A program made the translations under genes and the position numbers. This document shows positions 1-64,000 of a stretch of DNA of 64,000 bases, one piece after another. Below the pieces are notes generated by a model. It searched no databases. It had not been told where the DNA came from and was given only the letters and a program-made list of their open reading frames with translations. The stretch is from Thiomonas delicata (GTDB lineage: Bacteria > Pseudomonadota > Gammaproteobacteria > Burkholderiales > Burkholderiaceae_C). The stretch spans positions 1,114,503 through 1,178,502 of the forward strand of contig NZ_LT592171.1 of assembly GCF_900088825.1 (NCBI RefSeq), written 5' to 3'. Numbering within the stretch: position 1 is the first letter of the stretch; the number at the start of each line of letters is the position of its first letter.

Positions 1-1043
1 GCGATCGACTGCATGGCCGCCACCGTCTGCTGCACCGCCGCGCCCCCCTCACGCGCCTGGGACGAAGCCTGCTGCGCCATGGCGTCGGTGAGGCGGGCGT
101 TGTCGGCGTTTTGCTTGATCGAGGTGGTGGCCTGCTCCAGCGTGGCGGAGGTTTCCTCCACCGAGGCGGCCTGCTCCGAGGCCGACTGCGACAGGCTTTG
201 CGAGGTGCTGGAGACCTGGGTCGAGGCCGAGGACAGGTTGTCGGCGGCGGCGCGCACCGCGGTGATGGTGGCGGTGAGCTTGGCCACCATCGTGCCCAGG
301 GCATGAAGGAGCTGGCCGGTCTCGTCGCGCGACGAGGCGGAAACCTGCACCGACAAGTCGCCGTCGGCCACGCGCTGCGCCACCCCCACGGCCTGGCTCA
401 GCGGGCCCGTGATCGAACGCGTGATCCAGATGCCGCCGAGAATGGCGAGCAGGATGGCGGCAGCGCCTGAAATCAGGCTCAGCCACAATCCGCGCGTGAA
501 ATCCGCCTGGCTGGCCGCGTACAAGGCATTGGTCTCGCCTTGCTGGACCTTCGCCAAGTCCTGCATGGTGATGCGCATCGCACGAAGCAAGGGCATCGAT
601 TTCTGCAGATATTCGCTGGTGGCGTAGCCGTAATTGCCCTGCTGGATCTGTTCGAAGACCTTGGCCAGGATGGGCCGGTTTTGCGCGGTGAGCCCCATCA
701 TCTGGTCGACTTTGGCTTGAACCGCATTTGAAATGGGCAGGCCCTTGAGTTCCTTCAAGGCCGCGTTGGTGCTGCCCTGGTTGGCCTTGACGGCCGCCGC
801 GTCCTCCGCCGTGAGATTTTGCTGCAGCAGGGTGCGCAAGGTGATGCGGGCCGTACTTTGAAAATTGCCGTACACGGTGTTCAGGAGCCGTTCCGCGCGA
901 AGCTGGTTATCAACCAATTCATGCGAGCGGTCGTTGATGTTTTTCATCTGCGCCACACCGAAACCGACGGTGAGCAGGAGCAGCACGACCAGGAGGCCGA
1001 AACCCAGGCCTAGTCGAACACTGATTTTGAGGTGTTTGAACAT
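1..1043 (-). CDS. Membrane methyl-accepting chemotaxis protein (3' end outside window)
   Basis: This is a chemoreceptor that senses a periplasmic signal and controls CheA kinase. About 347 residues are visible and the gene runs off the left edge. The N-terminus has a transmembrane helix (about residues 9-30), then a helical periplasmic region like a four-helix-bundle MCP sensor (about 31-183). A second transmembrane helix follows (about 184-208), then a HAMP linker and the first half of the signalling coiled coil, with SEQAASVEETSA near a methylation helix. It starts 28 bases after the cheA stop, so it is probably co-transcribed as a distal gene of the operon. The ligand cannot be told from the sequence. 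The conserved hairpin tip lies outside the window. Confidence 0.92.
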   Translation of the reverse strand, partial: MFKHLKISVRLGLGFGLLVVLLLLTVGFGVAQMKNINDRSHELVDNQLRAERLLNTVYGNFQSTARITLRTLLQQNLTAEDAAAVKANQGSTNAALKELKGLPISNAVQAKVDQMMGLTAQNRPILAKVFEQIQQGNYGYATSEYLQKSMPLLRAMRITMQDLAKVQQGETNALYAASQADFTRGLWLSLISGAAAILLAILGGIWITRSITGPLSQAVGVAQRVADGDLSVQVSASSRDETGQLLHALGTMVAKLTATITAVRAAADNLSSASTQVSSTSQSLSQSASEQAASVEETSATLEQATTSIKQNADNARLTDAMAQQASSQAREGGAAVQQTVAAMQSI

Positions 1044-1070
1044 GCGGTTTCCTTCGATTGTGGTCGGGAT

Positions 1071-3290
1071 TCAAGCCGCGATGGCAGCGGATGGCGCCGC
1101 GCTGGCTTGTCGCGTCACGCGGGATAGGAGCGCGGTGACGTCGAGGATCAGCGCGACATCGCCGTTGCCGAGAATGGTCGAGCCGCTGATGCCTTGCAGA
1201 TGGGCGAACAGGGCGCCCAGGGGTTTGATCACGGTCTGGTATTCGCCGAGCAGGGCGTCGACCACCAGGCCCGCGCGCTGGCCAGCCGCCTGCACCACGA
1301 CGACGTTGCGCCGCAGCGGGGACGCCTGCGCCGCATCGCCGCCGCCGAGCACGTCGCGCAGGTGCAGCAGCGGCAGGGCCTCGCCGCGCAGGTTGATGTA
1401 GCCGAGTTGGCGGGGGCCGGGGTGGTATTCCATGCACTCGACCACGGCGTCGAGCGGCAGCACATAGGTGCGCCCGGCGCTGTCCACCATGAAGCCGTCG
1501 ATGATGGCCAGGGTCAGCGGCAGGCGCAGGCGCATGGTGGTGCCTCGGCCCGCGGTGCTTTGGATGTCGATGGTGCCGCGGATGGCTTCGATATTGCGCC
1601 GCACGACATCCATGCCGACGCCGCGGCCGGAAAGGTCGGTGAGTTTCTCGGCGGTGGAGAAGCCGGGCTCGAAGATCAGATTCCAGACGTCGGCGTCGGG
1701 CATGGCGGCCGCGGCTTCGGCCGACAGCAGTCCGCGCTCCACCGCCTTGGCCAGGATGCGCTCGCGGTTGAGGCCGCCGCCGTCGTCGGCCACCTCGATG
1801 AGGATGCTGCCCGAATCGTGGCAGGCCGACAGGCGCAGCGTGCCTTGCGCCGGTTTGCCGCGCGCCGCGCGCACGTCGGGCGCCTCGATGCCGTGATCCA
1901 TGGAATTGCGCACCAGGTGCATCAGCGGATCGGCGATGCGCTCGACCAGGGTCTTGTCCATCTCGGTGTCCGCCCCCTGAATGACCAGCGCGATGTCCTT
2001 GCCCAGCTCGCGCGAGGTGTCGCGCACCACGCGCTGGAAGCGGGCGAAGGTCTCCCCGATCTCGACCATGCGCAGCTTCAGCGCGCGTTCGCGGATTTCT
2101 TCCACCAGCCGCGTGACCTGGGCCGCCGCCTCGTGCTGCGCCGGGTCGTCCGAGCGCTGCGCGTGCAGGGCGTTGCCGGCGCTGGCGATGACGAGCTCGC
2201 CGACCAGGTTGATGAGAATGTCGAGCTTGTCGGCCGCCACGCGCAGCATCTGGCTGTCGCGCAGCAGCTTGCCCTTGATCTGTTTCTGCTTGTCCAGCGC
2301 GGCCTGCACGATGGGCTCGTGGGTCGCGCCCTCGCGCACCAGAATCTCGCCCAGCGGGGCATGGCTGCCTTCCGCGCCTTGTTCCTGCTGCTGCGTGCTG
2401 AGCGCTTCGGCCAGTTCCTTGCGCGTGAGGGTGCCGACCTGCACCAGAATTTCACCGACGCGCGCGTCGTCCTCCGGCAGCGAGCGGATGAGTTCAATGT
2501 AGTCGCCGATGCGGCTGTGCGCGGGCAGGATGCTGATGGCGCTGTCGTCGCGCACGAACTCGAACACCGATTCGATCTCTTCCTTGCTGACGTCGCTGCG
2601 GAAATTGACCTCGAAGCCGAGATAGCTGGTTTCCGCGTCCATGACGTCGAGCGCGGGCAGGGCATCGGTCAGCGTGGCCAGGCCGACGATCTCGCCCAGG
2701 CCGCCCAGATAGCGCATGAAGGCCAGCGGGTCCATGCCGTTGCGCAGGCAGTCCTGGCCGAAGCGCAGCGAGATGTGCCAGGTGGCGGTGGCGGCGGCGC
2801 CCTGCGGCAGCACCGTCACGGTCTGCGGTTCGTCATGACTGGTGTTTTGCCGCGGCATCGTTTCGCGCGTGACCATCGCGCCAGATTTCGCCCCGGGTTG
2901 CTGGAGCGACTGCAGCCGCGCCACGATGGCCTGCGCGGCCGGGGTGTCTGCCTCGCACGTCCCGCTTTGCGCGACTTGGTCGACCAGGCCGGCGAGCAGG
3001 TCTCGACCGTCGAGCAGGGTGTTCACGACATCCTCGCGGGTTTCGACCTTGCCGGCCCGCATCTGGTCGAGCAGGCTCTCCAGGTGGTGGGTGAAACGGA
3101 CGATGCCGTCCAGCCCGAACAGCCCGGCCGAACCCTTGATGGTGTGGGCGGCGCGGAACAGGGCGTTGACGGCCTCGGGGTCCGCCCCGGCTTCGAGGCC
3201 GAGCAGGCCTTGCTCCATGCTGGCGAGGAGTTCCTGCGCCTCCACGATGAAGGACTGCAGGGCTTGCTGCATCTGTTGTTCGAAGTTCAT
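1071..3290 (-). CDS. cheA: Chemotaxis histidine kinase CheA (first copy)
   Basis: CheA autophosphorylates and passes phosphate to CheY. The protein has 739 residues. The N-terminal HPt domain carries the phospho-site His49 in AAHTIKGSAG. A P2-like region follows (about 165-260), then a helical stretch rich in Q and E. The dimerisation and ATPase domains come next, with the N-box HLVRNSMDHG and the glycine boxes DDGGG and GRGVGMD, and a CheW-like P5 domain closes the protein. All catalytic motifs look intact. The start overlaps the stop of the STAS gene by four bases (ATGA), which indicates translational coupling. It differs clearly from the second CheA at 12202-14211, so the two are probably not a recent duplication. 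Confidence 0.96.
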   Translation of the reverse strand: MNFEQQMQQALQSFIVEAQELLASMEQGLLGLEAGADPEAVNALFRAAHTIKGSAGLFGLDGIVRFTHHLESLLDQMRAGKVETREDVVNTLLDGRDLLAGLVDQVAQSGTCEADTPAAQAIVARLQSLQQPGAKSGAMVTRETMPRQNTSHDEPQTVTVLPQGAAATATWHISLRFGQDCLRNGMDPLAFMRYLGGLGEIVGLATLTDALPALDVMDAETSYLGFEVNFRSDVSKEEIESVFEFVRDDSAISILPAHSRIGDYIELIRSLPEDDARVGEILVQVGTLTRKELAEALSTQQQEQGAEGSHAPLGEILVREGATHEPIVQAALDKQKQIKGKLLRDSQMLRVAADKLDILINLVGELVIASAGNALHAQRSDDPAQHEAAAQVTRLVEEIRERALKLRMVEIGETFARFQRVVRDTSRELGKDIALVIQGADTEMDKTLVERIADPLMHLVRNSMDHGIEAPDVRAARGKPAQGTLRLSACHDSGSILIEVADDGGGLNRERILAKAVERGLLSAEAAAAMPDADVWNLIFEPGFSTAEKLTDLSGRGVGMDVVRRNIEAIRGTIDIQSTAGRGTTMRLRLPLTLAIIDGFMVDSAGRTYVLPLDAVVECMEYHPGPRQLGYINLRGEALPLLHLRDVLGGGDAAQASPLRRNVVVVQAAGQRAGLVVDALLGEYQTVIKPLGALFAHLQGISGSTILGNGDVALILDVTALLSRVTRQASAAPSAAIAA

Positions 3291-3628
3291 GCCGCGTCCT
3301 TTGTGGTTCTGGGGGTTCCGAATTCAACGACCGGGTCGCCGAAATAGGGCAGAAGCTTGCAAAGTTCCAGGGTCGCCAACACCGGCGCGCTGTGCGCCGT
3401 GAGCTTGAGCGTGTGCCCGAGATTGCTGGCCATTTGCTTGGCGGCCAGCAGCAGTTGCACGCCTGACGTGTCGATTTCCTCCACTTCGGCCAGGTTCAGC
3501 TCCAGCACAGGGTGCTGTCGCAGCAACGCTGCGAGGCGTTCGCGCATTTCGGCCGCGCAGTAGATATCCAGAGATCCGCTGAGCGTGACGCAACAGGTCG
3601 CGCCGCTTTGTTGTTCGACGACATCCAT
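3287..3628 (-). CDS. STAS-domain protein in chemotaxis operon
   Basis: A 113-residue single STAS domain, the fold of anti-sigma-factor antagonists such as SpoIIAA. The typical serine is in EEIDTSGVQLLL, in the place phosphorylated in that family. The chosen ATG at 3628 gives MDVVEQQ; longer reading to the left would only add basic, low-complexity sequence. It lies between cheY and cheA and overlaps cheA by four bases. Lone STAS proteins are found in several chemotaxis operons of Burkholderiales and Pseudomonas, but their role there is unclear. No partner kinase or phosphatase of the SpoIIAB or SpoIIE type is visible nearby. Confidence 0.88.
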   Translation of the reverse strand: MDVVEQQSGATCCVTLSGSLDIYCAAEMRERLAALLRQHPVLELNLAEVEEIDTSGVQLLLAAKQMASNLGHTLKLTAHSAPVLATLELCKLLPYFGDPVVEFGTPRTTKDAA

Positions 3629-3639
3629 GGTTGTTCCCT

Positions 3640-4008
3640 TCAGGGCGCGATGAGTTTGGACACGGCGGCCAGCATCTGCGCCGGCTGGAAAGGCTTGACC
3701 ACCCATGCCCGCGCGCCAGCGGCTTGGCCCTGCGCCTTCATGTCTTCCTGGCTCTCGGTGGTCAGCATGATGATGGGTGTGAACTTGTATTCGGCTTTTT
3801 GCTTGATCTCCTTGACCAGGGTGATGCCGTCCATATTGGGCATGTTCACGTCGCTGATGATGAGGTGGAACTTGCGGCCGTCGAGCTTGGTCAGGGCATC
3901 GACGCCGTCGCAGGCCTCGACGACCTCATAGCCGGCGCTGGCGAGGGCGATATTGACGACCTGGCGCAGCGAAGCAGAGTCGTCGACGATGAGAATGGTT
4001 TTGGACAT
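3640..4008 (-). CDS. cheY: Chemotaxis response regulator CheY (first copy)
   Basis: A single-domain receiver of 122 residues. It has the acidic pair VDDS near the N-terminus, the phospho-acceptor Asp in SDVNMPNMDG, the conserved Thr in MLTTES and the Lys in VVKPF. There is no output domain, so it works either at the flagellar switch (FliM) or as a phosphate sink. It lies directly before the STAS and cheA genes, which makes this CheA its likely kinase. Its sequence is less like E. coli CheY than the copy at 14724-15152, so a sink or a non-flagellar role is possible. Confidence 0.94.
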   Translation of the reverse strand: MSKTILIVDDSASLRQVVNIALASAGYEVVEACDGVDALTKLDGRKFHLIISDVNMPNMDGITLVKEIKQKAEYKFTPIIMLTTESQEDMKAQGQAAGARAWVVKPFQPAQMLAAVSKLIAP

Positions 4009-4057
4009 GGCCGTTTTGGGAGAATCGATAGTCGATAGGGAGGTGAAGAACTGTGGC

Positions 4058-5053
4058 TCAGAAGAAGGTGATGTCGCCGCCGTCCACGACTTCGGTGGTG
4101 GTCTCGCCGTTGTGGTTCAAGCGTTGTTCCTGGGTCGTGTAGCCGCTGGCGATGTTCTGCATGTAGGCGGCGACATCCAGATGGGCCGGGATGCTGTCTT
4201 CCGGGTGGGCGATGAATCCGGCGATCTGCTCGGTCAGCGCGTCCAGGCTCTCGCGGGTGTGGGCAAGGATCTGGCTGACGCGGTCCTGGAACTGCAGCGC
4301 GACCAGGACCTGGGCGATTTCTTCGCGGATCTTGGCGCTTTCCTGGTGGAGGATGTCGGTCGAGGACGTCAGGCCGCTGGTGACGTGGCGCAGCCTCTCG
4401 AGCACGTTCTGGATGGAGCGTTGCGACTCGGCCATGGATTGTTTTTCCTCGGCGCTGGACTTCGCGGCGGTCTGCGCCATGGCCTTCATCGCGCCGTTGA
4501 TGATCTTGACCTTTTCGGACATCTCCCGGCCGGTGTCGCGTGACTGCACCGACAACTTGCGAACCTCGTCGGCGACCACGGCGAAACCCCGCCCGTTCTC
4601 GCCCGCGCGCGCGGCTTCGATGGCGGCGTTCAGGGCCAGCAGATTGGTCTTCGACGCCAGCGCCGAAACCTGGTCGGCCATTTTTTCCAGCGCGTCGGCA
4701 TAGCTGGTGACCATCAGCACGTCGCGCATGGCGGTGTCGCGTTTGGCGAAAGCTTCCTTGAGACCCTCGAGCACGAGGCCCAGTTCGCTCTCGCTCTGGC
4801 CGAACACGGCGACAACGCCCTCGTCGCCGCCGAGCCCGCCCGAGGCGCTCAGGGAGGCCTTCACCGCATTTTCCAGGCTGCTGTAAAGACCGGAGAAACG
4901 CTGGCTGAGTTGCAGGATGGCCGTTTCCATCTGCACACGGCCGGCGTCGATTTGCTGTCCAAGCACGGGCAGGGCTTCGGTGCACAGCGAAGCGATCTGC
5001 GCCGATCGGTCCGTCGCCGCGCCGCCGCCGTTGGTTGGATTGGATGTCGACAT
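4058..5053 (-). CDS. Soluble methyl-accepting chemotaxis protein
   Basis: A cytoplasmic chemoreceptor of 331 residues with no transmembrane helix or recognised sensor domain. It has the canonical hairpin tip [18 protein letters not shown] followed by [14 protein letters not shown]. After the return helix comes [11 protein letters not shown], then an acidic tail ending VDGGDITFF. The ATG at 5053 has GGGAG five to six bases upstream; a TTG twelve bases earlier is a weaker alternative. It lies between cheV and cheY in the operon. The N-terminal 100 residues are helical and could take a signal from a partner protein rather than from a ligand. Confidence 0.9.
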
Positions 5054-5099
5054 GACTGCTCCCAAGGATGTCTGGATGAATGTTCAGGCTGGTTCTGGT

Positions 5100-6068
5100 T
5101 CAGGCAGGCTGCAACGCTGCGGCATCGATGACACGGCGCAGGGCGATGCCGAGGTCGTTGGCGACGAATTTCGCCACATAGCCGTCGGCCCCGACATTGC
5201 GCGCGTGATCCTCGTTGGCCTGGCCGGTGAGCGAGGAATGGATGACGACCGGAATGCGCTTGAAGCGGTCGTCATCCTTGATCTTGCGCGTGAGCGTGAA
5301 GCCGTCCATCTCGGGCATCTCCAGGTCGGTCAGCACGGCGGCCACCTTGTCATTCACCCGCTTGCCTTCGGTCTTTGCATCGTGCGCCAGGCTTTGCAGC
5401 TTGTCCCAGGCTTCCTTGCCGGTCTTGGCCATCACGTACGGCGCATGCAGGGCCTGCAGGACCTTTTCGATCTGGTTGCGCGCGACGAAGGAGTCGTCGG
5501 CGGCCAGGATCACGCTACCGGGCGGCAGTTCCAGCGCGTCGCCGATCTGCGCGGTGTTGACCTCCTGCACGCGCGACGGCAGCACGTCGCGCAACACCTT
5601 TTCCACATCCAGCACCAGGGCCAGGCGGGTCTTGTCGCTGTCGGCGTCGAGCCGGGCGATGCTGGTGATCATGCCGCCCACGGAATTGGCCTCCGCCGAG
5701 AGCACGCGGCTCCATTCCAGGCGGGTGATTTCCTCGACCTCCTCGACGGCAAAGCCCTGCACCGAGCGCTCGTACTCGGTGACGATGAGGATGTTGAGCC
5801 CCTTCGGTTTGCAGCCCACCATGGCGGGCAGGTCGATGACCGGCACGATCTGGCCGCGGATGTTCGCCACGCCCAGCACATGCGTCGGCGCGCCCGGCAT
5901 GGACGTGACCTGGGGCATGACGAGGGCTTCGCGCACCTTGAATACATTGATGCCGAAAATCTCACGCCGCCCGCCCGCGTCCTCGCCGAGGCGGAACAGC
6001 AGCAACTCGAATTTGTTGGTTCCCGCCAGGTGCGAGCGTTCGTTGACATCCTGCAGAATGTTGGACAT
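5100..6068 (-). CDS. cheV: CheV, CheW-receiver chemotaxis coupling protein
   Basis: A 322-residue fusion of a CheW-like coupling domain (about 1-165, with FGINVFKVREAL and ANIRGQIVPVIDLP) and a receiver domain (about 175-310, phospho-Asp in LTDLEMPEMDGFTLTRKI). CheV links receptors to CheA, and phosphorylation of its receiver tunes adaptation. No stand-alone cheW is present in this minus-strand operon, so CheV may be the main coupling protein for its five receptors. It is followed after 46 bases by the soluble MCP. Confidence 0.95.
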   Translation of the reverse strand: MSNILQDVNERSHLAGTNKFELLLFRLGEDAGGRREIFGINVFKVREALVMPQVTSMPGAPTHVLGVANIRGQIVPVIDLPAMVGCKPKGLNILIVTEYERSVQGFAVEEVEEITRLEWSRVLSAEANSVGGMITSIARLDADSDKTRLALVLDVEKVLRDVLPSRVQEVNTAQIGDALELPPGSVILAADDSFVARNQIEKVLQALHAPYVMAKTGKEAWDKLQSLAHDAKTEGKRVNDKVAAVLTDLEMPEMDGFTLTRKIKDDDRFKRIPVVIHSSLTGQANEDHARNVGADGYVAKFVANDLGIALRRVIDAAALQPA

Positions 6069-6100
6069 GGGAGACTCCGTGTTCGTCGATGTGTGTGGAT

Positions 6101-7558
6101 TCAGGGCACCAGCGCCATCAGCGCCTCGATGCGTTCAGTGATGGCGCCGCTCAGGGCCTCAAGCTCGCTTGCCAGTTGCCCTGTGCGAGGCAGGTCGCCG
6201 CGGCGCAGCGCTTCCACCAGCGCCTGGCCGGTTTGATGGACTTTTTTGTGCACGCCCTCGGTGCTGGAAAAACCGGCGTTCGAGCCGAAATACCCTTGGG
6301 CCGGACCGTAGTACCACTTGCCGAAATAGCAGGCGCGGTCGTCCGACAGATCCAGGTCCACCGCTTGATGCGTTTGAGCCGCCGCGAGCAGGTCGCCGAT
6401 CCAGGCGTCGTGCATGGCCAATGAAATGCGCAGCGCCACGCCGGGGCTGGTATCGGCCCCGATCTGGCTGGCGCCCCGCTTGAGATGGCCTCTGGCCTCG
6501 CCGGTGGACTCCAGAATGAGGTGAAACTGCCTGGCCAGGTCCTGCAGCGTGCGGCTGGCCTCGCTTCCGCGCGTTTGCTGGGCCTCGGCGTCGGCCACGA
6601 GACCGGTCATGTGCTCGCGCTGCTGGCTCGCCACCTGCAGCACGGTATCCATGGTGCGGCGCACCTCGCCATTGGCCGACTGCACCTTGCTGACCAGGCG
6701 GCCGACCCCTTCGATGCGTTGCATGGCGGTGCCCATGTCGCGGTCCAGGTCGGTCGAACCGTCGCGAATGGACAAGGTGATGTCGTCGATCCTGCGCGTG
6801 AGGGCGGCGGTCTTGCGGGCCAGGTTGCGCACTTCGTCGGCCACCACGGAAAAGCCGCGGCCGGCTTCGCCCGCGCGAGCGGCCTCGATGGCGGCGTTCA
6901 GCGCCAGCAGATTGGTCTGGTTGGCGACCTCCTGGATCCCGGCGGTGAGCTGTTCGACCGTCCGAACCGAATCGACGAAGTTGGAAAGCTTGCCGCGGGT
7001 GGAGGTGACGAAGCTGCCGACGTCGTGGACTTCGCTTTGCACGGCGTCCAGCTCCTTCTGGCTGCGCGCCAGGTTTTGCGATGTGTCCTGGGCCTTGCCG
7101 ACCAGGTTGTGCAAATCGGCTTCGGCGGTTTGCGTGCGCCTCGCTGCATGCATCGTGTGCTGCGCGGAGTCGAGGACATGTTCGGACAGACTGGCGAGTT
7201 CGGCCTGGAAACCGGTGACCCGGGCTTCGGCGAAGGCCAGGCTGCGGGTGGTCCGGCGTACCGTGTCGGCCCCCGCGAGCAGCGCCGCCTTGGTGGTGGA
7301 GAATTGCCGGACCCATTGGGGGCCGTCGATCAGGCCCATGTCCAGCAGGGCGTCGTCGCCCTTGCCGGCGAAGAGGTCGAGCACGGCCTGCAGCGTGGCT
7401 TCGCGGTCGGCCTTCAGGCGCGCCAGAAGGCCTTCGGGGTTGACCGGCGCCGCTGCGGGTTCTGGTACGGCCGCCAACAAGGCGGGGGCGTTTGCCGCGG
7501 GATCGCCGTCCAGCGCGGGGGTGGCTTCGTCCACCAGAAATTCCTTGATGCTGTCCAT
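6101..7558 (-). CDS. Soluble chemoreceptor with C-terminal CZB zinc-binding domain
   Basis: A cytoplasmic receptor of 485 residues. The signalling hairpin is in the middle ([33 protein letters not shown]). The C-terminal part (about 375-460) matches a chemoreceptor zinc-binding (CZB) domain: a His in MHDAW, the Cys-containing [10 protein letters not shown], and a later His in VHKKVHQ. CZB domains bind zinc through a 3His/1Cys site and respond to zinc or hypochlorous acid. The ATG at 7558 gives MDSIKEFL; longer reading upstream is arginine-rich and not protein-like. It lies 17 bases after the stop of another CZB receptor. Confidence 0.93.
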
Positions 7559-7575
7559 GCTTGCGTCCTCGGGTC

Positions 7576-8820
7576 TCAACTGGCGGTGCCGCAGGCGTGG
7601 AGCGCCTCGCCCAGGCGTTCGAGCTGTTTCAGGAGTTCGCTTTCGTGCGTGCGCAGCGCCGTCGCGAGCTGGGGGATGCGGTCTGACTGGCCACCTTGCG
7701 CAGCCTGGAGCAGTTGCCGTGCGGCGGCGTGCAGCTGTGCGTGCGCCGGCTCGACCGAGGCGAACGCGGCCAAACCCCCGAATCGCTCCTTGCCGGCGCT
7801 GTCGTACCACTTGCCGAAGGTGCATTGATGATGGTCCGTCATCTCGCCGGGAGCCGACGCCGGCCTGTCGTTTCCGGCGTCGGCCATGATCCGGTCAACG
7901 AAGATCATGTGAGCCGCCTCGGCCATCTTCAACTGGGCCTGGGCCGAGATGGACGACATGCGGGCCACATCGCCCTGCAGCGACTGCATCACGGACTTGA
8001 CCCGCCCGACTTCCTGTTCGGCGCTCTGGCTCGTGGATTCGATGCGCCTGGCCTGGTCGGCGATGGCCAGCGTATTGGCCTCGATGCCCCCGGTGGTGTC
8101 CCGGACGTGGCGCGCCAGATTGCGCACTTCGTCGGCGACGACGCCAAAGCCCCTGCCTGCTTCGCCGGCGCGCGCGGCTTCGATCGCCGCGTTGAGGGCG
8201 AGCAGATTCGTTTGGTAGGAAATCTCGCGGATGTTCTGCACCAGCGAACCGATGGACTTGACCTGCTGGAGCAGCTCGATCATGACCGCGCCATTGCCCT
8301 GGACCGTCTGGCCGACATGGTCGATCGCGGTGCTGGCGTTCGCCATGGCCCGCTTCACCGCGTCGGCGGCCTTCTCGATGCCGTCGATGGTCTGGCTGAC
8401 GTCGCAGATCAGATGGGTCGAGCGCTGCTGCGCGGAGATGTCGTGCCACGATGCATGAAAGGCGAGCAATCGGCCCTGCTCATCGCGCACGGGAGCAAAG
8501 CGCAAGGAAAACGTCACCGTGCCCACCGTCATGACGGTGTGGTGCGTCTTGGCCTGCCCACTGGCCAGCGCGCGCAGGATGGCGCGAATCGGGGCCGGAT
8601 CCTTGTGGAACTGGTGGATCGAGAAGTTGAGGGCGTTGCGCACGTCGGCGCCGCGCAGCGCCGCGTTCAATCCCTGGTGGAACCGCGCCATCGTGTCCAG
8701 CGCCGTGCGGTTCATGTAGAAAATCTTGTTGTCCATGGCCTCGTCCGCCTCGGCCAGCATTTCCAGCGTGTCGAGGGGGGCGAGGTATTGCTCGGCGTAG
8801 TGGAGCAGGGTCGGGTTCAT
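7576..8820 (-). CDS. Soluble chemoreceptor with PAS and CZB domains
   Basis: A cytoplasmic receptor of 414 residues. It has an N-terminal PAS-like sensor (about 1-130), an MCP hairpin ([35 protein letters not shown]) and a C-terminal CZB domain ([14 protein letters not shown], then AHAQLH). The start at 8820 gives [10 protein letters not shown], matching the N-terminus of the paralogue just upstream. An ATG at 8856 overlaps the upstream stop as ATGA, so a 12-residue longer form through coupling is possible. The PAS region is almost identical in DNA to the neighbour at 8853-10733. The C-termini differ, so domains have been swapped onto a shared sensor. The PAS ligand is unknown; a haem or redox cofactor is possible. 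Confidence 0.9.
8641..8780 (-). repeat. PAS-coding segment nearly identical to 10551-10690
   Basis: About 140 bases of the PAS region in this receptor gene match those at 10551-10690 with only a handful of differences. The flanking parts of the two genes diverge much more. This indicates duplication followed by gene conversion or strong constraint. Confidence 0.85.
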
Positions 8821-8852
8821 GGCCGGGTCGTTTCCAATCTTGTCCCGCGCGC

Positions 8853-10733
8853 TCATTCGAAACCGAGGCGCAGATTGCCCCAATGGCGGTCGTTCAGCCG
8901 AATTGGCACGTCCAGCTCGCGCAACACCTCGCCCGTGTCCCGGGCGTAGATCATCAGGTGGATCGGCTTGGTGTTGTGCGCCGCTTCGAGTCCGAACACA
9001 TCGTTGAAGATGCGCATGGCGCGGTTGCCGACCAGATCCTTCTTCGGGTCGCCGGTGAGGGGTTTGTCGTAGATGGTGTTGTGCGTGGCGGTGTAGCCGT
9101 TGCGGTCCACGGCAAACGAGAACCTGAACTTGGCGCTGCGGGCCAGGATGCCGTCGAGGATGGGCTGCACCAGTTCCTTGAACAGATCCGTGAATTGCGT
9201 GCGGTATTTCTGCGGCTGCGTGCCGGCGACGGGGACGTAGTTCTCGTCGAACAAGGCGTGGAGGTCGATCCGGCCTTGTTGCAGGGCTTGTTGAAGCTGC
9301 CGCTCGATCTCGCGGGCGCCCTCGATCGCGGCGCGGGAGGCCAGGCTGAGTTCCGAGCCGGTGTCGAAATCCAGGTTCATCTCGAGCAGCGTCTTGTTTT
9401 CGTTGAGCGTTTCCAGAAGATTGGCGGACACTTCTTCCGACCCGCGTATCCCGTCCGCGGTGGCTTGACGGATGCCGGCCGCCATCTGTTCGAAACTGGA
9501 CTTGAGCTCGCTGATGGTTTGCTGCGACGACCGGCCGAGTTCGGTGATCTCGGCGAAGACGGCCTGGTTGTGCTGGATGCCATCCTTGATCTCGGCAAAG
9601 CCTGTCAGCACATCGGCCATCTGTTCGGCGTTTTTCGTCACCGCCGACGAGAACACGCCGGAAGCCTTGTGTGCAACCGCGACCGACTCCTGGATGGTGT
9701 CGATCGAAGCGCCGGCGGTGACCACGGTTTCCGCCGCCTTGCTGGCCAGACGGCGGACCTCGTCGGCAACGACGGCGAACCCCCGCCCGGCCTCACCGGC
9801 CCGGGCGGCCTCGATGGCCGCGTTCAGAGCGAGCAGATTCGTCTGCGCTGCGATGTCCTTGATCACGTGGAGAATGCGTGTGATGTCCTTGGCGTTGTCC
9901 TGGATCCTGTCGAGGTGCTCCCGGTTGCGGGTGTTTTCGGAGACGATGTGCTCGAAGTTCGCGCGGGCCGCCTGCACGCCCGCATAGCGTGACTCGACAA
10001 CCGCGGCAATGCCCTGCGCGCGCGACGCCGCGCGCTGGATCTGATCTTCCATCGCCAGCGTGGTGCCCACGACCTGTTGCAGGCTGGTGCCGACGTTCTC
10101 GATCAGCTTGTCCTGCTCGGCCTGTCTGGACTTGATGGACTGCACGGACCCGCTGGGCGAGAAATAGCCGCGGGCGGCGGCCAGTCCAACTTTCGAGGAT
10201 CCGCGCTCCCAGGCCCGGGCCTTGTCGCGGATGAAGGTCAGGATGTCGCGGTACGGCGATTCGAGTTTCTCGATGCGTTCCTGCCTGGCGTCCAGCGGCC
10301 GGCGCAACAGCGCTTGGGTCAGATCCAGGGCTTGCTTCTGGTCGGTGATGTTGCGCCAGGAGGCATGGAAGGCCAGCATATGTCCCTGTTCGTCACGCAC
10401 CGGCGCGAAGCGCAACGAAAAGGAGACGCTGCCGACGTCCATGTCGGTCTGATGCATCTCGGCCTTGCCCTGCGCCAGGTCGCGCAGGATGCCGCGGATG
10501 CGCTCGGGATCCTTGTGGAATTGATGGATGGAATGGTTGAACGCATTGCGCACGTCGGCGCCGCGCAGCGCCGCGTTCAATCCCTGGTGGAACCGCGCCA
10601 TGGTGTCCAGGGCGGTACGGTTCATGTAGAAAATCTTGTTGTCCATGGCCTCATCGGCCTCGGCCAGCATCTCCAGCGTGTCGAGCGGGTCGAGAACCTG
10701 CTGGATGGCGTGGAACATGGCGGGGTTCATCAT
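8853..10733 (-). CDS. Soluble PAS-MCP chemoreceptor with unusual C-terminal sensory-like domain
   Basis: A cytoplasmic receptor of 626 residues. It has a PAS-like domain (about 1-130), a helical stretch, an MCP hairpin ([36 protein letters not shown]) and a C-terminal region of about 150 residues with [13 protein letters not shown] and [17 protein letters not shown]. That last part resembles the C-terminal sensory-type extension known in some soluble MCPs; no ligand is known to me. ATG 10733 has GGAAACG about seven bases upstream and is preferred over an ATG twelve bases earlier. The gene follows the ODP-like gene by about 80 bases, and a shared oxygen or redox theme is plausible but inferred. 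Confidence 0.92.
10551..10690 (-). repeat. PAS-coding segment nearly identical to 8641-8780
   Basis: This is the partner copy, in the PAS-MCP gene, 1910 bases away. The match includes the stretch that encodes [20 protein letters not shown] in both proteins. Confidence 0.85.
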
Positions 10734-10810
10734 GGGCGTTTCCATCACGGTCGGATCAAGGTGTCGGGGCTGGGGCGCGACTGGGGTTTGGAGCCACGCA
10801 TGCGGCGGGC

Positions 10811-11557
10811 TCAGACCGTCCCCACCTCCAGCGCATCGAACCAGTTGATGAAGCGCTGCACATTGGCGCCGGTGTAGATGGCGCCGTGCTGCGGGCAGAG
10901 GAAGTCGATATCGAGCTTGGACACGCGTTCGCACCACTTGCGCTTGGCCTCGTTCGATGGCATCCAGCGCTTGTGGAAATACTCCGCGTGCTTGATGTGG
11001 GCGTCGAACGCGGCGGCGCTGTCGAGGTCGCGCCGCTCGACGTAGGCGGAATGCCCGGCGGGCAGCAGCGCGGAGCCGACATCCCCGGAGAACAGCACCT
11101 TGGCCTTCGGGTCGTAGAGATGGAAATTGGCCGAGGAGTGCAGGTAATGCGCCGGAATGATCTGCAGCCGGAGCGACCCCACGAGCAGTTCGCCGCCTTC
11201 GTCGGGAATGCCCTGGATGTTGGCGTCCAGCGCCCCGTAGTGGCGTATGAAGCCGACCCAGAGCTTGGCGGTGTGCCAGGTGATGGCCGGGTTGCAGGCG
11301 TTCCACAGCGGCAGGCTGGAGCCGACGTCGGGGTCCTGGTGGCTGACAAAGGCGCTCTCGATCGACGAGGGAGGCAGCGCATCCATCAGCGCGGCGAACA
11401 CCTGGGGAAAGACCTCGAAACCACCCGGATCGCAGAGCAGCGTATGCCCGTCGACCTGCAGGGCGTAGACGTTGGAGTCGACGACGCGAGGCTCGCTCTG
11501 GTCGTAGACGACGAACCAGTGGTGCTGCCCCTCGGTATAGAACTTGTCGGTTTTCAT
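10811..11557 (-). CDS. MBL-fold diiron protein, ODP-like oxygen sensor
   Basis: A 248-residue protein of the metallo-beta-lactamase fold, close to flavodiiron proteins but lacking the flavodoxin domain. Likely metal ligands are His73, Asp75 and Asp77 in SHQDPDVG, then His137 or His140 (PAHYLHS), Asp159 (FSGDVG) and His224 (CPQHGAIY). Oxygen-binding diiron proteins (ODP) of this kind are known as chemotaxis sensors in Treponema denticola, where ODP is tied to CheA. The gene sits inside the chemotaxis operon, overlapping the preceding receptor-like gene by four bases (ATGA) and followed by a PAS-MCP. A plain hydrolase is less likely in that setting. Oxygen binding is inferred from family and context. 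Confidence 0.85.
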
Positions 11558-12177
11558 GAAAGGACCTTTTCGATCTGATCTGTGTAGGTGCGCAGCAGGT
11601 TGCGAACCTGCACCACGGCCTTGTCCATATCGGAGGAGACCTGGGCGAGGGCGGCGCGCGCATCGCCCTTGAGGGCTGCTTCGATGCGGCCGTTGACCAC
11701 CACGTACTCCAGTTCGGCCACCACGCTCTCGAAGCGGGCGAGCGCCTGGCGCAAGCGGGTGCTGGCGCGCCGGCCCTGTTCGGTGCGGGTTTCCAACTGC
11801 ATCTGGCGTTCTTCGATGGCGCGCTGCAGCCCCGGAGCAAACTGGCGGGCGGTCTCGGGCAGGTGCTCGAGCTTGTCGATCCGGTAGCTGTCGAGCAGGG
11901 TCTGCATGAAGCCGAGCATCAGCGGATGGATGGCCTGCTGCATCTCGTCGGCGGCGGTCTGCAGTTGCTGCGCGCCCTCACGGAACGACTGCGCGACCAC
12001 GCCGTAGCCGGCCAGATCCTTGCCGTGGCGCTTCACCAGGACCTGGGCGTTGAGGGCCTTGCGGTCGATTTCGCGCAGGTATCGCCGCAACTGGCCTTGA
12101 AAGGAGAAGGTCACGTCGGCAACGCCGACGAAGCCGCCGCAGAGTTCGGTGGGTGAGACCCGTGTGTCGTATGTCAT
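11554..12177 (-). CDS. Truncated, degenerate chemoreceptor-like protein
   Basis: A 207-residue helical protein. Residues 41-66 line up without gaps with the MCP hairpin tip: Asn43, Ala44, Arg50, Gly52, Gly59, Val60, Val61 and Ala62 keep the pattern of [12 protein letters not shown] and [10 protein letters not shown]. Several tip residues are changed, including the central glutamate, which is Leu47. Only about 40 residues precede the tip, so the usual long descending helix is missing. The C-terminal part (100-205) is helical and rich in Q, E and R. It is coupled by ATGA to the ODP-like gene and follows cheA by 24 bases. It may be an adaptor that lets ODP act on the receptor array. This is inference. 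Confidence 0.8.
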
Positions 12178-12201
12178 GGCTGTTCCTCGTGCGGTCGCGG
12201 T

Positions 12202-14211
12202 TTATGCGGCCTGGCCGGTGCGCATGGCCTGCGTCAGGGCCTGAAGGTCGAGGATGAGAACCACGTCGCCGCCGCCGGAAATGGTGGCGCCCTGGTACCA
12301 CGATGTCTGCGCGGAAATATCCAGGGGTTTGACGACGGAGTCTTCCGTGCCGACGGCCTCGGAGACGACCAGCAGGCCGTGTTCGGTGAGAATGCCCTCG
12401 CACGGATCCTTGCCGAGGTGCAGCGGCACGCCCTGCAACTGGAGGCCGAGGTCGATATAGGGCACGATGCGCTCGGCCCCGATCTGGATCATGAGCCGTC
12501 CGGAGATGCTGTGGACATGGCTCGGATCGATCTCCATCAGGTTGTCGACCGTGGACACCGGAAGCGCGTAGGTCTGGCGACGCAGCCGGAAATACAGGAC
12601 GGGCAGGACGGCCAGGGTCAGCGGCAACTCGAGCGTCAGCGTGGTGCCCTGGTTGGGCCGGGTCGCGATGTCGACGCGGCCGCGCAACTGCTGCACGGCC
12701 GAGCGCACCACGTCCATGCCGACGCCGCGGCCGGAGAGCTCGCTGACCTGGTCCTTGGTGGAAAAGCCTGGCAGGAAGATGAGTTCGAGCATCTCGCGCT
12801 CGGACAGCCGTGCCGCCTCCGTCTCGGCGATGATGCCCTTGGACAAGGCCGACTGCAGGATCTTCTGCGGGTTCATGCCGCGTCCGTCGTCGATCACCCG
12901 GATCTGCACCTTGTCGCCGAGGTGGATGGCGGCGACCCTGAGCAGACCCTCTTCCGACTTGCCCGCGGCTTGCCTGTCCTGCGGGGTTTCCAGGCCGTGG
13001 TCGAGCGCATTGCGCACCAGGTGGATCAATGGGCCGGACAGGGCGTCGATCACGGTCTTGTCGATTTCCACATCCTCGCCTTCGATTTCCAGGCGGACCT
13101 TCTTGCCCAGATTGCGGCTGGCATCCCGTACCACGCGCGTCAGGCTCTGGAACAGGCGCTTGCATGGCTGCATGCGCAGGCGCATGACGATGCCCTGCAG
13201 GTCGTTGACCGTGAGGTCGGTTTCGCGTGCCAGCCGCACGAGCGTTTCGTCGCTCTGGCCCAGGCGCGCCACGGCGGCCGACAGGCGGTTGCGCAAGAGC
13301 ACGAGTTCGCCGACCTGGTTCATCGCCTGATCGAGCCTGGCCGAATCGACGCGTATCGTGGTGTCCTCGCGACCCTGGGGCTCCGCGGCGGGTGGCGGGG
13401 AGGGTTTGTTGGCCGGTTTCGGCACGGTCGCGGGCACCGGAGCCGAGGCCCGCGCGACCCCGGGCGCGCCGCCTTGGCCGTAGAGTTCGTCCAGCGTGCG
13501 GTTGAACGCGGCCTCGAGGTCGTCTTCCGCGGTTTGCGGCGTGCTGGCGTTGGGCACGGGCGGCACGGCGGCGGGGCGCGGCGCGGGAGTTGCCCGCGCG
13601 GCGGCGCCGGTGGGTTCGAGGCCTGGCGCGCCGCCTTGGCCGTAGAGCTCATCCAGCGTGCGGTTGAACGCGGCTTCGAGATCGTCTTCCGCCGGGTTTT
13701 GCGCGAGGGTCTTTTTTTCCACATAGACCCCGGATTGCCCCGACGCGTGGGGGCGCGTCTCGGCCCATGTCCGCTCCGGCGCGGACGCCGGTGCGGCCGC
13801 GGCGCGAGGCTCGGGCGTGCTTGTCTCGGGTTGCTCGCCGCGGGCGTAGGCCTGCACCAGGGCGCTCAGATCGGCTGGCCCGGGCGCGGGGTTCTCGCCC
13901 TGGCCCATCTCGCCCAGCATGCGCTCGATCACATCGGTGGAGCGCAGGATGGCATCGATCATGCCGCCGTCGGCCTGCAGCTTGTGGTCGCGCAGCTTGT
14001 CGAGCAGATCCTCGAGGTGGTGGCACCAGTCCACCATGTTCTGCGCTTCCAGAAAACCCGCTCCGCCCTTGAGGGTGTGGAAGGCGCGGAAGATGGCGCC
14101 GAGAATGCCGGCGTCATCGGGCGACGCCTCCAGGCGCAGCAACTGGCCTTGGGCATCGGCCAGCAATTCGCGCGATTCGGCCAGAAATTCCTGCAGGATG
14201 TCGTTGTCCAT
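12202..14211 (-). CDS. cheA: Chemotaxis histidine kinase CheA (second copy, with repeat-bearing linker)
   Basis: A 669-residue CheA. The HPt domain has phospho-site His45 in FRAFHTLKGGAG. The catalytic core is complete (HLVRNALDHG, DDGRGMN, GRGVGMDVV) and a CheW-like P5 domain ends the protein. Between HPt and the dimerisation domain the usual P2 domain is replaced by a proline/alanine-rich linker. That linker carries two near-identical copies, 54 residues apart, of a motif beginning AEDDLEAAFNRT. The gene follows cheY and cheZ and is probably the main kinase for flagellar control. Its linker motif may dock a response regulator in place of P2, which is inference. Confidence 0.96.
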   Translation of the reverse strand: MDNDILQEFLAESRELLADAQGQLLRLEASPDDAGILGAIFRAFHTLKGGAGFLEAQNMVDWCHHLEDLLDKLRDHKLQADGGMIDAILRSTDVIERMLGEMGQGENPAPGPADLSALVQAYARGEQPETSTPEPRAAAAPASAPERTWAETRPHASGQSGVYVEKKTLAQNPAEDDLEAAFNRTLDELYGQGGAPGLEPTGAAARATPAPRPAAVPPVPNASTPQTAEDDLEAAFNRTLDELYGQGGAPGVARASAPVPATVPKPANKPSPPPAAEPQGREDTTIRVDSARLDQAMNQVGELVLLRNRLSAAVARLGQSDETLVRLARETDLTVNDLQGIVMRLRMQPCKRLFQSLTRVVRDASRNLGKKVRLEIEGEDVEIDKTVIDALSGPLIHLVRNALDHGLETPQDRQAAGKSEEGLLRVAAIHLGDKVQIRVIDDGRGMNPQKILQSALSKGIIAETEAARLSEREMLELIFLPGFSTKDQVSELSGRGVGMDVVRSAVQQLRGRVDIATRPNQGTTLTLELPLTLAVLPVLYFRLRRQTYALPVSTVDNLMEIDPSHVHSISGRLMIQIGAERIVPYIDLGLQLQGVPLHLGKDPCEGILTEHGLLVVSEAVGTEDSVVKPLDISAQTSWYQGATISGGGDVVLILDLQALTQAMRTGQAA
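13460..13693 (-). repeat. Internal repeat in cheA linker, two copies 162 bp apart
   Basis: Two copies of roughly 70 bp (13460-13530 and 13622-13693) encode an acidic amphipathic motif that starts EDDLEAAFNRT and ends YGQGGAPG. The DNA copies differ at only a few positions, mostly silent. This indicates a fairly recent in-frame duplication or gene conversion under protein-level selection. Confidence 0.9.
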
Positions 14212-14235
14212 GGCAGTGTCGGATGGGGATGGGAG

Positions 14236-14727
14236 TCAGATGCCGAGCTGGGCAAGCAAGTCGTCGACATTGCCCTGATCCATGCGTTCGCCGCTGAAGG
14301 TGTCTTCCTCGGGGGCTTGCGTCGTGCCGCGGGCGTGGCCGAGCTGCTCGAGCGCTTCCTGGATGCGCTGCTCGACGGCCTGGAGCAGCGTGATGGTCCT
14401 TTTCAGGCGCTGGCCCGCCAGATCCTGGCTTTGCTGGCTGGTGAGGATGGTCTGCAGATGCTCGTCGAGGCGATCCAGCCGGCTGTCGATGAAGCCTCCG
14501 TTGGTGGCGCGAATGGCGGCCACTTCCTTTTGCGCGCTCTCGACGGCCTCGAGCGTCGCCATGGCTTGCTGCTCGCTCAGCGCGAGGGCTTCCTGCAGCG
14601 GATGGCTGACGCCCGGCAGGTCGCTGGAGGCATGCATGATGCGCTGCACCCCTTCGGTCAGCAGGACATCGGCCTCGCGCAGGTTGTGCACGGCCGAAGG
14701 CGGCAGGGCGTGGGTGTCGGTGTTCAT
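14236..14727 (-). CDS. cheZ: CheY-P phosphatase CheZ
   Basis: CheZ removes phosphate from CheY-P. The protein is 163 residues, shorter than E. coli CheZ (214). It keeps the catalytic-region motif [10 protein letters not shown], where the second Gln of [10 protein letters not shown] corresponds to the catalytic Gln. The C-terminal CheY-binding tail is [11 protein letters not shown]. The ATG at 14727 overlaps the cheY stop by four bases, so the two proteins are translationally coupled. The shorter length reflects a reduced N-terminal helix. Confidence 0.93.
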
Positions 14728-15152
14728 GACGACGTCCCGCCTTGCAGACGCTGCAGGATGCCGTCGATTTTGGCCTTCAGGGTGTCGGCCGGAAAGGGTT
14801 TGACGATATAGCCGTTGACGCCGGCTTGGGCTGCCGCCAGGATGTTCTCCTTCTTGGCTTCGGCCGTGACCATGAGCACCGGAAGCGCGCGAATGGCCGG
14901 GTCTTCCGAGGCGCGGATGTGGCGCAGCAGGTCGATGCCCTGCATATTGGGCATGTTCCAATCGGTCACGACGAACTCGATGCCGCCGGCCTGGATGCGT
15001 TTGAGGGCTTGCACACCGTCTTCGGCCTCGTCGATGGTCCCGGTCACGTGGCCGGTTTGCATCAACAGCCCACGGACAATGCGCCGCATCGTGGGGAAAT
15101 CGTCAACAACAAGGAATTTCAAGGGGCGCTCCAAGGCAAGTCGCAAGAACAT
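14724..15152 (-). CDS. cheY: Chemotaxis response regulator CheY (second copy, flagellar type)
   Basis: A receiver protein of up to 142 residues, very close to E. coli Che[21 protein letters not shown], phospho-Asp in [11 protein letters not shown], Thr in [10 protein letters not shown], and Lys in IVKPF. It is the probable switch-binding CheY, paired with the adjacent cheZ and cheA. The start is uncertain. ATG 15152 lies only about 14 bases from the -10 of a predicted sigma-28 promoter. A TTG at 15122 has GGAG upstream and would give a shorter protein starting just before KFLVVDD. It is the first gene of the long minus-strand chemotaxis operon. Confidence 0.95.
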
Positions 15153-15165
15153 GGGCTTGGAGGTG

Positions 15166-15192
15166 ATGACGGCACAGTTCCGCCGGACTTGA
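15166..15192 (-). promoter_or_regulatory. Predicted sigma-28 promoter for the cheY-led chemotaxis operon
   Basis: On the minus strand the -35 TCAAGTCC (15192-15185) and -10 GCCGTCAT (15173-15166) are separated by 11 bases, the sigma-28 (FliA) spacing. The pattern matches those before motA, flgM and fliC. It gives a very short leader if translation starts at 15152. Confidence 0.6.
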
Positions 15193-15233
15193 TAGCGCCG
15201 GACGCTCCCCCGCTGCGGGATGAGGTCCGGCGT

Positions 15234-15260
15234 TCAAGCCTCGGCAGCCTGTGCCGTTAG
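15234..15260 (+). promoter_or_regulatory. Predicted sigma-28 promoter for motA-motB
   Basis: The -35 TCAAGCCT and -10 GCCGTTAG are separated by 11 bases, close to the FliA consensus TAAAGTTT-N11-GCCGATAA. The site lies about 165 bases before motA and faces away from the cheY promoter. The 273-base intergenic region thus holds two divergent sigma-28 promoters. Confidence 0.55.
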
Positions 15261-15425
15261 ACGTGGGGCATCCGCAGTGGCAGCCTTGCATGGCGCCGAC
15301 CTGGAGCGTTCGCGCCGCCGGCTCCTGTCCGATTCATGCCCGGGTTGGCAGGCCTGGTGTGAAGTCGGGCGCAAAATCGTGACGCTTATGGGCATCTTTC
15401 CACGCAACTCAAGAATCTTCCCAAC

Positions 15426-16286
15426 ATGGCTTTATTGATTGGCTATATCTTGTCCCTGGGTGCCATTTTTGGCGGGTATGTACTGGAGGGTGGGCATGCC
15501 GGGGCGCTCATGCAGCCCTTCGAGTTGCTGATGATCGGTGGGGGCGCATTCGGCGCTTTTTTTGCATCGACCTTCCCGAAGGGATTCAAGGCCACGCTCA
15601 AGGCCTTTCCAACCGCGCTCAAGGGTTCGACGTATTCCAAGGCCACTTATCTCGAGTTGCTCACCCTGCTCAATGACTTGTTCACCCGCATGCGGCAGAA
15701 CGGCCTGATGTCGCTCGAAGGGGATGTGGAGGATCCGCGCGCCAGCGAGATCTTCAAGAAATACCCGCGCATTCTTGCCGACCACCATATCCTGGAGTTC
15801 ATCACCGATTACATGCGCCTGATGATCGGCGGCAATCTGGGCGTGATGGAAATGGAAAATCTGATGGACGTGAATCTGGAGACGCATCATCGCGAGATGG
15901 AAGGCCCGATCCATGCCATGACCCGCACGGCCGACAGCATGCCGGCGTTCGGCATCGTCGCCGCGGTGATGGGGGTGGTTCACACCATGGCCTCGGTGGA
16001 TCAGCCCCCGGCCGTGCTCGGCGAACTGGTGGGGGCCGCCCTGGTGGGGACGTTTCTCGGTATTTTGATCGGCTATGCGATCCTCGCGCCCATCGCCGCG
16101 CGCATGGAAGACCGCGCGCAGGAAAGCACCAAGATGCTCGAATGCATCAAGGTCGCGCTGCTGGCGACGATGAATGCCTATCCTCCGCAGGTGGCGGTCG
16201 AATTCAGCCGCAAGGTCCTGTACTCGAACGAGCGGCCCAGTTTCACCGAGCTGGAAACGCATCTGCGCGAAGCCAAGGGGAAATGA
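15426..16286 (+). CDS. motA: Flagellar motor stator protein MotA
   Basis: MotA forms the proton-driven stator with MotB and generates torque against FliG. It has 286 residues, the usual length, with the typical start IGYILSLGAIFGGYVLEGG and four membrane helices (two near the N-terminus, two at about 170-220). The cytoplasmic loop contains charged residues expected to contact FliG. It lies three bases before motB, in one operon. There is no strong ribosome-binding site before the ATG, but the family N-terminus fixes this start. Confidence 0.97.
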   Translation: MALLIGYILSLGAIFGGYVLEGGHAGALMQPFELLMIGGGAFGAFFASTFPKGFKATLKAFPTALKGSTYSKATYLELLTLLNDLFTRMRQNGLMSLEGDVEDPRASEIFKKYPRILADHHILEFITDYMRLMIGGNLGVMEMENLMDVNLETHHREMEGPIHAMTRTADSMPAFGIVAAVMGVVHTMASVDQPPAVLGELVGAALVGTFLGILIGYAILAPIAARMEDRAQESTKMLECIKVALLATMNAYPPQVAVEFSRKVLYSNERPSFTELETHLREAKGK

Positions 16287-16289
16287 GCC

Positions 16290-17294
16290 ATGGCCGATAC
16301 GCAAAAGCCGCAACCCATCGTCATCAAGCGGATCAAGAAAGTCTCCGGTGGCGGCCACGGCGCGGCGTGGAAGATCGCCTACGCCGATTTCGTGACGGCG
16401 ATGATGGCGTTTTTCCTGCTCATGTGGTTGCTGGGATCGACGACCAAGGCACAGCTGCAAGGCATCGCCGAATATTTCAAGAATCCCCAGAAGGTTTCCA
16501 TGGAGGGGGGGGCAGGCGCGGGCTCGTCCAACTCGGTGATCCAGGGCGGGGGGACCGATCTCACACGCACCACGGGCCAGGTGCGCAACGGCGCAACGCC
16601 AGGCAGGATCGTCAAGCCTGACGCCACCGCGCGCAAGGCCGAAGAGGCCGACAAGCAGAACCTCGAGGCCTTGAAAAAGGCCCTGGAAGCTCAAATCCAA
16701 TCGGATCCGCAACTCAATGCCTTCCGTTCGCAGCTGCTGATCGACATCACGCGCGAAGGTTTGCGCATCCAGGTCGTCGACAGCGACAAGCGGCCCATGT
16801 TCGGGCTGGGCGGGGCGCATTTGGAAAGCTACGCCCGAACGATTTTCCAGGACATCGCGCCCACCTTGAACCAGTTGCCCAACGCCATCAGCATCACGGG
16901 GCACACCGACGCCCTCAGTTATCAGAACCAGGGGCGCGGCTACAGCAACTACAACCTGTCCGCGGACCGCGCCAACGCCGTGCGGCAGGTGCTGGTGCAA
17001 TCCGGCCTGGCGGAACCCAAGGTCTTGCGCGTGGTCGGCATGGGCTCGGCCTCGCCCTATGATCCTCAGAATCCCAACTCGCCGCTCAACCGGCGTGTGA
17101 GCATCGTGGTCTTGTCCAGGCAGGCCGAGGCCCGCATCCTGGCCGATCAGGCGGCCGAGCAGAGCGTGAATAGCGCTGGCGAGGCCATCTCCAGGGTGGA
17201 GGGCGCCGTGGCCAGTGCTCCAGCGAGTCCGATTGTTGCGCCTGCACAACTCGCCTCGAAACCCCTTGCGGGGCTGGCGCCCACGGGCCATTGA
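16290..17294 (+). CDS. motB: Flagellar motor stator protein MotB
   Basis: MotB anchors the stator to peptidoglycan. It has 334 residues. The single membrane helix contains the proton-binding Asp in IAYADFVTAMMAFFLLMW. A proline/glycine-rich plug and linker follow, and then an OmpA-like peptidoglycan-binding domain (about 200-310, with SITGHTDAL and NLSADRANAVRQ, ending in NRRVSIVVL). It forms an operon with motA. A second MotB-type gene (motD) is at 47631-48527. Confidence 0.97.
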   Translation: MADTQKPQPIVIKRIKKVSGGGHGAAWKIAYADFVTAMMAFFLLMWLLGSTTKAQLQGIAEYFKNPQKVSMEGGAGAGSSNSVIQGGGTDLTRTTGQVRNGATPGRIVKPDATARKAEEADKQNLEALKKALEAQIQSDPQLNAFRSQLLIDITREGLRIQVVDSDKRPMFGLGGAHLESYARTIFQDIAPTLNQLPNAISITGHTDALSYQNQGRGYSNYNLSADRANAVRQVLVQSGLAEPKVLRVVGMGSASPYDPQNPNSPLNRRVSIVVLSRQAEARILADQAAEQSVNSAGEAISRVEGAVASAPASPIVAPAQLASKPLAGLAPTGH

Positions 17295-17342
17295 GGCAAG
17301 GGGTTAGTCGATGCTGCACCGTGGTGTCAAGTCACTTATCCT

Positions 17343-17369
17343 CAAGTCTGTGGAATTTGTGTCGTCAGC
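17343..17369 (+). promoter_or_regulatory. Predicted sigma-28 promoter for flgM
   Basis: The -35 TCAAGTCT and -10 GTCGTCAG are separated by 11 bases and end 15 bases before flgM. A second TCAAGTC sits at 17338-17344, overlapping the first. FlgM under its own target sigma factor is a known feedback design. Confidence 0.6.
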
Positions 17370-17384
17370 TGGGTTATCAGGAGT

Positions 17385-17723
17385 ATGTCAGCAATGAATC
17401 CCATCCAGAATTCAGTCACGAACCCGGCCAGCGGGAGCATCCAAAAGGTCGAGACCAGCACCAAGCGCAACCCTGCCGGCACGGCAGGGTCGGTGGCTGC
17501 GGGTGCGGTCGGGACGCAGGCCGGAGGCGATATGGTTTCGATTTCGAATTCGGCCCGTCTGCTCAACACCGCGGCGACCACGACGACCTCGGGAGCCACG
17601 GACCTGAAGCTCAGTGAGCTGAAGTCGGCCATAGCCTCCGGACACTACACGGTCGACCCGCAAAAAATTGCGCAAGGATTGCTGCGCGACAGCCAGGCCC
17701 TGCAGAAGGCCACGGGCCGATAA
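17385..17723 (+). CDS. flgM: Anti-sigma-28 factor FlgM
   Basis: FlgM holds sigma-28 inactive until it is exported through the finished hook-basal body. The protein has 112 residues. Its N-terminus is disordered and polar (MNPIQNS), and the C-terminal sigma-binding region has LKLSELKSAIASGHYTVDPQKIAQGLL, which is typical of the family. It has a good ribosome-binding site (AGGAG about seven bases upstream). The gene precedes flgN, as in many proteobacteria. The sigma-28 gene fliA itself is not in this window. Confidence 0.93.
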   Translation: MSAMNPIQNSVTNPASGSIQKVETSTKRNPAGTAGSVAAGAVGTQAGGDMVSISNSARLLNTAATTTTSGATDLKLSELKSAIASGHYTVDPQKIAQGLLRDSQALQKATGR

Positions 17724-17789
17724 GCCTCCGCTCCGGCCCCAGACATTTTCCCCCAGCCATGGCGCGATATGCCGCAACGAGTCAAAGCC

Positions 17790-18239
17790 ATGGCGCAGCC
17801 TGACCGGCTCGATCAACTACTGCTCGAGCAGCAGTTGCTGCTCGAGCAGGTCGGCCAGATTCTGCAATCCGAATTGGACGCTCTAGTGGGTGGCGGCATC
17901 GACCAGCTACCCGACCTGGCCGAGCGCAAGGCCAGTCTCTGCGCCGAACTCGAGCGCCTCGAACAGGCCCGGATCGGCCTGCTCGGCGCGCCCGGCCAAG
18001 TTCGGCAAGCCGTGCCGGGCGACGACACCGAGAGGGCGCGCAAAATTCGCGAACTGGCGCGAGCCGTTGCCCAGGCCAATCAACGCAATGGTCTGGTCGT
18101 TTCGGCCCTTCTGCGCAATACCCAGGGCGCGCTCGACATCCTGCGCGGCATCCCGAATCCGGGCGGCGCAACCGTCTACGGACCTTACGGCCAGGCGCTG
18201 GCCGGGCACCCGTCCAGCAAGCCGCTGGCCAGCGCCTGA
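17790..18239 (+). CDS. flgN: Flagellar export chaperone FlgN
   Basis: FlgN binds the hook-filament junction proteins FlgK and FlgL and brings them to the export apparatus. The protein is helical, about 149 residues, starting MAQPDRLDQLLLEQQ and carrying the family's leucine/glutamine-rich first helix. The ATG at 17790 is preferred over one at 17769 because the extra seven residues are basic and lack a ribosome site. The repeated LLEQ segment is encoded by two palindromic CTGCTCGAGCAG units. It is followed after 15 bases by csrA. Confidence 0.87.
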   Translation: MAQPDRLDQLLLEQQLLLEQVGQILQSELDALVGGGIDQLPDLAERKASLCAELERLEQARIGLLGAPGQVRQAVPGDDTERARKIRELARAVAQANQRNGLVVSALLRNTQGALDILRGIPNPGGATVYGPYGQALAGHPSSKPLASA

Positions 18240-18254
18240 TCGGACCTTTCCCGC

Positions 18255-18491
18255 ATGTTGATCCTTTCGCGTCATGCCGGCGAGGCGATTCGAATCGGCC
18301 AGGATATCCGCCTGCTGGTCGTCCACGTCGGCGGCGGCAAGGTCCGGCTTGGCATCGAGGGTCCCAAGCATCTTCGCATCCTGCGCGAAGAGCTCTACGA
18401 CATGGTGATCGATCTCAACCAGCAGGCCCAGGCCGCTCCCGAGCAGGTGACCTTGGATGCCTGGCTGCAGGGTGCCAAGGAAGCGACATGA
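18255..18491 (+). CDS. csrA: Carbon storage regulator CsrA
   Basis: CsrA binds GGA motifs in mRNA leaders and controls their translation. The protein is 78 residues, a little longer than the usual 61-70. The RNA-binding residues Leu4 and Arg6 of MLILSRHAGE and Arg44 of LREE are kept; the C-terminus is extended with alanine and glutamine. Placement between flgN and fliW points to the FliW-CsrA switch that couples flagellin level to flagellin translation. A candidate target is the fliC leader at 42342-42359. Confidence 0.95.
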   Translation: MLILSRHAGEAIRIGQDIRLLVVHVGGGKVRLGIEGPKHLRILREELYDMVIDLNQQAQAAPEQVTLDAWLQGAKEAT

Positions 18492-18525
18492 CACACCCGG
18501 CTTGCGCAGGAACCAGGGGCAGGCG

Positions 18526-19053
18526 ATGACGACGTACGCAACCCGTTTCGGCGCCATCGAGGTGCCGCAGGACAAGCGCTGGATCTGTGCCGAGCCCATG
18601 CCGGGCTTCGAGGAACTGCGCGAATTCGCGCTCGTGCGGCTGGCCGGACAGGCGCCGTTCATCTGGCTGCAGTCGCTCGAGGTGCCGGATCTGGCTTTTC
18701 TGATGGCCGACGCGGCCTGTTTCGGTTTGCGCTTTCCGGCCCGCGACGCCGACCCGGGCGAGTTCGATGCGCCGCCTTGCGTGCTCGTCATCCTGCCGCA
18801 AGCGCCGGGGGAGGCCTTGCGCGTGCATCGCCTCGCGCCCCTGTTGTTCAACGTGGCCCAAGCCCGGTTCCTGCAGCGCGTGTTCGAGACGGATCAGGTG
18901 ACGGGCGAGGGTGTCTGGACAGGCCGGCGCAGCACCGAAGCCGATGCCGCGTGGCATGCACGGCTGGTCGAATTTCAACCGCCGCCGCTGCAGCACGCGG
19001 CCAGTGCCGGCGTGCGAAGCGCGGGGCGCGGTTCAGAGCTTGCCGTCCCGTAG
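18526..19053 (+). CDS. fliW: Flagellar assembly factor FliW
   Basis: FliW binds either flagellin or CsrA; when flagellin is used up FliW sequesters CsrA and lets flagellin be translated. The protein is 175 residues with the family pattern PGFEELREFALVRL, PFIWLQSLEVPDLAFLM and PPCVLVILP. ATG 18526 gives MTTYATRFGAIEVP, the usual FliW beginning. Its last 21 bases overlap the convergent ycgR-type gene. FliW is common in Firmicutes and Epsilonproteobacteria and patchier in Betaproteobacteria. Confidence 0.9.
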   Translation: MTTYATRFGAIEVPQDKRWICAEPMPGFEELREFALVRLAGQAPFIWLQSLEVPDLAFLMADAACFGLRFPARDADPGEFDAPPCVLVILPQAPGEALRVHRLAPLLFNVAQARFLQRVFETDQVTGEGVWTGRRSTEADAAWHARLVEFQPPPLQHAASAGVRSAGRGSELAVP

Positions 19054-19788
19054 TAGCTCACGGTCGCGGCGCTGGACGTAGCTCACCACACGCTGCTCAA
19101 AGGCGGGCGTCATGTTCAGGAAGTGAATGCCGACCGGGCGCACAGGCTGCCTGACCTTGGCGCTGCGTATGGGGCCGATGAAGCGGACCTGCGCCTCGCT
19201 GGCCAATTCGACGCCGTTCAGGCTGAAGCGCACCAGGGGAATGTATTCGCCCTCGGTCAGCGCGAAATCGGTGGGCGAGGTCAGCATGATGCGCATGCCG
19301 CTGCCGCTGATGTCGTGGCACTGCCCCTGGATGGCGCGTGCGCCGCGGCGTTGCAGTTCGACCGTGCCGACATCGCCCGCGTTCACCAGGACCCTGTAAT
19401 AGCTGCGCCGCTGCAGGTAATAGGTGACGTCGGGATAGGCGATGCGCAAGGCGCCGTAACCCTCCCAGTCGATCGCCTCGATCAGGTGGCTCTGGAATCC
19501 GACATACACGCCTTCCGAGCGCCCCAGGCAGAAAAACGGGCGATCTCCAAGCAGGCGCTTGTTGCCGTGGGCCGGATTGAGTTCATCGATCACCAGGGTT
19601 TGGCTCTCGCGATCAAGATGCAGCAGCAGGGAGGTGAACTCCTCGGCGTGCTCGCTGGGGATCACCGACAGGGCTTCACGGCTGCGGGCGATCTTGCCCA
19701 GGACATGCTCGACCTTCTGGCGGGTGGTCAGGCGAAACTCGTTCTTGAACAGCTTGCTGGCGACTTCGCGCATGTCCCGGCCCTGCAT
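19033..19788 (-). CDS. ycgR: YcgR-type flagellar brake protein with PilZ domain
   Basis: This protein binds c-di-GMP and slows or biases the flagellar motor. It has 251 residues: an N-terminal YcgR domain (about 15-115) and a C-terminal PilZ domain. The c-di-GMP motif RxxxR is in QRRSYYRV, followed by the DxSxxG motif DISGSG. The ATG at 19788 overlaps the stop of the HDOD gene by one base (TGATG), so translation is coupled; an ATG five codons later is possible. Its 3' end overlaps fliW on the other strand. Confidence 0.92.
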   Translation of the reverse strand: MQGRDMREVASKLFKNEFRLTTRQKVEHVLGKIARSREALSVIPSEHAEEFTSLLLHLDRESQTLVIDELNPAHGNKRLLGDRPFFCLGRSEGVYVGFQSHLIEAIDWEGYGALRIAYPDVTYYLQRRSYYRVLVNAGDVGTVELQRRGARAIQGQCHDISGSGMRIMLTSPTDFALTEGEYIPLVRFSLNGVELASEAQVRFIGPIRSAKVRQPVRPVGIHFLNMTPAFEQRVVSYVQRRDRELLRDGKL

Positions 19789-21095
19789 CAGATTCCCAGG
19801 TTTTCCGCCCAGGCGAGGGCTTCGAGATGGGCGGCGGAGACACGCTTGCGGCTCAGGCCCAGCAGGCGGATCTGCAGATCGACATCGTCCCAGTTCTGCC
19901 GTTCGCAGGCTTCCGCGATCTGCAGATAGGGCCCATAGGCTCCATGGCGATGCTTCAGGGCCATGACGATGGGGTCCGACAGGGAAATTTCCTCGAGGGC
20001 CTTGTCCAACGGAACGCCCAGCATGACGTCGAGCATCGAAAACACGCCGACGATGAATGCGTTGTCGGCATCGTCGGCCGACAGCGAACCCTGCATCATG
20101 TGCTCCATCATGCGACCGCGCGTGATGGCCGTGCGCGCGATGGCCGGCGCCGTGCTGTTGCCGGGTGTCGTGGCCATCAGCAGCACCAGCCAGCGGAACA
20201 GCTTCTTGTAGCCGAGGATCATCACCGCGTGGCGGAACGAATTGATCTCGGACATCAGGCCGAAACCCGAGGAGTTGATATAGCGCAGCAGCTTGAACGA
20301 CAGGGCCGGGTCGCGCTTGAGCACCTCCTCGATGCGCGGAACCTCGGCCTGTTTGTTGACCAGGTCCATGAGCTGCAGGACCGTGGTGTAGGCCGGGTTG
20401 AACACCTTGGCGCTGACCGTTTGCGGCCGGGCGAAGTAGTAGCCCTGGAAGTAATGGAAACCGGACTCGTGGTACTCGCGGAAGGCCTCGACGGACTCGA
20501 CTTTCTCGGCAATGAACTTGAGTTGATGGAACTGTTCGGTCTTGCGCCGCAGCGCCGGCACGATGCCGGGAGGCAGGGCCTTGACGTCGATCTTCAGGTA
20601 ATTCAGCGCTGGCATCCACGCCGCATACGCGCTTGCGGCGGCGAAGGTTCCGGCGGCGAGACGAAAGCCGCGTTCGCGCAGTTCCTGCATGCGGGGAACG
20701 GCCTCGGCGATGCTTTGCGGGTCGTCACCTGCGGCGCGCGGAACTTCAAGCACGATGCGCTCGGGGTAGACGATGTCGAAGTGCTCGCCGCTGAGGTCTT
20801 CGAGGCGAACGTTGATGAAGGCGAGTTTGTCGCCGAACAGATTTTCCGAGGTGATGTTCGACAGCGCGTTGAACAGGAAGGTGGCGTCCGAGACGCGGGT
20901 GTGGGTGCTGGGCGCCTGGGTGCTGGTGGCCGACGCGCGCGACAGCAGTTCGTAGCCCACGATCTGCTGCTGCCGGTCGACGATGGGCTGGCGCGCGATA
21001 TAGGTGTAGCCGTCCTCGGCGGCGCTGTCGGGCGGCACGCTGTCCGGCGTTTGTGTGGCGGGTTCGGGAGGTGATTGCATGCTGGAGTCGGGCAC
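19788..21095 (-). CDS. HDOD-domain signalling protein with degenerate EAL domain (YuxH type)
   Basis: A protein of 435 residues. The N-terminal half is EAL-like (YIARQPIVDRQQQIVGYELLSR), but the catalytic EAL signature reads ELL and several metal ligands are absent. It is therefore probably not an active phosphodiesterase. The C-terminal half is an HDOD domain (LLRYINSSGFGL, FRHAVMILGYKKLFRWLVLL). Proteins of this architecture, such as Vibrio CdgJ, affect motility. It is coupled to the YcgR-type gene. The first codon is GTG at 21095; an ATG at 21080 is an alternative start. Confidence 0.88.
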   Translation of the reverse strand: MPDSSMQSPPEPATQTPDSVPPDSAAEDGYTYIARQPIVDRQQQIVGYELLSRASATSTQAPSTHTRVSDATFLFNALSNITSENLFGDKLAFINVRLEDLSGEHFDIVYPERIVLEVPRAAGDDPQSIAEAVPRMQELRERGFRLAAGTFAAASAYAAWMPALNYLKIDVKALPPGIVPALRRKTEQFHQLKFIAEKVESVEAFREYHESGFHYFQGYYFARPQTVSAKVFNPAYTTVLQLMDLVNKQAEVPRIEEVLKRDPALSFKLLRYINSSGFGLMSEINSFRHAVMILGYKKLFRWLVLLMATTPGNSTAPAIARTAITRGRMMEHMMQGSLSADDADNAFIVGVFSMLDVMLGVPLDKALEEISLSDPIVMALKHRHGAYGPYLQIAEACERQNWDDVDLQIRLLGLSRKRVSAAHLEALAWAENLGI

Positions 21096-21190
21096 GGCTG
21101 GGCGCCGTCACACGTATTGATTTCGGCTTCGATGCTATCAGCCCGAAGCCCCGTGGGCGCGGCCCGTATGGATGTTGTTGCGCCGGGGCT

Positions 21191-24100
21191 TCAGGCGGTC
21201 CATGCGCGAAGCCAGGTGTCCAGGTGGTCTTCCATCATCCAGTTCGCGCGAACCTTGGCGCGCAGCGCGTCGCCCTGGGCGCGCAGGGCCGAACGGTCGG
21301 CCACGGCGTCGCGAATCGCGCGCAGCCAGTCGCGGTAGCGGTTCGCCACGCGCGTGACGGGAAAATCGCCTTGGTAGGGGAAGAGGTCGGAGCAGATGAC
21401 CGGGTAGCCGAGGATGCCGTATTCGAGCAGGCGCAGATGGCTCTTGGCCTCGTTGAAGGCGTTGTCCTCCAGCGGAGCCACGGCCAGATCCAGATCCAGG
21501 CTGGCCAGCTTGGCCGCGTACTGGTCCAGCGGGATGCCGGGGTGGAATTCCTTGACCAGCGGCTTGAGTGCTTCAGGACACATGCCGAAAAAGATCCAGT
21601 CCACTTCCGATGCGGTATCGCGTACGACGTCGACAATGATTTCCAAATCGCCGGTGTGGCCGATGCCGCCGGCCCAGCCCACGCGGGGTTTGGCGCGCTC
21701 GGCGCGAGCCGGCTGAAGCTGCCCCCAGCGCGCGGCTTCCAGGTAGTTGGGTTGCACCAAGACTTCGTCGCTGAAACCCGCGTAGGCCTTGGCCAGCGGT
21801 TCGGTCGCCACCACCAGCCGGTTGCACAGGCTGGCGGCCTTGCGGAAACGCTTGGCGATGTCCTTGTGGATGGTGCTCTTGTGCACGCTCTTCAAGGGCA
21901 AGTTGGTGATCAGGTCGTCGATCTCGAACACGCGGAAGGCGCGGCTGGTGCGGGCATGCCGTTCCAGCGCCTCGATCTGCGGCCATTCCATCTGGCGCTG
22001 CACCACCAGGCTGTCGGGCTGCATGCGCTGCATTTCGGCCGGCTCGTACAGACGCATGGTTTCCCAGCCCTGGGTCAGGCCGGCGCGGTTGAGCGCGCGC
22101 ATCGGCGCGATGATGCGGTATTCACCGCAGCCCTCGCGGTCCGCCGAGTGCACCAGCAGGCGCGGGCGCGGGCGCCAGGCCGGGTCCCAGCTCAGCGGCG
22201 GCTGATCTTCGAGCAGAAAGTCCGTACTGGCCAGGCTGAGATGGCGGTTGTAGGCCGGGTCGAAAGCCAGCTTCGGCAGCCATTTGGCGTACATGGCGTC
22301 CTTCTCGGCGGCGAAGCGCTTGAGCTTGGCTTCGTCGGGCTTGGATTCAACCTTGCCTTTCTGGCTTGCCGAGCCTTCGTGCATCAACAGGGCATAAGGC
22401 GTCCAGACGATGCGCAGGCCGGACTCACGGACTTTCAGGCAGAGGTCGATGTCGTTGTACGAGACCTTGAAGGCGCTTTCGTCCAAGCCTCCGACCTGTT
22501 CGTAAACGCTCTTGCGCACGAGCAGGCATGCGCCCGTGACGGCGGAGTAGTTTTGCGTCAGCTGGGCGCGGCCGAAATAACCGCGGTTTTCCGGCGCGCG
22601 GGCGATGAAGGGGTGCTCGGCCGGGCCGCGCATGCCGAGAACCACGCCGGCGTGCTGGATCTTGCCGTCCGGGTACAGCAGCTTGGCGCCGACGATGCCC
22701 ACGTCCGGGCGCAGGGCATGGCCCATCATCTCGTCGAGCCAGTCCTCGTGCAGCACCGCCGTGTCGTTGTTCAGCAGCAGCAGATAGTCGCCGCGCGCCG
22801 CGCGCGCCGCGGCGTTGTTCATCGCCGAGAAATTGAACGGGCCGGGCTGGCGGATCACGCGCAGACGGTCGCCGAGCTCGGCTTCCTTGGCCTCGATCGC
22901 GGCCAGGTATTTGCAGGCATCGTCGGCTTGGCTGTCGTTGTCGACGATGAGGATTTCGTAGCGCGGCCAGCGCGTCTTCTCGATCAGCGACTCGATGCAG
23001 CGCTGCAGCATGGGCAACTGGTCGCGCGTCGGCACCACGATGGACACCAGTGGCCTGTCTTGCGGCAAGGGCCAGTGGACGCGGAACGCCGGCGGGAATG
23101 GTCCGGGCTGGACCGTCGCGGCGATGCCCAGGCGCTGGAAATGCCGCTCCAGGGCCGACTGACCGGCTGCCAGGATCTCCGGCACGGACTTCTGCGTATG
23201 TCCCGATCCCTGCAGGCGGTGGTAGAGCACCTCGGGCACATGGCCGATGGCGACGTCCCCGGCCCCGTTGGCGCGCAGATGCTCCCAGGCGCGCAGGACG
23301 AGGTCGTAGTCCTCGGCGCCTTCGTGCGCGGCGTCGAAGCCGCCCAAGGCCTCGAACAGGTCGCGCCGCACCAGCATCAGCCCGCCGATATAGGGCAGGC
23401 TGCGCAGATAGTCGAGGTTGAAATCCGGCTTGCAATGCGGGTTCACATGCTGGCCGTCCGGCGTGAGGTTGTCCTCGTCGGTATAGACCAGCTGCCACTC
23501 GGGATGCTCGCGCACGGCATGGGCGATGCGGAACAGCGCGTCGGGCGCGAGCTGGTCGCCGGCGTCGACCAGGCCCAGCCAATCCGCACCGCTGTCTATC
23601 AGCGCTTGGTTGGCCGCATGCAGCAGTGCAACGGCCGATTCCGCTTGCGGAAGGTTCAGAGCCTGTCCGCCGAGCCATTGGGTGTCGAAGCTGGCAGCCG
23701 AGGCCTGGGCCGGCAGCGTGGCATGCGGGAGCAAGGCAAGGGCGAATCGCGGCGGAGACGGCTGGGCGCTGGCCCAGTTGCCGATGGCCTGCAGCGCCCA
23801 GTCTTTTTCCCGCGGCAGCCAGCGGCCTTCGGGCAGCCAGGGTTGGATGGGGCGTGGAGGTTCGGCCAGGACGTTGCCAGCGGTATCGGCAATCTGAAAA
23901 CCGGCTTTCTCGGCGCTCAGTGCGAACAATCGCTCCACGGCATGCGCCAAGGTTCCGTCGGTCTGGCCTTCCTCCGCGTCGAAATCGGCTTCGCCCAGGT
24001 TCAGGGCCAGCAGGGGATCCAACGCCTGGGGGCGGCACCAGAACATGGACCCGGCGAAATAGCCATGGCGCGAGACATCGGGGGCGATGCCCATGCGTTG

Positions 24101-25420
24101 TGTCAGCCCGGCCAGGCGTGGCAGATTGGGGTCGCCGCGCAGGCCGAGCCAGAAGCCCGCAGGCCCGATCAATCCTAGCCTGGGATTGCGCGCGAAAGCG
24201 GACTGGGCCTGTTGCGCCGTTCCCAGCAGCGCGGCCATCAGCTCCTGGCGCCAGCGATCACCGTCCCGATGCTGGAGGAAGGGGATCTGGATGTTCTGGA
24301 CCTCGCGGAGGTGGGGCGATTTCTTGCCGTGAACGAACAGCAACTGCGCATAGCGCTGCGTGCGCGCATGGCGCAACAAGGCCAGGCGCGGTGCGATGTC
24401 ACGGCCCCGGTTGGGGTGGCTGAGAACAAAAGCCTGCGGGGCGTCGCGCGCGATGTCGTCCAGGACATCCTCGCGCCCCGCGCTGAGCGAGATATACAGA
24501 TCCTTGGGCTCGGGTAGGGCGGCCAGCATCCGGGCGAATTCGGGCCAGAGTTCGGGGTAGTAGAGGTGCAGCAGGACGGCCGTTCCCGTGCCTTGCTGCT
24601 GGCCGGCGCGCAACACGCGGGATTCGGCGGGAGCGGTGGACGCCGGCGCGGCGGCGCGGGTCGGAATGAATACGCGGGACTGGTCGGGTTGCGGGCGGGC
24701 GCGATAAAAAATCTGCAGGCTGATGAGCTGCTGGTACTCGTCGGCATCGACGTTCTTGAGCACCAGATGCTCGGTTTCGAGGTTGGCGGGAAAGGCGGCC
24801 GGGCGCGGAGTCTGGAAAAAACGGCTATCCGGTCCGTAGCTGACGGCCTCGACCGTGTAGCCCGTCTGCTCCAGCATGCGCTGCCCTTCGTCGCGGGTGA
24901 AGAAGCGCAGATGGGTGATGTCGAGAATGCCGGACGCCTCGTAGGTCAGGCGGCCCTCGGCCAGCTCGTTGAGCAGCCAGAGGTTGCGGGCGTTGGGAAG
25001 GCTGATCAGAACCTGTGCGTCCTCCGACAGCCAGGGCCGCAAGGCGTGCAGCGCGCGCCATGGGTTGCGCATGTGCTCGAGGACATCGGCCAGGACCAGG
25101 GTGTCGAGGCTTGCGGCTTGCAGTCCCTGAGCGGCCAGATCGACGTCTTCCAGCAAGCCCGCCATGACGCGGTGATAGTGCGTCTGGGCCTGCCGCGCGA
25201 CATGGGGATTGGCCTCGATGCCCCAGAGTTCCACATTGGGGAATTGCCGTTTGAGCCAAGCCCCCATCGCGCCGGAGGCGCAGCCCACGTCGAGGACCCG
25301 GCGTGGAGGTTGCCGCAATAGACTCAGCAGATCAGCGCGTGGGTTGCTGTGATAAGCCCCGATCCCGGTATCTTCGGCGCTGTCGATGGACTCCCAAAGA
25401 TGGGTCTGGCTCGATGTCAT
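21191..25420 (-). CDS. Giant multidomain methyltransferase-glycosyltransferase, probable flagellin glycosylation enzyme
   Basis: A 1409-residue protein, many times the size of a single glycosyltransferase. Residues about 1-200 form a class I SAM methyltransferase (VLDVGCASGAMGAW, ADVLEHMRNP). About 280-510 resembles rhamnan-synthesis F proteins (LHLYYPELWPEF, HPNRGRDIAP). About 590-1060 holds family-2 glycosyltransferase sequence, with VYTDEDNL and then VSIVVPTRDQLPML, LLLLNNDTAV and NDIDLC. The C-terminal 300 residues resemble a GT-B transferase (RPRVGWAGGIGHTGD type). It lies four bases after flgL, at the end of the hook-filament operon, which suggests that flagellin is its target. Substrate and sugar are unknown. 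Confidence 0.85.
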   Translation of the reverse strand: MTSSQTHLWESIDSAEDTGIGAYHSNPRADLLSLLRQPPRRVLDVGCASGAMGAWLKRQFPNVELWGIEANPHVARQAQTHYHRVMAGLLEDVDLAAQGLQAASLDTLVLADVLEHMRNPWRALHALRPWLSEDAQVLISLPNARNLWLLNELAEGRLTYEASGILDITHLRFFTRDEGQRMLEQTGYTVEAVSYGPDSRFFQTPRPAAFPANLETEHLVLKNVDADEYQQLISLQIFYRARPQPDQSRVFIPTRAAAPASTAPAESRVLRAGQQQGTGTAVLLHLYYPELWPEFARMLAALPEPKDLYISLSAGREDVLDDIARDAPQAFVLSHPNRGRDIAPRLALLRHARTQRYAQLLFVHGKKSPHLREVQNIQIPFLQHRDGDRWRQELMAALLGTAQQAQSAFARNPRLGLIGPAGFWLGLRGDPNLPRLAGLTQRMGIAPDVSRHGYFAGSMFWCRPQALDPLLALNLGEADFDAEEGQTDGTLAHAVERLFALSAEKAGFQIADTAGNVLAEPPRPIQPWLPEGRWLPREKDWALQAIGNWASAQPSPPRFALALLPHATLPAQASAASFDTQWLGGQALNLPQAESAVALLHAANQALIDSGADWLGLVDAGDQLAPDALFRIAHAVREHPEWQLVYTDEDNLTPDGQHVNPHCKPDFNLDYLRSLPYIGGLMLVRRDLFEALGGFDAAHEGAEDYDLVLRAWEHLRANGAGDVAIGHVPEVLYHRLQGSGHTQKSVPEILAAGQSALERHFQRLGIAATVQPGPFPPAFRVHWPLPQDRPLVSIVVPTRDQLPMLQRCIESLIEKTRWPRYEILIVDNDSQADDACKYLAAIEAKEAELGDRLRVIRQPGPFNFSAMNNAAARAARGDYLLLLNNDTAVLHEDWLDEMMGHALRPDVGIVGAKLLYPDGKIQHAGVVLGMRGPAEHPFIARAPENRGYFGRAQLTQNYSAVTGACLLVRKSVYEQVGGLDESAFKVSYNDIDLCLKVRESGLRIVWTPYALLMHEGSASQKGKVESKPDEAKLKRFAAEKDAMYAKWLPKLAFDPAYNRHLSLASTDFLLEDQPPLSWDPAWRPRPRLLVHSADREGCGEYRIIAPMRALNRAGLTQGWETMRLYEPAEMQRMQPDSLVVQRQMEWPQIEALERHARTSRAFRVFEIDDLITNLPLKSVHKSTIHKDIAKRFRKAASLCNRLVVATEPLAKAYAGFSDEVLVQPNYLEAARWGQLQPARAERAKPRVGWAGGIGHTGDLEIIVDVVRDTASEVDWIFFGMCPEALKPLVKEFHPGIPLDQYAAKLASLDLDLAVAPLEDNAFNEAKSHLRLLEYGILGYPVICSDLFPYQGDFPVTRVANRYRDWLRAIRDAVADRSALRAQGDALRAKVRANWMMEDHLDTWLRAWTA

Positions 25421-25423
25421 GTG

Positions 25424-26689
25424 TCAGATGTATTGGAACAGGCTGAGCCCTTGCACCTGCGTGAATGCCTTTTGCGCCGCCTGCAGTGCGGTGAGGCTTT
25501 GCTGGTACTGGGAGATGACCTGAGGGTAGTTGATGTCGGCCAGTTGCGACTGCTGGGTTTGCAGTTGCAGCGTCAGGCTGGCGTTCTGGGTCTGCACGGC
25601 CTGCACCTGCTGCAGCCTGCTGCCGATGGCGGCCTGGGCGCTGAGCAGATGGGTCTGGTTCTGGTCCAGACTGGCCAGGACGTTGCTGATGGCTTGGGCG
25701 CGCTGGGCGTTCGCGCCCGAGGTTTGCGCCGTGGCGCTGAAGGCCTGCTGCAGCGCCTGGAAAGTGGCGAACAGGCTTTGCGGACCGGCGGCCGCGATGG
25801 TGAACGTGTCGCCTGCCGCTGGCGTGCCCTGGAAGGGGACGCTGATGGCCGCGCCGCTGCCGGGCGGCAGGCTGATGCTCATGCCGGCGGTATACGTGCC
25901 GCTGCTGACCACCCCCGACGCGGCCAAGCTCGAGCCGGTGCCGCTGGTGACCGTATAGCTGAGCGTGCCGCCGCTTGCGGCCGTGCCGCTGAAGCTGATC
26001 TGGTATTGCGTGCCGTCCACCAGCAGCACCTGCTGGGCGAGGGCGGGGTTGCCGACGCTGCCCGGCCCGGCGGTGGCATTGCCCGTGTTGCTGCCGGAAG
26101 CGCCGACGGAGAAGGTTCCATTGCCGCCCGGCACGTTCATGAACAGCGCGCTGCCCGGATCGCCGATGGGGGTCTGGAGGCTGGGGCCGAGGGCCAGCTG
26201 GTTCTGGCTGCCGTCGCCCAGATACTGCACCTGACCGTTGGGCTGCAGGGAGAAGGGCTGGGTCTGGCTCTTGCTGCCGGCGAAAAGGTAGTTGCCCTGG
26301 CCATCCTGCGTATTGCCGTACTGCACCAACTGCTGCAGATAGCCCTGCATGGTGGCCGCGGCATTTTGCAGGTCCTGCGTGTTGACGGTGCCGTTGTTCA
26401 TCTGCACGGCGAGTTGCCGCACCTGGTTGACCAGGGTGCCCACGCTTTGCAGGGTCGAGCTTTCGAGCTGCAGCGCGTTCTGCGCGTTCTGGCCGTTCTG
26501 CTGGTAGCTGGTCAGCCGGTTGATCTGCCCGGTGAGCGTGACGTTCTGCGCCGCGGCCACGGGTTGGTCCGACGGGTTGACCAGGGCGTTTCCGGTCGAC
26601 AGCTGCTGGCTCAGGGTGTTGAGCGTGTTCTGCTGGTTGAGGATGCCGCTCAGGCTGGCGGCGTAGAACTGCGGTGTGCTGATGCGCAT
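25424..26689 (-). CDS. flgL: Flagellar hook-filament junction protein FlgL (HAP3)
   Basis: FlgL joins the hook (through FlgK) to the filament. It has 421 residues and starts MRISTPQFYAASLSGILNQQ, with the flagellin-like N-terminal helix QQLSTGNALVNPSDQP. It ends with the flagellin-like C-terminal helix. A variable domain rich in Gly, Ser and Thr lies at about 200-320. It follows flgK by 20 bases and precedes the giant glycosyltransferase by three. Confidence 0.95.
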   Translation of the reverse strand: MRISTPQFYAASLSGILNQQNTLNTLSQQLSTGNALVNPSDQPVAAAQNVTLTGQINRLTSYQQNGQNAQNALQLESSTLQSVGTLVNQVRQLAVQMNNGTVNTQDLQNAAATMQGYLQQLVQYGNTQDGQGNYLFAGSKSQTQPFSLQPNGQVQYLGDGSQNQLALGPSLQTPIGDPGSALFMNVPGGNGTFSVGASGSNTGNATAGPGSVGNPALAQQVLLVDGTQYQISFSGTAASGGTLSYTVTSGTGSSLAASGVVSSGTYTAGMSISLPPGSGAAISVPFQGTPAAGDTFTIAAAGPQSLFATFQALQQAFSATAQTSGANAQRAQAISNVLASLDQNQTHLLSAQAAIGSRLQQVQAVQTQNASLTLQLQTQQSQLADINYPQVISQYQQSLTALQAAQKAFTQVQGLSLFQYI

Positions 26690-26709
26690 GACGTGCTCCC
26701 TGGCTCGAT

Positions 26710-28710
26710 CTACAGCGCCTGAATCAGCGACTGGAACAGGCTGTTGCCGACCTGGATGGCCTTGGCCGCCGCCTGGTACGCCTGCTGATACTTGATGAGG
26801 TTGGTGGCTTCCTGGTCCAGATTGACGCCGGAAACCGCCTGCTGCGAGGCCGTGGCCTGCTGGGCCACCGCGCTGGCGGCGCTCAGCGCGCTTTGCGCCT
26901 GGTTGCCTTGCGTGGCCACCTGGCTGACGAGTTGGGAGTAGGCCCCCTCGAACGATGCCGTGCCGCCTTCGAGGGTCTTGGCCGTTTGCAGCGCGAACAT
27001 GGCCTGGGCGTTGCCACCGTTGCCGGGGCCGGCAGCGGAAAGCGTGAAGGCATCGCCCGAAACAGCCGTGCTGCCGCTGAGGTTCACCGTCCAGTAGCCC
27101 CCGGGAGGTGTGCTGGCATAAGGTATGGCGAGGGTCGTGCCACTGCTGCCGAGCGTCAGGCTGCCGCTGGCCAAGACGGTGGTCGAGCCGGGCTGCGTCA
27201 CCTGGAAGCCGACCGATCCGCTGGTGCCCCCGCTGGTCAGCGTGACCTGCAGCGCGGTGGGGACCGCGACGCCGCCGACCAGCACCGAGCCTGCGCCGCT
27301 GGTGGCGCTGTACTGCCCGGCGGACAGGGTCAGATTGCCCAGATTGGTGTTGACGATGCTGCCCGATTGCAGTTGCCCGGCGCTGCTGGCATAGGGCGAC
27401 GCGGCGGCGATGCCGGATGGGTTGTTCAGCACCGACTGGAAGTTGAGCGCGCCATAGCGCGTGGGCAGCACCTCGAAGTTGTTGCCGGCCTGGGCGCCGC
27501 TGACCTTGACCTGCACGCCATCGAAGGCAAGGGTCGTGACGCTGCCCGAGGTGGTCGCCGTGAGCGTGGCGGCCTGGCCGGTGGACAGATTGGTGGCGGT
27601 CCAGTTGGTGCCGTCGTAGGCCAGCTTGTAGTCGGCCGCGGTGAGCTGGTTGGCGTCGATCACGCTGCCGCTGATCACGGCGCTGCCCGCATTGGCGGCG
27701 TTCGCCAGCACCTGCACCGGGCCGGCCTGGAACAGGGGGGCGCCGAACTGGCCGTTGAGGTCCAGGCCCTGCGCCTGCTGCTGGTTGATCTGTTGCGCCA
27801 GACCGTCGGCGATGCGCCCCAGCGCGTTCTGCGCCGGCTGCAGCACCTGGCTGCGGAACTGCAGCAGCCCGCCGATCGTGCCGCCTTGCAGTCCTTGGGA
27901 AATGATGGCGCCGGTGCTGGCGTAGGCCACCTCGGTCTGCGAAGGATCGTAGGGGTTCGACACGGCCTTCAGGTCGTAGGACTGGTTGCCGGCCACCAGC
28001 ACCTGGCCGTTGCCGGTGAACACACTGACTTGGTTGTTGCCCTGCTGCAGCACGGTCACGCCGACTTGCGACGACAACTGGGTGATGAGCTGGTCGCGCT
28101 GATCCAGCAGGGCATTGGGGGTGGCGCCCGAGCCGTCGGACAGGGTGTTGATCTTGACGTTGAGCTGGGCGATCTGCTGCGTCAGGCTGTTGATCGAGGT
28201 GATGCTCTGCCCGATCTGCTGATTCACGCCATTGGCCGCGTCCTGCAGTTGTTGCGCCGAACTCTGAAAGGTTTGCGCCAGGCTCTGGGCCTGGCTCAGC
28301 ATGCTCTGCCGCGACGGCATGTCGGCCGGATTGGCGGCGACCTGGGCCACGCCGCTGGCGAAGAACTGGTTGATCGCGGTGCTCATGCCCGCGCTGGTTC
28401 CCGCCAGCAGATTGACGATGGGTTGCAGCTGGGTGCTCAGGGTGTTCGCCCCGCTGGCGGTGGCCGTGGTGCTCCAGACTTGGGACTGCAGATAGCTGTT
28501 GTAGCTGCGCGTGACCGCCTCGATCTGCGTGCCGTTGCCGAGATACAGGCCGCCGAGCAGCGAGGGCGGCTGCGTGGTTTGCACCGCCGTTTCCTGGCTG
28601 TAGCCCGGCGTGTTGACGTTGGCGATGTTGTTGCCCGTGACCTGCAAGGCCTGCTGGGCGGCTTGCAGGCCGGTGAGGGCATTGCCGACGAGACCGCTGA
28701 TGCCCGACAT
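26710..28710 (-). CDS. flgK: Flagellar hook-filament junction protein FlgK (HAP1)
   Basis: FlgK caps the hook and connects it to FlgL. It has 666 residues. It starts MSGISGLVGNALTGLQAAQQ with the rod-type signature NNIANVNTPGYSQE, and ends with the C-terminal helix QEATNLIKYQQAYQAAAKAIQ. The long middle (about 330-580) is a variable Ser/Thr/Gly-rich region. The ATG at 28710 lies one base after the stop of the unknown upstream gene; a longer start would add an unrelated basic stretch. Confidence 0.95.
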   Translation of the reverse strand: MSGISGLVGNALTGLQAAQQALQVTGNNIANVNTPGYSQETAVQTTQPPSLLGGLYLGNGTQIEAVTRSYNSYLQSQVWSTTATASGANTLSTQLQPIVNLLAGTSAGMSTAINQFFASGVAQVAANPADMPSRQSMLSQAQSLAQTFQSSAQQLQDAANGVNQQIGQSITSINSLTQQIAQLNVKINTLSDGSGATPNALLDQRDQLITQLSSQVGVTVLQQGNNQVSVFTGNGQVLVAGNQSYDLKAVSNPYDPSQTEVAYASTGAIISQGLQGGTIGGLLQFRSQVLQPAQNALGRIADGLAQQINQQQAQGLDLNGQFGAPLFQAGPVQVLANAANAGSAVISGSVIDANQLTAADYKLAYDGTNWTATNLSTGQAATLTATTSGSVTTLAFDGVQVKVSGAQAGNNFEVLPTRYGALNFQSVLNNPSGIAAASPYASSAGQLQSGSIVNTNLGNLTLSAGQYSATSGAGSVLVGGVAVPTALQVTLTSGGTSGSVGFQVTQPGSTTVLASGSLTLGSSGTTLAIPYASTPPGGYWTVNLSGSTAVSGDAFTLSAAGPGNGGNAQAMFALQTAKTLEGGTASFEGAYSQLVSQVATQGNQAQSALSAASAVAQQATASQQAVSGVNLDQEATNLIKYQQAYQAAAKAIQVGNSLFQSLIQAL

Positions 28711-28711
28711 G

Positions 28712-29182
28712 TCAGCCTCGCCCCAGGGTCTGCCGCTGCGGCGAGGCATGGCCGTAGGCGACGCCGTACACCGGTTCGGGAGGACGCTGCGCCGACTGCG
28801 CGATGGCCTGCTCGATCGCCGCGCTCCAGACGGTGAGGGTGTGCTGCAATCCCTCGTATTCCTGGCGCAGGGCGTTGACCCGCGCGGTCAGCTCGGCCGA
28901 AGCTCGCGAAGCTGCGGCCGGCTGTTTCTGCCAGTGTTCGGCGCAAACCTGGAGTTCGTCGAGCAAAGGCTGCCAGATCGGCGCGAGCAGACCGGCAGCC
29001 GTGCCGCTGCCGACCTGCGCCGTTGGCAGATGGCCGGCAGGGTCGCGGTCCAGCAGGGTTTGCCGTTGCTGCCGCAGCACGTCGGTGAGCGCGGCGACGA
29101 GCCGGACTTCGTCCGTGGCGGCGGTGGGAAGGGTCATCGCGTTCAGGCCTGCATCGCGGTTGGGGGGAAAGTGCTCTTCCAT
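28712..29182 (-). CDS. Unknown protein between flgJ and flgK
   Basis: A 156-residue, mostly helical protein that I do not recognise. It starts MEEHFPPNRDAG (a second ATG at 29137 is possible) and contains DVLRQQRQTLLDRD near the N-terminus and EYEGLQHTLTVWSAAIEQAI near the C-terminus. It begins 10 bases after the flgJ stop and ends one base before flgK, so it is surely translated with them. Size, helix content and position suggest a FlgN- or FliT-like export chaperone or a rod/hook accessory. A clear flgN already exists at 17790, so this would be a second one. That role is a guess. Confidence 0.65.
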   Translation of the reverse strand: MEEHFPPNRDAGLNAMTLPTAATDEVRLVAALTDVLRQQRQTLLDRDPAGHLPTAQVGSGTAAGLLAPIWQPLLDELQVCAEHWQKQPAAASRASAELTARVNALRQEYEGLQHTLTVWSAAIEQAIAQSAQRPPEPVYGVAYGHASPQRQTLGRG

Positions 29183-29192
29183 GGCGATAACG

Positions 29193-30239
29193 TCACGGTG
29201 TGGCCAAACTTGAGCCTGTCGCGAGGTCCACGGCGGCCAGGGCCTGGCGCATGGTCGGGCTCTGCGCGACGGCAAGCAGCTTGCGCGCGTAATCAGGATC
29301 GGTGGCATAGCCGCTGTGCTGCAGCGCGGAAGCAAACCCGGCGATGTCGCCGCCGTGGCCGCGCACACTCTGGTAGCGCGGCGAACCGAGCATCATTTGC
29401 GCATAGTTCTGCACGCTGTCGGCAGCGCTCTGATAGGCGCGGAACGCGGCTTCCCCCATCTGCGCCACGCCGCCGGCGAATTCCTGCGTGAGCCCCGACA
29501 ACGACGCCCCCTGCCAATTCCCGCCGGCCTTGATGCCGAACAGATTGTTGCCGGGCGCATGGCTGCCCCAGCCGGTTTCCAGTGCGGCCTGGGCGAGGAT
29601 GGCCACCGGACTGACGCCGAGCGCCGCGGCCGCCGACTGCACGCTGGGCAGGATGGACTGGATGAAGGCCCGGGCCTTGTCGGCAAAAGGCGTCTGCGCG
29701 GTGGAAGCCTGGACGCTTGCCGTCCCCGGCTCCGTCGCGGCCGATGCGCTCGGCCGGCCCTGCGGCGCGAGCGCCGCAGCGGAGAGCGCGGCGTCGCGCG
29801 CCGGCACCGGCCATGTCACCGGGTGCGGGGCGGCGGCGCCCGAGGCCGCAGGCGCTTGGCTCACGGGCGATGCGGAGATTTTTTCCTGCGCGGCAGAGCC
29901 GTAGCGGGTGGCCAGTTCCTTGGCCAGGTAGCTCGCCAGGCCGATGCCCTGGCCCTGGCTGATGGTGGTGGCGATCTGCTGGGTGAACAGCGACTTGAAC
30001 ATCGGCCCCGAGGTGTCGCCCAGCAGGTCCGGCCCGAGGCTGGTGGCGTTCATCGCCGTGAGCATCTGCTGCATCAGCAGCGCCTCGAACTGCTGCGCCA
30101 CCGCCTTGATGGCCTGCGGATTGCGCGGATCGGCCTTGGCTGCGGCCTGGAGCTGGTTCAGGCCCTGGAAGGACAGGCTGTTCGCCGCGGCGGGAACCGT
30201 GGGCGGCAGCGGCGCGGCCGGAAGGGATGGTGTGTTCAT
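29193..30239 (-). CDS. flgJ: FlgJ, rod-binding protein and peptidoglycan hydrolase
   Basis: FlgJ caps the growing rod and cuts peptidoglycan so the rod can pass. It has 348 residues. The N-terminal rod-binding domain (about 25-110) has QFEALLMQQMLTAMNAT and GIGLASYLAKEL. A Pro/Ala-rich linker follows. The C-terminal glucosaminidase domain (about 190-345) has the catalytic-type motif ALETGWGSHAPGNNLFGIK. It starts 12 bases after the flgI stop. Confidence 0.96.
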   Translation of the reverse strand: MNTPSLPAAPLPPTVPAAANSLSFQGLNQLQAAAKADPRNPQAIKAVAQQFEALLMQQMLTAMNATSLGPDLLGDTSGPMFKSLFTQQIATTISQGQGIGLASYLAKELATRYGSAAQEKISASPVSQAPAASGAAAPHPVTWPVPARDAALSAAALAPQGRPSASAATEPGTASVQASTAQTPFADKARAFIQSILPSVQSAAAALGVSPVAILAQAALETGWGSHAPGNNLFGIKAGGNWQGASLSGLTQEFAGGVAQMGEAAFRAYQSAADSVQNYAQMMLGSPRYQSVRGHGGDIAGFASALQHSGYATDPDYARKLLAVAQSPTMRQALAAVDLATGSSLATP

Positions 30240-30251
30240 CGCCCGGTTTGT

Positions 30252-31394
30252 TCAGATGACGTCGAGCTGGGCGTGCAGCGCGCCGGCCGCCTTCATCGCC
30301 TGCAGGATGGCGATCAGGTCGCTCGGCGTGGCGCCCACGGCATTGAGCGCGCGCACCACGGCTTCCAGGGTCACGCCAGGGTTGAACATCAGCAGATTCG
30401 CCTTGTCGGCCTTGGCCTTGACCTGGGTTTGCGGCACGACGGCCGTCTGTCCGGCGCCCAGCGGGTTGGGCTGGCTCACCTCGTATTGGGTGTTGATGGT
30501 GACTGACAGATTGCCATGGGCCACCGCGCAAGCGCCCAGCGTGACGTTCTGGCCCAGCACCACGGTTCCGCTGCGCGCGTCGATCACGACCTTGGCCGGC
30601 GGCGCTTCGGGCGTCACATCCAGCGCTTCCAGGCTGCCGAGAAAGCCGGTGCGCGCCCCCGGGTTGGCGGGTGCCTGGACCTGCACCGTGCCGGCATTCA
30701 GGGCCATGGCGGTGTTGGGGCCGAAATGCTGGTTGATGCGATCGGCGATGCGGCTCGCCGTGCCGAAGCTCGGCGTGTTGAGCGCCAGGGTCAGCGGGCC
30801 GGCCTGGTCGAAGCTGCTGGCCACCGTGCGCTCGACGGTGGCGCCATTGGCCACCGTGCCGGCGGTGAGGAAATTGGTTTGGGTGGTGCTGCCGCCCGAC
30901 GAGGCGCCGTAGCCGCTGACCACGATATTGCCCTGCGCCATGGCGTAGGTCTGGCTGTCTGCACCCTTGAGCGGCGTCATCAGCAGCGTGCCGCCGGCCA
31001 GGCTGGACGCATTGCCCACGGCGGACACCGTGACGTTGATGGTCTGCCCCGGCAGCGAGAAAGGCGGAAGCTGGGCAGTGACCATCACCGCGGCCACGTC
31101 CTTGGGCTGCAGGTTGGACGCCACGCCCGGAGGCAGGTTGATGCCCAGGCGCTGGAACATGTTGAGCAGCGACTGCGTGGTGAAGGGGACCTGGGTGGCC
31201 TGGTCGCCGGTGCCGGACAGGCCGACCACCAGGCCATAGCCCACGAGCTGGTTGACCCGCACGCCCTGCACGCTGGTGAGGTCGCGGATGACCATGGCCC
31301 GTGCTGGCGCACCGGGGGCGAGCAGGGCCAGGGCGCAAAGCGCCGATGCCAGGGCTTTGGCGTACAGGGTGTGCGGGGTGCGTGCGGTTTGCAT
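30252..31394 (-). CDS. flgI: Flagellar P-ring protein FlgI
   Basis: FlgI forms the P-ring in the peptidoglycan layer. It has 380 residues with a clear signal peptide (ALCALALLAPGAPARA, cut near residue 33). The mature N-terminus is IRDLTSVQGVRVNQLVGYGLVVGL and the protein ends with ALHAQLDVI. Length and motifs are typical. It follows flgH by 25 bases. Confidence 0.97.
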   Translation of the reverse strand: MQTARTPHTLYAKALASALCALALLAPGAPARAMVIRDLTSVQGVRVNQLVGYGLVVGLSGTGDQATQVPFTTQSLLNMFQRLGINLPPGVASNLQPKDVAAVMVTAQLPPFSLPGQTINVTVSAVGNASSLAGGTLLMTPLKGADSQTYAMAQGNIVVSGYGASSGGSTTQTNFLTAGTVANGATVERTVASSFDQAGPLTLALNTPSFGTASRIADRINQHFGPNTAMALNAGTVQVQAPANPGARTGFLGSLEALDVTPEAPPAKVVIDARSGTVVLGQNVTLGACAVAHGNLSVTINTQYEVSQPNPLGAGQTAVVPQTQVKAKADKANLLMFNPGVTLEAVVRALNAVGATPSDLIAILQAMKAAGALHAQLDVI

Positions 31395-31419
31395 GATGGT
31401 GCGCAGTCGGCGGCGCCGT

Positions 31420-32106
31420 TCAGAACGGCCACAGGGAAAGGAAGAAACTCGCCAGCCACGGCACCTTGGCGGCTTCGTACACGCTGCCGTTGCCGCTGTA
31501 CTCCACGCGGGCGTTGGCGATCTGGATGCTGGAGACGGTGTTTTGCGGTGAAACGTCGGCCGAGCGCACCACGCCGACCACGCGGATGTATTCGTGTCCG
31601 CCGTTGAGCATCACTTCCTTCTGCCCCGAGATTTCCAGATTGCCGTTGCTCATCACCTGGACAACCGTGGCCTGCAGGGTCGTGGTGAAGGTGTTGCTTT
31701 GCGCGGTGGCGCCATTGCCGCCGAATTTCTGCGCCGAGTTGGCGCCGATGCTCGGGCTGTAGGCCCCCAGCGTGGGCACCACGCCGAAGAAGCTGGTGAG
31801 GCCGGCGCTGATGCTGTCCGATTTGTTGATGGTGGTGTTGGTGGTCTTGGTGGCGTTGGCGTTTTCCTGGATCAGCACGGTGATCAGGTCGCCCACTCTG
31901 TGCGCGCGCGTGTCCTCGAACAGGGCCACGTTGGTGCCCGGCTGCCAAATGGAACCGTTGGCGGCATGCGCGTTCATCGGCTCCGGAACGGCCGGGATGG
32001 GCAGGGGCTTGAGCTGGCCGTCTGCCGCGTGCTGGGGCGACGTGGCGCAGGCTCCGAGCATCAGACCCGGCACGGCGACGAGCAGAACGCGGAGAAATTG
32101 CATCAC
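31420..32106 (-). CDS. flgH: Flagellar L-ring lipoprotein FlgH
   Basis: FlgH forms the L-ring in the outer membrane. It has 228 residues. The lipoprotein signal ends in LMLGAC, so Cys20 should be lipid-modified. Family motifs include ALFEDTRAHRVGDLITVLIQE and NGNLEISGQKEVMLNGGHEYIRVVG. It lies between flgG and flgI. Met2 could also be the start. Confidence 0.97.
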   Translation of the reverse strand: MMQFLRVLLVAVPGLMLGACATSPQHAADGQLKPLPIPAVPEPMNAHAANGSIWQPGTNVALFEDTRAHRVGDLITVLIQENANATKTTNTTINKSDSISAGLTSFFGVVPTLGAYSPSIGANSAQKFGGNGATAQSNTFTTTLQATVVQVMSNGNLEISGQKEVMLNGGHEYIRVVGVVRSADVSPQNTVSSIQIANARVEYSGNGSVYEAAKVPWLASFFLSLWPF

Positions 32107-32119
32107 GGCCGGCCTTGCA

Positions 32120-32905
32120 TCACAGGTTGTTGTTGACGTACTGCAGCATCTGGTCGGACGCCTGCACGGCCTTGCTGTTGACCTCGTAGGCGCGCTGCGT
32201 GGAGATCATGTCGACCAATTCGGCCACGACATTCACGTTGGACGATTCCAGATAACCCTGCTGCACCGAGCCCAGGCCGTTGAGCGTGGGTTGGCCGGTA
32301 TTGGGCGCGCCCGACGAACCGGTCTGCAGGTAGAGGTTGTCGCCGATGCTTTGCAGCCCGGTCGGGTTGACGAAACTGGCCAGTTGCAGCGAGCCCACCT
32401 GCTGCGGCGAGGACTGGCCGGGCAGGGTGACCGAGACCGTGCCGTCGTTGCCGATCGTGATGGTCTGGGCGCTGGCGGGCACGGTGACGGTGGGTTGCAG
32501 CAGGTAGCCGCTGGACGTGACGAGCTGGCCCTGGTTGTTGAGCTGGAAGGTGCCGTCGCGCGTGTAGGCGATGGTGCCGTCGGGCTTGAGCACCTGAAAG
32601 AAACCCTGGCCGTTGATGGCCACGTCCAGCGAGTTGCCTGTCTGCGTCAGGTTGCCCTGGGTCATCAGCCGCTCGGTGGCCACCGGGCGCACGCCCGTGC
32701 CCAGCTGCAGGCCGGAGGGGTATTGGGTGCTTTGCGACGATTGCGCGCCGGGCTGGGTGAGGTTCTGGTAGAGCAGGTCTTGGAACACGGCGCGCGCGCC
32801 CTTGAAGCCGGTGGTGTTGACGTTGGCCAGGTTGTTGGCGATGACGTCCATGCGGGTCTGTTCGGCTTCCAGGCCGGTCTTGGCCACGTACAGCGAGCGG
32901 ATCAT
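32120..32905 (-). CDS. flgG: Flagellar distal rod protein FlgG
   Basis: FlgG builds the distal rod. It has 261 residues, the standard length. The N-terminal motif is [22 protein letters not shown] followed by [12 protein letters not shown]. The distal-rod region around [14 protein letters not shown] is typical, and the C-terminus has AEVDMISTQ-type sequence ([20 protein letters not shown]). It follows flgF by 37 bases. Confidence 0.97.
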
Positions 32906-32942
32906 GGTGAGGTCTCTTTCGTTTGGAGGCGTGGGTTGCGCG

Positions 32943-33680
32943 TCAGCTCACGACGAGCAGTTGCGAGGCGGCCTGGTGGTTCTGGTCCACGGTCTGCATC
33001 AGTTTGGTTTGAATCTCGAAGGCGCGGGTGTTGTCCAGGATCTGGATCATGGCCTGCACCGGGTTGACGTTGCTGCCCTCCAGCGCACCGACGGCCAGTT
33101 GCACCCTGCCGTCGTGCGGCGCGGGCCCCTGGGTGTCGCGGAACAAGCCGTCGGCGCCGCGCTGCATCTGTGCGGCAGGCGGGTTGACGAGCCGGATGCG
33201 GTTGACCACGACCATGGCATTGGGTTGGCCTCCAGCCGGAATGCCGGAGATGGTGCCGTCGGCCCCGATCTGCACCGATTCCAGCGGCGGCAGCGAAATC
33301 GGCGCCCCCCCTTGGCCAAGGACCGGATGGCCGTCGCTGGTGGTGAGTATGCCGCTGCTGGAGACCTGCAGGTCCCCGTTGCGGGTGTAGCCCGTTTCGC
33401 CATTGGCGGTCTGCACGGCAATCCAGCCGGCCCCCTGAATCGCAACGTCCAGGTTGCGCCCGGTGTGGTTGATCGGGCCTTCGCGCAGATCGGCGCTCTG
33501 GCCCTGGGCCACCACATAGGCGTTGCTCGGCTGCGGCTCGCCATAGACGGGCAGGGCGCGGAACTGGGCTTGTCCGGCACGAAAACCCGTGGTGTTGACG
33601 TTGGCCAGATTGTTGGTGACCACGGCCTGCTGTTGCAGGATGGTGCGTGCGCCGGTGGCGGCGATCCACAAGGTGTCCAT
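32943..33680 (-). CDS. flgF: Flagellar proximal rod protein FlgF
   Basis: FlgF is a proximal rod subunit. It has 245 residues, with N-terminus [20 protein letters not shown], the rod motif [12 protein letters not shown] and the C-terminal helix [20 protein letters not shown]. It is shorter than FlgG and lacks the FlgG-specific distal-rod insertion. It lies between flgE and flgG. Confidence 0.95.
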
Positions 33681-33702
33681 GGTTCAGTGGCGCGGCGCGT
33701 CT

Positions 33703-34938
33703 TTACAGCGTGAGCAAGGTCTGCACGACTTGATTCTGGGTCTTGATGGTCTGTGCATTGGCCTGGTAGGCCTGTTGCGCGACGATCAGGTTCACCAGCT
33801 GGGTGGAGAGGTCGACGTTGGACTGTTCCACCGCGCTGGCCTGCAGCGAGCCCAGGCCGGCGCTGCCGGGCGATCCGGTCAGCGGCTGTCCCGACTGATA
33901 GGTCGCCACGTAATAGTTGTTGCCCATGCGCTGCAGGCCCTGCGGCGCCTTGAAGTTGGTCAGGGTGATCTGCCCCAGGATGGCCGACTGGCCGTTGGTG
34001 TAGCGCCCGAACACCACGCCCGTGGGGTCGACCGACAGATTGCTGAGCTGGCCCACGCCGTAGCCGTTGTCGGTGATGTTGGTCACCGCTGACGGCGCGC
34101 TGTAGTTGGTCGAGCCGGCATAGTTCAGCGCGATGCTGCTGGTCGAGGCGCCGTCGGCCCAGGTGATGCCCGCGATGGTGCCGCTGACGGTTCCGCTGAC
34201 GGCGCCGGTCGACGTGAAGGGCAGGGTGCCGAAGGAGCCGGAGGTGACGCCGCCCGAGGTCGTGGTGCCGTTGACCGCGTAGTACACATTCCAGGTCGGG
34301 GTCGCGCCCGACGTGAGCTGGTAGTAGGTCGACATGAGGTGCGACGCGCCGAGGCTGTCGTACACCGTGGTGCTGGTGGAATAGTTGTAGGTGGTGGGAT
34401 CGTTGATGTTGAAGGCCGTGCCGCTGGCGATCGGCGTGGCGCCGGCATCCAGGTTGAGGCTGATGCCGATGCCCGAGGTGGCCTGCGGCGCCAGCGTGGT
34501 GGCGGTGATCTGCAGGGGTCCGGTGCCGCCCGTGAGCGCGCCGCTGACCGCCGGGGTGCCGATGAGCTGACCGCCGGCTGCGTCGACGACGTAGCCGTTC
34601 TTGTCGATCTGGAACTGGCCGTTGCGCCCGTAGACGGTGGCGCCGTCGTAGTTGAACTGGAAAAAGCCCTGGCCGTTGATGGCGATGTCGAGCGGGTTGG
34701 CGCTGGTCTGGATGTTGCCCTGGGAGAACTGTTGCGCCACGGTCTGCACCGAGGTGCCGATGCCGATCTGCCCGTATTGCGGCGAGGTGCCGGCGATGGC
34801 CGAGGCGTAGGCATCGGCGAACTGGGCGTTGGACTGCTTGAAACCCACCGTGTTCGCGTTGGCGATGTTGTTGCCCATGACCTGCAGGTCGGTCGAGGCG
34901 GCTTGCAGGCCGGAGAGTGCGGTTTGGAAGGTGCTCAT
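33703..34938 (-). CDS. flgE: Flagellar hook protein FlgE
   Basis: FlgE polymerises to form the hook. It has 411 residues, with N-terminus MSTFQTALSGLQAASTDLQV and the motif NNIANANTVGFK. The central variable domain is rich in Gly, Ser and Thr. The C-terminal helix is STQLVNLIVAQQAYQANAQT. It follows flgD by 62 bases. Confidence 0.96.
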   Translation of the reverse strand: MSTFQTALSGLQAASTDLQVMGNNIANANTVGFKQSNAQFADAYASAIAGTSPQYGQIGIGTSVQTVAQQFSQGNIQTSANPLDIAINGQGFFQFNYDGATVYGRNGQFQIDKNGYVVDAAGGQLIGTPAVSGALTGGTGPLQITATTLAPQATSGIGISLNLDAGATPIASGTAFNINDPTTYNYSTSTTVYDSLGASHLMSTYYQLTSGATPTWNVYYAVNGTTTSGGVTSGSFGTLPFTSTGAVSGTVSGTIAGITWADGASTSSIALNYAGSTNYSAPSAVTNITDNGYGVGQLSNLSVDPTGVVFGRYTNGQSAILGQITLTNFKAPQGLQRMGNNYYVATYQSGQPLTGSPGSAGLGSLQASAVEQSNVDLSTQLVNLIVAQQAYQANAQTIKTQNQVVQTLLTL

Positions 34939-35000
34939 CGATGACCCCGAATGACTGGATGGGTGGAGGTGTGTGTTGGCCGGGTCGGCTGCAGGCGCGC

Positions 35001-35699
35001 TTACATCACGCCCTGGATGCTGGACAGCGGCACCGTGCCGCTTTGTCCCTTGATCTGCAAGGCCGGGCCGCTGCTGCCGTTCAGGTAGACCGACTGCACC
35101 GTGCCGGTACCGAACGGCACGGCGGCGACGGCCTGGCCATTCGCATCCGTGGCCTGGACATTGAACGTATAGCTGCCGGCCGGGGCGGTGTTGCCGCTGG
35201 CGTCCTTGCCGTCCCAGGTAAAGGTCTGCACGCCCGTGGGCAAGGCTCCCACCTGCAGCGTGCGCACGGTCTGGCCGGCGTTGTTGATCACCTGCACCTG
35301 CACGTTCTGCGCCGGACTGGCGAGGGTGAAGCCGCCCGCCGTGCCGCCGCTGGCGCCCAGGTTGATGGAGTTGTTGTCGAACACCACCGTCTGGCCCACC
35401 AGATTCGCCGCCTGCAAACCTTGCGATTGCGACAGCTGGGCCGTCAAGGCCGCCATCGAGGCCTGGATCGACTGCACCCCGCTGGCCGTGCTGAACTGCG
35501 CCAACTGGGCTGACAGATCCTGATTGGTCAGGGGATTCATCGGATCCTGGTTGGTCAACTGGGTGACCAGCAGCTTGTAGAAGGTGTTGACGTCGGCCAG
35601 CCCGCCCAAGCCGCTCGTGGCGCTGCCCGAGGTGCCGCTGGTGCTGCTCGATTGCAGCGACGCGAGGAAGGCGTTGCTGCCGATGGGAGATGTGCTCAT
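35001..35699 (-). CDS. flgD: Flagellar hook-capping protein FlgD
   Basis: FlgD is the scaffold cap for hook assembly. It has 232 residues. The N-terminal FlgD motif FYKLLVTQLTNQDPMNP is present, and a FlgD Ig/Tudor-type C-terminal half contains FTWDGKDASGNTAPAGSYTF. It lies between flgC and flgE. Confidence 0.96.
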   Translation of the reverse strand: MSTSPIGSNAFLASLQSSSTSGTSGSATSGLGGLADVNTFYKLLVTQLTNQDPMNPLTNQDLSAQLAQFSTASGVQSIQASMAALTAQLSQSQGLQAANLVGQTVVFDNNSINLGASGGTAGGFTLASPAQNVQVQVINNAGQTVRTLQVGALPTGVQTFTWDGKDASGNTAPAGSYTFNVQATDANGQAVAAVPFGTGTVQSVYLNGSSGPALQIKGQSGTVPLSSIQGVM

Positions 35700-35717
35700 G
35701 GTGCGCGTCCTTGGGGC

Positions 35718-36134
35718 TTACTGGCCCAGGGTGAGGGTCTTCAACAACAGGTTCTTGGTGGTGTTCATCACGTTCACGTCGGCCTGGTAGGCGCGCGAGG
35801 CGGACAGCATGTTGACCATCTCGTCGACCGGGTTGACGTTGGGAAAAGCCACATAGCCTTGCTTGTCGGCCAGCGGATTGCCGGGGTCATAGACCATTTT
35901 CATCGGGCCCGGCTTTTCCACCACCCCCGCCACCTGTACGCCGTTGACGCCCGCCGGAACGCCCGGGCCGGATAGCGGCTGCGCGGCGAACACCACTTCG
36001 CGGGCACGGTAGGGCTGGCCGTTGGAACTGGTGGCCGAATTCGCGTTCGCCAGATTGCTGGCGACCACGTTGAGACGGTAGCTCTCGGCGTTCAGGCCGG
36101 AGTTGGCGACATCGAGGGCGTTGAACAGGGACAT
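35718..36134 (-). CDS. flgC: Flagellar proximal rod protein FlgC
   Basis: FlgC is a proximal rod subunit of 138 residues. The N-terminus is [20 protein letters not shown] with the rod motif SNLANANSA, and the C-terminal helix is [20 protein letters not shown]. It lies 15 bases after flgB. Confidence 0.96.
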
Positions 36135-36149
36135 GGCGTTTGCTCGGAA

Positions 36150-36557
36150 TCAGTTGCCGGTGATGGCGGAGGTCAGCATCTTGATCTTGCCGGTCAGGAA
36201 GGTGAGATCGGCTTCATACTGGATACTGTTCTTCTGAAAGCTGGCCTGCTCGCGGCTCATGTCCACCGAGTTGCCATCCAGGCGCACGGTGTTGCCGGCC
36301 TGGTAAGCGACGAAGCTCGCGGCCGGATTGCTCGCGCCGCCAGCCGCCATCTGGCGGCTTTGCTCCACCTTCAGCGGCAAGCCGGCAGCCTGACCCTGGA
36401 GTGCGCTGCGCAGCGCCGCGGAGAAATCCAGATCGACCGCCTTGTAATGCGGCGTGTTGGCATTGGCCATGTTCGCGGCCAGCAACTGCTGGCGGTAGCC
36501 GCGCAGATTGAGCGCGGTCTGCAGCGGGGCGAAGGCTTGGTCGAGAGCGGATGGCAT
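36150..36557 (-). CDS. flgB: Flagellar proximal rod protein FlgB
   Basis: FlgB is a proximal rod subunit of 135 residues. The rod motif reads ANMANANTPHYKAVDLDF and the C-terminal helix contains SREQASFQKNSIQYEADLTFL. It is the first gene of the hook-basal-body operon and has a strong sigma-54 promoter 33 bases upstream. Confidence 0.96.
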   Translation of the reverse strand: MPSALDQAFAPLQTALNLRGYRQQLLAANMANANTPHYKAVDLDFSAALRSALQGQAAGLPLKVEQSRQMAAGGASNPAASFVAYQAGNTVRLDGNSVDMSREQASFQKNSIQYEADLTFLTGKIKMLTSAITGN

Positions 36558-36589
36558 GGCTGCGATTCAGTTGCGGTTGCCCAGTCTTC

Positions 36590-36605
36590 TGCACGAAGCG
36601 TGCCA
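36590..36605 (-). promoter_or_regulatory. Sigma-54 promoter for the flgB operon
   Basis: On the minus strand TGGCACGCTTCGTGCA has GG and GC separated by exactly ten bases and matches the -24/-12 consensus TGGCACG-N4-TTGCA almost fully. It lies 33 bases before flgB, so transcription of flgBCDEFGHIJKL should depend on RpoN and the activators at 49418-52154. Confidence 0.85.
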
Positions 36606-36952
36606 GTGTCATCCCCGAAAGACACGCCATGCCACGGCCACAGGCGCCGGCTCTCTAGGCAAACCGACTTGGCCCCCGCCGCAGGGCGTGGCAGGTCTCC
36701 CCCAGCGGCAAGGCCTTGCCGCTGGGGCGGCAAGGCCTTGTCCCCCCGGGCGCCGCGGTCTGCCAGCCATCAACCGGCCGGGCAGGTTCGATGCAAGGCG
36801 ATTGGCGCCCACTGCTGGACGTGCGCGCCGCTGTCCGTCGCGTGGTACGGACCTTGCTGCTGAAAGGCGGGCGGTACACCCGTCGCGAGGCCGTCTCGCG
36901 CGGTGCGGGCACCGCCAGCCGCCGCAAGCGGACAACGTTGGAGAGATTTTTC
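36606..36952 (+). repeat. Intergenic region between flgB and flgA with a 28-bp perfect palindrome
   Basis: This stretch has no credible gene. At 36700-36727 there is a perfect 28-bp palindrome made of CCCCAGCGGCAAGG and its reverse complement. A 14-base piece of it (GCGGCAAGGCCTTG) is repeated directly at 36727-36740, so a second hairpin (36709-36720 with 36729-36740) can form instead. No T-run follows. It could be an intergenic repeat, a boundary element or a protein site. No promoter for flgA could be picked out with confidence. Confidence 0.7.
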
Positions 36953-37726
36953 GTGGCATCGGCTCGGTACGGTTTCGCAACACGCCATGGACACCGGCAC
37001 GCCCTGGCGCGGCATCTGGCCCGGTGGGCCGCCCTCGTGCTGCTGGCCGCACCGTTCGGCCTCAGCCTGGCCGCCGCGAAACAAGTCACCGCCTGGGAGT
37101 CGGGTGACAGCATTCGCCAGGTGGTCGAACAGTTCGTGCGCGGCCGTCTGCCCGAGGCCTCGCGCGATGCGCGCGTCACCGTCCAGGGGCCGGCGGCCGG
37201 TTTGCATTTCCCGCGCTGCGCCCGCCTGCAGGCGCAGAACTTCGGGGCCGCCAATCCCTTCGGCGCGCAAACCGTGGAGGTCAGTTGCGCGGCGCCGCAG
37301 GCGTGGTCGCTGTATCTGCCCGTGCAAGTGGCCATGCCGCAAGGCGCGGTGGTGGCGGCACGGGCGCTTTCCGCCGGGCATGTGCTGGCCGAGGCAGACC
37401 TGGCCGTGGTGCAACGCGACCTCGCCAGCCTGCCGGCTGGCGCGCTGACCGCGCCGGCTGCCGCCGTCGGCCAGGTACTGCAGTACAGCGTCGCGGCCGG
37501 GCAGAGCATCACGCAAAGCATGCTCGCCGGACCACAACTTGTTCATGACGGCCAGTCCGTCTCGCTCGTGGCGCAGGGGCAGGGCGTACGTCTGGTGGCG
37601 CTGGGCAAGGCCATGGAAAACGGCCGCCAAGGCCAGACCATCCTGGCACGTAATGTTCAATCCGGTCGGGTGGTCAGCGGCGTGGTCGACGCTTCGGGAC
37701 AAATCCTGGTGGCGATGCAGCCGTGA
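36953..37726 (+). CDS. flgA: Flagellar P-ring assembly chaperone FlgA
   Basis: FlgA is the periplasmic chaperone for P-ring assembly. The chosen GTG at 36953 has GGAG nine bases upstream and gives 257 residues, starting with a basic stretch and a signal peptide (WAALVLLAAPFGLSLAAA). Upstream extension is arginine-rich and non-homologous. The C-terminal SAF-type domain (about 135-255) has VVAARALSAGHVLAEADLAVV and ends GRVVSGVVDASGQILVAM, as in the family. It is divergent from flgB. Confidence 0.93.
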   Translation: MASARYGFATRHGHRHALARHLARWAALVLLAAPFGLSLAAAKQVTAWESGDSIRQVVEQFVRGRLPEASRDARVTVQGPAAGLHFPRCARLQAQNFGAANPFGAQTVEVSCAAPQAWSLYLPVQVAMPQGAVVAARALSAGHVLAEADLAVVQRDLASLPAGALTAPAAAVGQVLQYSVAAGQSITQSMLAGPQLVHDGQSVSLVAQGQGVRLVALGKAMENGRQGQTILARNVQSGRVVSGVVDASGQILVAMQP

Positions 37727-37900
37727 CGGTGGAGATTCGTTGTTTTTGCGGAGCTTTCCTTCGCCTCGGCTGACGTCAAAAGCATGACGCACCCGCCGGA
37801 AAGCCGATCATCTCTCATCGATATCCTATTTTTCGGATGAATCGCAGAATAAAAATCATGGAATACCGAGCCATTTAGGCACGAAACACGGCCCTGCTGC

Positions 37901-37916
37901 TGGCACCCGGCTTGCT
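37901..37916 (+). promoter_or_regulatory. Sigma-54 promoter for the GGDEF/HPt-CheW/CheW/receptor-like cassette
   Basis: TGGCACCCGGCTTGCT keeps GG and GC ten bases apart and fits TGGCAC-N5-TTGCW at nearly every position. It lies 36 bases before the GGDEF gene and shows that the cassette is expressed with the class of flagellar structural genes. Confidence 0.85.
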
Positions 37917-37951
37917 TATCCTCGGCGTCCATCCCCGAGGAGCTGCGCACC

Positions 37952-38938
37952 ATGTCCGCCCTGGCTGCCGAATACGTCATCCGAAATTCGCATTCCTTCC
38001 AAGGTTTGTCCGCCGAAGGGCCTGCAAGATCCGTCCTTGGCGACGCAAAGCGCGCCACCGAGCAAGTCACGCAACAGTCGGACGCGATGCGGGACGCCCG
38101 GAGCCTGCTGACCTCCTGGCTGCAGCGCTGCCTGCGTCAGGGCGCCTACCGCGACCATCCTCGCGCCGTCGCCGCCCTGCCGGTGGAGGCCATCGCGCAG
38201 CGCTTGCGGCAGGCCACGGATCTGCCCGACGGCGCCCCCGATGTGGGGAACATGCAAGCCGAGCTGATGGCGCAATTCGCACAGATCGACAAGCTGGTCA
38301 CGCAATTCGCTGCGGCATGCAAATCGCAGCCCGAGACCCTGTGTCTTTATGACGAACTGGTGGAACGAGGACTGGCGGCCCTGCAGCAGTTGGCCGACCT
38401 TGAAGTCGCCCTGAGCGTGCACAAGGCCGGGCTGGACTTGCTGACCGGTTTGCCGGGCCGTCGCGCGTTGCAACAACGCCTGCTTTCGGAACATGCGCGT
38501 TTGCGGCGCCACGCCCAACCCTGCACGCTGGTGCTGATCGACCTGGACCGGCTCAAGCCTGTGAACGACCGTTATGGCCACATGGTCGGGGATGCGTATC
38601 TGGCGGCGTTCGCCGATGTCTTGCGCGGCGCTTTGCGCCCCTACGACACCGCGTTCCGCTACGGAGGCGACGAATTCATCCTGTGTCTGCCGCAAGCCGG
38701 CGTCGAGCAGGCCACCGCAGTAATCGGCCGCTTGCGCGAGCGCTTGGCCGAGCAGGCCCTGCTGTGCATCCAGGGGCGGTTCCTGCATGCGCGGTTCAGC
38801 GCGGGCGTCGCCGCCTTGGAGGTCGGGAAGACCATCGCGCAATCCCTGGAGGAGGCCGACGCCAGACTCTATGAAGCCAAGGCGTGCGTAAGTGCAGCAC
38901 CCGGCCCGGCGTGCGACGACGGTCCGTGCGACGCATGA
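37952..38938 (+). CDS. Diguanylate cyclase (GGDEF) with helical N-terminal sensor
   Basis: This enzyme should make c-di-GMP from two GTP. The protein has 328 residues. The C-terminal GGDEF domain (about 160-310) starts GLDLLTGLPGRRAL, has IDLDRLKPVNDRYGH and the active-site motif RYGGDEFI, with an inhibitory I-site RPYD five residues upstream. All key residues are present. The N-terminal 150 residues are helical and unrecognised, with no membrane helix, so the enzyme is cytoplasmic. It is the first gene of a sigma-54-driven cassette followed by chemotaxis-like genes, which suggests its activity is linked to a receptor complex. Confidence 0.92.
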   Translation: MSALAAEYVIRNSHSFQGLSAEGPARSVLGDAKRATEQVTQQSDAMRDARSLLTSWLQRCLRQGAYRDHPRAVAALPVEAIAQRLRQATDLPDGAPDVGNMQAELMAQFAQIDKLVTQFAAACKSQPETLCLYDELVERGLAALQQLADLEVALSVHKAGLDLLTGLPGRRALQQRLLSEHARLRRHAQPCTLVLIDLDRLKPVNDRYGHMVGDAYLAAFADVLRGALRPYDTAFRYGGDEFILCLPQAGVEQATAVIGRLRERLAEQALLCIQGRFLHARFSAGVAALEVGKTIAQSLEEADARLYEAKACVSAAPGPACDDGPCDA

Positions 38939-39026
38939 GTGCGCGCCAGCAGGCTGGCCTCGAGGCTTGAGCCATGCAGATCTGGCCGATGGCGCCCGGG
39001 CCTCCCCGCCTGGGCTGGGATAGGCG

Positions 39027-40460
39027 ATGGAGCGCATGGTGAATCTCGCCCAGGCCACGCCCGCCGAGTTGATGGCAGCCTTCACGCAGGACGCCACGGC
39101 CTTTCTCGCCGTATTCGAGCGGTCCTTGCGCGAGGCAAGCAGCGCCGCGGAGACGCTGCAGGCGCTTGGGCACGCAGGCGAGGCTTTGCGCGGCATCCGG
39201 ATCGGCGCCGAGTTTCTCGGCCTGGACGCGATGTCCGCGCTTTGCCGCCAGGGCGAACAAGAGCTGCTGCGGCAGTTGCCGCAAGTCGGTGGCGGGCGGC
39301 CGGTGCAGTGGCCCTTGCTGGAGCAGGTCGTCGCCGGTTTGCGCCGCCAGTTGCGCGCCGCCTCCGCGCCCGCGCTTCCCGCGCGCGCAAAGCCCCCCAT
39401 GCAGGCTGCTGACGCCCAGGAGCACAAGATTGTGGAACCGCCCGCAAGCGCGTCCGGCGAACGGCCGCAAGCGCCCGGCGCAGCCTTGCTGGCGCCGGAC
39501 GCCGATGCCCTCCGGCCTGCCGAAGGGGTGGAGAACGCCGTGCCGCAGCCGGCGAGTTTCGGCAAGCCCGACGCCACGCTCCCCGACCCGGCCGAGCCCG
39601 TTGCGCCTTCCGAACCGCCCCTTGCTTCGGCACCGGACCTGGCGCCGCAACCCCGGCTGGCCGTGGAGGCGAATGTCACGGCCGGGCCCCCACCGCCCCC
39701 GGCTGGGCCTGCGATGCTCGCCCTGGGCGAACCCCTGCTGCAGCGCCTGTCCGAGATTCCGGATTTGTTACGCGAACAGATCGAGAGCTGGCGATCGCTG
39801 CGAGAAGCCTTGGAAGCCGACCGCCTTGCGCGCGCCCCGGCGAACGGCGCGCCGGAGCCGCCGCGGCCGGACACTGCGGGCGCACCGGCCGGCGACACGG
39901 CCGTCCCGCAAGGCGATGCGTCCGGGACGGCGCCCGGCATCGCACCCGCAGCGCCATCGCGCGATGACGACATGCCGGCGGCGCCGGGCGAAAGCGGGCC
40001 TGCCGCGGCCGGGCACGCGCAGCCCTGGAACGCGCGCATCGAGGTGCGCCTGGCCCGCCTGGGACACTGGTTACTCGCGCTTCCGGCGACGAAGGTGCTC
40101 GGCCTGGTTCCGCGCGATGGCCAGGACTGGCAACTGCCGCGCGGCGACAGACTCCTGCTGACGGAGGAGGGCGCGGTGCCGGTGCTGACACTGGATGGGG
40201 ACTGGGGTGGGCCGGCGGAGGCCGAGGGCTGCAGCCTGCTGCTGCAGCACGGCGGACGGTTTTTCGCCTTGCGCGTCGACGCGTGCCTGCCGGCGCGGAC
40301 CTTGCACTTCTGGTCGATCCCGCCCCAGATCGGCGGCCGCCACGGCATCGAGGCGGCCGCCGTTTTGCCGAGGCAGTCTGGCCATGACATGGCCTTGCTG
40401 CTGGCCCTGCCGTCCTTGGCCGGCATGTTGGGAGCGGCCGAGGAATGCCGTGGGCCATGA
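39027..40460 (+). CDS. HPt-like/CheW-like fusion protein without phospho-histidine
   Basis: A 477-residue protein with an unusual architecture. Residues about 10-110 resemble a CheA HPt domain: GIRIGAEFLGLDAM lines up without gaps with TIKGSAGLFGLDGI of the CheA at 1071-3290. The phosphorylatable His is replaced by Arg55. A long Pro/Ala-rich linker follows (about 115-330). The last 140 residues (about 335-470) resemble a CheW domain (WLLALPATKVLGLVPRD, FFALRVDACLPART). The kinase, dimerisation and ATPase domains are absent. It may couple receptors without phosphotransfer. It overlaps the next gene by four bases. Function unknown. Confidence 0.78.
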   Translation: MERMVNLAQATPAELMAAFTQDATAFLAVFERSLREASSAAETLQALGHAGEALRGIRIGAEFLGLDAMSALCRQGEQELLRQLPQVGGGRPVQWPLLEQVVAGLRRQLRAASAPALPARAKPPMQAADAQEHKIVEPPASASGERPQAPGAALLAPDADALRPAEGVENAVPQPASFGKPDATLPDPAEPVAPSEPPLASAPDLAPQPRLAVEANVTAGPPPPPAGPAMLALGEPLLQRLSEIPDLLREQIESWRSLREALEADRLARAPANGAPEPPRPDTAGAPAGDTAVPQGDASGTAPGIAPAAPSRDDDMPAAPGESGPAAAGHAQPWNARIEVRLARLGHWLLALPATKVLGLVPRDGQDWQLPRGDRLLLTEEGAVPVLTLDGDWGGPAEAEGCSLLLQHGGRFFALRVDACLPARTLHFWSIPPQIGGRHGIEAAAVLPRQSGHDMALLLALPSLAGMLGAAEECRGP

Positions 40461-41056
40461 GCATGCCTAAGCTGGCCGGCATCCCCGTGCCGGCAGACGC
40501 GCGCGACTGGCCGACGGGCGACGGCTTCGGCGCGTCGTTTTCCAGGACGGCGAACTGGCTCGCATTCGAGGTGGATGGCCAAGCCTGCGCCGTCGACAGC
40601 CGGCAGGTCCGATCGGTTTTGCGCCCGCCGGGCATGGCCCCGCTGCCGGGGCGCGACGCGCGCTGTCCAGGCCTGCTCGCCTGGCACGACACCGCCCTGG
40701 TCGTGCTGGATCTGGGGGCCTGCCTGGGCCTGCGACCGAGCCTGGGGCAGGCCGCGTCCCGCCTCCTGGTGTGTCATGGGCATGAGCGGGAGCAGGCCTG
40801 GGGTTTGCTGGTGGATGCCGTGCGCGGGTTCCAGCGCATCGCCTCTCCGGAGCCAGGCTGGATCGCCGTGCGTCCCGGCCTGCCGCCTCCCTGGAACGCC
40901 ATGTTCGCCCTGCTGCCGACACCGGGCGGCGTGAGCGGCGAGGTCTGCGCCATGCTGCATGTGCAAACTTTGTGGGAAGGCTGCCTGAGCCTCATCTCGA
41001 ACCATCCCGCAGCGGCAGGCCCGAGCCTGCCGCATCATCCGAAGGACGTCCCATGA
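40457..41056 (+). CDS. cheW: Divergent CheW-like coupling protein
   Basis: A 199-residue protein with a single CheW-like domain: NWLAFEVDGQACAVDSRQVRSVL near residue 32, GLLAWHDTALVVLDLGACLGL, then GLLVDAVRGFQRI. It is more divergent than a normal CheW. The ATG at 40457 overlaps the preceding stop (ATGA), and its own stop overlaps the next start the same way, so three proteins of this cassette are made in a coupled fashion. It is the only stand-alone CheW in the window. Confidence 0.82.
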   Translation: MSMPKLAGIPVPADARDWPTGDGFGASFSRTANWLAFEVDGQACAVDSRQVRSVLRPPGMAPLPGRDARCPGLLAWHDTALVVLDLGACLGLRPSLGQAASRLLVCHGHEREQAWGLLVDAVRGFQRIASPEPGWIAVRPGLPPPWNAMFALLPTPGGVSGEVCAMLHVQTLWEGCLSLISNHPAAAGPSLPHHPKDVP

Positions 41057-42291
41057 AAATCTCTCCCATGCGGTCCCTGTTCCTGATGTGGCTGCTTTGC
41101 AGCGCCTGGATGCTGCTGGTGTGGTGGCTGGGGCATCACGCGGCCACGAATTTGTCCGCAGGGCCAAGCCTTCCGGCCAAGGTCGCCGCCACCTGGTCCC
41201 TGGCCGGGATCGCGCTATGGGGCGGGATGGTGCTGACGCTGTTCCTCGCGCTCTATCTTGCCCTGGCCATCAAGATCGACCTGGGCCGCCTTCGCCTCGC
41301 CACCCGGGACTTGGCGCGCGGCGCCAGCGCCGCGCTGCCCGACATGGCGCCGGAGTGGCTGGGGTTGCTGGACGACGTGCGCAACGCCGCGCGCCGCCAG
41401 CAACAAGAACTCGCCATCTCGCGCCAGGAACTGGACGACTGCGAGCAGCGCCTGCTGGCCGAGCAGGCGCGCGCGGCAGCGGCCCAGGCAAGCGCCGAGA
41501 GCGCGGCCCTGCGCTTGCGCCAAGCGCAGGCCGATGTCCGGCGTGGGCTCGCCGCCATGCCCGTGGTGCCGGATGCAGTTCAGGAGACTCGCCACGAACG
41601 GCTCAGGATCTTGCTCCAGCCCGCTCTGGCCCGGCTCGCCCAGGGGCTCGAAAACCTGGATTCGACACTGCAGCCCTTGTCGGATCTGCTGGATGCCGCG
41701 GCCGCGAAGCCCGCGGCCCAGGCCGCAGCGGCGGCGCAATCCGGGCCGGAGTCACGGCCCGAGGCAAACGCCTTGCGCCTGGTGGACGAAGCGGGACGCT
41801 TGGCGGAGTCCTTGCAGCTCTTGTGCCTGAACTTTCGCCTCGCCCTGGAGCGCCTCGGCCCGGAGCTTGGCGAAGATCATCCTGAGCTGGACACGGTCAT
41901 CCAGGACCTCGACCCCATGTGCGCCGACGCCATGGCTCTGCAGGAGGCCGCGCGCAGCGCGCAAGACGCGATCGCAAACCGCACCGATGCGCCGAAGGCG
42001 AGCACCGCGCCGTCTTCATGGCCCCTCTCCGGCGACGAAACACGCCGCATCCTGGCCGAAGTCAGGCAGGCCGCCCGCGACGAAATGCAGGCCCTGGCGG
42101 AGGCCCTGCGCCAGGGGCGGCAGGGACTCGAGCTGGCGCAAGGGGAGCCGGACCGAACGCAGGGCGCCGGCGAACCGCAAGCCAGGGCGCTGCTGGAAGG
42201 CCTGGATCTCGCCCTGAAACAGGCGTTGGATGGGCTGGCGTTGGATGGATCGCGCCAGGGCGGGCAGGGCCGCACCGGAGGGCAGGGCTAA
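41053..42291 (+). CDS. Membrane protein with degenerate chemoreceptor-like tip
   Basis: A 412-residue inner-membrane protein. It has two membrane helices (about 8-27 and 47-72) separated by a short periplasmic loop of about 20 residues. A long alpha-helical, Q/E/R/A-rich cytoplasmic region follows. Residues 257-269 (LLCLNFRLALERL) resemble the MCP tip [13 protein letters not shown], keeping Asn260, Arg267 and Gly269 at the same spacing, but most tip residues and any methylation pattern are lost. Its position after the HPt-CheW and CheW genes, coupled by ATGA, suggests it is their receptor. The tiny loop argues against direct ligand sensing. Function is unproven. Confidence 0.75.
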   Translation: MKISPMRSLFLMWLLCSAWMLLVWWLGHHAATNLSAGPSLPAKVAATWSLAGIALWGGMVLTLFLALYLALAIKIDLGRLRLATRDLARGASAALPDMAPEWLGLLDDVRNAARRQQQELAISRQELDDCEQRLLAEQARAAAAQASAESAALRLRQAQADVRRGLAAMPVVPDAVQETRHERLRILLQPALARLAQGLENLDSTLQPLSDLLDAAAAKPAAQAAAAAQSGPESRPEANALRLVDEAGRLAESLQLLCLNFRLALERLGPELGEDHPELDTVIQDLDPMCADAMALQEAARSAQDAIANRTDAPKASTAPSSWPLSGDETRRILAEVRQAARDEMQALAEALRQGRQGLELAQGEPDRTQGAGEPQARALLEGLDLALKQALDGLALDGSRQGGQGRTGGQG

Positions 42292-42315
42292 AGTCTGGCC
42301 GCGCCGTGTCGTCAA
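42289..42315 (+). promoter_or_regulatory. Predicted sigma-28 promoter for fliC
   Basis: The -35 TAAAGTCT and -10 GTCGTCAA are separated by 11 bases. The -35 shares its TAA with the stop codon of the preceding gene. It leaves a leader of about 63 bases before fliC. Confidence 0.65.
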
Positions 42316-42320
42316 CCGGG

Positions 42321-42385
42321 TAGCGGGCAGGTTTGCCCGCCTCCGGCAGGGAAGCCGGATCATGTCCATCCATAGGAGCTTCATC
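42321..42385 (+). promoter_or_regulatory. Structured fliC leader with candidate CsrA site
   Basis: The leader forms two small hairpins. The first is GCGGGCA (42323-42329) with TGCCCGC (42334-42340). The second is TCCGGC (42342-42347) with GCCGGA (42354-42359), and its six-base loop AGGGAA contains a GGA, the form of a high-affinity CsrA site. A second GGA lies in the ribosome-binding site TAGGAG (42374-42379). Two GGA sites, one over the Shine-Dalgarno, fit CsrA repression relieved by FliW. Confidence 0.55.
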
Positions 42386-43861
42386 ATGGCCATTTCCGGC
42401 ATCATCAACACCAACATCAATGCGTTGAACACGCTGAACGCCCTCGGCGGCACGTCGAGCAGCCTCAGCACCTACATCCAGCAACTCTCCACCGGCAAGC
42501 AGATCAACGGCCCCGCCGACAACCCCGCCGGCTACGCCATCGCCCAGCGCTTCCAGACCCAGATCAACGGCCTGAACCAGGCGGTGTCGAACGGCAACCA
42601 GGCCGTTTCGCTCGTGCAAACCGCCACCGGCGCGCTGCAGAACGAAACCAACCTGCTGCAGCAGATCCGCACCATCGCCGTCCAGTCGGCCAACGGTTCC
42701 AACACCTCGTCGGACCGGGCTTCCCTGCAGGGCGTGGTGTCGCAATTGCTGGCGCAGGTGCAGACCATCGCCACGCAAACCCAGTTCAACGGTCAGAACA
42801 TCCTCGACGGCAGCTTCTCCGGCCAGCAATTCCAGGTCGGCGCCAACGCCAACCAGGTGATCAACGTCTCGATCTCCAATTCGCAGGCCAACGCGATCGG
42901 TGTCAACACCATCGGCACCAGCGGCACGGTGTATGCGGGCGCCAGCGGCTCGGTGACGTCCAATGGCTACGGTTCGGCCTACACCATCAGCGCCGGCGCC
43001 GGCAATTTCACCGCCGGCAACGTGCTGATCTCCGGTTCGGCCGGCGCCAGCGGTGTCGCGGTCACCGCCGATGAATCGGCCGCGAACATCGCCGCCTCGT
43101 TCAACGCGATCACCCAGCAAACCGGCGTCAGCGCCTCGGCCAACACCAGCGTGGCCTTCACCGTGACCACCGGTTCGTTCTCCTTCACCCTGAGCAACGG
43201 CACCTCCGGCAGCCCGACCAACACCGTCAACATCTCGGCCAACGTCACCAGCACCGACCCGACCGGTTTGAGCGGACTGGTCGCGTCGATCAACAACAGC
43301 ACGGCGCAAACCGGCGTCTCGGCCAGCGTCAATTCCAGCAACCAGGTCGTGCTGACCCAGAACCAGGGCCAGAACATCCTGATTTCCGGCTTCGGCGGCA
43401 GCGGAACCCTGCAGGCGGGCAGTGCGGCAGCCATCACCAGCGGCGCAGGAACCGCACTGGTGCAGGGCTTCGTCCAACTGCAATCCACGCAAGGCTATTC
43501 GCTGAGCGGCGGCACCAACATCGGGTTGTCGAACATCAGCTCGCTGCAGGCCTCCTCGACCGTGAACGTGTCCACGGTGCAGGGCGCGAATGAAGCCATC
43601 GCCATCATCGACAACGCCATCAACGCCCTGAACCAGCAAGGCGGCGCGCTCGGTGCCATTCAGAACCGGATCCAGGCTTCGGTGCAGAACTCGCAGACCA
43701 CCGCGACCAATCTGCAGGCAGCCCAGTCCGTGGTGCAGGACGCGAACATCGCCCAGGCGACGACGCAGCTGTCCAAGTACCAGATCCTGCAGCAGGCCGG
43801 CATCTCGACCCTGGCGCAAGCCAATGCCCTGCAGCAGAGTTATCTGAAGCTCCTGCCGTAA
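42386..43861 (+). CDS. fliC: Flagellin FliC
   Basis: FliC is the filament subunit. It has 491 residues, starting MAISGIINTNINALNTLNAL after a good ribosome site (TAGGAG). The conserved N-terminal helices include QLSTGKQINGPADNPAGYAI and RTIAVQSANGSNTSSDR. The D2/D3 region (about 170-390) is rich in Ser, Thr and Asn, with many possible O-glycosylation sites. The C-terminal helix ends QQAGISTLAQANALQQSYLKLL, as expected. It is the only flagellin gene in the window. Confidence 0.97.
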   Translation: MAISGIINTNINALNTLNALGGTSSSLSTYIQQLSTGKQINGPADNPAGYAIAQRFQTQINGLNQAVSNGNQAVSLVQTATGALQNETNLLQQIRTIAVQSANGSNTSSDRASLQGVVSQLLAQVQTIATQTQFNGQNILDGSFSGQQFQVGANANQVINVSISNSQANAIGVNTIGTSGTVYAGASGSVTSNGYGSAYTISAGAGNFTAGNVLISGSAGASGVAVTADESAANIAASFNAITQQTGVSASANTSVAFTVTTGSFSFTLSNGTSGSPTNTVNISANVTSTDPTGLSGLVASINNSTAQTGVSASVNSSNQVVLTQNQGQNILISGFGGSGTLQAGSAAAITSGAGTALVQGFVQLQSTQGYSLSGGTNIGLSNISSLQASSTVNVSTVQGANEAIAIIDNAINALNQQGGALGAIQNRIQASVQNSQTTATNLQAAQSVVQDANIAQATTQLSKYQILQQAGISTLAQANALQQSYLKLLP

Positions 43862-43885
43862 GTTTCACGGCGGACACGGCATGAC

Positions 43886-43919
43886 CCCCGGGAAGCCAGG
43901 CCTGGCTTCCCGGGGTTTT
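43886..43919 (+). terminator. Rho-independent terminator after fliC
   Basis: CCCCGGGAAGCCAGG (43886-43900) and its perfect reverse complement (43901-43915) are followed by TTTT. The 30-bp palindrome needs a few central bases as loop. It separates fliC from flaG. Confidence 0.85.
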
Positions 43920-43935
43920 GTGGAGGACAGGCCTT

Positions 43936-44337
43936 ATGGACATCTCGACCATGCTCCCCGCAGCGCAAGCTTCCGGACCGTCTCCCGCATCCGGCCCCCA
44001 TGCGGCAGGGCCGAGCCCGGTGGCCGCAGCGTCTTTCAGCGCGCCCGCCACGACTCCGACCCATTCCACGACGCCAGCCGTGCCAGCCGACACGCTGAGC
44101 CAGGCGGTGGAGAAACTGAACAGGCAACTCGCCCAGAATGGCGCGGTCAAGCTCACCGCCGGACTCGACACCGGAGGCAGCCATCCTGGCCAGGTTCTCG
44201 TCGAGCTGTCGGACAAGCTGACCCAGCAGGTGTATTTCAAGTATTACGTGCCGGCCACGCAGGTCATTCAAGCCTCGGAGCACGCCGATCTCGGAAACAA
44301 TGCCAAGACGGGCGCGTTGTTGAGTGCGAAGGCATGA
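43936..44337 (+). CDS. flaG: FlaG family flagellar protein
   Basis: FlaG-type proteins affect filament length. This one has 133 residues, with a Pro/Ser/Ala-rich N-terminal 60 residues and a C-terminal FlaG domain (SQAVEKLNRQLAQNG, VLVELSDKLTQQVYFKYYVPATQVI). The ATG at 43936 has GGAGG nine bases upstream. It lies between fliC and fliD, the usual position. Confidence 0.88.
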   Translation: MDISTMLPAAQASGPSPASGPHAAGPSPVAAASFSAPATTPTHSTTPAVPADTLSQAVEKLNRQLAQNGAVKLTAGLDTGGSHPGQVLVELSDKLTQQVYFKYYVPATQVIQASEHADLGNNAKTGALLSAKA

Positions 44338-44403
44338 ACGGGCGGCTGATGTCCGGCGGCCACGATTTTGTGATGTTCGGGTTTTATTGAACGGGAGAGC
44401 GGC

Positions 44404-46350
44404 ATGTCGGTATCGATTTCGGGTCTGGTCAGCGGCGTCAACGTGCAGTCGCTGATCGCGACGCTCAGCGCGGCCTACCAACAGCCCATCACCCTGCTGC
44501 AAAACCAGCAGCAGTCGTACCAGACCACCCTCAGCGCATGGGGCAGCGTGCAAAACAGCCTCTCCGGTCTGCAATCGGCCGTGAGCAGCCTGCAGAACGT
44601 CACCAGCCTGAACAACCGTGCGGTCAGCCTGAGCAACACCAGCGCCGTGTCGGCCACGGTGTCCAGCGATGCGCCCTTGGGCAGCTACAGCCTGAGCAAT
44701 ATCGTGCTGGCCCAGACCCAAAGCGTGTATTCGCAGGACTTCACGTCGGCCGCCAACACGGCCGTGGGCACCGGAACCTTGCAGATCCAGGTGGGCAGCG
44801 GCGCGGTGAGCAACGTCACCATCGACAGCAGCAACAACTCGCTCAACGGCATTGCCGCGGCCATCAATACGGCGGGCGCGGGGGTGAATGCGGCGGTCAT
44901 CTACGACGGCACCGGCTATCGCCTCACCCTGACAGGCAACAACACGGGAGCAGCCAACGCCTTCAGCGTGAGCGTCAGCGGCGCGACGGGGTCGCTGTCG
45001 GCCTTGAGCTACAGCTCAGGTACGTCGGGCGGCATGACCGAGAGCCAGGCAGCTCAGAATGCCTCGGTCAGCATCAACGGCTTGGCCATCACCAGCGCCA
45101 CCAACACGGTCAGCGGCGCCATCCCCGGCGTCAGCCTGAATCTGCTGCAGGCCAGCGGTTCGACCACCCTCACGGTGGCCAACGACACCAGCGCGTTCGT
45201 CAAATCGGTGCAGTCTTTCGTCGGTGCGTTCAATTCGACGATGAACACGCTCAACCAGCTCACGGCCTTCGGCGGAACGTCAGGCCCCAGCGGTCCGCTG
45301 ATCGGCAATGCCGGCATCCAGACCCTGCGCACCCAGTTGCTCAACCTCATCAGCGGGCAGGGGGTGGGGACAGTTCCCGGCAGCGCCTACGCGTCGTTGG
45401 GCGGGGTGGGGGTGAACCTGAACAAGGACGGCACCCTGGTGCTCGATACGGGCACCCTGAGCCAGGCTCTATCCTCGAATTACAACGCCGTGGCCGGCCT
45501 GTTCGGACAGGTGGGCACGACGACGAATGCCAATGTGGCGTACGTGGCGGCGGGCAGCAACACCCAGGCCGGAACCTATGCGGTCAATGTGACGACGCCG
45601 GCTTCGCAAGCCACCGTCACGGCGGCCAATCCCGTGGCCAGCGGCGGGCTGAGCAGCGCCGAGACTCTCACCATCACCTCGGGCGCGACCAGCGTGGCGG
45701 TGAATCTCGCCTCGGGCAGCACCATCGCCGCCATCGTCAACACAATCAATAGCACGCTGAACCAGCAGGGGGTCAGCGGTATCGCGGCGATCAACAACAA
45801 CGGCACCCTGCAGCTCCAATCATCCGGCTACGGGAGCGCGCAAACCTTCAGGGTCGTGTCGAACGTTGCCGCCGGCAGCGGCAGCACCGGCATCGGCACC
45901 ACCACATTGACCGGTACCGGGGTCGATGTGCTGGCTTCGGTCAACGGGCAGGCAGCCAGCGGGACGGGACAGTCGCTCAGCGTGACCGGACCCGGCCCTG
46001 CGCTCGGGCTGCAGCTGACGGTGACCGGCCAGTCCACCGGAAGCCTCGGCTCGGTCACCGTCAGCCAGGGCATCTATCAGCAAATGAATGCCATTCTGAC
46101 CCAGGCGCTCAACGCCCAGAGCGGCTTCGTCGCGGCGGCAACCAGCGGCATCAACAACACCATCACCAGCATCGGTCAGCAGATCACGCAGTTGCAAAGC
46201 AGCGCTGCGGCGCAGACCGCACTGCTGCAGCAGCAGTTCAACGCTATGCAAGCCCAGTTGGCGCAGCTGCAGTCGGTGGGCAATTATCTGAACGCATTTT
46301 TCTCGGCCAATAACGGCAGTTCGAGCAGTTCCTCGTCAACCAGTGGTTGA
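44404..46350 (+). CDS. fliD: Flagellar filament cap protein FliD (HAP2)
   Basis: FliD caps the filament and helps flagellin fold into place. It has 648 residues, longer than the E. coli protein (468). The N-terminus MSVSISGLVSGVNVQSLI and the C-terminal coiled-coil region (ITSIGQQITQLQSSAA, LLQQQFNAMQAQLAQLQSVG) are typical. The enlarged Ser/Thr/Gly-rich middle explains the length. A GGAGAG ribosome site precedes the ATG. Confidence 0.95.
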   Translation: MSVSISGLVSGVNVQSLIATLSAAYQQPITLLQNQQQSYQTTLSAWGSVQNSLSGLQSAVSSLQNVTSLNNRAVSLSNTSAVSATVSSDAPLGSYSLSNIVLAQTQSVYSQDFTSAANTAVGTGTLQIQVGSGAVSNVTIDSSNNSLNGIAAAINTAGAGVNAAVIYDGTGYRLTLTGNNTGAANAFSVSVSGATGSLSALSYSSGTSGGMTESQAAQNASVSINGLAITSATNTVSGAIPGVSLNLLQASGSTTLTVANDTSAFVKSVQSFVGAFNSTMNTLNQLTAFGGTSGPSGPLIGNAGIQTLRTQLLNLISGQGVGTVPGSAYASLGGVGVNLNKDGTLVLDTGTLSQALSSNYNAVAGLFGQVGTTTNANVAYVAAGSNTQAGTYAVNVTTPASQATVTAANPVASGGLSSAETLTITSGATSVAVNLASGSTIAAIVNTINSTLNQQGVSGIAAINNNGTLQLQSSGYGSAQTFRVVSNVAAGSGSTGIGTTTLTGTGVDVLASVNGQAASGTGQSLSVTGPGPALGLQLTVTGQSTGSLGSVTVSQGIYQQMNAILTQALNAQSGFVAAATSGINNTITSIGQQITQLQSSAAAQTALLQQQFNAMQAQLAQLQSVGNYLNAFFSANNGSSSSSSSTSG

Positions 46351-46371
46351 ACACTCGTTTAGGAGACATCT

Positions 46372-46752
46372 ATGAGCGCAGGTTTGGCAGTGCAGGCCTA
46401 TCGACAAGTCGGGCAGCAAGGCGTACCCGAAGACAAGCTTCTCGTGCTTGGGCTGGACGGCATCCTCGAATATCTGCGGCGCGCCCGAATGGCCATTGCC
46501 GAGGGCGCGGCCGATCGCAAGGTTGTGGCCTTGAGCAAGTCCTACCAGATCGTCGAGCATCTGCTGGCTGCCTTGCCGTCCGACGACGCGCAGCAGTCGG
46601 CCCTCGGCACGCGGCTTGGGGGCATCTACAGATATCTTCTCGAACGCCTCGGTCAGGCCAACATCTTCGACGACGTGCAGGCGCTGGACGACTGCGGCGC
46701 CGTGGTCACCGCCCTGCGTGACTCATGGGTCGAGGGCCTGCGCCAGGCTTGA
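46372..46752 (+). CDS. fliS: Flagellin export chaperone FliS
   Basis: FliS binds the C-terminal helix of flagellin and prevents early polymerisation. It has 126 residues, with AVQAYRQVGQQG near the start, LVLGLDGILEYLRRARMAI and the family motif YRYLLERLGQANIFDD. AGGAG lies eight bases before the ATG. It follows fliD by 21 bases. Confidence 0.94.
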   Translation: MSAGLAVQAYRQVGQQGVPEDKLLVLGLDGILEYLRRARMAIAEGAADRKVVALSKSYQIVEHLLAALPSDDAQQSALGTRLGGIYRYLLERLGQANIFDDVQALDDCGAVVTALRDSWVEGLRQA

Positions 46753-46831
46753 TGCATGGTGGCAAGCCGTCCGCGCGGGTTATGCTGTGCGCAGCGCAAA
46801 TCGTGCGCTGGATTTCCCGCGACGCCTTTTC

Positions 46832-47404
46832 ATGAGTTCCTCGACACTCCACATGTCACTCCCCGGCCACTCGCATGGAGATGCCGTGCGTCTGGAAGGC
46901 ATGATGCCGATGGATTGGGTGGATACGCTCACTCCGGCCTCGGCGCTGGCCGATGTCATGGCCGACAACGCGACCTTGCTGCGCGCCTTGCTGATGCTGG
47001 ACGAACCGCATGCGGAATCCGAGGCCGAATCCGGTCGCAACGATCCCATCCATCACCTGGAACACCGTATCGACTTGCTCCTGCTGATGGCGAGCACGGC
47101 ACTGCGCGGCATGAACGCCATGCCGATGGAACGGCCCTGCGTCCTTTCCGCCCATCGCCTGCACTGGGGCAGCGAACAGGCCATCGGTGTGGGGCAGAGG
47201 GTGTGGGCGCGCATCTACCTGCGTCACCGCATCGCCTTGCCCCTGATGCTTCCGGGGCAGATCGTCGAGGAGGCGGTTTCGGGAGATCTGCTCTGGCATT
47301 CCATGGACATCGAGCCGCTGGAAGAATCTCTGCAAAACGATCTGGAGCGATTCATCTTCCGCCATCACAGGCGACAGATCGCCAGGCAGCGCTCCACGCT
47401 CTGA
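46832..47404 (+). CDS. PilZ-like c-di-GMP-binding protein after fliS
   Basis: A 190-residue protein in the position where many relatives have fliT or a PilZ gene. Residues 60-95 are helical (HLEHRIDLLLLMASTAL). The C-terminal half resembles an atypical PilZ barrel (LSAHRLHWGSEQAIGVGQRVWARIYL, PLMLPGQIVEEAV), with FIFRHHRRQIARQR at the end. The classic RxxxR...DxSxxG pair is not clear, so c-di-GMP binding is uncertain. The ATG at 46832 is chosen because sequence upstream of it lacks homology-like character. It may be a motility-specific effector. Confidence 0.6.
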   Translation: MSSSTLHMSLPGHSHGDAVRLEGMMPMDWVDTLTPASALADVMADNATLLRALLMLDEPHAESEAESGRNDPIHHLEHRIDLLLLMASTALRGMNAMPMERPCVLSAHRLHWGSEQAIGVGQRVWARIYLRHRIALPLMLPGQIVEEAVSGDLLWHSMDIEPLEESLQNDLERFIFRHHRRQIARQRSTL

Positions 47405-47429
47405 GCGCCCCCAGGGCCGGGTTGCGCCC

Positions 47430-47550
47430 AGCCCGCTCCCCGTGGGGGTCAAGGAAACTTGGGACGGCCCGGCGTTTCCTTGAGAGCGTCCCGGGTGCAG
47501 CGGGCCGCCCCGCCTTTTGCGAGGCGCGGGAACCCCGGGGAGCGGCCAGG
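47430..47550 (+). repeat. Highly structured intergenic element upstream of motD
   Basis: This GC-rich region contains several exact inverted repeats. CCGCTCCCCG (47433-47442) pairs with 47536-47545. TCAAGGAAAC (47449-47458) pairs with 47474-47483. GGGACG (47461-47466) pairs with 47487-47492. The last two pairs interleave, which is a pseudoknot arrangement. GCCCGCT (47431-47437) can pair with 47499-47505 instead, which excludes the outer helix. It is either a dispersed intergenic repeat or a structured RNA leader of motD. Confidence 0.55.
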
Positions 47551-47630
47551 CGCGTGCTTGCGAACCGCGCGGCTCACGCCGCCTGACCTTCGCGTTCCGA
47601 TTGGCATCCTGAATCCGTATCCGCACTGCC

Positions 47631-48527
47631 ATGGCCCGCAAGAAAGCCCATGAGGAACACGAGAACCATGAACGCTGGCTCGTGTCGTATGCCGATTTCA
47701 TCACCCTGCTGTTCGCTTTTTTCGTGGTGATGTATTCCATCTCCTCGCTCAACGAGGGCAAATACAAGGTGTTGTCGCAAACCCTGGTCGCTGCGTTCAC
47801 GGGCCAGCCCACCGCGCCTGACCCGATCCAGACCGGCCAGCCATACTCGAATACGCCGAGCGTGGTCGATCTGCCGCCGCTGCCCAGGCCGACCAATATC
47901 GCTGCGGTGCCGACCGCCGCGCATCCGGCGCCGGGCCAGCAGTCCGGCCATGAATCGATCCCGCGCGATCCGGTCCGGCTGCGTCTCGAACGCATCGCGC
48001 AGGTCATGGCGGCGCGCCTGGCCAGCCAGATTCGAGAAGGCGAGGTCCAGGTCCGCATCACCCCTCTGGGCGTGGCCATCGATATCCACGACAACCTATT
48101 GTTCGCCTCGGGCCAGGCCAATCTCTCGCCCGGCGCCCAAGCCCTCCTGCTGCGCGTCACCGACGTGCTCAGCGGACTGCCTTACCAGATCCAGGTCAAC
48201 GGCTACACGGACGACAAGCCGATTCACACGGGCCAATTCCAGTCCAACTGGGCGCTGTCGGCGATGCGCGCGGTTTCCGTCGTGGATATGCTGATCCAGC
48301 AAAACGTCCCGCCCGGACAGCTTGTTGCGGCGGGTTATGGGCAATATCATCCGATCGCCTCGAATGCCACGCCCGAGGGACGCGCTGCGAATCGGCGCGT
48401 CAGCATCGTGATCGTGTCGCCCGAGAAGCCCAGCGACGACGCGCTCGTCCCGCTCGTCGTGACCGGCCAGCCGCCATCCGGCACCTGGACGATTCCGTCC
48501 CCCATCACCGCCAAGAGCCCTTCGTGA
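47631..48527 (+). CDS. motD: MotB-family stator protein, MotD type
   Basis: A second MotB-like stator component, 298 residues. Its membrane helix carries the proton-site Asp in VSYADFITLLFAFFVVMY, and the C-terminal OmpA-like domain has QVNGYTDDKPIHTGQFQSNW and ANRRVSIVIV. The short N-terminus rich in His and Glu (KAHEEHENHE) is typical of MotD. In Pseudomonas MotD pairs with MotC, but no motC lies here. It may work with the MotA at 15426-16286 or with a MotC elsewhere. Its stop overlaps the next GTG start. Confidence 0.9.
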   Translation: MARKKAHEEHENHERWLVSYADFITLLFAFFVVMYSISSLNEGKYKVLSQTLVAAFTGQPTAPDPIQTGQPYSNTPSVVDLPPLPRPTNIAAVPTAAHPAPGQQSGHESIPRDPVRLRLERIAQVMAARLASQIREGEVQVRITPLGVAIDIHDNLLFASGQANLSPGAQALLLRVTDVLSGLPYQIQVNGYTDDKPIHTGQFQSNWALSAMRAVSVVDMLIQQNVPPGQLVAAGYGQYHPIASNATPEGRAANRRVSIVIVSPEKPSDDALVPLVVTGQPPSGTWTIPSPITAKSPS

Positions 48528-49315
48528 CCGACCCACTCGATGCCATCCAAAACCGCTTGCGCTGGATCAATCGAGGCATTTTGCTGGCGGCCATTCTGGT
48601 GCTTGGCGGGCTTTCTGCGCTCGCGATCCGAACCCTGCAAGGCCCCAGGACCCAGACCAAGGTCGAGAAGGTGAACTTGCCCCAGGTGGCAGCCCATCGG
48701 GCATCCGCGCCGCTCGCGTCCGCGCCAGCTCCTTCGCACTCCCGTGCGCCCGAGAGCGGTGCGTCCAGGCCCCTACCGGCTCGATCCGACAGCTTGCCCG
48801 CTAACCGGGCTTCGCGCCCTGGCTCGGCGCCGGCCCTCTCGGCCCCGCCGTCGGCATCGGGAGCAAGTTCGCCGGGACGCGGGCCGTCCAGCCCAGCCAA
48901 GTCCGATCACCGGACGCGGCCGGCGGGCAACGCCAGCCCCGCGCCCGCTGCGTCTCCAGGACCGAGCGCCAAGAAGGCGCGCCCCCAAAACGAGCTTGGC
49001 CATGCCCGCGTGGCCGAACCCAAGGCCCCGGGCCACCACAAGGCGCGTCTTGCGCGGACATGCGAACAGGTCGGCTGGTATGTGCAGGTCGGCGCCTTCG
49101 CGGAAGATGTGCGATTCGAACGGCTGAGAAGCCGTTTGTCGCGCGCGGGCTTCGAAACGTGCAAGGCGCCCCAGACGCCTCAGAACCTGCGCCTGCTGCT
49201 GGTCGGTGCCTACCCCACGCGCGAACGGGCGGATCAGGCGCGGATGCGCCTCGAGAAGCTGATGGGCAGCGCCGGCTATCTACGCCATTTGCCCGCGTCG
49301 AACCACGCACCCTGA
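48524..49315 (+). CDS. SPOR-domain membrane protein
   Basis: A 263-residue protein that starts with GTG at 48524, overlapping the motD stop (GTGA). It has one membrane helix near the N-terminus (about 17-38), a long periplasmic linker rich in Ala, Pro, Ser and Arg (about 60-170), and a C-terminal SPOR domain (about 180-255, starting GWYVQVGAFAEDVRFERL). SPOR domains bind peptidoglycan with denuded glycan strands. Coupling to motD suggests a role in placing or anchoring stators, which is inference. Confidence 0.85.
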   Translation: MTDPLDAIQNRLRWINRGILLAAILVLGGLSALAIRTLQGPRTQTKVEKVNLPQVAAHRASAPLASAPAPSHSRAPESGASRPLPARSDSLPANRASRPGSAPALSAPPSASGASSPGRGPSSPAKSDHRTRPAGNASPAPAASPGPSAKKARPQNELGHARVAEPKAPGHHKARLARTCEQVGWYVQVGAFAEDVRFERLRSRLSRAGFETCKAPQTPQNLRLLLVGAYPTRERADQARMRLEKLMGSAGYLRHLPASNHAP

Positions 49316-49417
49316 CCGGACCATCGGCTCGGCTTTCGAACGCTTCGGCATTCTTTTGGCGCCGGATATGGCGATGCTGTTCGCGTCAGGCGCAGCAAGT
49401 GCGAAAATGCGCCTCAA

Positions 49418-50485
49418 ATGAGCGGATCCACTTTGCAAATCGACGAGACAACGACGCTCGATCCCCAACTTCTGGGCGACAGCCCAGCCGTGGTGGCGTT
49501 GCGCGCGCTCATCCGGCGCGTCGCCGCCACCGACAGCACGGTGCTGATTCAGGGCGAATCCGGAACGGGCAAGGAACTGGTTGCGCGGCTGCTGCACGCC
49601 TGGTCGCCCAGGGCTTTCCGCCCGTTCGTCGCCGTCAACTGCGGCGCGATTCCGGGCGAGTTGATGGAAAGCGAACTGTTCGGCCACGAACGCGGCGCGT
49701 TCACGGGCGCGCAAAGCGCGCGCAAGGGCCGCTTCGAACTGGCGGGACGGGGCACGCTGTTTCTCGACGAGATCGCCGAGATGAGTCCTGCCCTGCAGGT
49801 CAAGATCCTGCGTGTCTTGCAAGAGCGGTGTTTCGAACGGGTCGGGGGCTCGGAGACGATCCAGGCTCCGGCGCGCATCGTCGCCGCCACCCACCGCGAC
49901 CTCGAGCAGCAGATCCAGCTCGGCCGGTTTCGCGAAGACCTGTTCTACAGGCTGCATGTCGTGCCGATCCAGATCCCGCCGCTGCGCACGCGCGGCGACG
50001 ACATCCTCCTGCTTGCCGAACAAACGCTGCGGCGGCTGGATGCCTCGGGACTGGGCGTCATCCGCCTGGGTGACGGCGTCGAGCGCGCGCTGCTTGACTA
50101 CCACTGGCCGGGCAATGTGCGCGAACTGCAAAACCTGATGGAGCGCCTGGTCATCATGCACGCGGGAGCCACGGTCCATGTGCGCGATCTCCCCGCGAAA
50201 ATGCGCGCGGAAACCAATCCGGGCATCCCGGCGGCCGATTCGCCCTCCGACGCAGATGACGGACTGCAGGATCTGATGCGATCGGTGGCGGAGCCCTCCG
50301 ACCCGCTTCTGCCGCAGCAGGGCCTTGACCTTCGTGCCTACCTCGAGCGCATCGAACGTTCGCTCATCGAGCAGGCGCTCGCGGCCAGCGGCCATGTGAT
50401 CGCGCATGCTGCCGGAAAGCTGGGCTTGCGGCGCACGACCCTGGTCGAAAAAATCAGGAAATACGGCCTGCGCGCGGAAACCTGA
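49418..50485 (+). CDS. Sigma-54-dependent activator, FleQ-like without receiver domain
   Basis: A 355-residue sigma-54 activator, probably the master regulator of the flagellar cascade. The AAA+ domain starts at about residue 18. It has Walker A GESGTGKE (46-53), the sigma-54 contact loop GAFTGA (93-98) and the Walker B region LFLDEIAEM. The C-terminal helix-turn-helix, [19 protein letters not shown], closely resembles that of FleQ. The usual N-terminal regulatory domain of about 130 residues is missing, so activity must be controlled by level, by c-di-GMP at the AAA+ domain, or by a partner such as FleN. No sigma-54 promoter is seen before it. Confidence 0.9.
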
Positions 50486-50634
50486 AGGAGTTCTGCCCCA
50501 TGTCCGGCCGCCCCAACGCATGCAAGCGTCAAGTTTCAGACTTTGCGCCATGCGTCAGTCAAGGCATTGACGCTGCGCGGACGGCACGGCAGGACCGGCG
50601 CCCGGATCTGCGTCCGTCGTCAGCAGAATTGAGC

Positions 50635-50650
50635 CGGCACTGGAATTGCT
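50635..50650 (+). promoter_or_regulatory. Sigma-54 promoter before the second activator gene
   Basis: CGGCACTGGAATTGCT keeps GG and GC ten bases apart and fits the -24/-12 consensus except for the first base. It lies in a 268-base gap, 104 bases before the FleR-like gene, which otherwise holds nothing recognisable. Confidence 0.75.
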
Positions 50651-50753
50651 TATCGGACGAAGGAGGCGCTCGAGACAGGCCGCACGTCGCGGCTCGCATA
50701 TCGTCGTCCGCCGCACTCCCGGACCCTCGACCGCTCACCTCGACAAGCCTCGC

Positions 50754-52154
50754 ATGACCCTTCCACGCATCTTGCTGCTGGTCCGAAATAGGGCCGTGGC
50801 TGAAATTTGCCAGCAGACCTTGGCCCAAGCCGGCTATTCGATCCGGCACGATCCCGCCGTCCCGGCCGCGCCAGGAGACGGCGAGGACTGGCAAGCCGAT
50901 CTGGTCATCGCCGAATGGGGGGCGTCAGCCGATTTTCAGGCTCGGCTGGAGCGGATGCGCCTGGACGATCCCCGTCTGCCGGTGCTGCTGCTGGCCGGAG
51001 ACGCCGACTTCGCGACAGTCCAGGATCGAGGCTATCAACGCCTGCCGCTTCCGCTGAAACCGCTCGACCTGCTCGGGAAAATCGACGCCATGCTGGATGG
51101 GACCGCCAGCGCGCCGCGCCCATCGGGCGTGACCTCGGATGCGCCCGGCCTGGTGGCGCAGTCGCCTGCCATGCAAAAGGTTTTGGAGATGGCGCGCCGC
51201 GCCGCGCAGACCGATGTGGGCATCATGCTCCTCGGGGAAAGCGGCGTGGGCAAGGAGGTGGTTTCCCGCTTCGTCCACCGCAGTTCGCCGCGCGCCCAAG
51301 GGCCGTTCATCGCCATCAACTGCGCGGCCATTCCCGAGACGCTGCTCGAAGCCACCTTGTTCGGCTATGAAAAGGGCGCGTTCACAGGCGCATCCCAATC
51401 CGCTCCCGGCAAGTTCGAGCAGGCGCAGGGAGGAACGCTGCTGTTGGACGAGGTGACGGAAATGGCGCCCGGCCTGCAGGCCAAGTTGTTGCGCGTGCTG
51501 CAGGAGCGCGAGATCGAGCGCGTGGGGGGGCGCAAGCGCATTGCGCTGGATCTGCGCATCGTCGCCACCAGCAATCGCGAACTTCAGCAGGCCGTGCGCC
51601 AGGGGGTGCTGCGCGAAGACTTGTTCTATCGCTTGAGCGTTTTCCCCCTGCGCATTCCGGCGCTGCGTGAAAGGCGCGAGGACATCCTGCCGCTGGCCAA
51701 CTCCATGCTTGCGCGCTACGCGGGTCTGTACGGACTGGGGCAGCCCCCGCGTCTCGACCAGGCGGCGCAACATGCCCTGCAGCACTACGACTGGCCCGGC
51801 AATGTGCGGGAGCTTGAAAACGTGATCCAGCGCTCGGCCATCCTTTGCCTGCAGGGCGTCATCACGGCCGGCGACCTGCTGCTCCAGTCTTCGGCGTTCG
51901 CGCCGGCGATCCAAGCCACGCCTGCGGCCGTCGAGGCTTCCGCCTATGGCGATGGAGAAACCCCGGCCATTCGCGATCTCGACGCCGAGTTGGCCGACAA
52001 TGAACGCAAGCTGATCGCCGATGCGTTACGCGAATGCCACGGATCGAAAAAGCAGGCCGCCGAGCGCCTGGGCATCAGCCCGCGTACGCTGCGACACAAA
52101 CTGCAGCGTTTACGCGAGTCCGGCGTGGAGTTGCCCTATGCGCACGATGGTTAA
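50754..52154 (+). CDS. Sigma-54-dependent activator, FleR-like with degenerate receiver
   Basis: A 466-residue NtrC-family activator. Residues 1-115 form a receiver-like domain, but the phospho-acceptor Asp is replaced by Glu54 (VIAEWG) and the acidic pair near the N-terminus is missing; the switch Lys is retained in PLKPL. The AAA+ domain has GESGVGKE (161-168) and GAFTGA (208-213). The Fis-type helix-turn-helix (KKQAAERLGISPRTLRHKL) is at the C-terminus. In Pseudomonas FleR is activated by FleS; no FleS-type kinase is present here. It likely activates fliE and flgB promoters. Confidence 0.9.
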   Translation: MTLPRILLLVRNRAVAEICQQTLAQAGYSIRHDPAVPAAPGDGEDWQADLVIAEWGASADFQARLERMRLDDPRLPVLLLAGDADFATVQDRGYQRLPLPLKPLDLLGKIDAMLDGTASAPRPSGVTSDAPGLVAQSPAMQKVLEMARRAAQTDVGIMLLGESGVGKEVVSRFVHRSSPRAQGPFIAINCAAIPETLLEATLFGYEKGAFTGASQSAPGKFEQAQGGTLLLDEVTEMAPGLQAKLLRVLQEREIERVGGRKRIALDLRIVATSNRELQQAVRQGVLREDLFYRLSVFPLRIPALRERREDILPLANSMLARYAGLYGLGQPPRLDQAAQHALQHYDWPGNVRELENVIQRSAILCLQGVITAGDLLLQSSAFAPAIQATPAAVEASAYGDGETPAIRDLDAELADNERKLIADALRECHGSKKQAAERLGISPRTLRHKLQRLRESGVELPYAHDG

Positions 52155-52177
52155 GCCGGCATGGGATCATGCGCGCC

Positions 52178-52193
52178 TGGAATGGGTTTTGCT
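52178..52193 (+). promoter_or_regulatory. Sigma-54 promoter for the fliE operon
   Basis: TGGAATGGGTTTTGCT has GG and GC ten bases apart and a good TTGCT -12 element. It lies about 60 bases before fliE and probably drives fliEFGHIJKLMN. Confidence 0.75.
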
Positions 52194-52254
52194 TCTCTAG
52201 GGGTAAGCCGACGGATTTTCGACGGGCTGACGCACCGAGCTGGAGGAGGGCAGG

Positions 52255-52590
52255 ATGACAATCGATCGCATGCAGGAACTCGTTGGGCAAATGCGCGCGC
52301 TGGCCGCCGAGGCCGCCGCCAAGCCCGGCGCGGCGACGTCGGCAACCGGCACGGCGGCATCGCAACAAGTCGATTTCGCGGCCACGCTGAAGTCCGCGCT
52401 CGACGAGGTCAGCCAGCAGATTCAGCAGGCCGATGCCATGCAGCAGCAATTCTCGGCTGGCCAGTCCAATCTGAGCTTGAGCGATGTGATGCTCGCGTCC
52501 CAGAAGGCCAGCTTGTCCTTTCAGGCCGCGCTCCAAGTCCGCAATAAGCTGGTTTCCGCTTACCAGGACATCATGAATATCCAGGCTTGA
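52255..52590 (+). CDS. fliE: Flagellar hook-basal body protein FliE
   Basis: FliE connects the MS-ring to the rod. It has 111 residues and the typical C-terminal motif LSDVMLASQKASLSFQAALQ followed by RNKLVSAYQDIMNIQA. GGAGGG lies about ten bases before the ATG. It is the first gene of the basal-body operon. Confidence 0.95.
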   Translation: MTIDRMQELVGQMRALAAEAAAKPGAATSATGTAASQQVDFAATLKSALDEVSQQIQQADAMQQQFSAGQSNLSLSDVMLASQKASLSFQAALQVRNKLVSAYQDIMNIQA

Positions 52591-52670
52591 ACCTGGCACA
52601 GGAGCCAGGTTCAAGATCATGGCGCTAAGACCCGCAGCCGCCCCACGGTTTCACCGACGACACCCTTCTC

Positions 52671-54350
52671 ATGGCCACGACTGACACCGCCATGCCATCC
52701 CCGGCCCTGCAGCAAGATCTGTTCGGAGCCTTCCGCCGGATGAGCATGAACCAGCGCTTCACCCTGCTGGCCGGCTTGGCCGCTCTGGTGGCGCTCATCG
52801 TGGCCATCCTGCTGTGGAGCAAGAATCAGGGCTACCAGGTTCTCTATACCAATCTGTCCGAACGCGACGGCGGATCGGTGATCGCCGAGTTGCAGAAACT
52901 CAATGTGCCGTACAAGATCACCGACGGCGGCGCCGTGATCCAGGTTCCTTCGGATCAGGTCTATGCCACGCGCATGAAACTCGCCGCGGATGGCCTGCCC
53001 AAAGGCGCCGGCGTCGGCTTCGAGGTGCTCGACAACGAGCCGATGGGAACCAGCCAGTTCGTCGAACAGGTGAATTACCAGCGCGCCCTGCAAGGGTCGT
53101 TGGCGCGGACCATCCAGTCGCTTTCGGCCGTGGAGTCGGCCACGGTGCATCTGGCCATTCCCAAGCCATCCGTATTTCTGAGCGAGGCCGAGAAACCTTC
53201 GGCCTCGGTCCTGCTCAAGCTGTACCCGGGGCGCGTGCTCAGCGGCGCCCAGGTCGCCGGCATCGTGCACCTGGTGTCTTCTGGGGTTGCCGGGCTCAGC
53301 GACAAGAATGTCACCGTGGTCGACCAGGACGGCAATCTGCTCACGACGTCCAGCCACAACGACACCGGCATCGAACCGAGCCAACTGGCTTACCGCAACG
53401 CGATCGAACAGCAATATCGCAAGCAGATCGAATCCATTCTCTCCCCCATCGTGGGCCATGATGGCGTGCGCGTTGCGGTGTCGGCGGACCTGGACTTCGG
53501 CAAGACGGAAACCAGTTCGGTGTATTACGGCCAGGGGCACCTGCTCAGCCAGCAAACGCAGTCCTCCCACAGCACCGGCAGCGGCAATGTGCCGGCCGGC
53601 GTGCCCGGCGCGCTCAGCAACCAGCCGCCAGGCGGGGTGACGGCGCCCTTCGCGGTCGGCTCGGCCTCGGCACCGCTGACACCGCAGCAATTCGCCCAGA
53701 TCACGCCCAGTCTGAAAGCCCTGGCGCCCACGGCGGCCAGCAGTTCCGCCACGTCGAACTATGACCTCGACAAGACGGTCAGCCATACGCAGCTTCCCGT
53801 GGGGACCGTCAAGCAGATTTCCGTGTCCGTGTTGGTCAACGATCAACCTGGAGGCGGAACCGGCGTGGCGTCCAAGCCGCGCGCCATGAGCCCGCAACAG
53901 CTGGCCCAGATCAAGCAGTTGGTGGAAAACGCCATCGGTTACAACGCGCAGCGCGGCGACAAGGTCTCGGTGGTGAACATGCCGTTCTCCGCGCAGATCA
54001 TGGCTGCCGAGCAGGCCTTGCCCTGGTGGCGTTCGGCATGGTTGTGGGATGGCGTGCGTCAGGGCGTGCCCTATCTGGTTGCGCTCATCCTCGGTTTGTT
54101 CATCTATCGCGCCGTACGCAAGCTAGGCGCGGGTCGTGGCGCCGGCACGGAGCCCGCCGGAGGCGGCGGGGAGGGCGCCAGCGAGGCTGGACCCGCGCGC
54201 CAAGGCAGGCCGCAGGCCGAACTGGCTCCCGATGTGGTGCATATCGGCCACGATTTCGAATCCGATGCGGCCATGTCGCGGGAACTCGTCAAGCAGGATC
54301 CACGCAGGGCGGCCCAGGTCGTGAAGGAGTGGCTTGCCGATGGCCAATGA
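52671..54350 (+). CDS. fliF: Flagellar MS-ring protein FliF
   Basis: FliF forms the MS-ring in the inner membrane. It has 559 residues. The N-terminal membrane helix (about 24-45) precedes YQVLYTNLSERDGGSVIAEL. The second helix (about 463-484, PYLVALILGLFIYRAV) precedes the cytoplasmic tail that binds FliG. The protein ends ARAAQVVKEWL-like (RRAAQVVKEWLADGQ), the FliG-binding motif. Its end overlaps fliG by 11 bases. Confidence 0.96.
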   Translation: MATTDTAMPSPALQQDLFGAFRRMSMNQRFTLLAGLAALVALIVAILLWSKNQGYQVLYTNLSERDGGSVIAELQKLNVPYKITDGGAVIQVPSDQVYATRMKLAADGLPKGAGVGFEVLDNEPMGTSQFVEQVNYQRALQGSLARTIQSLSAVESATVHLAIPKPSVFLSEAEKPSASVLLKLYPGRVLSGAQVAGIVHLVSSGVAGLSDKNVTVVDQDGNLLTTSSHNDTGIEPSQLAYRNAIEQQYRKQIESILSPIVGHDGVRVAVSADLDFGKTETSSVYYGQGHLLSQQTQSSHSTGSGNVPAGVPGALSNQPPGGVTAPFAVGSASAPLTPQQFAQITPSLKALAPTAASSSATSNYDLDKTVSHTQLPVGTVKQISVSVLVNDQPGGGTGVASKPRAMSPQQLAQIKQLVENAIGYNAQRGDKVSVVNMPFSAQIMAAEQALPWWRSAWLWDGVRQGVPYLVALILGLFIYRAVRKLGAGRGAGTEPAGGGGEGASEAGPARQGRPQAELAPDVVHIGHDFESDAAMSRELVKQDPRRAAQVVKEWLADGQ

Positions 54351-55353
54351 CGACGAATTCAAGGGACTGGACCGTGCCGCCGTGTTGCTGCTGAGCCTGG
54401 GGGAAGACCAGGCGGCCGAGGTGATGAAGCACCTTGCACCGCGCGAAGTGCAACGCCTGGGACTGGCGATGTCCAAGCTTGGTCGAGTCAGCACCGATCA
54501 GGCCCACGCCGTGATGCGCGAATTTCGCGAGAAGCTCGAGCGGCAAACCTCCCTGGGGCTCGGCGCCGACCAGTTCCTGCGCGGCGCACTGACCAAGGCG
54601 CTGGGAGGGGATCGCGCCAACTCCTTGATCGAGCGCATTCTCCACGGGGGCGAGTCCAGCGGCTTGGAAAATCTGAAATGGCTGGAACCGCGCGCGATTG
54701 CCGAACTCATCAAGCTCGAACATCCGCAAGTGATTGCCCTGGTGCTGTCGTATCTGGAATCCGACCAGGCCGGTGAAGTCTTGCATTTCCTACCGCCCAG
54801 GCAGGCCAGCGAGGCGTTGCTGCGGCTAGCCAATCTGGACGGACTTCAGCCTGGCGCCCTGCGCGAGCTCAACGATGCGCTCGAGGAAACGCTGTCTGGT
54901 GAATCCCAAGGCGTGCAGGTCAGCGCCATGGGCGGACCGAAGGTCGCTGCCGAGATTCTTAACCAGCTCGACTCCACGCAGTCGAACAGCATCATGGAGT
55001 TCCTGCGCTCGCAGGACGAAGAACTCGCCAACAAGGTGCAGGACCAGATGTTCGTCTTTGACGATCTGATCAATGTCGACGACCGGAGCATGCAGACGTT
55101 GTTGCGCGAAATCTCGTCCGAAACCCTCATTCTCGCGCTCAAGGGAGCCAATGCCGCGCTGAAGGAGAAATTCCTCGGCAATATGTCCAAGCGCGCGGCC
55201 GAGATGTTGCGCGACGACCTGGAGGCCAAGGGCCCGGTCAGGCTGTCCGAGGTCGAGGCGGCCCAGAAGGAAATCCTGCAGATCGCGACGCGCCTGGAGT
55301 CCGCGGGGCAGATCCAGCTCGGCGGCAGCAGCGCGGAAGCCTTGGTCTCGTGA
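54340..55353 (+). CDS. fliG: Flagellar motor switch protein FliG
   Basis: FliG is the rotor protein that receives torque from the stator. It has 337 residues, starting MANDDEFKGLDRAAVLLLSL. The middle domain has HPQVIALVLSYLESDQAGEVL, and the C-terminal torque helix has the charged residues in KEKFLGNMSKRAAEMLRDDLE. An in-frame TTG at 54334 is a weaker start. Confidence 0.97.
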   Translation: MANDDEFKGLDRAAVLLLSLGEDQAAEVMKHLAPREVQRLGLAMSKLGRVSTDQAHAVMREFREKLERQTSLGLGADQFLRGALTKALGGDRANSLIERILHGGESSGLENLKWLEPRAIAELIKLEHPQVIALVLSYLESDQAGEVLHFLPPRQASEALLRLANLDGLQPGALRELNDALEETLSGESQGVQVSAMGGPKVAAEILNQLDSTQSNSIMEFLRSQDEELANKVQDQMFVFDDLINVDDRSMQTLLREISSETLILALKGANAALKEKFLGNMSKRAAEMLRDDLEAKGPVRLSEVEAAQKEILQIATRLESAGQIQLGGSSAEALVS

Positions 55354-55381
55354 CCGTCCCCTCCCACCACTCTAGGCTGTG

Positions 55382-56104
55382 ATGAGCGACATCATTCCGA
55401 AGGAATCCGCAGCACAGGCCAGGGTGTGGCTGGCCCCCGAACTGGGTTCGTCGCCAGCGGCCCGCTCGCGGGATGCCGATTTGCGCGACGATTCCCCGAT
55501 CAAGCTGCCCACGGCGCAAGGTCTCGAATCGGTGTTCGATACCGCGCGCGCGCAGGGCCATGAGGAGGGGCGGCGTCAGGGCTGGGCCGAGGGCCACGCG
55601 GCCGGACTGGAGGCGGGGCGCGCCCAAGCGCAGGCGGATCTGGCGGCCCTGCGTGCCGTCCTGCAGCGGCTCGCGGCTCCCGTGCAGCAACTGGAGTCGG
55701 ACCTGGAAACAGCGGTTGTCGCCTTGGCGCTCGAGATTGCGCGCCAGGTCGTGACGCGCGAACTCCATGCCCACCCCGAGCAACTGCTGGAATTGCTGCA
55801 TCGCGCGCTCTCGGCATTCCCGGCCCACGCGGGGGTACCCTGGGTGCGGCTGCATCCCGATGACGTCAAGCTGCTGCAGGAACTCGCCCCCGACTTGGAA
55901 ACCGGCGGCGTGAGCCTGATCGCCGACCCAACCCTGCAGCGCGGCGACTTGATGTTGGCCTCGGGCTCCGATGCGCAACGCGCCACGCCGGATCGCCGCT
56001 GGCGCCCGCGCAGCGGGCACGATACGCAGTCCGAATTGGATCTGCGCATCGAGGAGCGCTGGCGCCAGGTCATGGCACGTTTGTTCGAGGAAGGATCGCT
56101 GTGA
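55382..56104 (+). CDS. fliH: Flagellar export ATPase regulator FliH
   Basis: FliH holds the ATPase FliI and links it to the C-ring. It has 240 residues. The middle shows the glycine/alanine repeat [22 protein letters not shown] typical of FliH, and the C-terminal FliI-binding domain has [20 protein letters not shown]. The ATG at 55382 directly follows an in-frame GTG. Its stop overlaps the fliI start. Confidence 0.93.
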
Positions 56105-57516
56105 GCCAGGAGACCGGTGCCAGCGAGCAGGACGCGCAAGGGCAAGCCTGGGCTCCGTCCCAAGCCGGGCAATCCGCCTCGCAAGCCCTGGCCCGCGTGC
56201 GCACGCTGCACAAACGCCTGCTGGCGGCAGGTGAATTGCCCATTCAGCCCAGTGGCAGCCTGGTTCGCGTGCGCGGACTCATCCTCGAGGCGCAGGGGCT
56301 GGACATCAGCCTGGGTACGCGCTGCACCATCACCGCCGATGGTCACCGCCGCGTCGCGGCCGAGGTCGTGGGGTTCAACGGCGACCATATCCAGCTCATG
56401 GCCTCGGGCGAGATGCAAGGCCTGGCCCCCGGCGCCCGGGTCACCCCGATTCCCGGCGATTTGCGCATTCCCGCCGGCATCGAATTGTGTGGCCGCGTGC
56501 TCGACGGAAGCGGCAAGCCGCTCGACAGTCATGGTCCCTTGCTCGCTTCGGCATTCACCACCCTGACGAGCGCGCCGATCAATCCCCTGGATCGCGCTCT
56601 CGTGCGCAAACCACTGGATGTGGGCATACGCGCCATCAACGCCCTGTTCACCGTGGGGCGAGGCGCGCGCATGGGTCTGTTCGCCGGCAGCGGCGTGGGC
56701 AAGAGCGTGCTGCTGGGCATGATGGCGCGCAATACCGACGCCGACGTGATCGTGGTCGGGCTCATCGGCGAGCGCGGACGAGAGGTCAAGGAATTCATCG
56801 AGGACATTCTTGGCGAGGCGGGTCTGCGCCGTGCCGTGGTGGTTGCCGCGCCTGCCGATGCGCCCGCGCTCTCGCGCATCCGCGGCGCACGGCTGGCCAC
56901 GGCCCTGGCGGAATATTTCCGCGACCAGGGCCAGCACGTGCTGCTGCTGATGGACTCGCTGACCCGCTATGCGCTGGCCTTGCGCGAAGTGGCGCTGGCG
57001 GCGGGAGAACCCCCTGCTGCGCGCGGTTTCCCGCCCTCGGTCTTCGCCAAGCTTCCGGCACTGGTCGAGCGTGCCGGCAACGGGCGCGAAGGCGGTGGAA
57101 GCGTCACGGCCTTCTACACCATTCTGATGGAAGGCGACGACCAGCAAGATCCGATTGCCGACAATACGCGTGCCATCCTGGACGGCCATATCGTGCTGAG
57201 CCGGCGGCTGGCCGAGCAAGGGCATTTTCCGGCCATCGATTTGCAGGCGTCGATCAGCCGCGTCATGCCGAACCTGACCGATGCCGAGCAATTGCGGCGC
57301 ATGTACAAGCTCAAGGAGCTGGATTCGCGGTATGCCAGTCAACAAGATCTGATCGCCGTCGGCGCTTACACCCCGGGCAGCGATCCGAATTTGGATCTGG
57401 CGGTCCAGGCCCACGCCGGAATCCGGTCATTTTTGCGCCAAGGGATGCATGAAGCCGTCAATCTTCCGACGAGCCAGTCCATGTTGGCGCAACTCATGTC
57501 GCCCTACCTGGGGTAG
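56101..57516 (+). CDS. fliI: Flagellar type III export ATPase FliI
   Basis: FliI powers substrate entry into the flagellar exporter. It has 471 residues. Walker A is AGSGVGKS (195-202) and Walker B is in [18 protein letters not shown]; the C-terminal domain contains [13 protein letters not shown]. The start is GTG at 56101, overlapping the fliH stop as GTGA. Confidence 0.97.
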
Positions 57517-57558
57517 ACAAGGGCTGCGCTAGGCCAGGCACAATGCTAGGTTTCAAAT

Positions 57559-58047
57559 ATGCCGCACCGCAACGCCACACCCCAGCGCATCGAAGCGCTG
57601 CAGACGCTCCACGCCCAAGCCGCCGAGCTTGGGCAGCAAATCGCCCTCGCCCTCAAGCAACTCAAGGCCCAGCACGAGCAGGCCATGCAAAAGCATGACA
57701 GCTTGCTGAGCTATGCCCAGCAATACCGGCAGCATCTGCAGGCGATCGAGGCCCAGGGAGGCGACTGGAGCAAGGTGCGCGACCTGCGTGCCTTCATCGC
57801 CAAGGTCGGCGCCGCGCTGGCGGCCCAGCAAGCCGAGATCAACCGCCTGCAGACTCTGCATGCCGAGCAGCAGCAGGCTTGGGCCTCGGCGCGGCAGCGT
57901 GAGAAGGCTTATGAACTTCTGCTCGCCCAGCAGCATGTTTTCGTGAAGGCGCATCAGCAGAGGCAGGCCCAGCACGAGATGCAGGAATGGGCCTTGAGCC
58001 CCCAGTCGCAGTTCTCGACGACGACGCAGCAGCCGACCCGGTTCTGA
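57559..58047 (+). CDS. fliJ: Flagellar export protein FliJ
   Basis: FliJ is the coiled-coil stalk-like subunit of the exporter and an escort of chaperones. It has 162 residues, nearly all helical and rich in Gln, Ala and Leu (LHAQAAELGQQIALALKQLK, QQYRQHLQAIEAQGGDWSKV), and it follows fliI. Sequence conservation in this family is low, so the call rests on size, helix content and position. Confidence 0.88.
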   Translation: MPHRNATPQRIEALQTLHAQAAELGQQIALALKQLKAQHEQAMQKHDSLLSYAQQYRQHLQAIEAQGGDWSKVRDLRAFIAKVGAALAAQQAEINRLQTLHAEQQQAWASARQREKAYELLLAQQHVFVKAHQQRQAQHEMQEWALSPQSQFSTTTQQPTRF

Positions 58048-58151
58048 ACACTGTAAGGCGGTCGGACCTCTTGCGGAGCCGGCGACTTTGGCGGCAGAGG
58101 CTGGCACGACAGGCTGGCGCGGCTCTTGCTTGATTCGATGCGAAGCCACGA

Positions 58152-59459
58152 ATGAATCTCAGCATGACCACCATATCCGCCACCTCGCAAGCAACCGGCT
58201 CCGGACCGCCGGGTTCCGCCGGCACGACCCAGGGTTCGAGCCAGGCAGGCGATGGGCAACCGGCGTTTTCCGCGGCGTTGTCACAAGCCCAGGGACGCGA
58301 CCAAGCGGCGCAGAGCCAGGATTCCGGCGCCTCAGCGTCGGAAAAGGTCGCGTCGCCACAAGCCGCCGCGGATTCGAAGCGCGGCCAGGACAAGGCAAGG
58401 CCAGCCCCGAAGCACGCCGAGCAGACGGTTCCCGGACTCCAGCAAGGCGCGCTTCCCGTTTCGGGTTTGCCGCTGAATCCGCAAACCCTTGCCCCGCCGG
58501 GGTCGGAGTCGGGGGCGGCAAATTCCGTCACGTCGGTCGGGAGCGGCAAGACTTTGCCGCCCGGCGGCAGCCAACTGGCGCTTGCATCGCCGCTTTCATC
58601 CCCAGGTTTGCCGCAGGCCCTCGCCCCATCCGCCGCCGGGCAACATGGCTTCGACGGCAATCCCGCCAGGAAGCCGGTCTCCGATTCGCCGTCGCAGACG
58701 AACGCCTCTGCGGAAGCCGGCCCCGGCGGGACAATCCTGCCCGGCGCAAACGGCAGCCATCCGGCCCAAGGCGATCTTTTCCAAGCCGCGATGACCACTT
58801 ACAGCGAATCGAAATCCGCCAATGTTCGTGGCGCGGAAAAATTGGCTCAAGCCATGACTGGCGTGCTGACCCAGGATCGGGGCGGGCAGGCCAAGGATGG
58901 ATGGGCTGCGCAACGCGCCGACGCGGCGACGCCTCCGGCGAGCGCGCCCACCTCATTTGCCGCCACGCTCATGCCGGGCGCCGCCCCCATCCCCTCGACG
59001 TCGGCTTCGGCACAGCCCTATACGGCATCGCTGCACACGCCAGTCGGTGGCGCGCCATGGGGGCAGGAACTCGGCCAGCAGTTGCTTTTCGCCGTCAATG
59101 GCCAGCAGCAATTGGCGACCCTTCATCTCAACCCGCCCCAACTCGGTCCGCTCGACGTCCATCTGACGTTGCACAACGGACAGGTGGACGCGCAGTTCGT
59201 CTCACCGCATCAAGCCGTCCGCCAGGCGCTTGAGAGCGCCATGCCGCAATTGCACGATCTGTTTACAGGTGCGGGCCTGACGCTGATGCAAACCTCCGTC
59301 AACGCGGGCGGCCATGGGCGCGGCGCATTCCAGAACCGTCCCTCGAGAGCCGGAATACAAGGGGTCGAGTCGGGCAGTCTGCCAGCGCAAGCCGGGCCGC
59401 AGCCGGGTGGCGCGGCGGCGTCGGACTGGAAGCAAGGGTTGGTCAATACTTATGTGTGA
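58152..59459 (+). CDS. fliK: Flagellar hook-length control protein FliK
   Basis: FliK measures hook length and switches export specificity. It has 435 residues. The N-terminal 300 are Pro/Ser/Gly/Gln-rich and disordered. The C-terminal domain has the conserved core LATLHLNPPQLGPLDVHLTL and FVSPHQAVRQALESAMPQL. The first ATG gives MNLSMTTISA; the ATG four codons later is also possible. Confidence 0.92.
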   Translation: MNLSMTTISATSQATGSGPPGSAGTTQGSSQAGDGQPAFSAALSQAQGRDQAAQSQDSGASASEKVASPQAAADSKRGQDKARPAPKHAEQTVPGLQQGALPVSGLPLNPQTLAPPGSESGAANSVTSVGSGKTLPPGGSQLALASPLSSPGLPQALAPSAAGQHGFDGNPARKPVSDSPSQTNASAEAGPGGTILPGANGSHPAQGDLFQAAMTTYSESKSANVRGAEKLAQAMTGVLTQDRGGQAKDGWAAQRADAATPPASAPTSFAATLMPGAAPIPSTSASAQPYTASLHTPVGGAPWGQELGQQLLFAVNGQQQLATLHLNPPQLGPLDVHLTLHNGQVDAQFVSPHQAVRQALESAMPQLHDLFTGAGLTLMQTSVNAGGHGRGAFQNRPSRAGIQGVESGSLPAQAGPQPGGAAASDWKQGLVNTYV

Positions 59460-59536
59460 TCTGGACGTCATGCTCAATTTCACGGGATTCGTGCCGTTTA
59501 GAGCATCAAGTTCGGCATGACTTCTGGAGCATCGAT

Positions 59537-60064
59537 ATGGCAGAAAAACCGGCCAGGGCCAAAGCAGGCAAGGGCAAATGGATCATCGTCGCGGCCTTGG
59601 TCGTGGTCATTCTGGGGGGAGGAGCAGGAGGTGTCTGGTGGTTCATGTTGCGGCCCAAGCCGCAGCTTTCCGCCCAGCAACTGGCGGCCCAGCGCGAAAA
59701 GCTTGCGCACTACATTAGTCTGGAGCCTTTCGTCACCAACGTACTCAGCCAGGATGGCAACACGCACTATCTGCAAGTCAAGATCGATCTCAAGACCTAC
59801 GAACCCAAGGCGGACGAAGAGGTCAAGACCATGACGCCCGAAATTCGCAACACCATTTTGCGCATCCTTGCCTCCCAGGAGGCAAGCAAAGTCAGTACGG
59901 TCGCGGTTCGTGAGCAGTTGCGCAAGGAAATCCAAGGGGCCATCAACCAGCTGTTCGCGCGTGAGTCGGGCAATGCCGCGCATGGGGCCTCGCCTGCCAA
60001 GCCTGCGACCGGCGAGAAGGGGCCGATCGCAGGGGTCTATTTCACGGCTTTCGTGGTGCAGTAA
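59537..60064 (+). CDS. fliL: Flagellar basal body-associated protein FliL
   Basis: FliL is a single-span membrane protein around the stator. It has 175 residues: a short basic N-terminus, a membrane helix (about 15-37, WIIVAALVVVILGGGAGGVW) and a periplasmic domain with SLEPFVTNVLSQDGNTHYLQ. TGGAGC lies ten bases before the ATG; the longer reading upstream is not FliL-like. It ends on fliM's first base. Confidence 0.95.
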   Translation: MAEKPARAKAGKGKWIIVAALVVVILGGGAGGVWWFMLRPKPQLSAQQLAAQREKLAHYISLEPFVTNVLSQDGNTHYLQVKIDLKTYEPKADEEVKTMTPEIRNTILRILASQEASKVSTVAVREQLRKEIQGAINQLFARESGNAAHGASPAKPATGEKGPIAGVYFTAFVVQ

Positions 60065-61071
60065 TGGTCAAGGACGTTCTGTCACAGGATGAAGTCGACG
60101 CTCTACTCCAGGGTCTGAGCGGCGACGAACCTCCCGTGGAACAGGAACCCGCCGATCCCGGCGGCATACGTCCGTACGATCTGTCGAGCCAGGATCGGAT
60201 CGTGCGCGGGCGCATGCCCACGCTGGAGGTCATCAACGAGCGTTTCGCCCGCCTGTGGCGGGTCGGCCTGTTCAATTTTCTCCGGCGCACGTCTGAAATT
60301 TCGGTGGCGTCGGTCCGGCTGCTGAAATACAGCGAGTTCATTCGCACTCTGGTGGTCCCAAGCAATTTGAATCTGGTGCAGATCAAGCCGTTGCGCGGCA
60401 CGGCGCTGTTCATCTTCGATCCCCGCCTGATTTTCAGCGTCGTGGACAATTTTTTTGGCGGCGATGGCCGTTTTCATGCACGTATCGAAGGACGCGACTT
60501 CACTCCCCTGGAGCAACGCATCATCGCGCGCATGCTGGACATGGTGTTCAGGGAATATAAAACGGCGTGGAAGCCGGTTCTTCCCCTGGACATCGAAGTC
60601 ATGCGCTCCGAGGTCAACCCGCAGTTCGTGAATATCGCAACGCCCACCGAGGTGGTCATCGTCTCGACCTTCGATGTGGAAATCGAAGGCGGCGGCGGCA
60701 GTCTGCATGTCTGCATCCCCTACAGCATGATCGAGCCGATTCGCGATCAGATGACCACGGGCATGACCACCGACCGCAGCGAGGTCGACCATCGATGGAT
60801 GCAGGCCCTGCAAAACGAAATACGCGAAGCCGAAGTCGAAATGCGCGTGGAACTCCTGCAGCGCCCCATTCTGGTCCGCGAACTGCTGCAGATGCGCGTG
60901 GGCGATGTTCTGCCCGTCGACATGCCCGAAACCGTCGTGGCGCGCGTCGATGGCACTGCGGTGCTGACGGGTGAATTCGGCCAGCGCGGCGATCACATGG
61001 CCCTCAAGGTGCGACAGCGCCTGTTGCCCGAATCGACCCATGCGCGTCCGCTGAACGTTTTAGGGCGATGA
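60064..61071 (+). CDS. fliM: Flagellar motor switch protein FliM
   Basis: FliM binds CheY-P and sets rotation direction. It has 335 residues. The N-terminal CheY-binding motif is LSQDEVDALLQGLSG. The middle domain has ARLWRVGLFNFLRRTSEISV and the C-terminal SpoA domain has LRVGDVLPVDMPE-type sequence (QMRVGDVLPVDMPETVVARV). Its stop overlaps an ATG (ATGA) of the fliN frame. Confidence 0.97.
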   Translation: MVKDVLSQDEVDALLQGLSGDEPPVEQEPADPGGIRPYDLSSQDRIVRGRMPTLEVINERFARLWRVGLFNFLRRTSEISVASVRLLKYSEFIRTLVVPSNLNLVQIKPLRGTALFIFDPRLIFSVVDNFFGGDGRFHARIEGRDFTPLEQRIIARMLDMVFREYKTAWKPVLPLDIEVMRSEVNPQFVNIATPTEVVIVSTFDVEIEGGGGSLHVCIPYSMIEPIRDQMTTGMTTDRSEVDHRWMQALQNEIREAEVEMRVELLQRPILVRELLQMRVGDVLPVDMPETVVARVDGTAVLTGEFGQRGDHMALKVRQRLLPESTHARPLNVLGR

Positions 61072-61118
61072 CCCGCACCGCACTCCATCGATCCCCTGCT
61101 CAATACCCTGGATACACC

Positions 61119-61571
61119 ATGGCTGATGAACCACGAAGCCCCGACATGACCGCCGGCTCGGAAACCGACGACTGGGCCGCAGCAATGGCCGAACAGGTCA
61201 CGGAGGCCGCGGCCGAGTCCTCCTCCGCCGAAGCCCGCGCCGAAATCGGGGCGGCTGTGCAACGGGCGTCATTTCCTGAATTGCGGCCAGAAGCCGGCAA
61301 CGCTGGGGATCTGAACCAACTCGACCTGGTCATGGACATCCCTGTGACCCTGTCGGTCGAACTCGGGCGGACCAAGATCCAGATTCGCGAGCTTCTGCAA
61401 CTGGCCCAGGGTTCGGTCGTCGATCTGGACCGCCTCGCAGGCGAGCCGATGGACGTGCTGGTCAACGGTTTCCTGATCGCACGCGGGGAAGTCGTGCTGG
61501 TCAACGACAAGTTCGGCATTCGCCTGACCGATATCGTCAGCCCTGCGGAACGCGCCCGGCGGCTCGGATAA
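61119..61571 (+). CDS. fliN: Flagellar motor switch protein FliN
   Basis: FliN forms the lower C-ring. The C-terminal SpoA domain is clear (DIPVTLSVELGRTKIQIREL, GSVVDLDRLAGEPMDVLVNG, GIRLTDIVSPAER). The start is uncertain: the ATG at 61119 gives the usual MADE beginning and 150 residues, while an ATG at 61068 overlapping the fliM stop would add 17 residues. It is the last fli gene in the window; fliOPQR do not follow. Confidence 0.95.
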   Translation: MADEPRSPDMTAGSETDDWAAAMAEQVTEAAAESSSAEARAEIGAAVQRASFPELRPEAGNAGDLNQLDLVMDIPVTLSVELGRTKIQIRELLQLAQGSVVDLDRLAGEPMDVLVNGFLIARGEVVLVNDKFGIRLTDIVSPAERARRLG

Positions 61572-61895
61572 ATCGCCAGGCAAGATTGACCCATGCGCGA
61601 AAATGGTCCGAAGAACGGTCTGTCGTCTCGCGGAGCCACGGTTGAAACTGAACTATGATTAACAAGGCAATGACGAAGAAGAACCCTGGTTCTTCTCATG
61701 CGATACGGCGACAGCCTTCGATCCTCTCCACATCCCATTCTCCAGCCATGGTTATGACACCGCGAACTCGCTTGACCCGCTGAATCCAGCAGGGGTTGAG
61801 TTCGCGCGGCTTCGTTTCGTTTCAAGACAGAACATTCGGAGTGATCCAAAAGTGCGGCTTGACCGCACTTTTTTATGCCCAACATTCGCAAATCC
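61572..61895 (+). promoter_or_regulatory. thrS leader region with three hairpins and a possible threonine-rich leader peptide
   Basis: No annotated-size gene is present. A small hairpin (61677-61684 with 61689-61696) could end the fli transcript. A larger hairpin has CGCGAACTC (61761-61769) pairing with 61798-61806 and an inner GCTG/CAGC stem. A terminator-like hairpin lies at 61848-61874. A possible reading frame at 61655-61783 (42 codons) ends M-T-P-R-T-R-L-T-R, with three Thr codons entering the left arm of the larger hairpin. This layout recalls transcription attenuation controlled by threonyl-tRNA, but no ribosome site is seen for the peptide. Confidence 0.4.
61848..61874 (+). terminator. 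Terminator-like hairpin directly before thrS
   Basis: AAAAGTGCGG (61848-61857) pairs with CCGCACTTTT (61863-61872), leaving loop CTTGA and a T-run to 61874. The next base begins an ATG in the thrS frame. The site could stop read-through from the fli operon or act as an attenuator. Confidence 0.7.
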
Positions 61896-63803
61896 ATGCC
61901 GAACATCACGCTCCCAGACGGTTCTCAACGCCAATACGAGGGCGCCGTCACGCTGGCCCAGGTGGCCGCCTCGATCGGCCCTGGCCTCGCCAAGGCGGCT
62001 CTTGCCGGCAAGGTGAATGGCCAGCTCGTCGATCTGAGCCACCGCATCAGCCATGACGCGCACGTCGCGATCGTCACCGATAAAGACCCCGAGGGGCTGG
62101 ACATCATCCGCCACTCAACCGCCCACCTGCTTGCCTACGCGGTCAAGGAGCTGTTCCCCGAGGCACAAGTCACCATCGGACCGGTCATCGACAACGGCTT
62201 CTATTACGACTTCGCCTACAAGCGCCCGTTCACGCTCGAGGACCTGGCGACGATCGAGGCCAAGATGGCCGAACTCGCTGCACGTGACGAACCCGTCGTG
62301 CGCCGGGTCGTGCCCCGCGACGAGGCCGTCACCTTCTTCAAGGGTCAAGGCGAGCATTACAAGGCGGAAATCATCGCCGGCATTCCCGCTGGCGAGGATG
62401 TCTCGCTTTACACCGAGGGACGCTTCACGGACCTCTGCCGCGGTCCGCATGTGCCTTCTACGGGCAGGCTTAAGGTCTTCAAGCTCATGAAGGTGGCTGG
62501 CGCCTACTGGCGCGGCGATCACCATAACGAGCAGCTGCAGCGCATCTACGGCACGGCTTGGGCACGCAAGGAGGAGCAAGCCGCTTACCTGCAACGCCTG
62601 GAGGAAGCCGAGCGGCGCGATCACCGCCGCCTGGGCAAGGAACTCGATTTGTTCCACTTCCAGGAAGATGGCCCCGGCCTGGCATTCTGGCATCCCAAGG
62701 GTTGGGCCTTGTGGCAAGTCGTCGAGCAGTACCTGCGCCAGGTCTATCGCGATAGCGGATACCAGGAGGTGCGTTGCCCGCAAGTGCTCGATGTCAGTCT
62801 GTGGAAACGGTCTGGTCACTGGGACAACTACGCCGAGAACATGTTCTTCACCGAGTCGGAAAAGCGCCAGTTCGCGCTCAAGCCGATGAATTGCCCCGGC
62901 CACGTCCAGCTCTTCAACGCCGCGCTGCGCAGCTATCGCGAGCTCCCCTTGCGCTACGGCGAATTCGGGGCATGTCACCGCAACGAGCCGTCCGGAGGCC
63001 TGCACGGCCTGCTGCGCGTTCGTGGCTTTACGCAGGACGACGGACATATTTTCTGCACCGAGGACCAGATTGAATCCGAGGTCACGGCCTTCCACCGGCA
63101 GGCCATGCAGGTGTACGCCGATTTCGGCTTCACCGAAATCGACCTGAAAATCGCGCTCCGCCCGGACAAGCGCATCGGCGAGGACGCCGTGTGGGACAAG
63201 GCCGAGGCCGCCCTGCGTGCCGCGCTCGGCGCCTGCGGCGTGCGCTGGACGGAATTGCCGGGAGAGGGCGCTTTTTACGGCCCCAAGATCGAATACCACA
63301 TGAAGGATTCGATCGGCCGTGCCTGGCAAGTCGGGACCATGCAGGTGGACTTTATGATGCCGGAGCGCTTAGACGCAGACTACATCGATGAAAATTCGGT
63401 GCGCAAGCGTCCGGTCATGCTGCATCGGGCCATTGTCGGCTCCATGGAGCGTTTCATCGGCATCCTGATCGAACATCACGCCGGCGCGCTGCCCTTGTGG
63501 CTGGCGCCCATCCAGGCCGTCGTGCTCAATATCACCGACGAATCCGCCGCCTATGCGTCAGAAATCACGCAAGCGCTGAAAAAACAAGGCCTTAGAGTCG
63601 AGTCCGATTTGCGCAACGAAAAAATCACCTATAAAATCCGGGAACACTCGTTGCAAAAAATTCCTTATCTCCTCGTGGTCGGCGACAAGGAACGCGCATC
63701 GCAAGCCGTATCTGTGCGGGCGCGCGGCAACAAAGACCTGGGTGTGCTCCCTCTTGCCGAGTTTTCCCAAAGAACACGCAAGGAACTGGCTGATTTGCAA
63801 TAG
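61896..63803 (+). CDS. thrS: Threonyl-tRNA synthetase
   Basis: ThrS charges tRNA-Thr and edits mischarged serine. With the ATG at 61896 it has 635 residues and starts [16 protein letters not shown], the standard family N-terminus; an ATG at 61875 would add seven residues. The order is TGS domain (about 1-60), editing domain with [15 protein letters not shown], class II catalytic core with the zinc Cys in [10 protein letters not shown] and FRTQDD-type sequence [11 protein letters not shown], and the anticodon-binding domain. It ends 39 bases before infC. Confidence 0.98.
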
Positions 63804-63842
63804 CCGGGAGCACAGTTGTCCACCGCATTGAAAGGTTGAACC

Positions 63843-64000
63843 ATCGCTACTGTACAGAGCCGCAACGCCCCGGAAAAAAGGGCTCACCGCCTCAATCGTG
63901 AAATTTCTGTGCCTGAAGTTCGTCTATCCGGCGAAGACAACGAGGCGCTTGGCATCGTGTCCATCACCGAGGCCTTGCGCTTGGCCGAAGAGCAGGGCGT
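63843..64000 (+). CDS. infC: Translation initiation factor IF-3 (5' end only)
   Basis: IF-3 controls start-codon choice. Only 52 codons are visible. The frame begins ATC-GCT-ACT (I-A-T), then [20 protein letters not shown] and [16 protein letters not shown], the IF-3 N-terminal domain. No ATG, GTG or TTG gives this N-terminus; AAAGG lies about nine bases before the ATC. A rare AUC start would match the known autoregulation through the AUU start codon of infC in E. coli. It follows thrS as in many bacteria. Confidence 0.92.

Follow-up and report, generated by a model that had tools for sequence, protein, structure and literature searches.

In the present study, we found that four adjacent genes (G1 to G4), all in the same orientation and located between flgA and fliC behind a single -24/-12 site, form a cassette that is real and conserved in the genus holding Thiomonas sp. 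FB-6. The genes lie in a 64-kb stretch of DNA that was analyzed as a whole (hereafter, the window) and encode a diguanylate cyclase, a kinase-less CheA-like protein, a CheW, and a membrane protein, respectively. The cassette had been regarded in the first-pass annotation as a stripped chemosensory complex, which holds in that the kinase core is missing from it, but is misleading if the complex is taken to stand alone; since two full-length CheAs are encoded in the same window, the cassette need not act alone. Given these two kinases in the window and seven CheW-domain matches and 15 MCPsignal matches (12 over the cut-off) in the genome, the cassette is most simply read as a sigma-54-controlled module that is accessory to the flagellar chemosensory array and enters it in a ParP-like manner. 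We hold this reading, which is based on analogy, to be plausible while still tentative.

In the proposed mechanism, sigma-54 would turn the cassette on together with the flagellum. The P5-like domain of G2 would be inserted into the array's CheA/CheW rings, as in Vibrio ParP, while its acceptor-less P1-like domain, borne on a long flexible linker, may serve as a handle for docking, and G3 would be a dedicated CheW through which G2 is linked to the receptors. G4 is suggested to be the membrane anchor of the assembly, and its hairpin may contact G3 or G2. G1, where present, would be produced together with the scaffold and probably tethered to it, resulting in the production of c-di-GMP near the flagellum; some lineages appear to have lost this cyclase output and retained the scaffold.

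Regarding the arrangement of the cassette, the motif TGGCAC-N5-TTGC, which we take to be the -24/-12 consensus for sigma-54, was matched at 37901 with a score of 14 of 14.5 (simple weights), the highest among 127,970 window positions on both strands. This putative promoter site (TGGCACCCGGCTTGC, 37901..37915, on the forward strand, as are the cassette genes, their two neighbors, and the fliC promoter given below) is followed by G1 (37952..38938; Pfam GGDEF, E 3.6e-37), G2 (39027..40460; matches to Hpt and CheW under the Pfam cut-offs, at E 0.0041 and 0.27, respectively), G3 (40457..41056; Pfam CheW, E 3.3e-15), and G4 (41053..42291; no Pfam family over the cut-off). The upstream neighbor is flgA (36866..37726) and the downstream neighbor is fliC (42386..43861), which was named by its flagellin sequence and conserved place. 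The earlier description of four adjacent genes behind a strong -24/-12 site, the last three of which overlap by ATGA, was thus confirmed, the four shared bases being located at 40457-40460 (G2/G3) and 41053-41056 (G3/G4), while G1 and G2 are spaced 88 bases apart in the window without an overlap. In all 16 readable loci, including the four that lack the cyclase, the best site ahead of the cassette's first gene had a score of 13 or 14. The end of the cassette is marked by a putative sigma-28-like promoter of fliC (42289..42315; TAAAGTCT-N11-GTCGTCAA), the TAA of which doubles in the window as the stop codon of G4; it shares the top score in the window, 12 of 16, with two other positions, and the best sigma-28-like site between G4 and fliC scored 11-13 of 16 in 18/18 loci. 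Sigma-54 activator domains are present in two proteins encoded in the window, at 49418 and 50646.

The cassette accompanies the flagellum across the genus. Flagellar markers were detected in 20 of the 28 genus genomes (flgA in 19 and fliD in 16; fliC was looked for in 10 and was present in two, G008 and G016), and the identical 20 genomes have cassette genes, whereas no match to them was obtained in the eight genomes without flagellar markers. Searches located G2 in 18, G3 in 18, and G4 in 16 of the 28 genomes, and inspection of the region preceding fliC revealed G4 in three more genomes, G019, G008 (partial), and G016; since these diverged copies were overlooked by the searches, further copies of G4 may have been missed. 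The order G2-G3-G4 between flgA and fliC was observed in all 12 loci with both flanking genes on one contig, and the four-base overlap was found in 15/15 loci for G3/G4 and in 11/15 for G2/G3, the exceptions being two loci in which the genes are five bases apart, one with a larger overlap, and one with a single shared base. This order and these overlaps are more than chance. In G019, G2 and G3 are fused as one open frame. The claim that the genes occur together therefore stood: homologues scattered singly, which had been named as grounds for rejecting it, are not what these genomes show. CheA2 is retained in G012, G003, and G017, which is a caveat on co-occurrence. G018 has ORFs that resemble flhA, flhF, flhG, and fliA by eye, and because these remain, its flg-fli region and the cassette with it may be absent from the assembly. 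A loss of the flagellar CheA in G022 and G024, in which the CheA2 search gave a pilus-type kinase alone, was also considered, as it would have meant that the cassette can persist in the absence of CheA; it was rejected and looks like an assembly gap because the contigs with the genes downstream of CheA2 end at an identical point within a 207-residue gene, with two copies in each genome.

Outside the genus, the gene order, which had been suggested for a search of other Burkholderiales, was not seen. A search of 399 genomes of the order with a G4 profile, which scored at most about four candidates per genome, returned, beside its own genome, two weak, partial matches, which covered 40 (E 7e-4) and 76 (E 9e-4) of 355 positions and were taken as chance. 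A single G4 protein searched against 60 genomes matched nothing outside the genus, and a G4 pattern scan gave no match. A scan with a pattern from the G3 alignment returned 13 loci (Thiomonas sp. FB-6, one Thiomonas MAG, and 11 other MAGs), every one of which carries the genus cassette. At the level of sequence searches, restriction to the genus is supported for G4 only.

G2 is best read, with the aid of its predicted model, as the P1 and P5 domains of CheA on a disordered linker, without P2-P4. The model contains a P1-like four-helix domain (residues 12-113), a linker helix (228-269), and a P5-like domain (335-473), with a pLDDT under 50 at 118-137, 139-234, and 273-330. The linker is proline- and acid-rich and varies in length, and accounts for most of the difference in G2 length, which ranged between 433 and 911 residues in 13 sequences. 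The relation to CheA P1 comes from a sequence profile alignment, while the P5 assignment was reached at the level of the predicted fold, with a marginal sequence profile; a PDB profile search of G2 returned mostly low-complexity linker matches. G2 has the P1-like and P5-like domains in common with CheA and in the right order, but neither H-kinase_dim nor HATPase_c was found in it at Pfam E values up to 1, whereas the identical library detected the two families in each of the window's two CheAs; the P2 domain of CheA was not found in G2 either. The phospho-site His is absent from the P1 domain in 18/18 sequences, 17 of which have Glu and Arg at positions 52 and 55 (Arg and Gly in L080), and the residue opposite the CheA His (52 or 55) varies with the alignment register. 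A simple H-to-E change was rejected because the profile alignment sets Arg 55, not Glu 52, opposite this His. Unconserved His residues occur nearby: the window and two relatives have one at residue 49, and G019 has one three positions past Arg 55. The first-pass annotation, in which G2 was described as a dead HPt domain fused to CheW, was correct on the missing phospho-His and kinase core, while the protein is better read as CheA P1 plus P5.

P5/CheW rings are the building units of chemosensory arrays, and, to our knowledge, ParP is among the few examples for which it is known how extra proteins enter arrays and are placed in them. In Vibrio ParP, according to the available part of PMC5706961, a domain that binds ParC is joined via a proline-rich linker to a P5-like domain, and the protein enters the array core unit through the binding of receptor tips and CheA. 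As far as ParP is described there, G2 shares with it an N-terminal domain, a long proline-rich linker, a C-terminal P5/CheW-like domain, and the lack of a kinase core, and the C-terminal domain of G2 is predicted by its fold to be of the P5-like (AIF) type by which ParP is defined in that source. In contrast to ParP as presented in the same part, the N-terminal domain of G2 is P1-like, the gene is located between flgA and fliC, and G2 is encoded together with its own CheW, a membrane protein, and an optional cyclase. Hpt domains without His occur inside CheA, as stated in the accessible portion of a survey of CheA architectures (PMC10782961), which does not name a kinase-less P1-P5 protein. 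A P5-like fold without kinase domains or a phosphate acceptor is also expected of a dominant-negative CheA, and G2 may instead inhibit or dilute the array, with its P5 replacing CheA in the rings, lowering kinase density, and setting the gain; the cyclase would then be incidental. The promoter site of the cassette would allow separate dosing of such a protein; however, this explanation, which we consider rather unlikely, does not account for the genes for a separate CheW and for the membrane protein G4 that accompany it in the readable loci.

The identity of G3 as a CheW was borne out by its CheW domain (PF01584), which scored 56.4 bits against a cut-off of 23.5, and by a profile comparison with CheW that was equaled in 0/100 shuffles. 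Besides these shared features, G3 differs from CheW in its N- and C-terminal extensions and in being encoded away from the che clusters. That G4 is a membrane protein was also upheld, by two N-terminal hydrophobic stretches that begin near residues 5-10 and 46-62, with none past residue 90. Its model, which is of low confidence (pTM 0.35), is predicted to consist of long helices with a hairpin turning at about 273-276, close to an LNFRLxLER segment at residues 259-267; the LNFRL and ER of this segment are invariant in 16/16 close orthologues, and the diverged three retain Q, N, and LER.

G4 had also been credited with an MCP-like tip, and its hairpin aligned in register with the LLALN of the receptor tip (hhalign E 0.045); however, this match lacks statistical support. 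Because 2/150 shuffles equaled it and two comparisons with the full-length G4 set aligned other regions (equaled by 4 and 2 of 150 shuffles), the receptor-like tip is a lead, suggestive only. MCPsignal (PF00015) was not matched in 5/5 G4 proteins, to E 1 for that of the window and to E 10 for the others (L072, L088, L091, and the partial L134), scans in which HMMER filters discard most weak matches. Foldseek and VIA mainly returned generic helical bundles, with MCP models at E 0.04 and 0.6, and a PDB profile search chiefly returned coiled coils; taken together, single-sequence hhalign, Pfam, Foldseek, VIA, and the shuffles gave nothing significant for MCP homology. G4 shares with MCPs a membrane anchor, a helical cytoplasmic part, and an LLxLN-like segment near the predicted hairpin turn, but has no HAMP or MCPsignal match and carries LER instead of the IEAAR of receptors. 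A small protein at 11554-12177, considered as a relative of G4, had no detectable relationship to it.

These properties of G2 and G4 bear on whether G2, G3, and G4 form a kinase-free membrane assembly of their own, in which CheA is uninvolved, G4 stands in for a receptor, CheW and P5 make up the rings, and G1 provides the output. Every scaffold part is encoded within one operon with the overlaps noted above, G2 has neither kinase domains nor a phospho-His, and the predicted hairpin of G4 carries its LLxLN-like segment, all of which would suit such an assembly. We nevertheless regard it as unlikely in view of the two full-length CheAs in the window, the lack of significant receptor homology in G4, and the cyclase-less loci, in which it would have no known output. 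In a more specific form, kinase-free rings at the flagellated pole, composed of a P1-P5 pseudo-CheA, CheW, and a minimal membrane protein, would gate the cyclase conformationally; this is quite improbable, but if true, the array signal would reach c-di-GMP without phosphate transfer.

Regarding G1, a helical N-terminal part is followed by a GGDEF domain that bears the GGDEF motif and an upstream RxxD, which is presumably an inhibitory site. The GGDEF active site, kept in 13/14 orthologues (GGDEC in G013), and the Pfam match given above agree with its earlier designation as a GGDEF enzyme, and G1 is a putative diguanylate cyclase by this motif. Its best NCBIfam match, from residue 54 onward, was PRK09894, which we take to be DgcZ/YdeH, at 170.7 bits and under the cut-off of 256; the zinc-binding CZB domain was not found in the Pfam scan of G1, and the PDB match to YdeH covered only the GGDEF part and the preceding helix (profile positions 134-314). 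G1 was present in 14 of the 18 loci with a readable flgA-G2 space (G008 and G016, which are broken between these genes, were left out) and missing from this site in G005, G011, G022, and G024, in which the flgA-to-G2 spacing is ~300-350 bases. Since a tree of G3 and G4 placed G011, G022, and G024 together (support 0.99) and G005 without support (0.08), one or two losses of G1 are possible. G1 is an optional part of the cassette, and c-di-GMP output is not supported as its essential feature because 4/18 loci hold G2-G3-G4 and the promoter without a cyclase and one more has GGDEC. The same loci are compatible with a cyclase that is a mere neighbor, producing c-di-GMP for the flagellar regulon, sharing the promoter, and leaving the scaffold untouched, as is the gap between G1 and G2 in comparison with the tight downstream overlaps. 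However, GGDEF is held at this place, between the shared promoter and G2, in 13/18 loci, and dN/dS for G1, a rough estimate by NG86, was 0.13-0.38 in five pairs; we consider a mere neighbor to be unlikely.

In the Wsp system, chemosensory parts are linked to a diguanylate cyclase via a kinase and a receiver-cyclase, neither of which is encoded by the cassette. The Pch (DipA) phosphodiesterase of Pseudomonas aeruginosa needs CheA for its polar location and activity, and the adaptor joining this c-di-GMP enzyme to CheA is described as unknown in the available part of PMC3861689. The likeness to Pch, as described there, is that a c-di-GMP enzyme is tied to the polar chemosensory machinery; Pch is a phosphodiesterase, whereas G1 is a cyclase encoded with candidate adaptors.

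The component parts of the cassette are of known kinds, and their combination is new; neither a P1-P5 protein nor this cassette was described among the matches listed in a search of the open-licence literature (titles and the starts of abstracts). A kinase-less P1-P5 protein, found in every genus genome with flagellar markers and encoded behind a sigma-54 site, would offer a natural way to test which parts of CheA are sufficient for entry into arrays. The cyclase beside candidate adaptors, with related species lacking a cyclase at the same site, represents a ready comparison.

The cassette may also be the decaying remnant of an earlier chemosensory operon, since G2 resembles CheA minus its middle, and the window proteins G2, G3, and G4 share 43-60% identity with their orthologues in G013, in contrast to 97% for FlgC and 94% for FliC. 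This appears highly improbable: open frames, the G3/G4 overlaps, and the promoter are maintained in the readable loci, and dN/dS, by the same rough estimate, was 0.37-0.83 for G2 (five pairs), 0.10-0.54 for G3 (six pairs), and 0.17-0.45 for G4 (six pairs), and, with G1 included, was below 1 in 22/22 comparisons.

A second good sigma-54-like site was located on the reverse strand at position 36605, upstream of flgB, with a score of 13.5 out of a maximum of 14.5, and its placement there suggests that the cassette between flgA and fliC may share the type of control that acts on the flg genes. At the other end of the cassette, the sigma-28-like promoter of fliC (42289-42315) begins with the stop codon of G4, the membrane protein gene; this stop codon coincides with the TAAA of the promoter in 7 of the 18 loci.

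The kinase-less CheA-like protein G2 reaches 829 and 911 residues in the relatives' loci L083 and L085, in which degenerate acidic repeats of the VxEEPVAE type make up its linker, and the dN/dS of this pair (0.83) was the highest in the set compared. In genome G019, which has a diverged form of G4, G2 and the CheW gene G3 are fused into a single frame (L088, 7236-8417, reverse strand) that runs open to the end of the contig.

Within the chemotaxis cluster, an ODP-family protein with a metallo-beta-lactamase fold is encoded on the reverse strand at 10811-11557 (E = 9.4e-64), which may be an oxygen sensor for aerotaxis. Directly after the gene for CheA2, one of the two full-length CheA kinases, a small receptor-tip-like protein of 207 residues is encoded at 11554-12177, also on the reverse strand; its weak match to MCPsignal spans 44 residues and was below the cut-off (E = 0.00012). 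A similar open reading frame also follows CheA2 in L127 and L128, and G022 and G024 each contain the small protein in two copies. The CheA2-side cluster, comprising the 207-residue protein, the ODP-family protein, and CheV, seemingly occurs in two copies per genome in G022 and G024 (L154, L155, L157, and L158), the assemblies of which break all copies at one common place.
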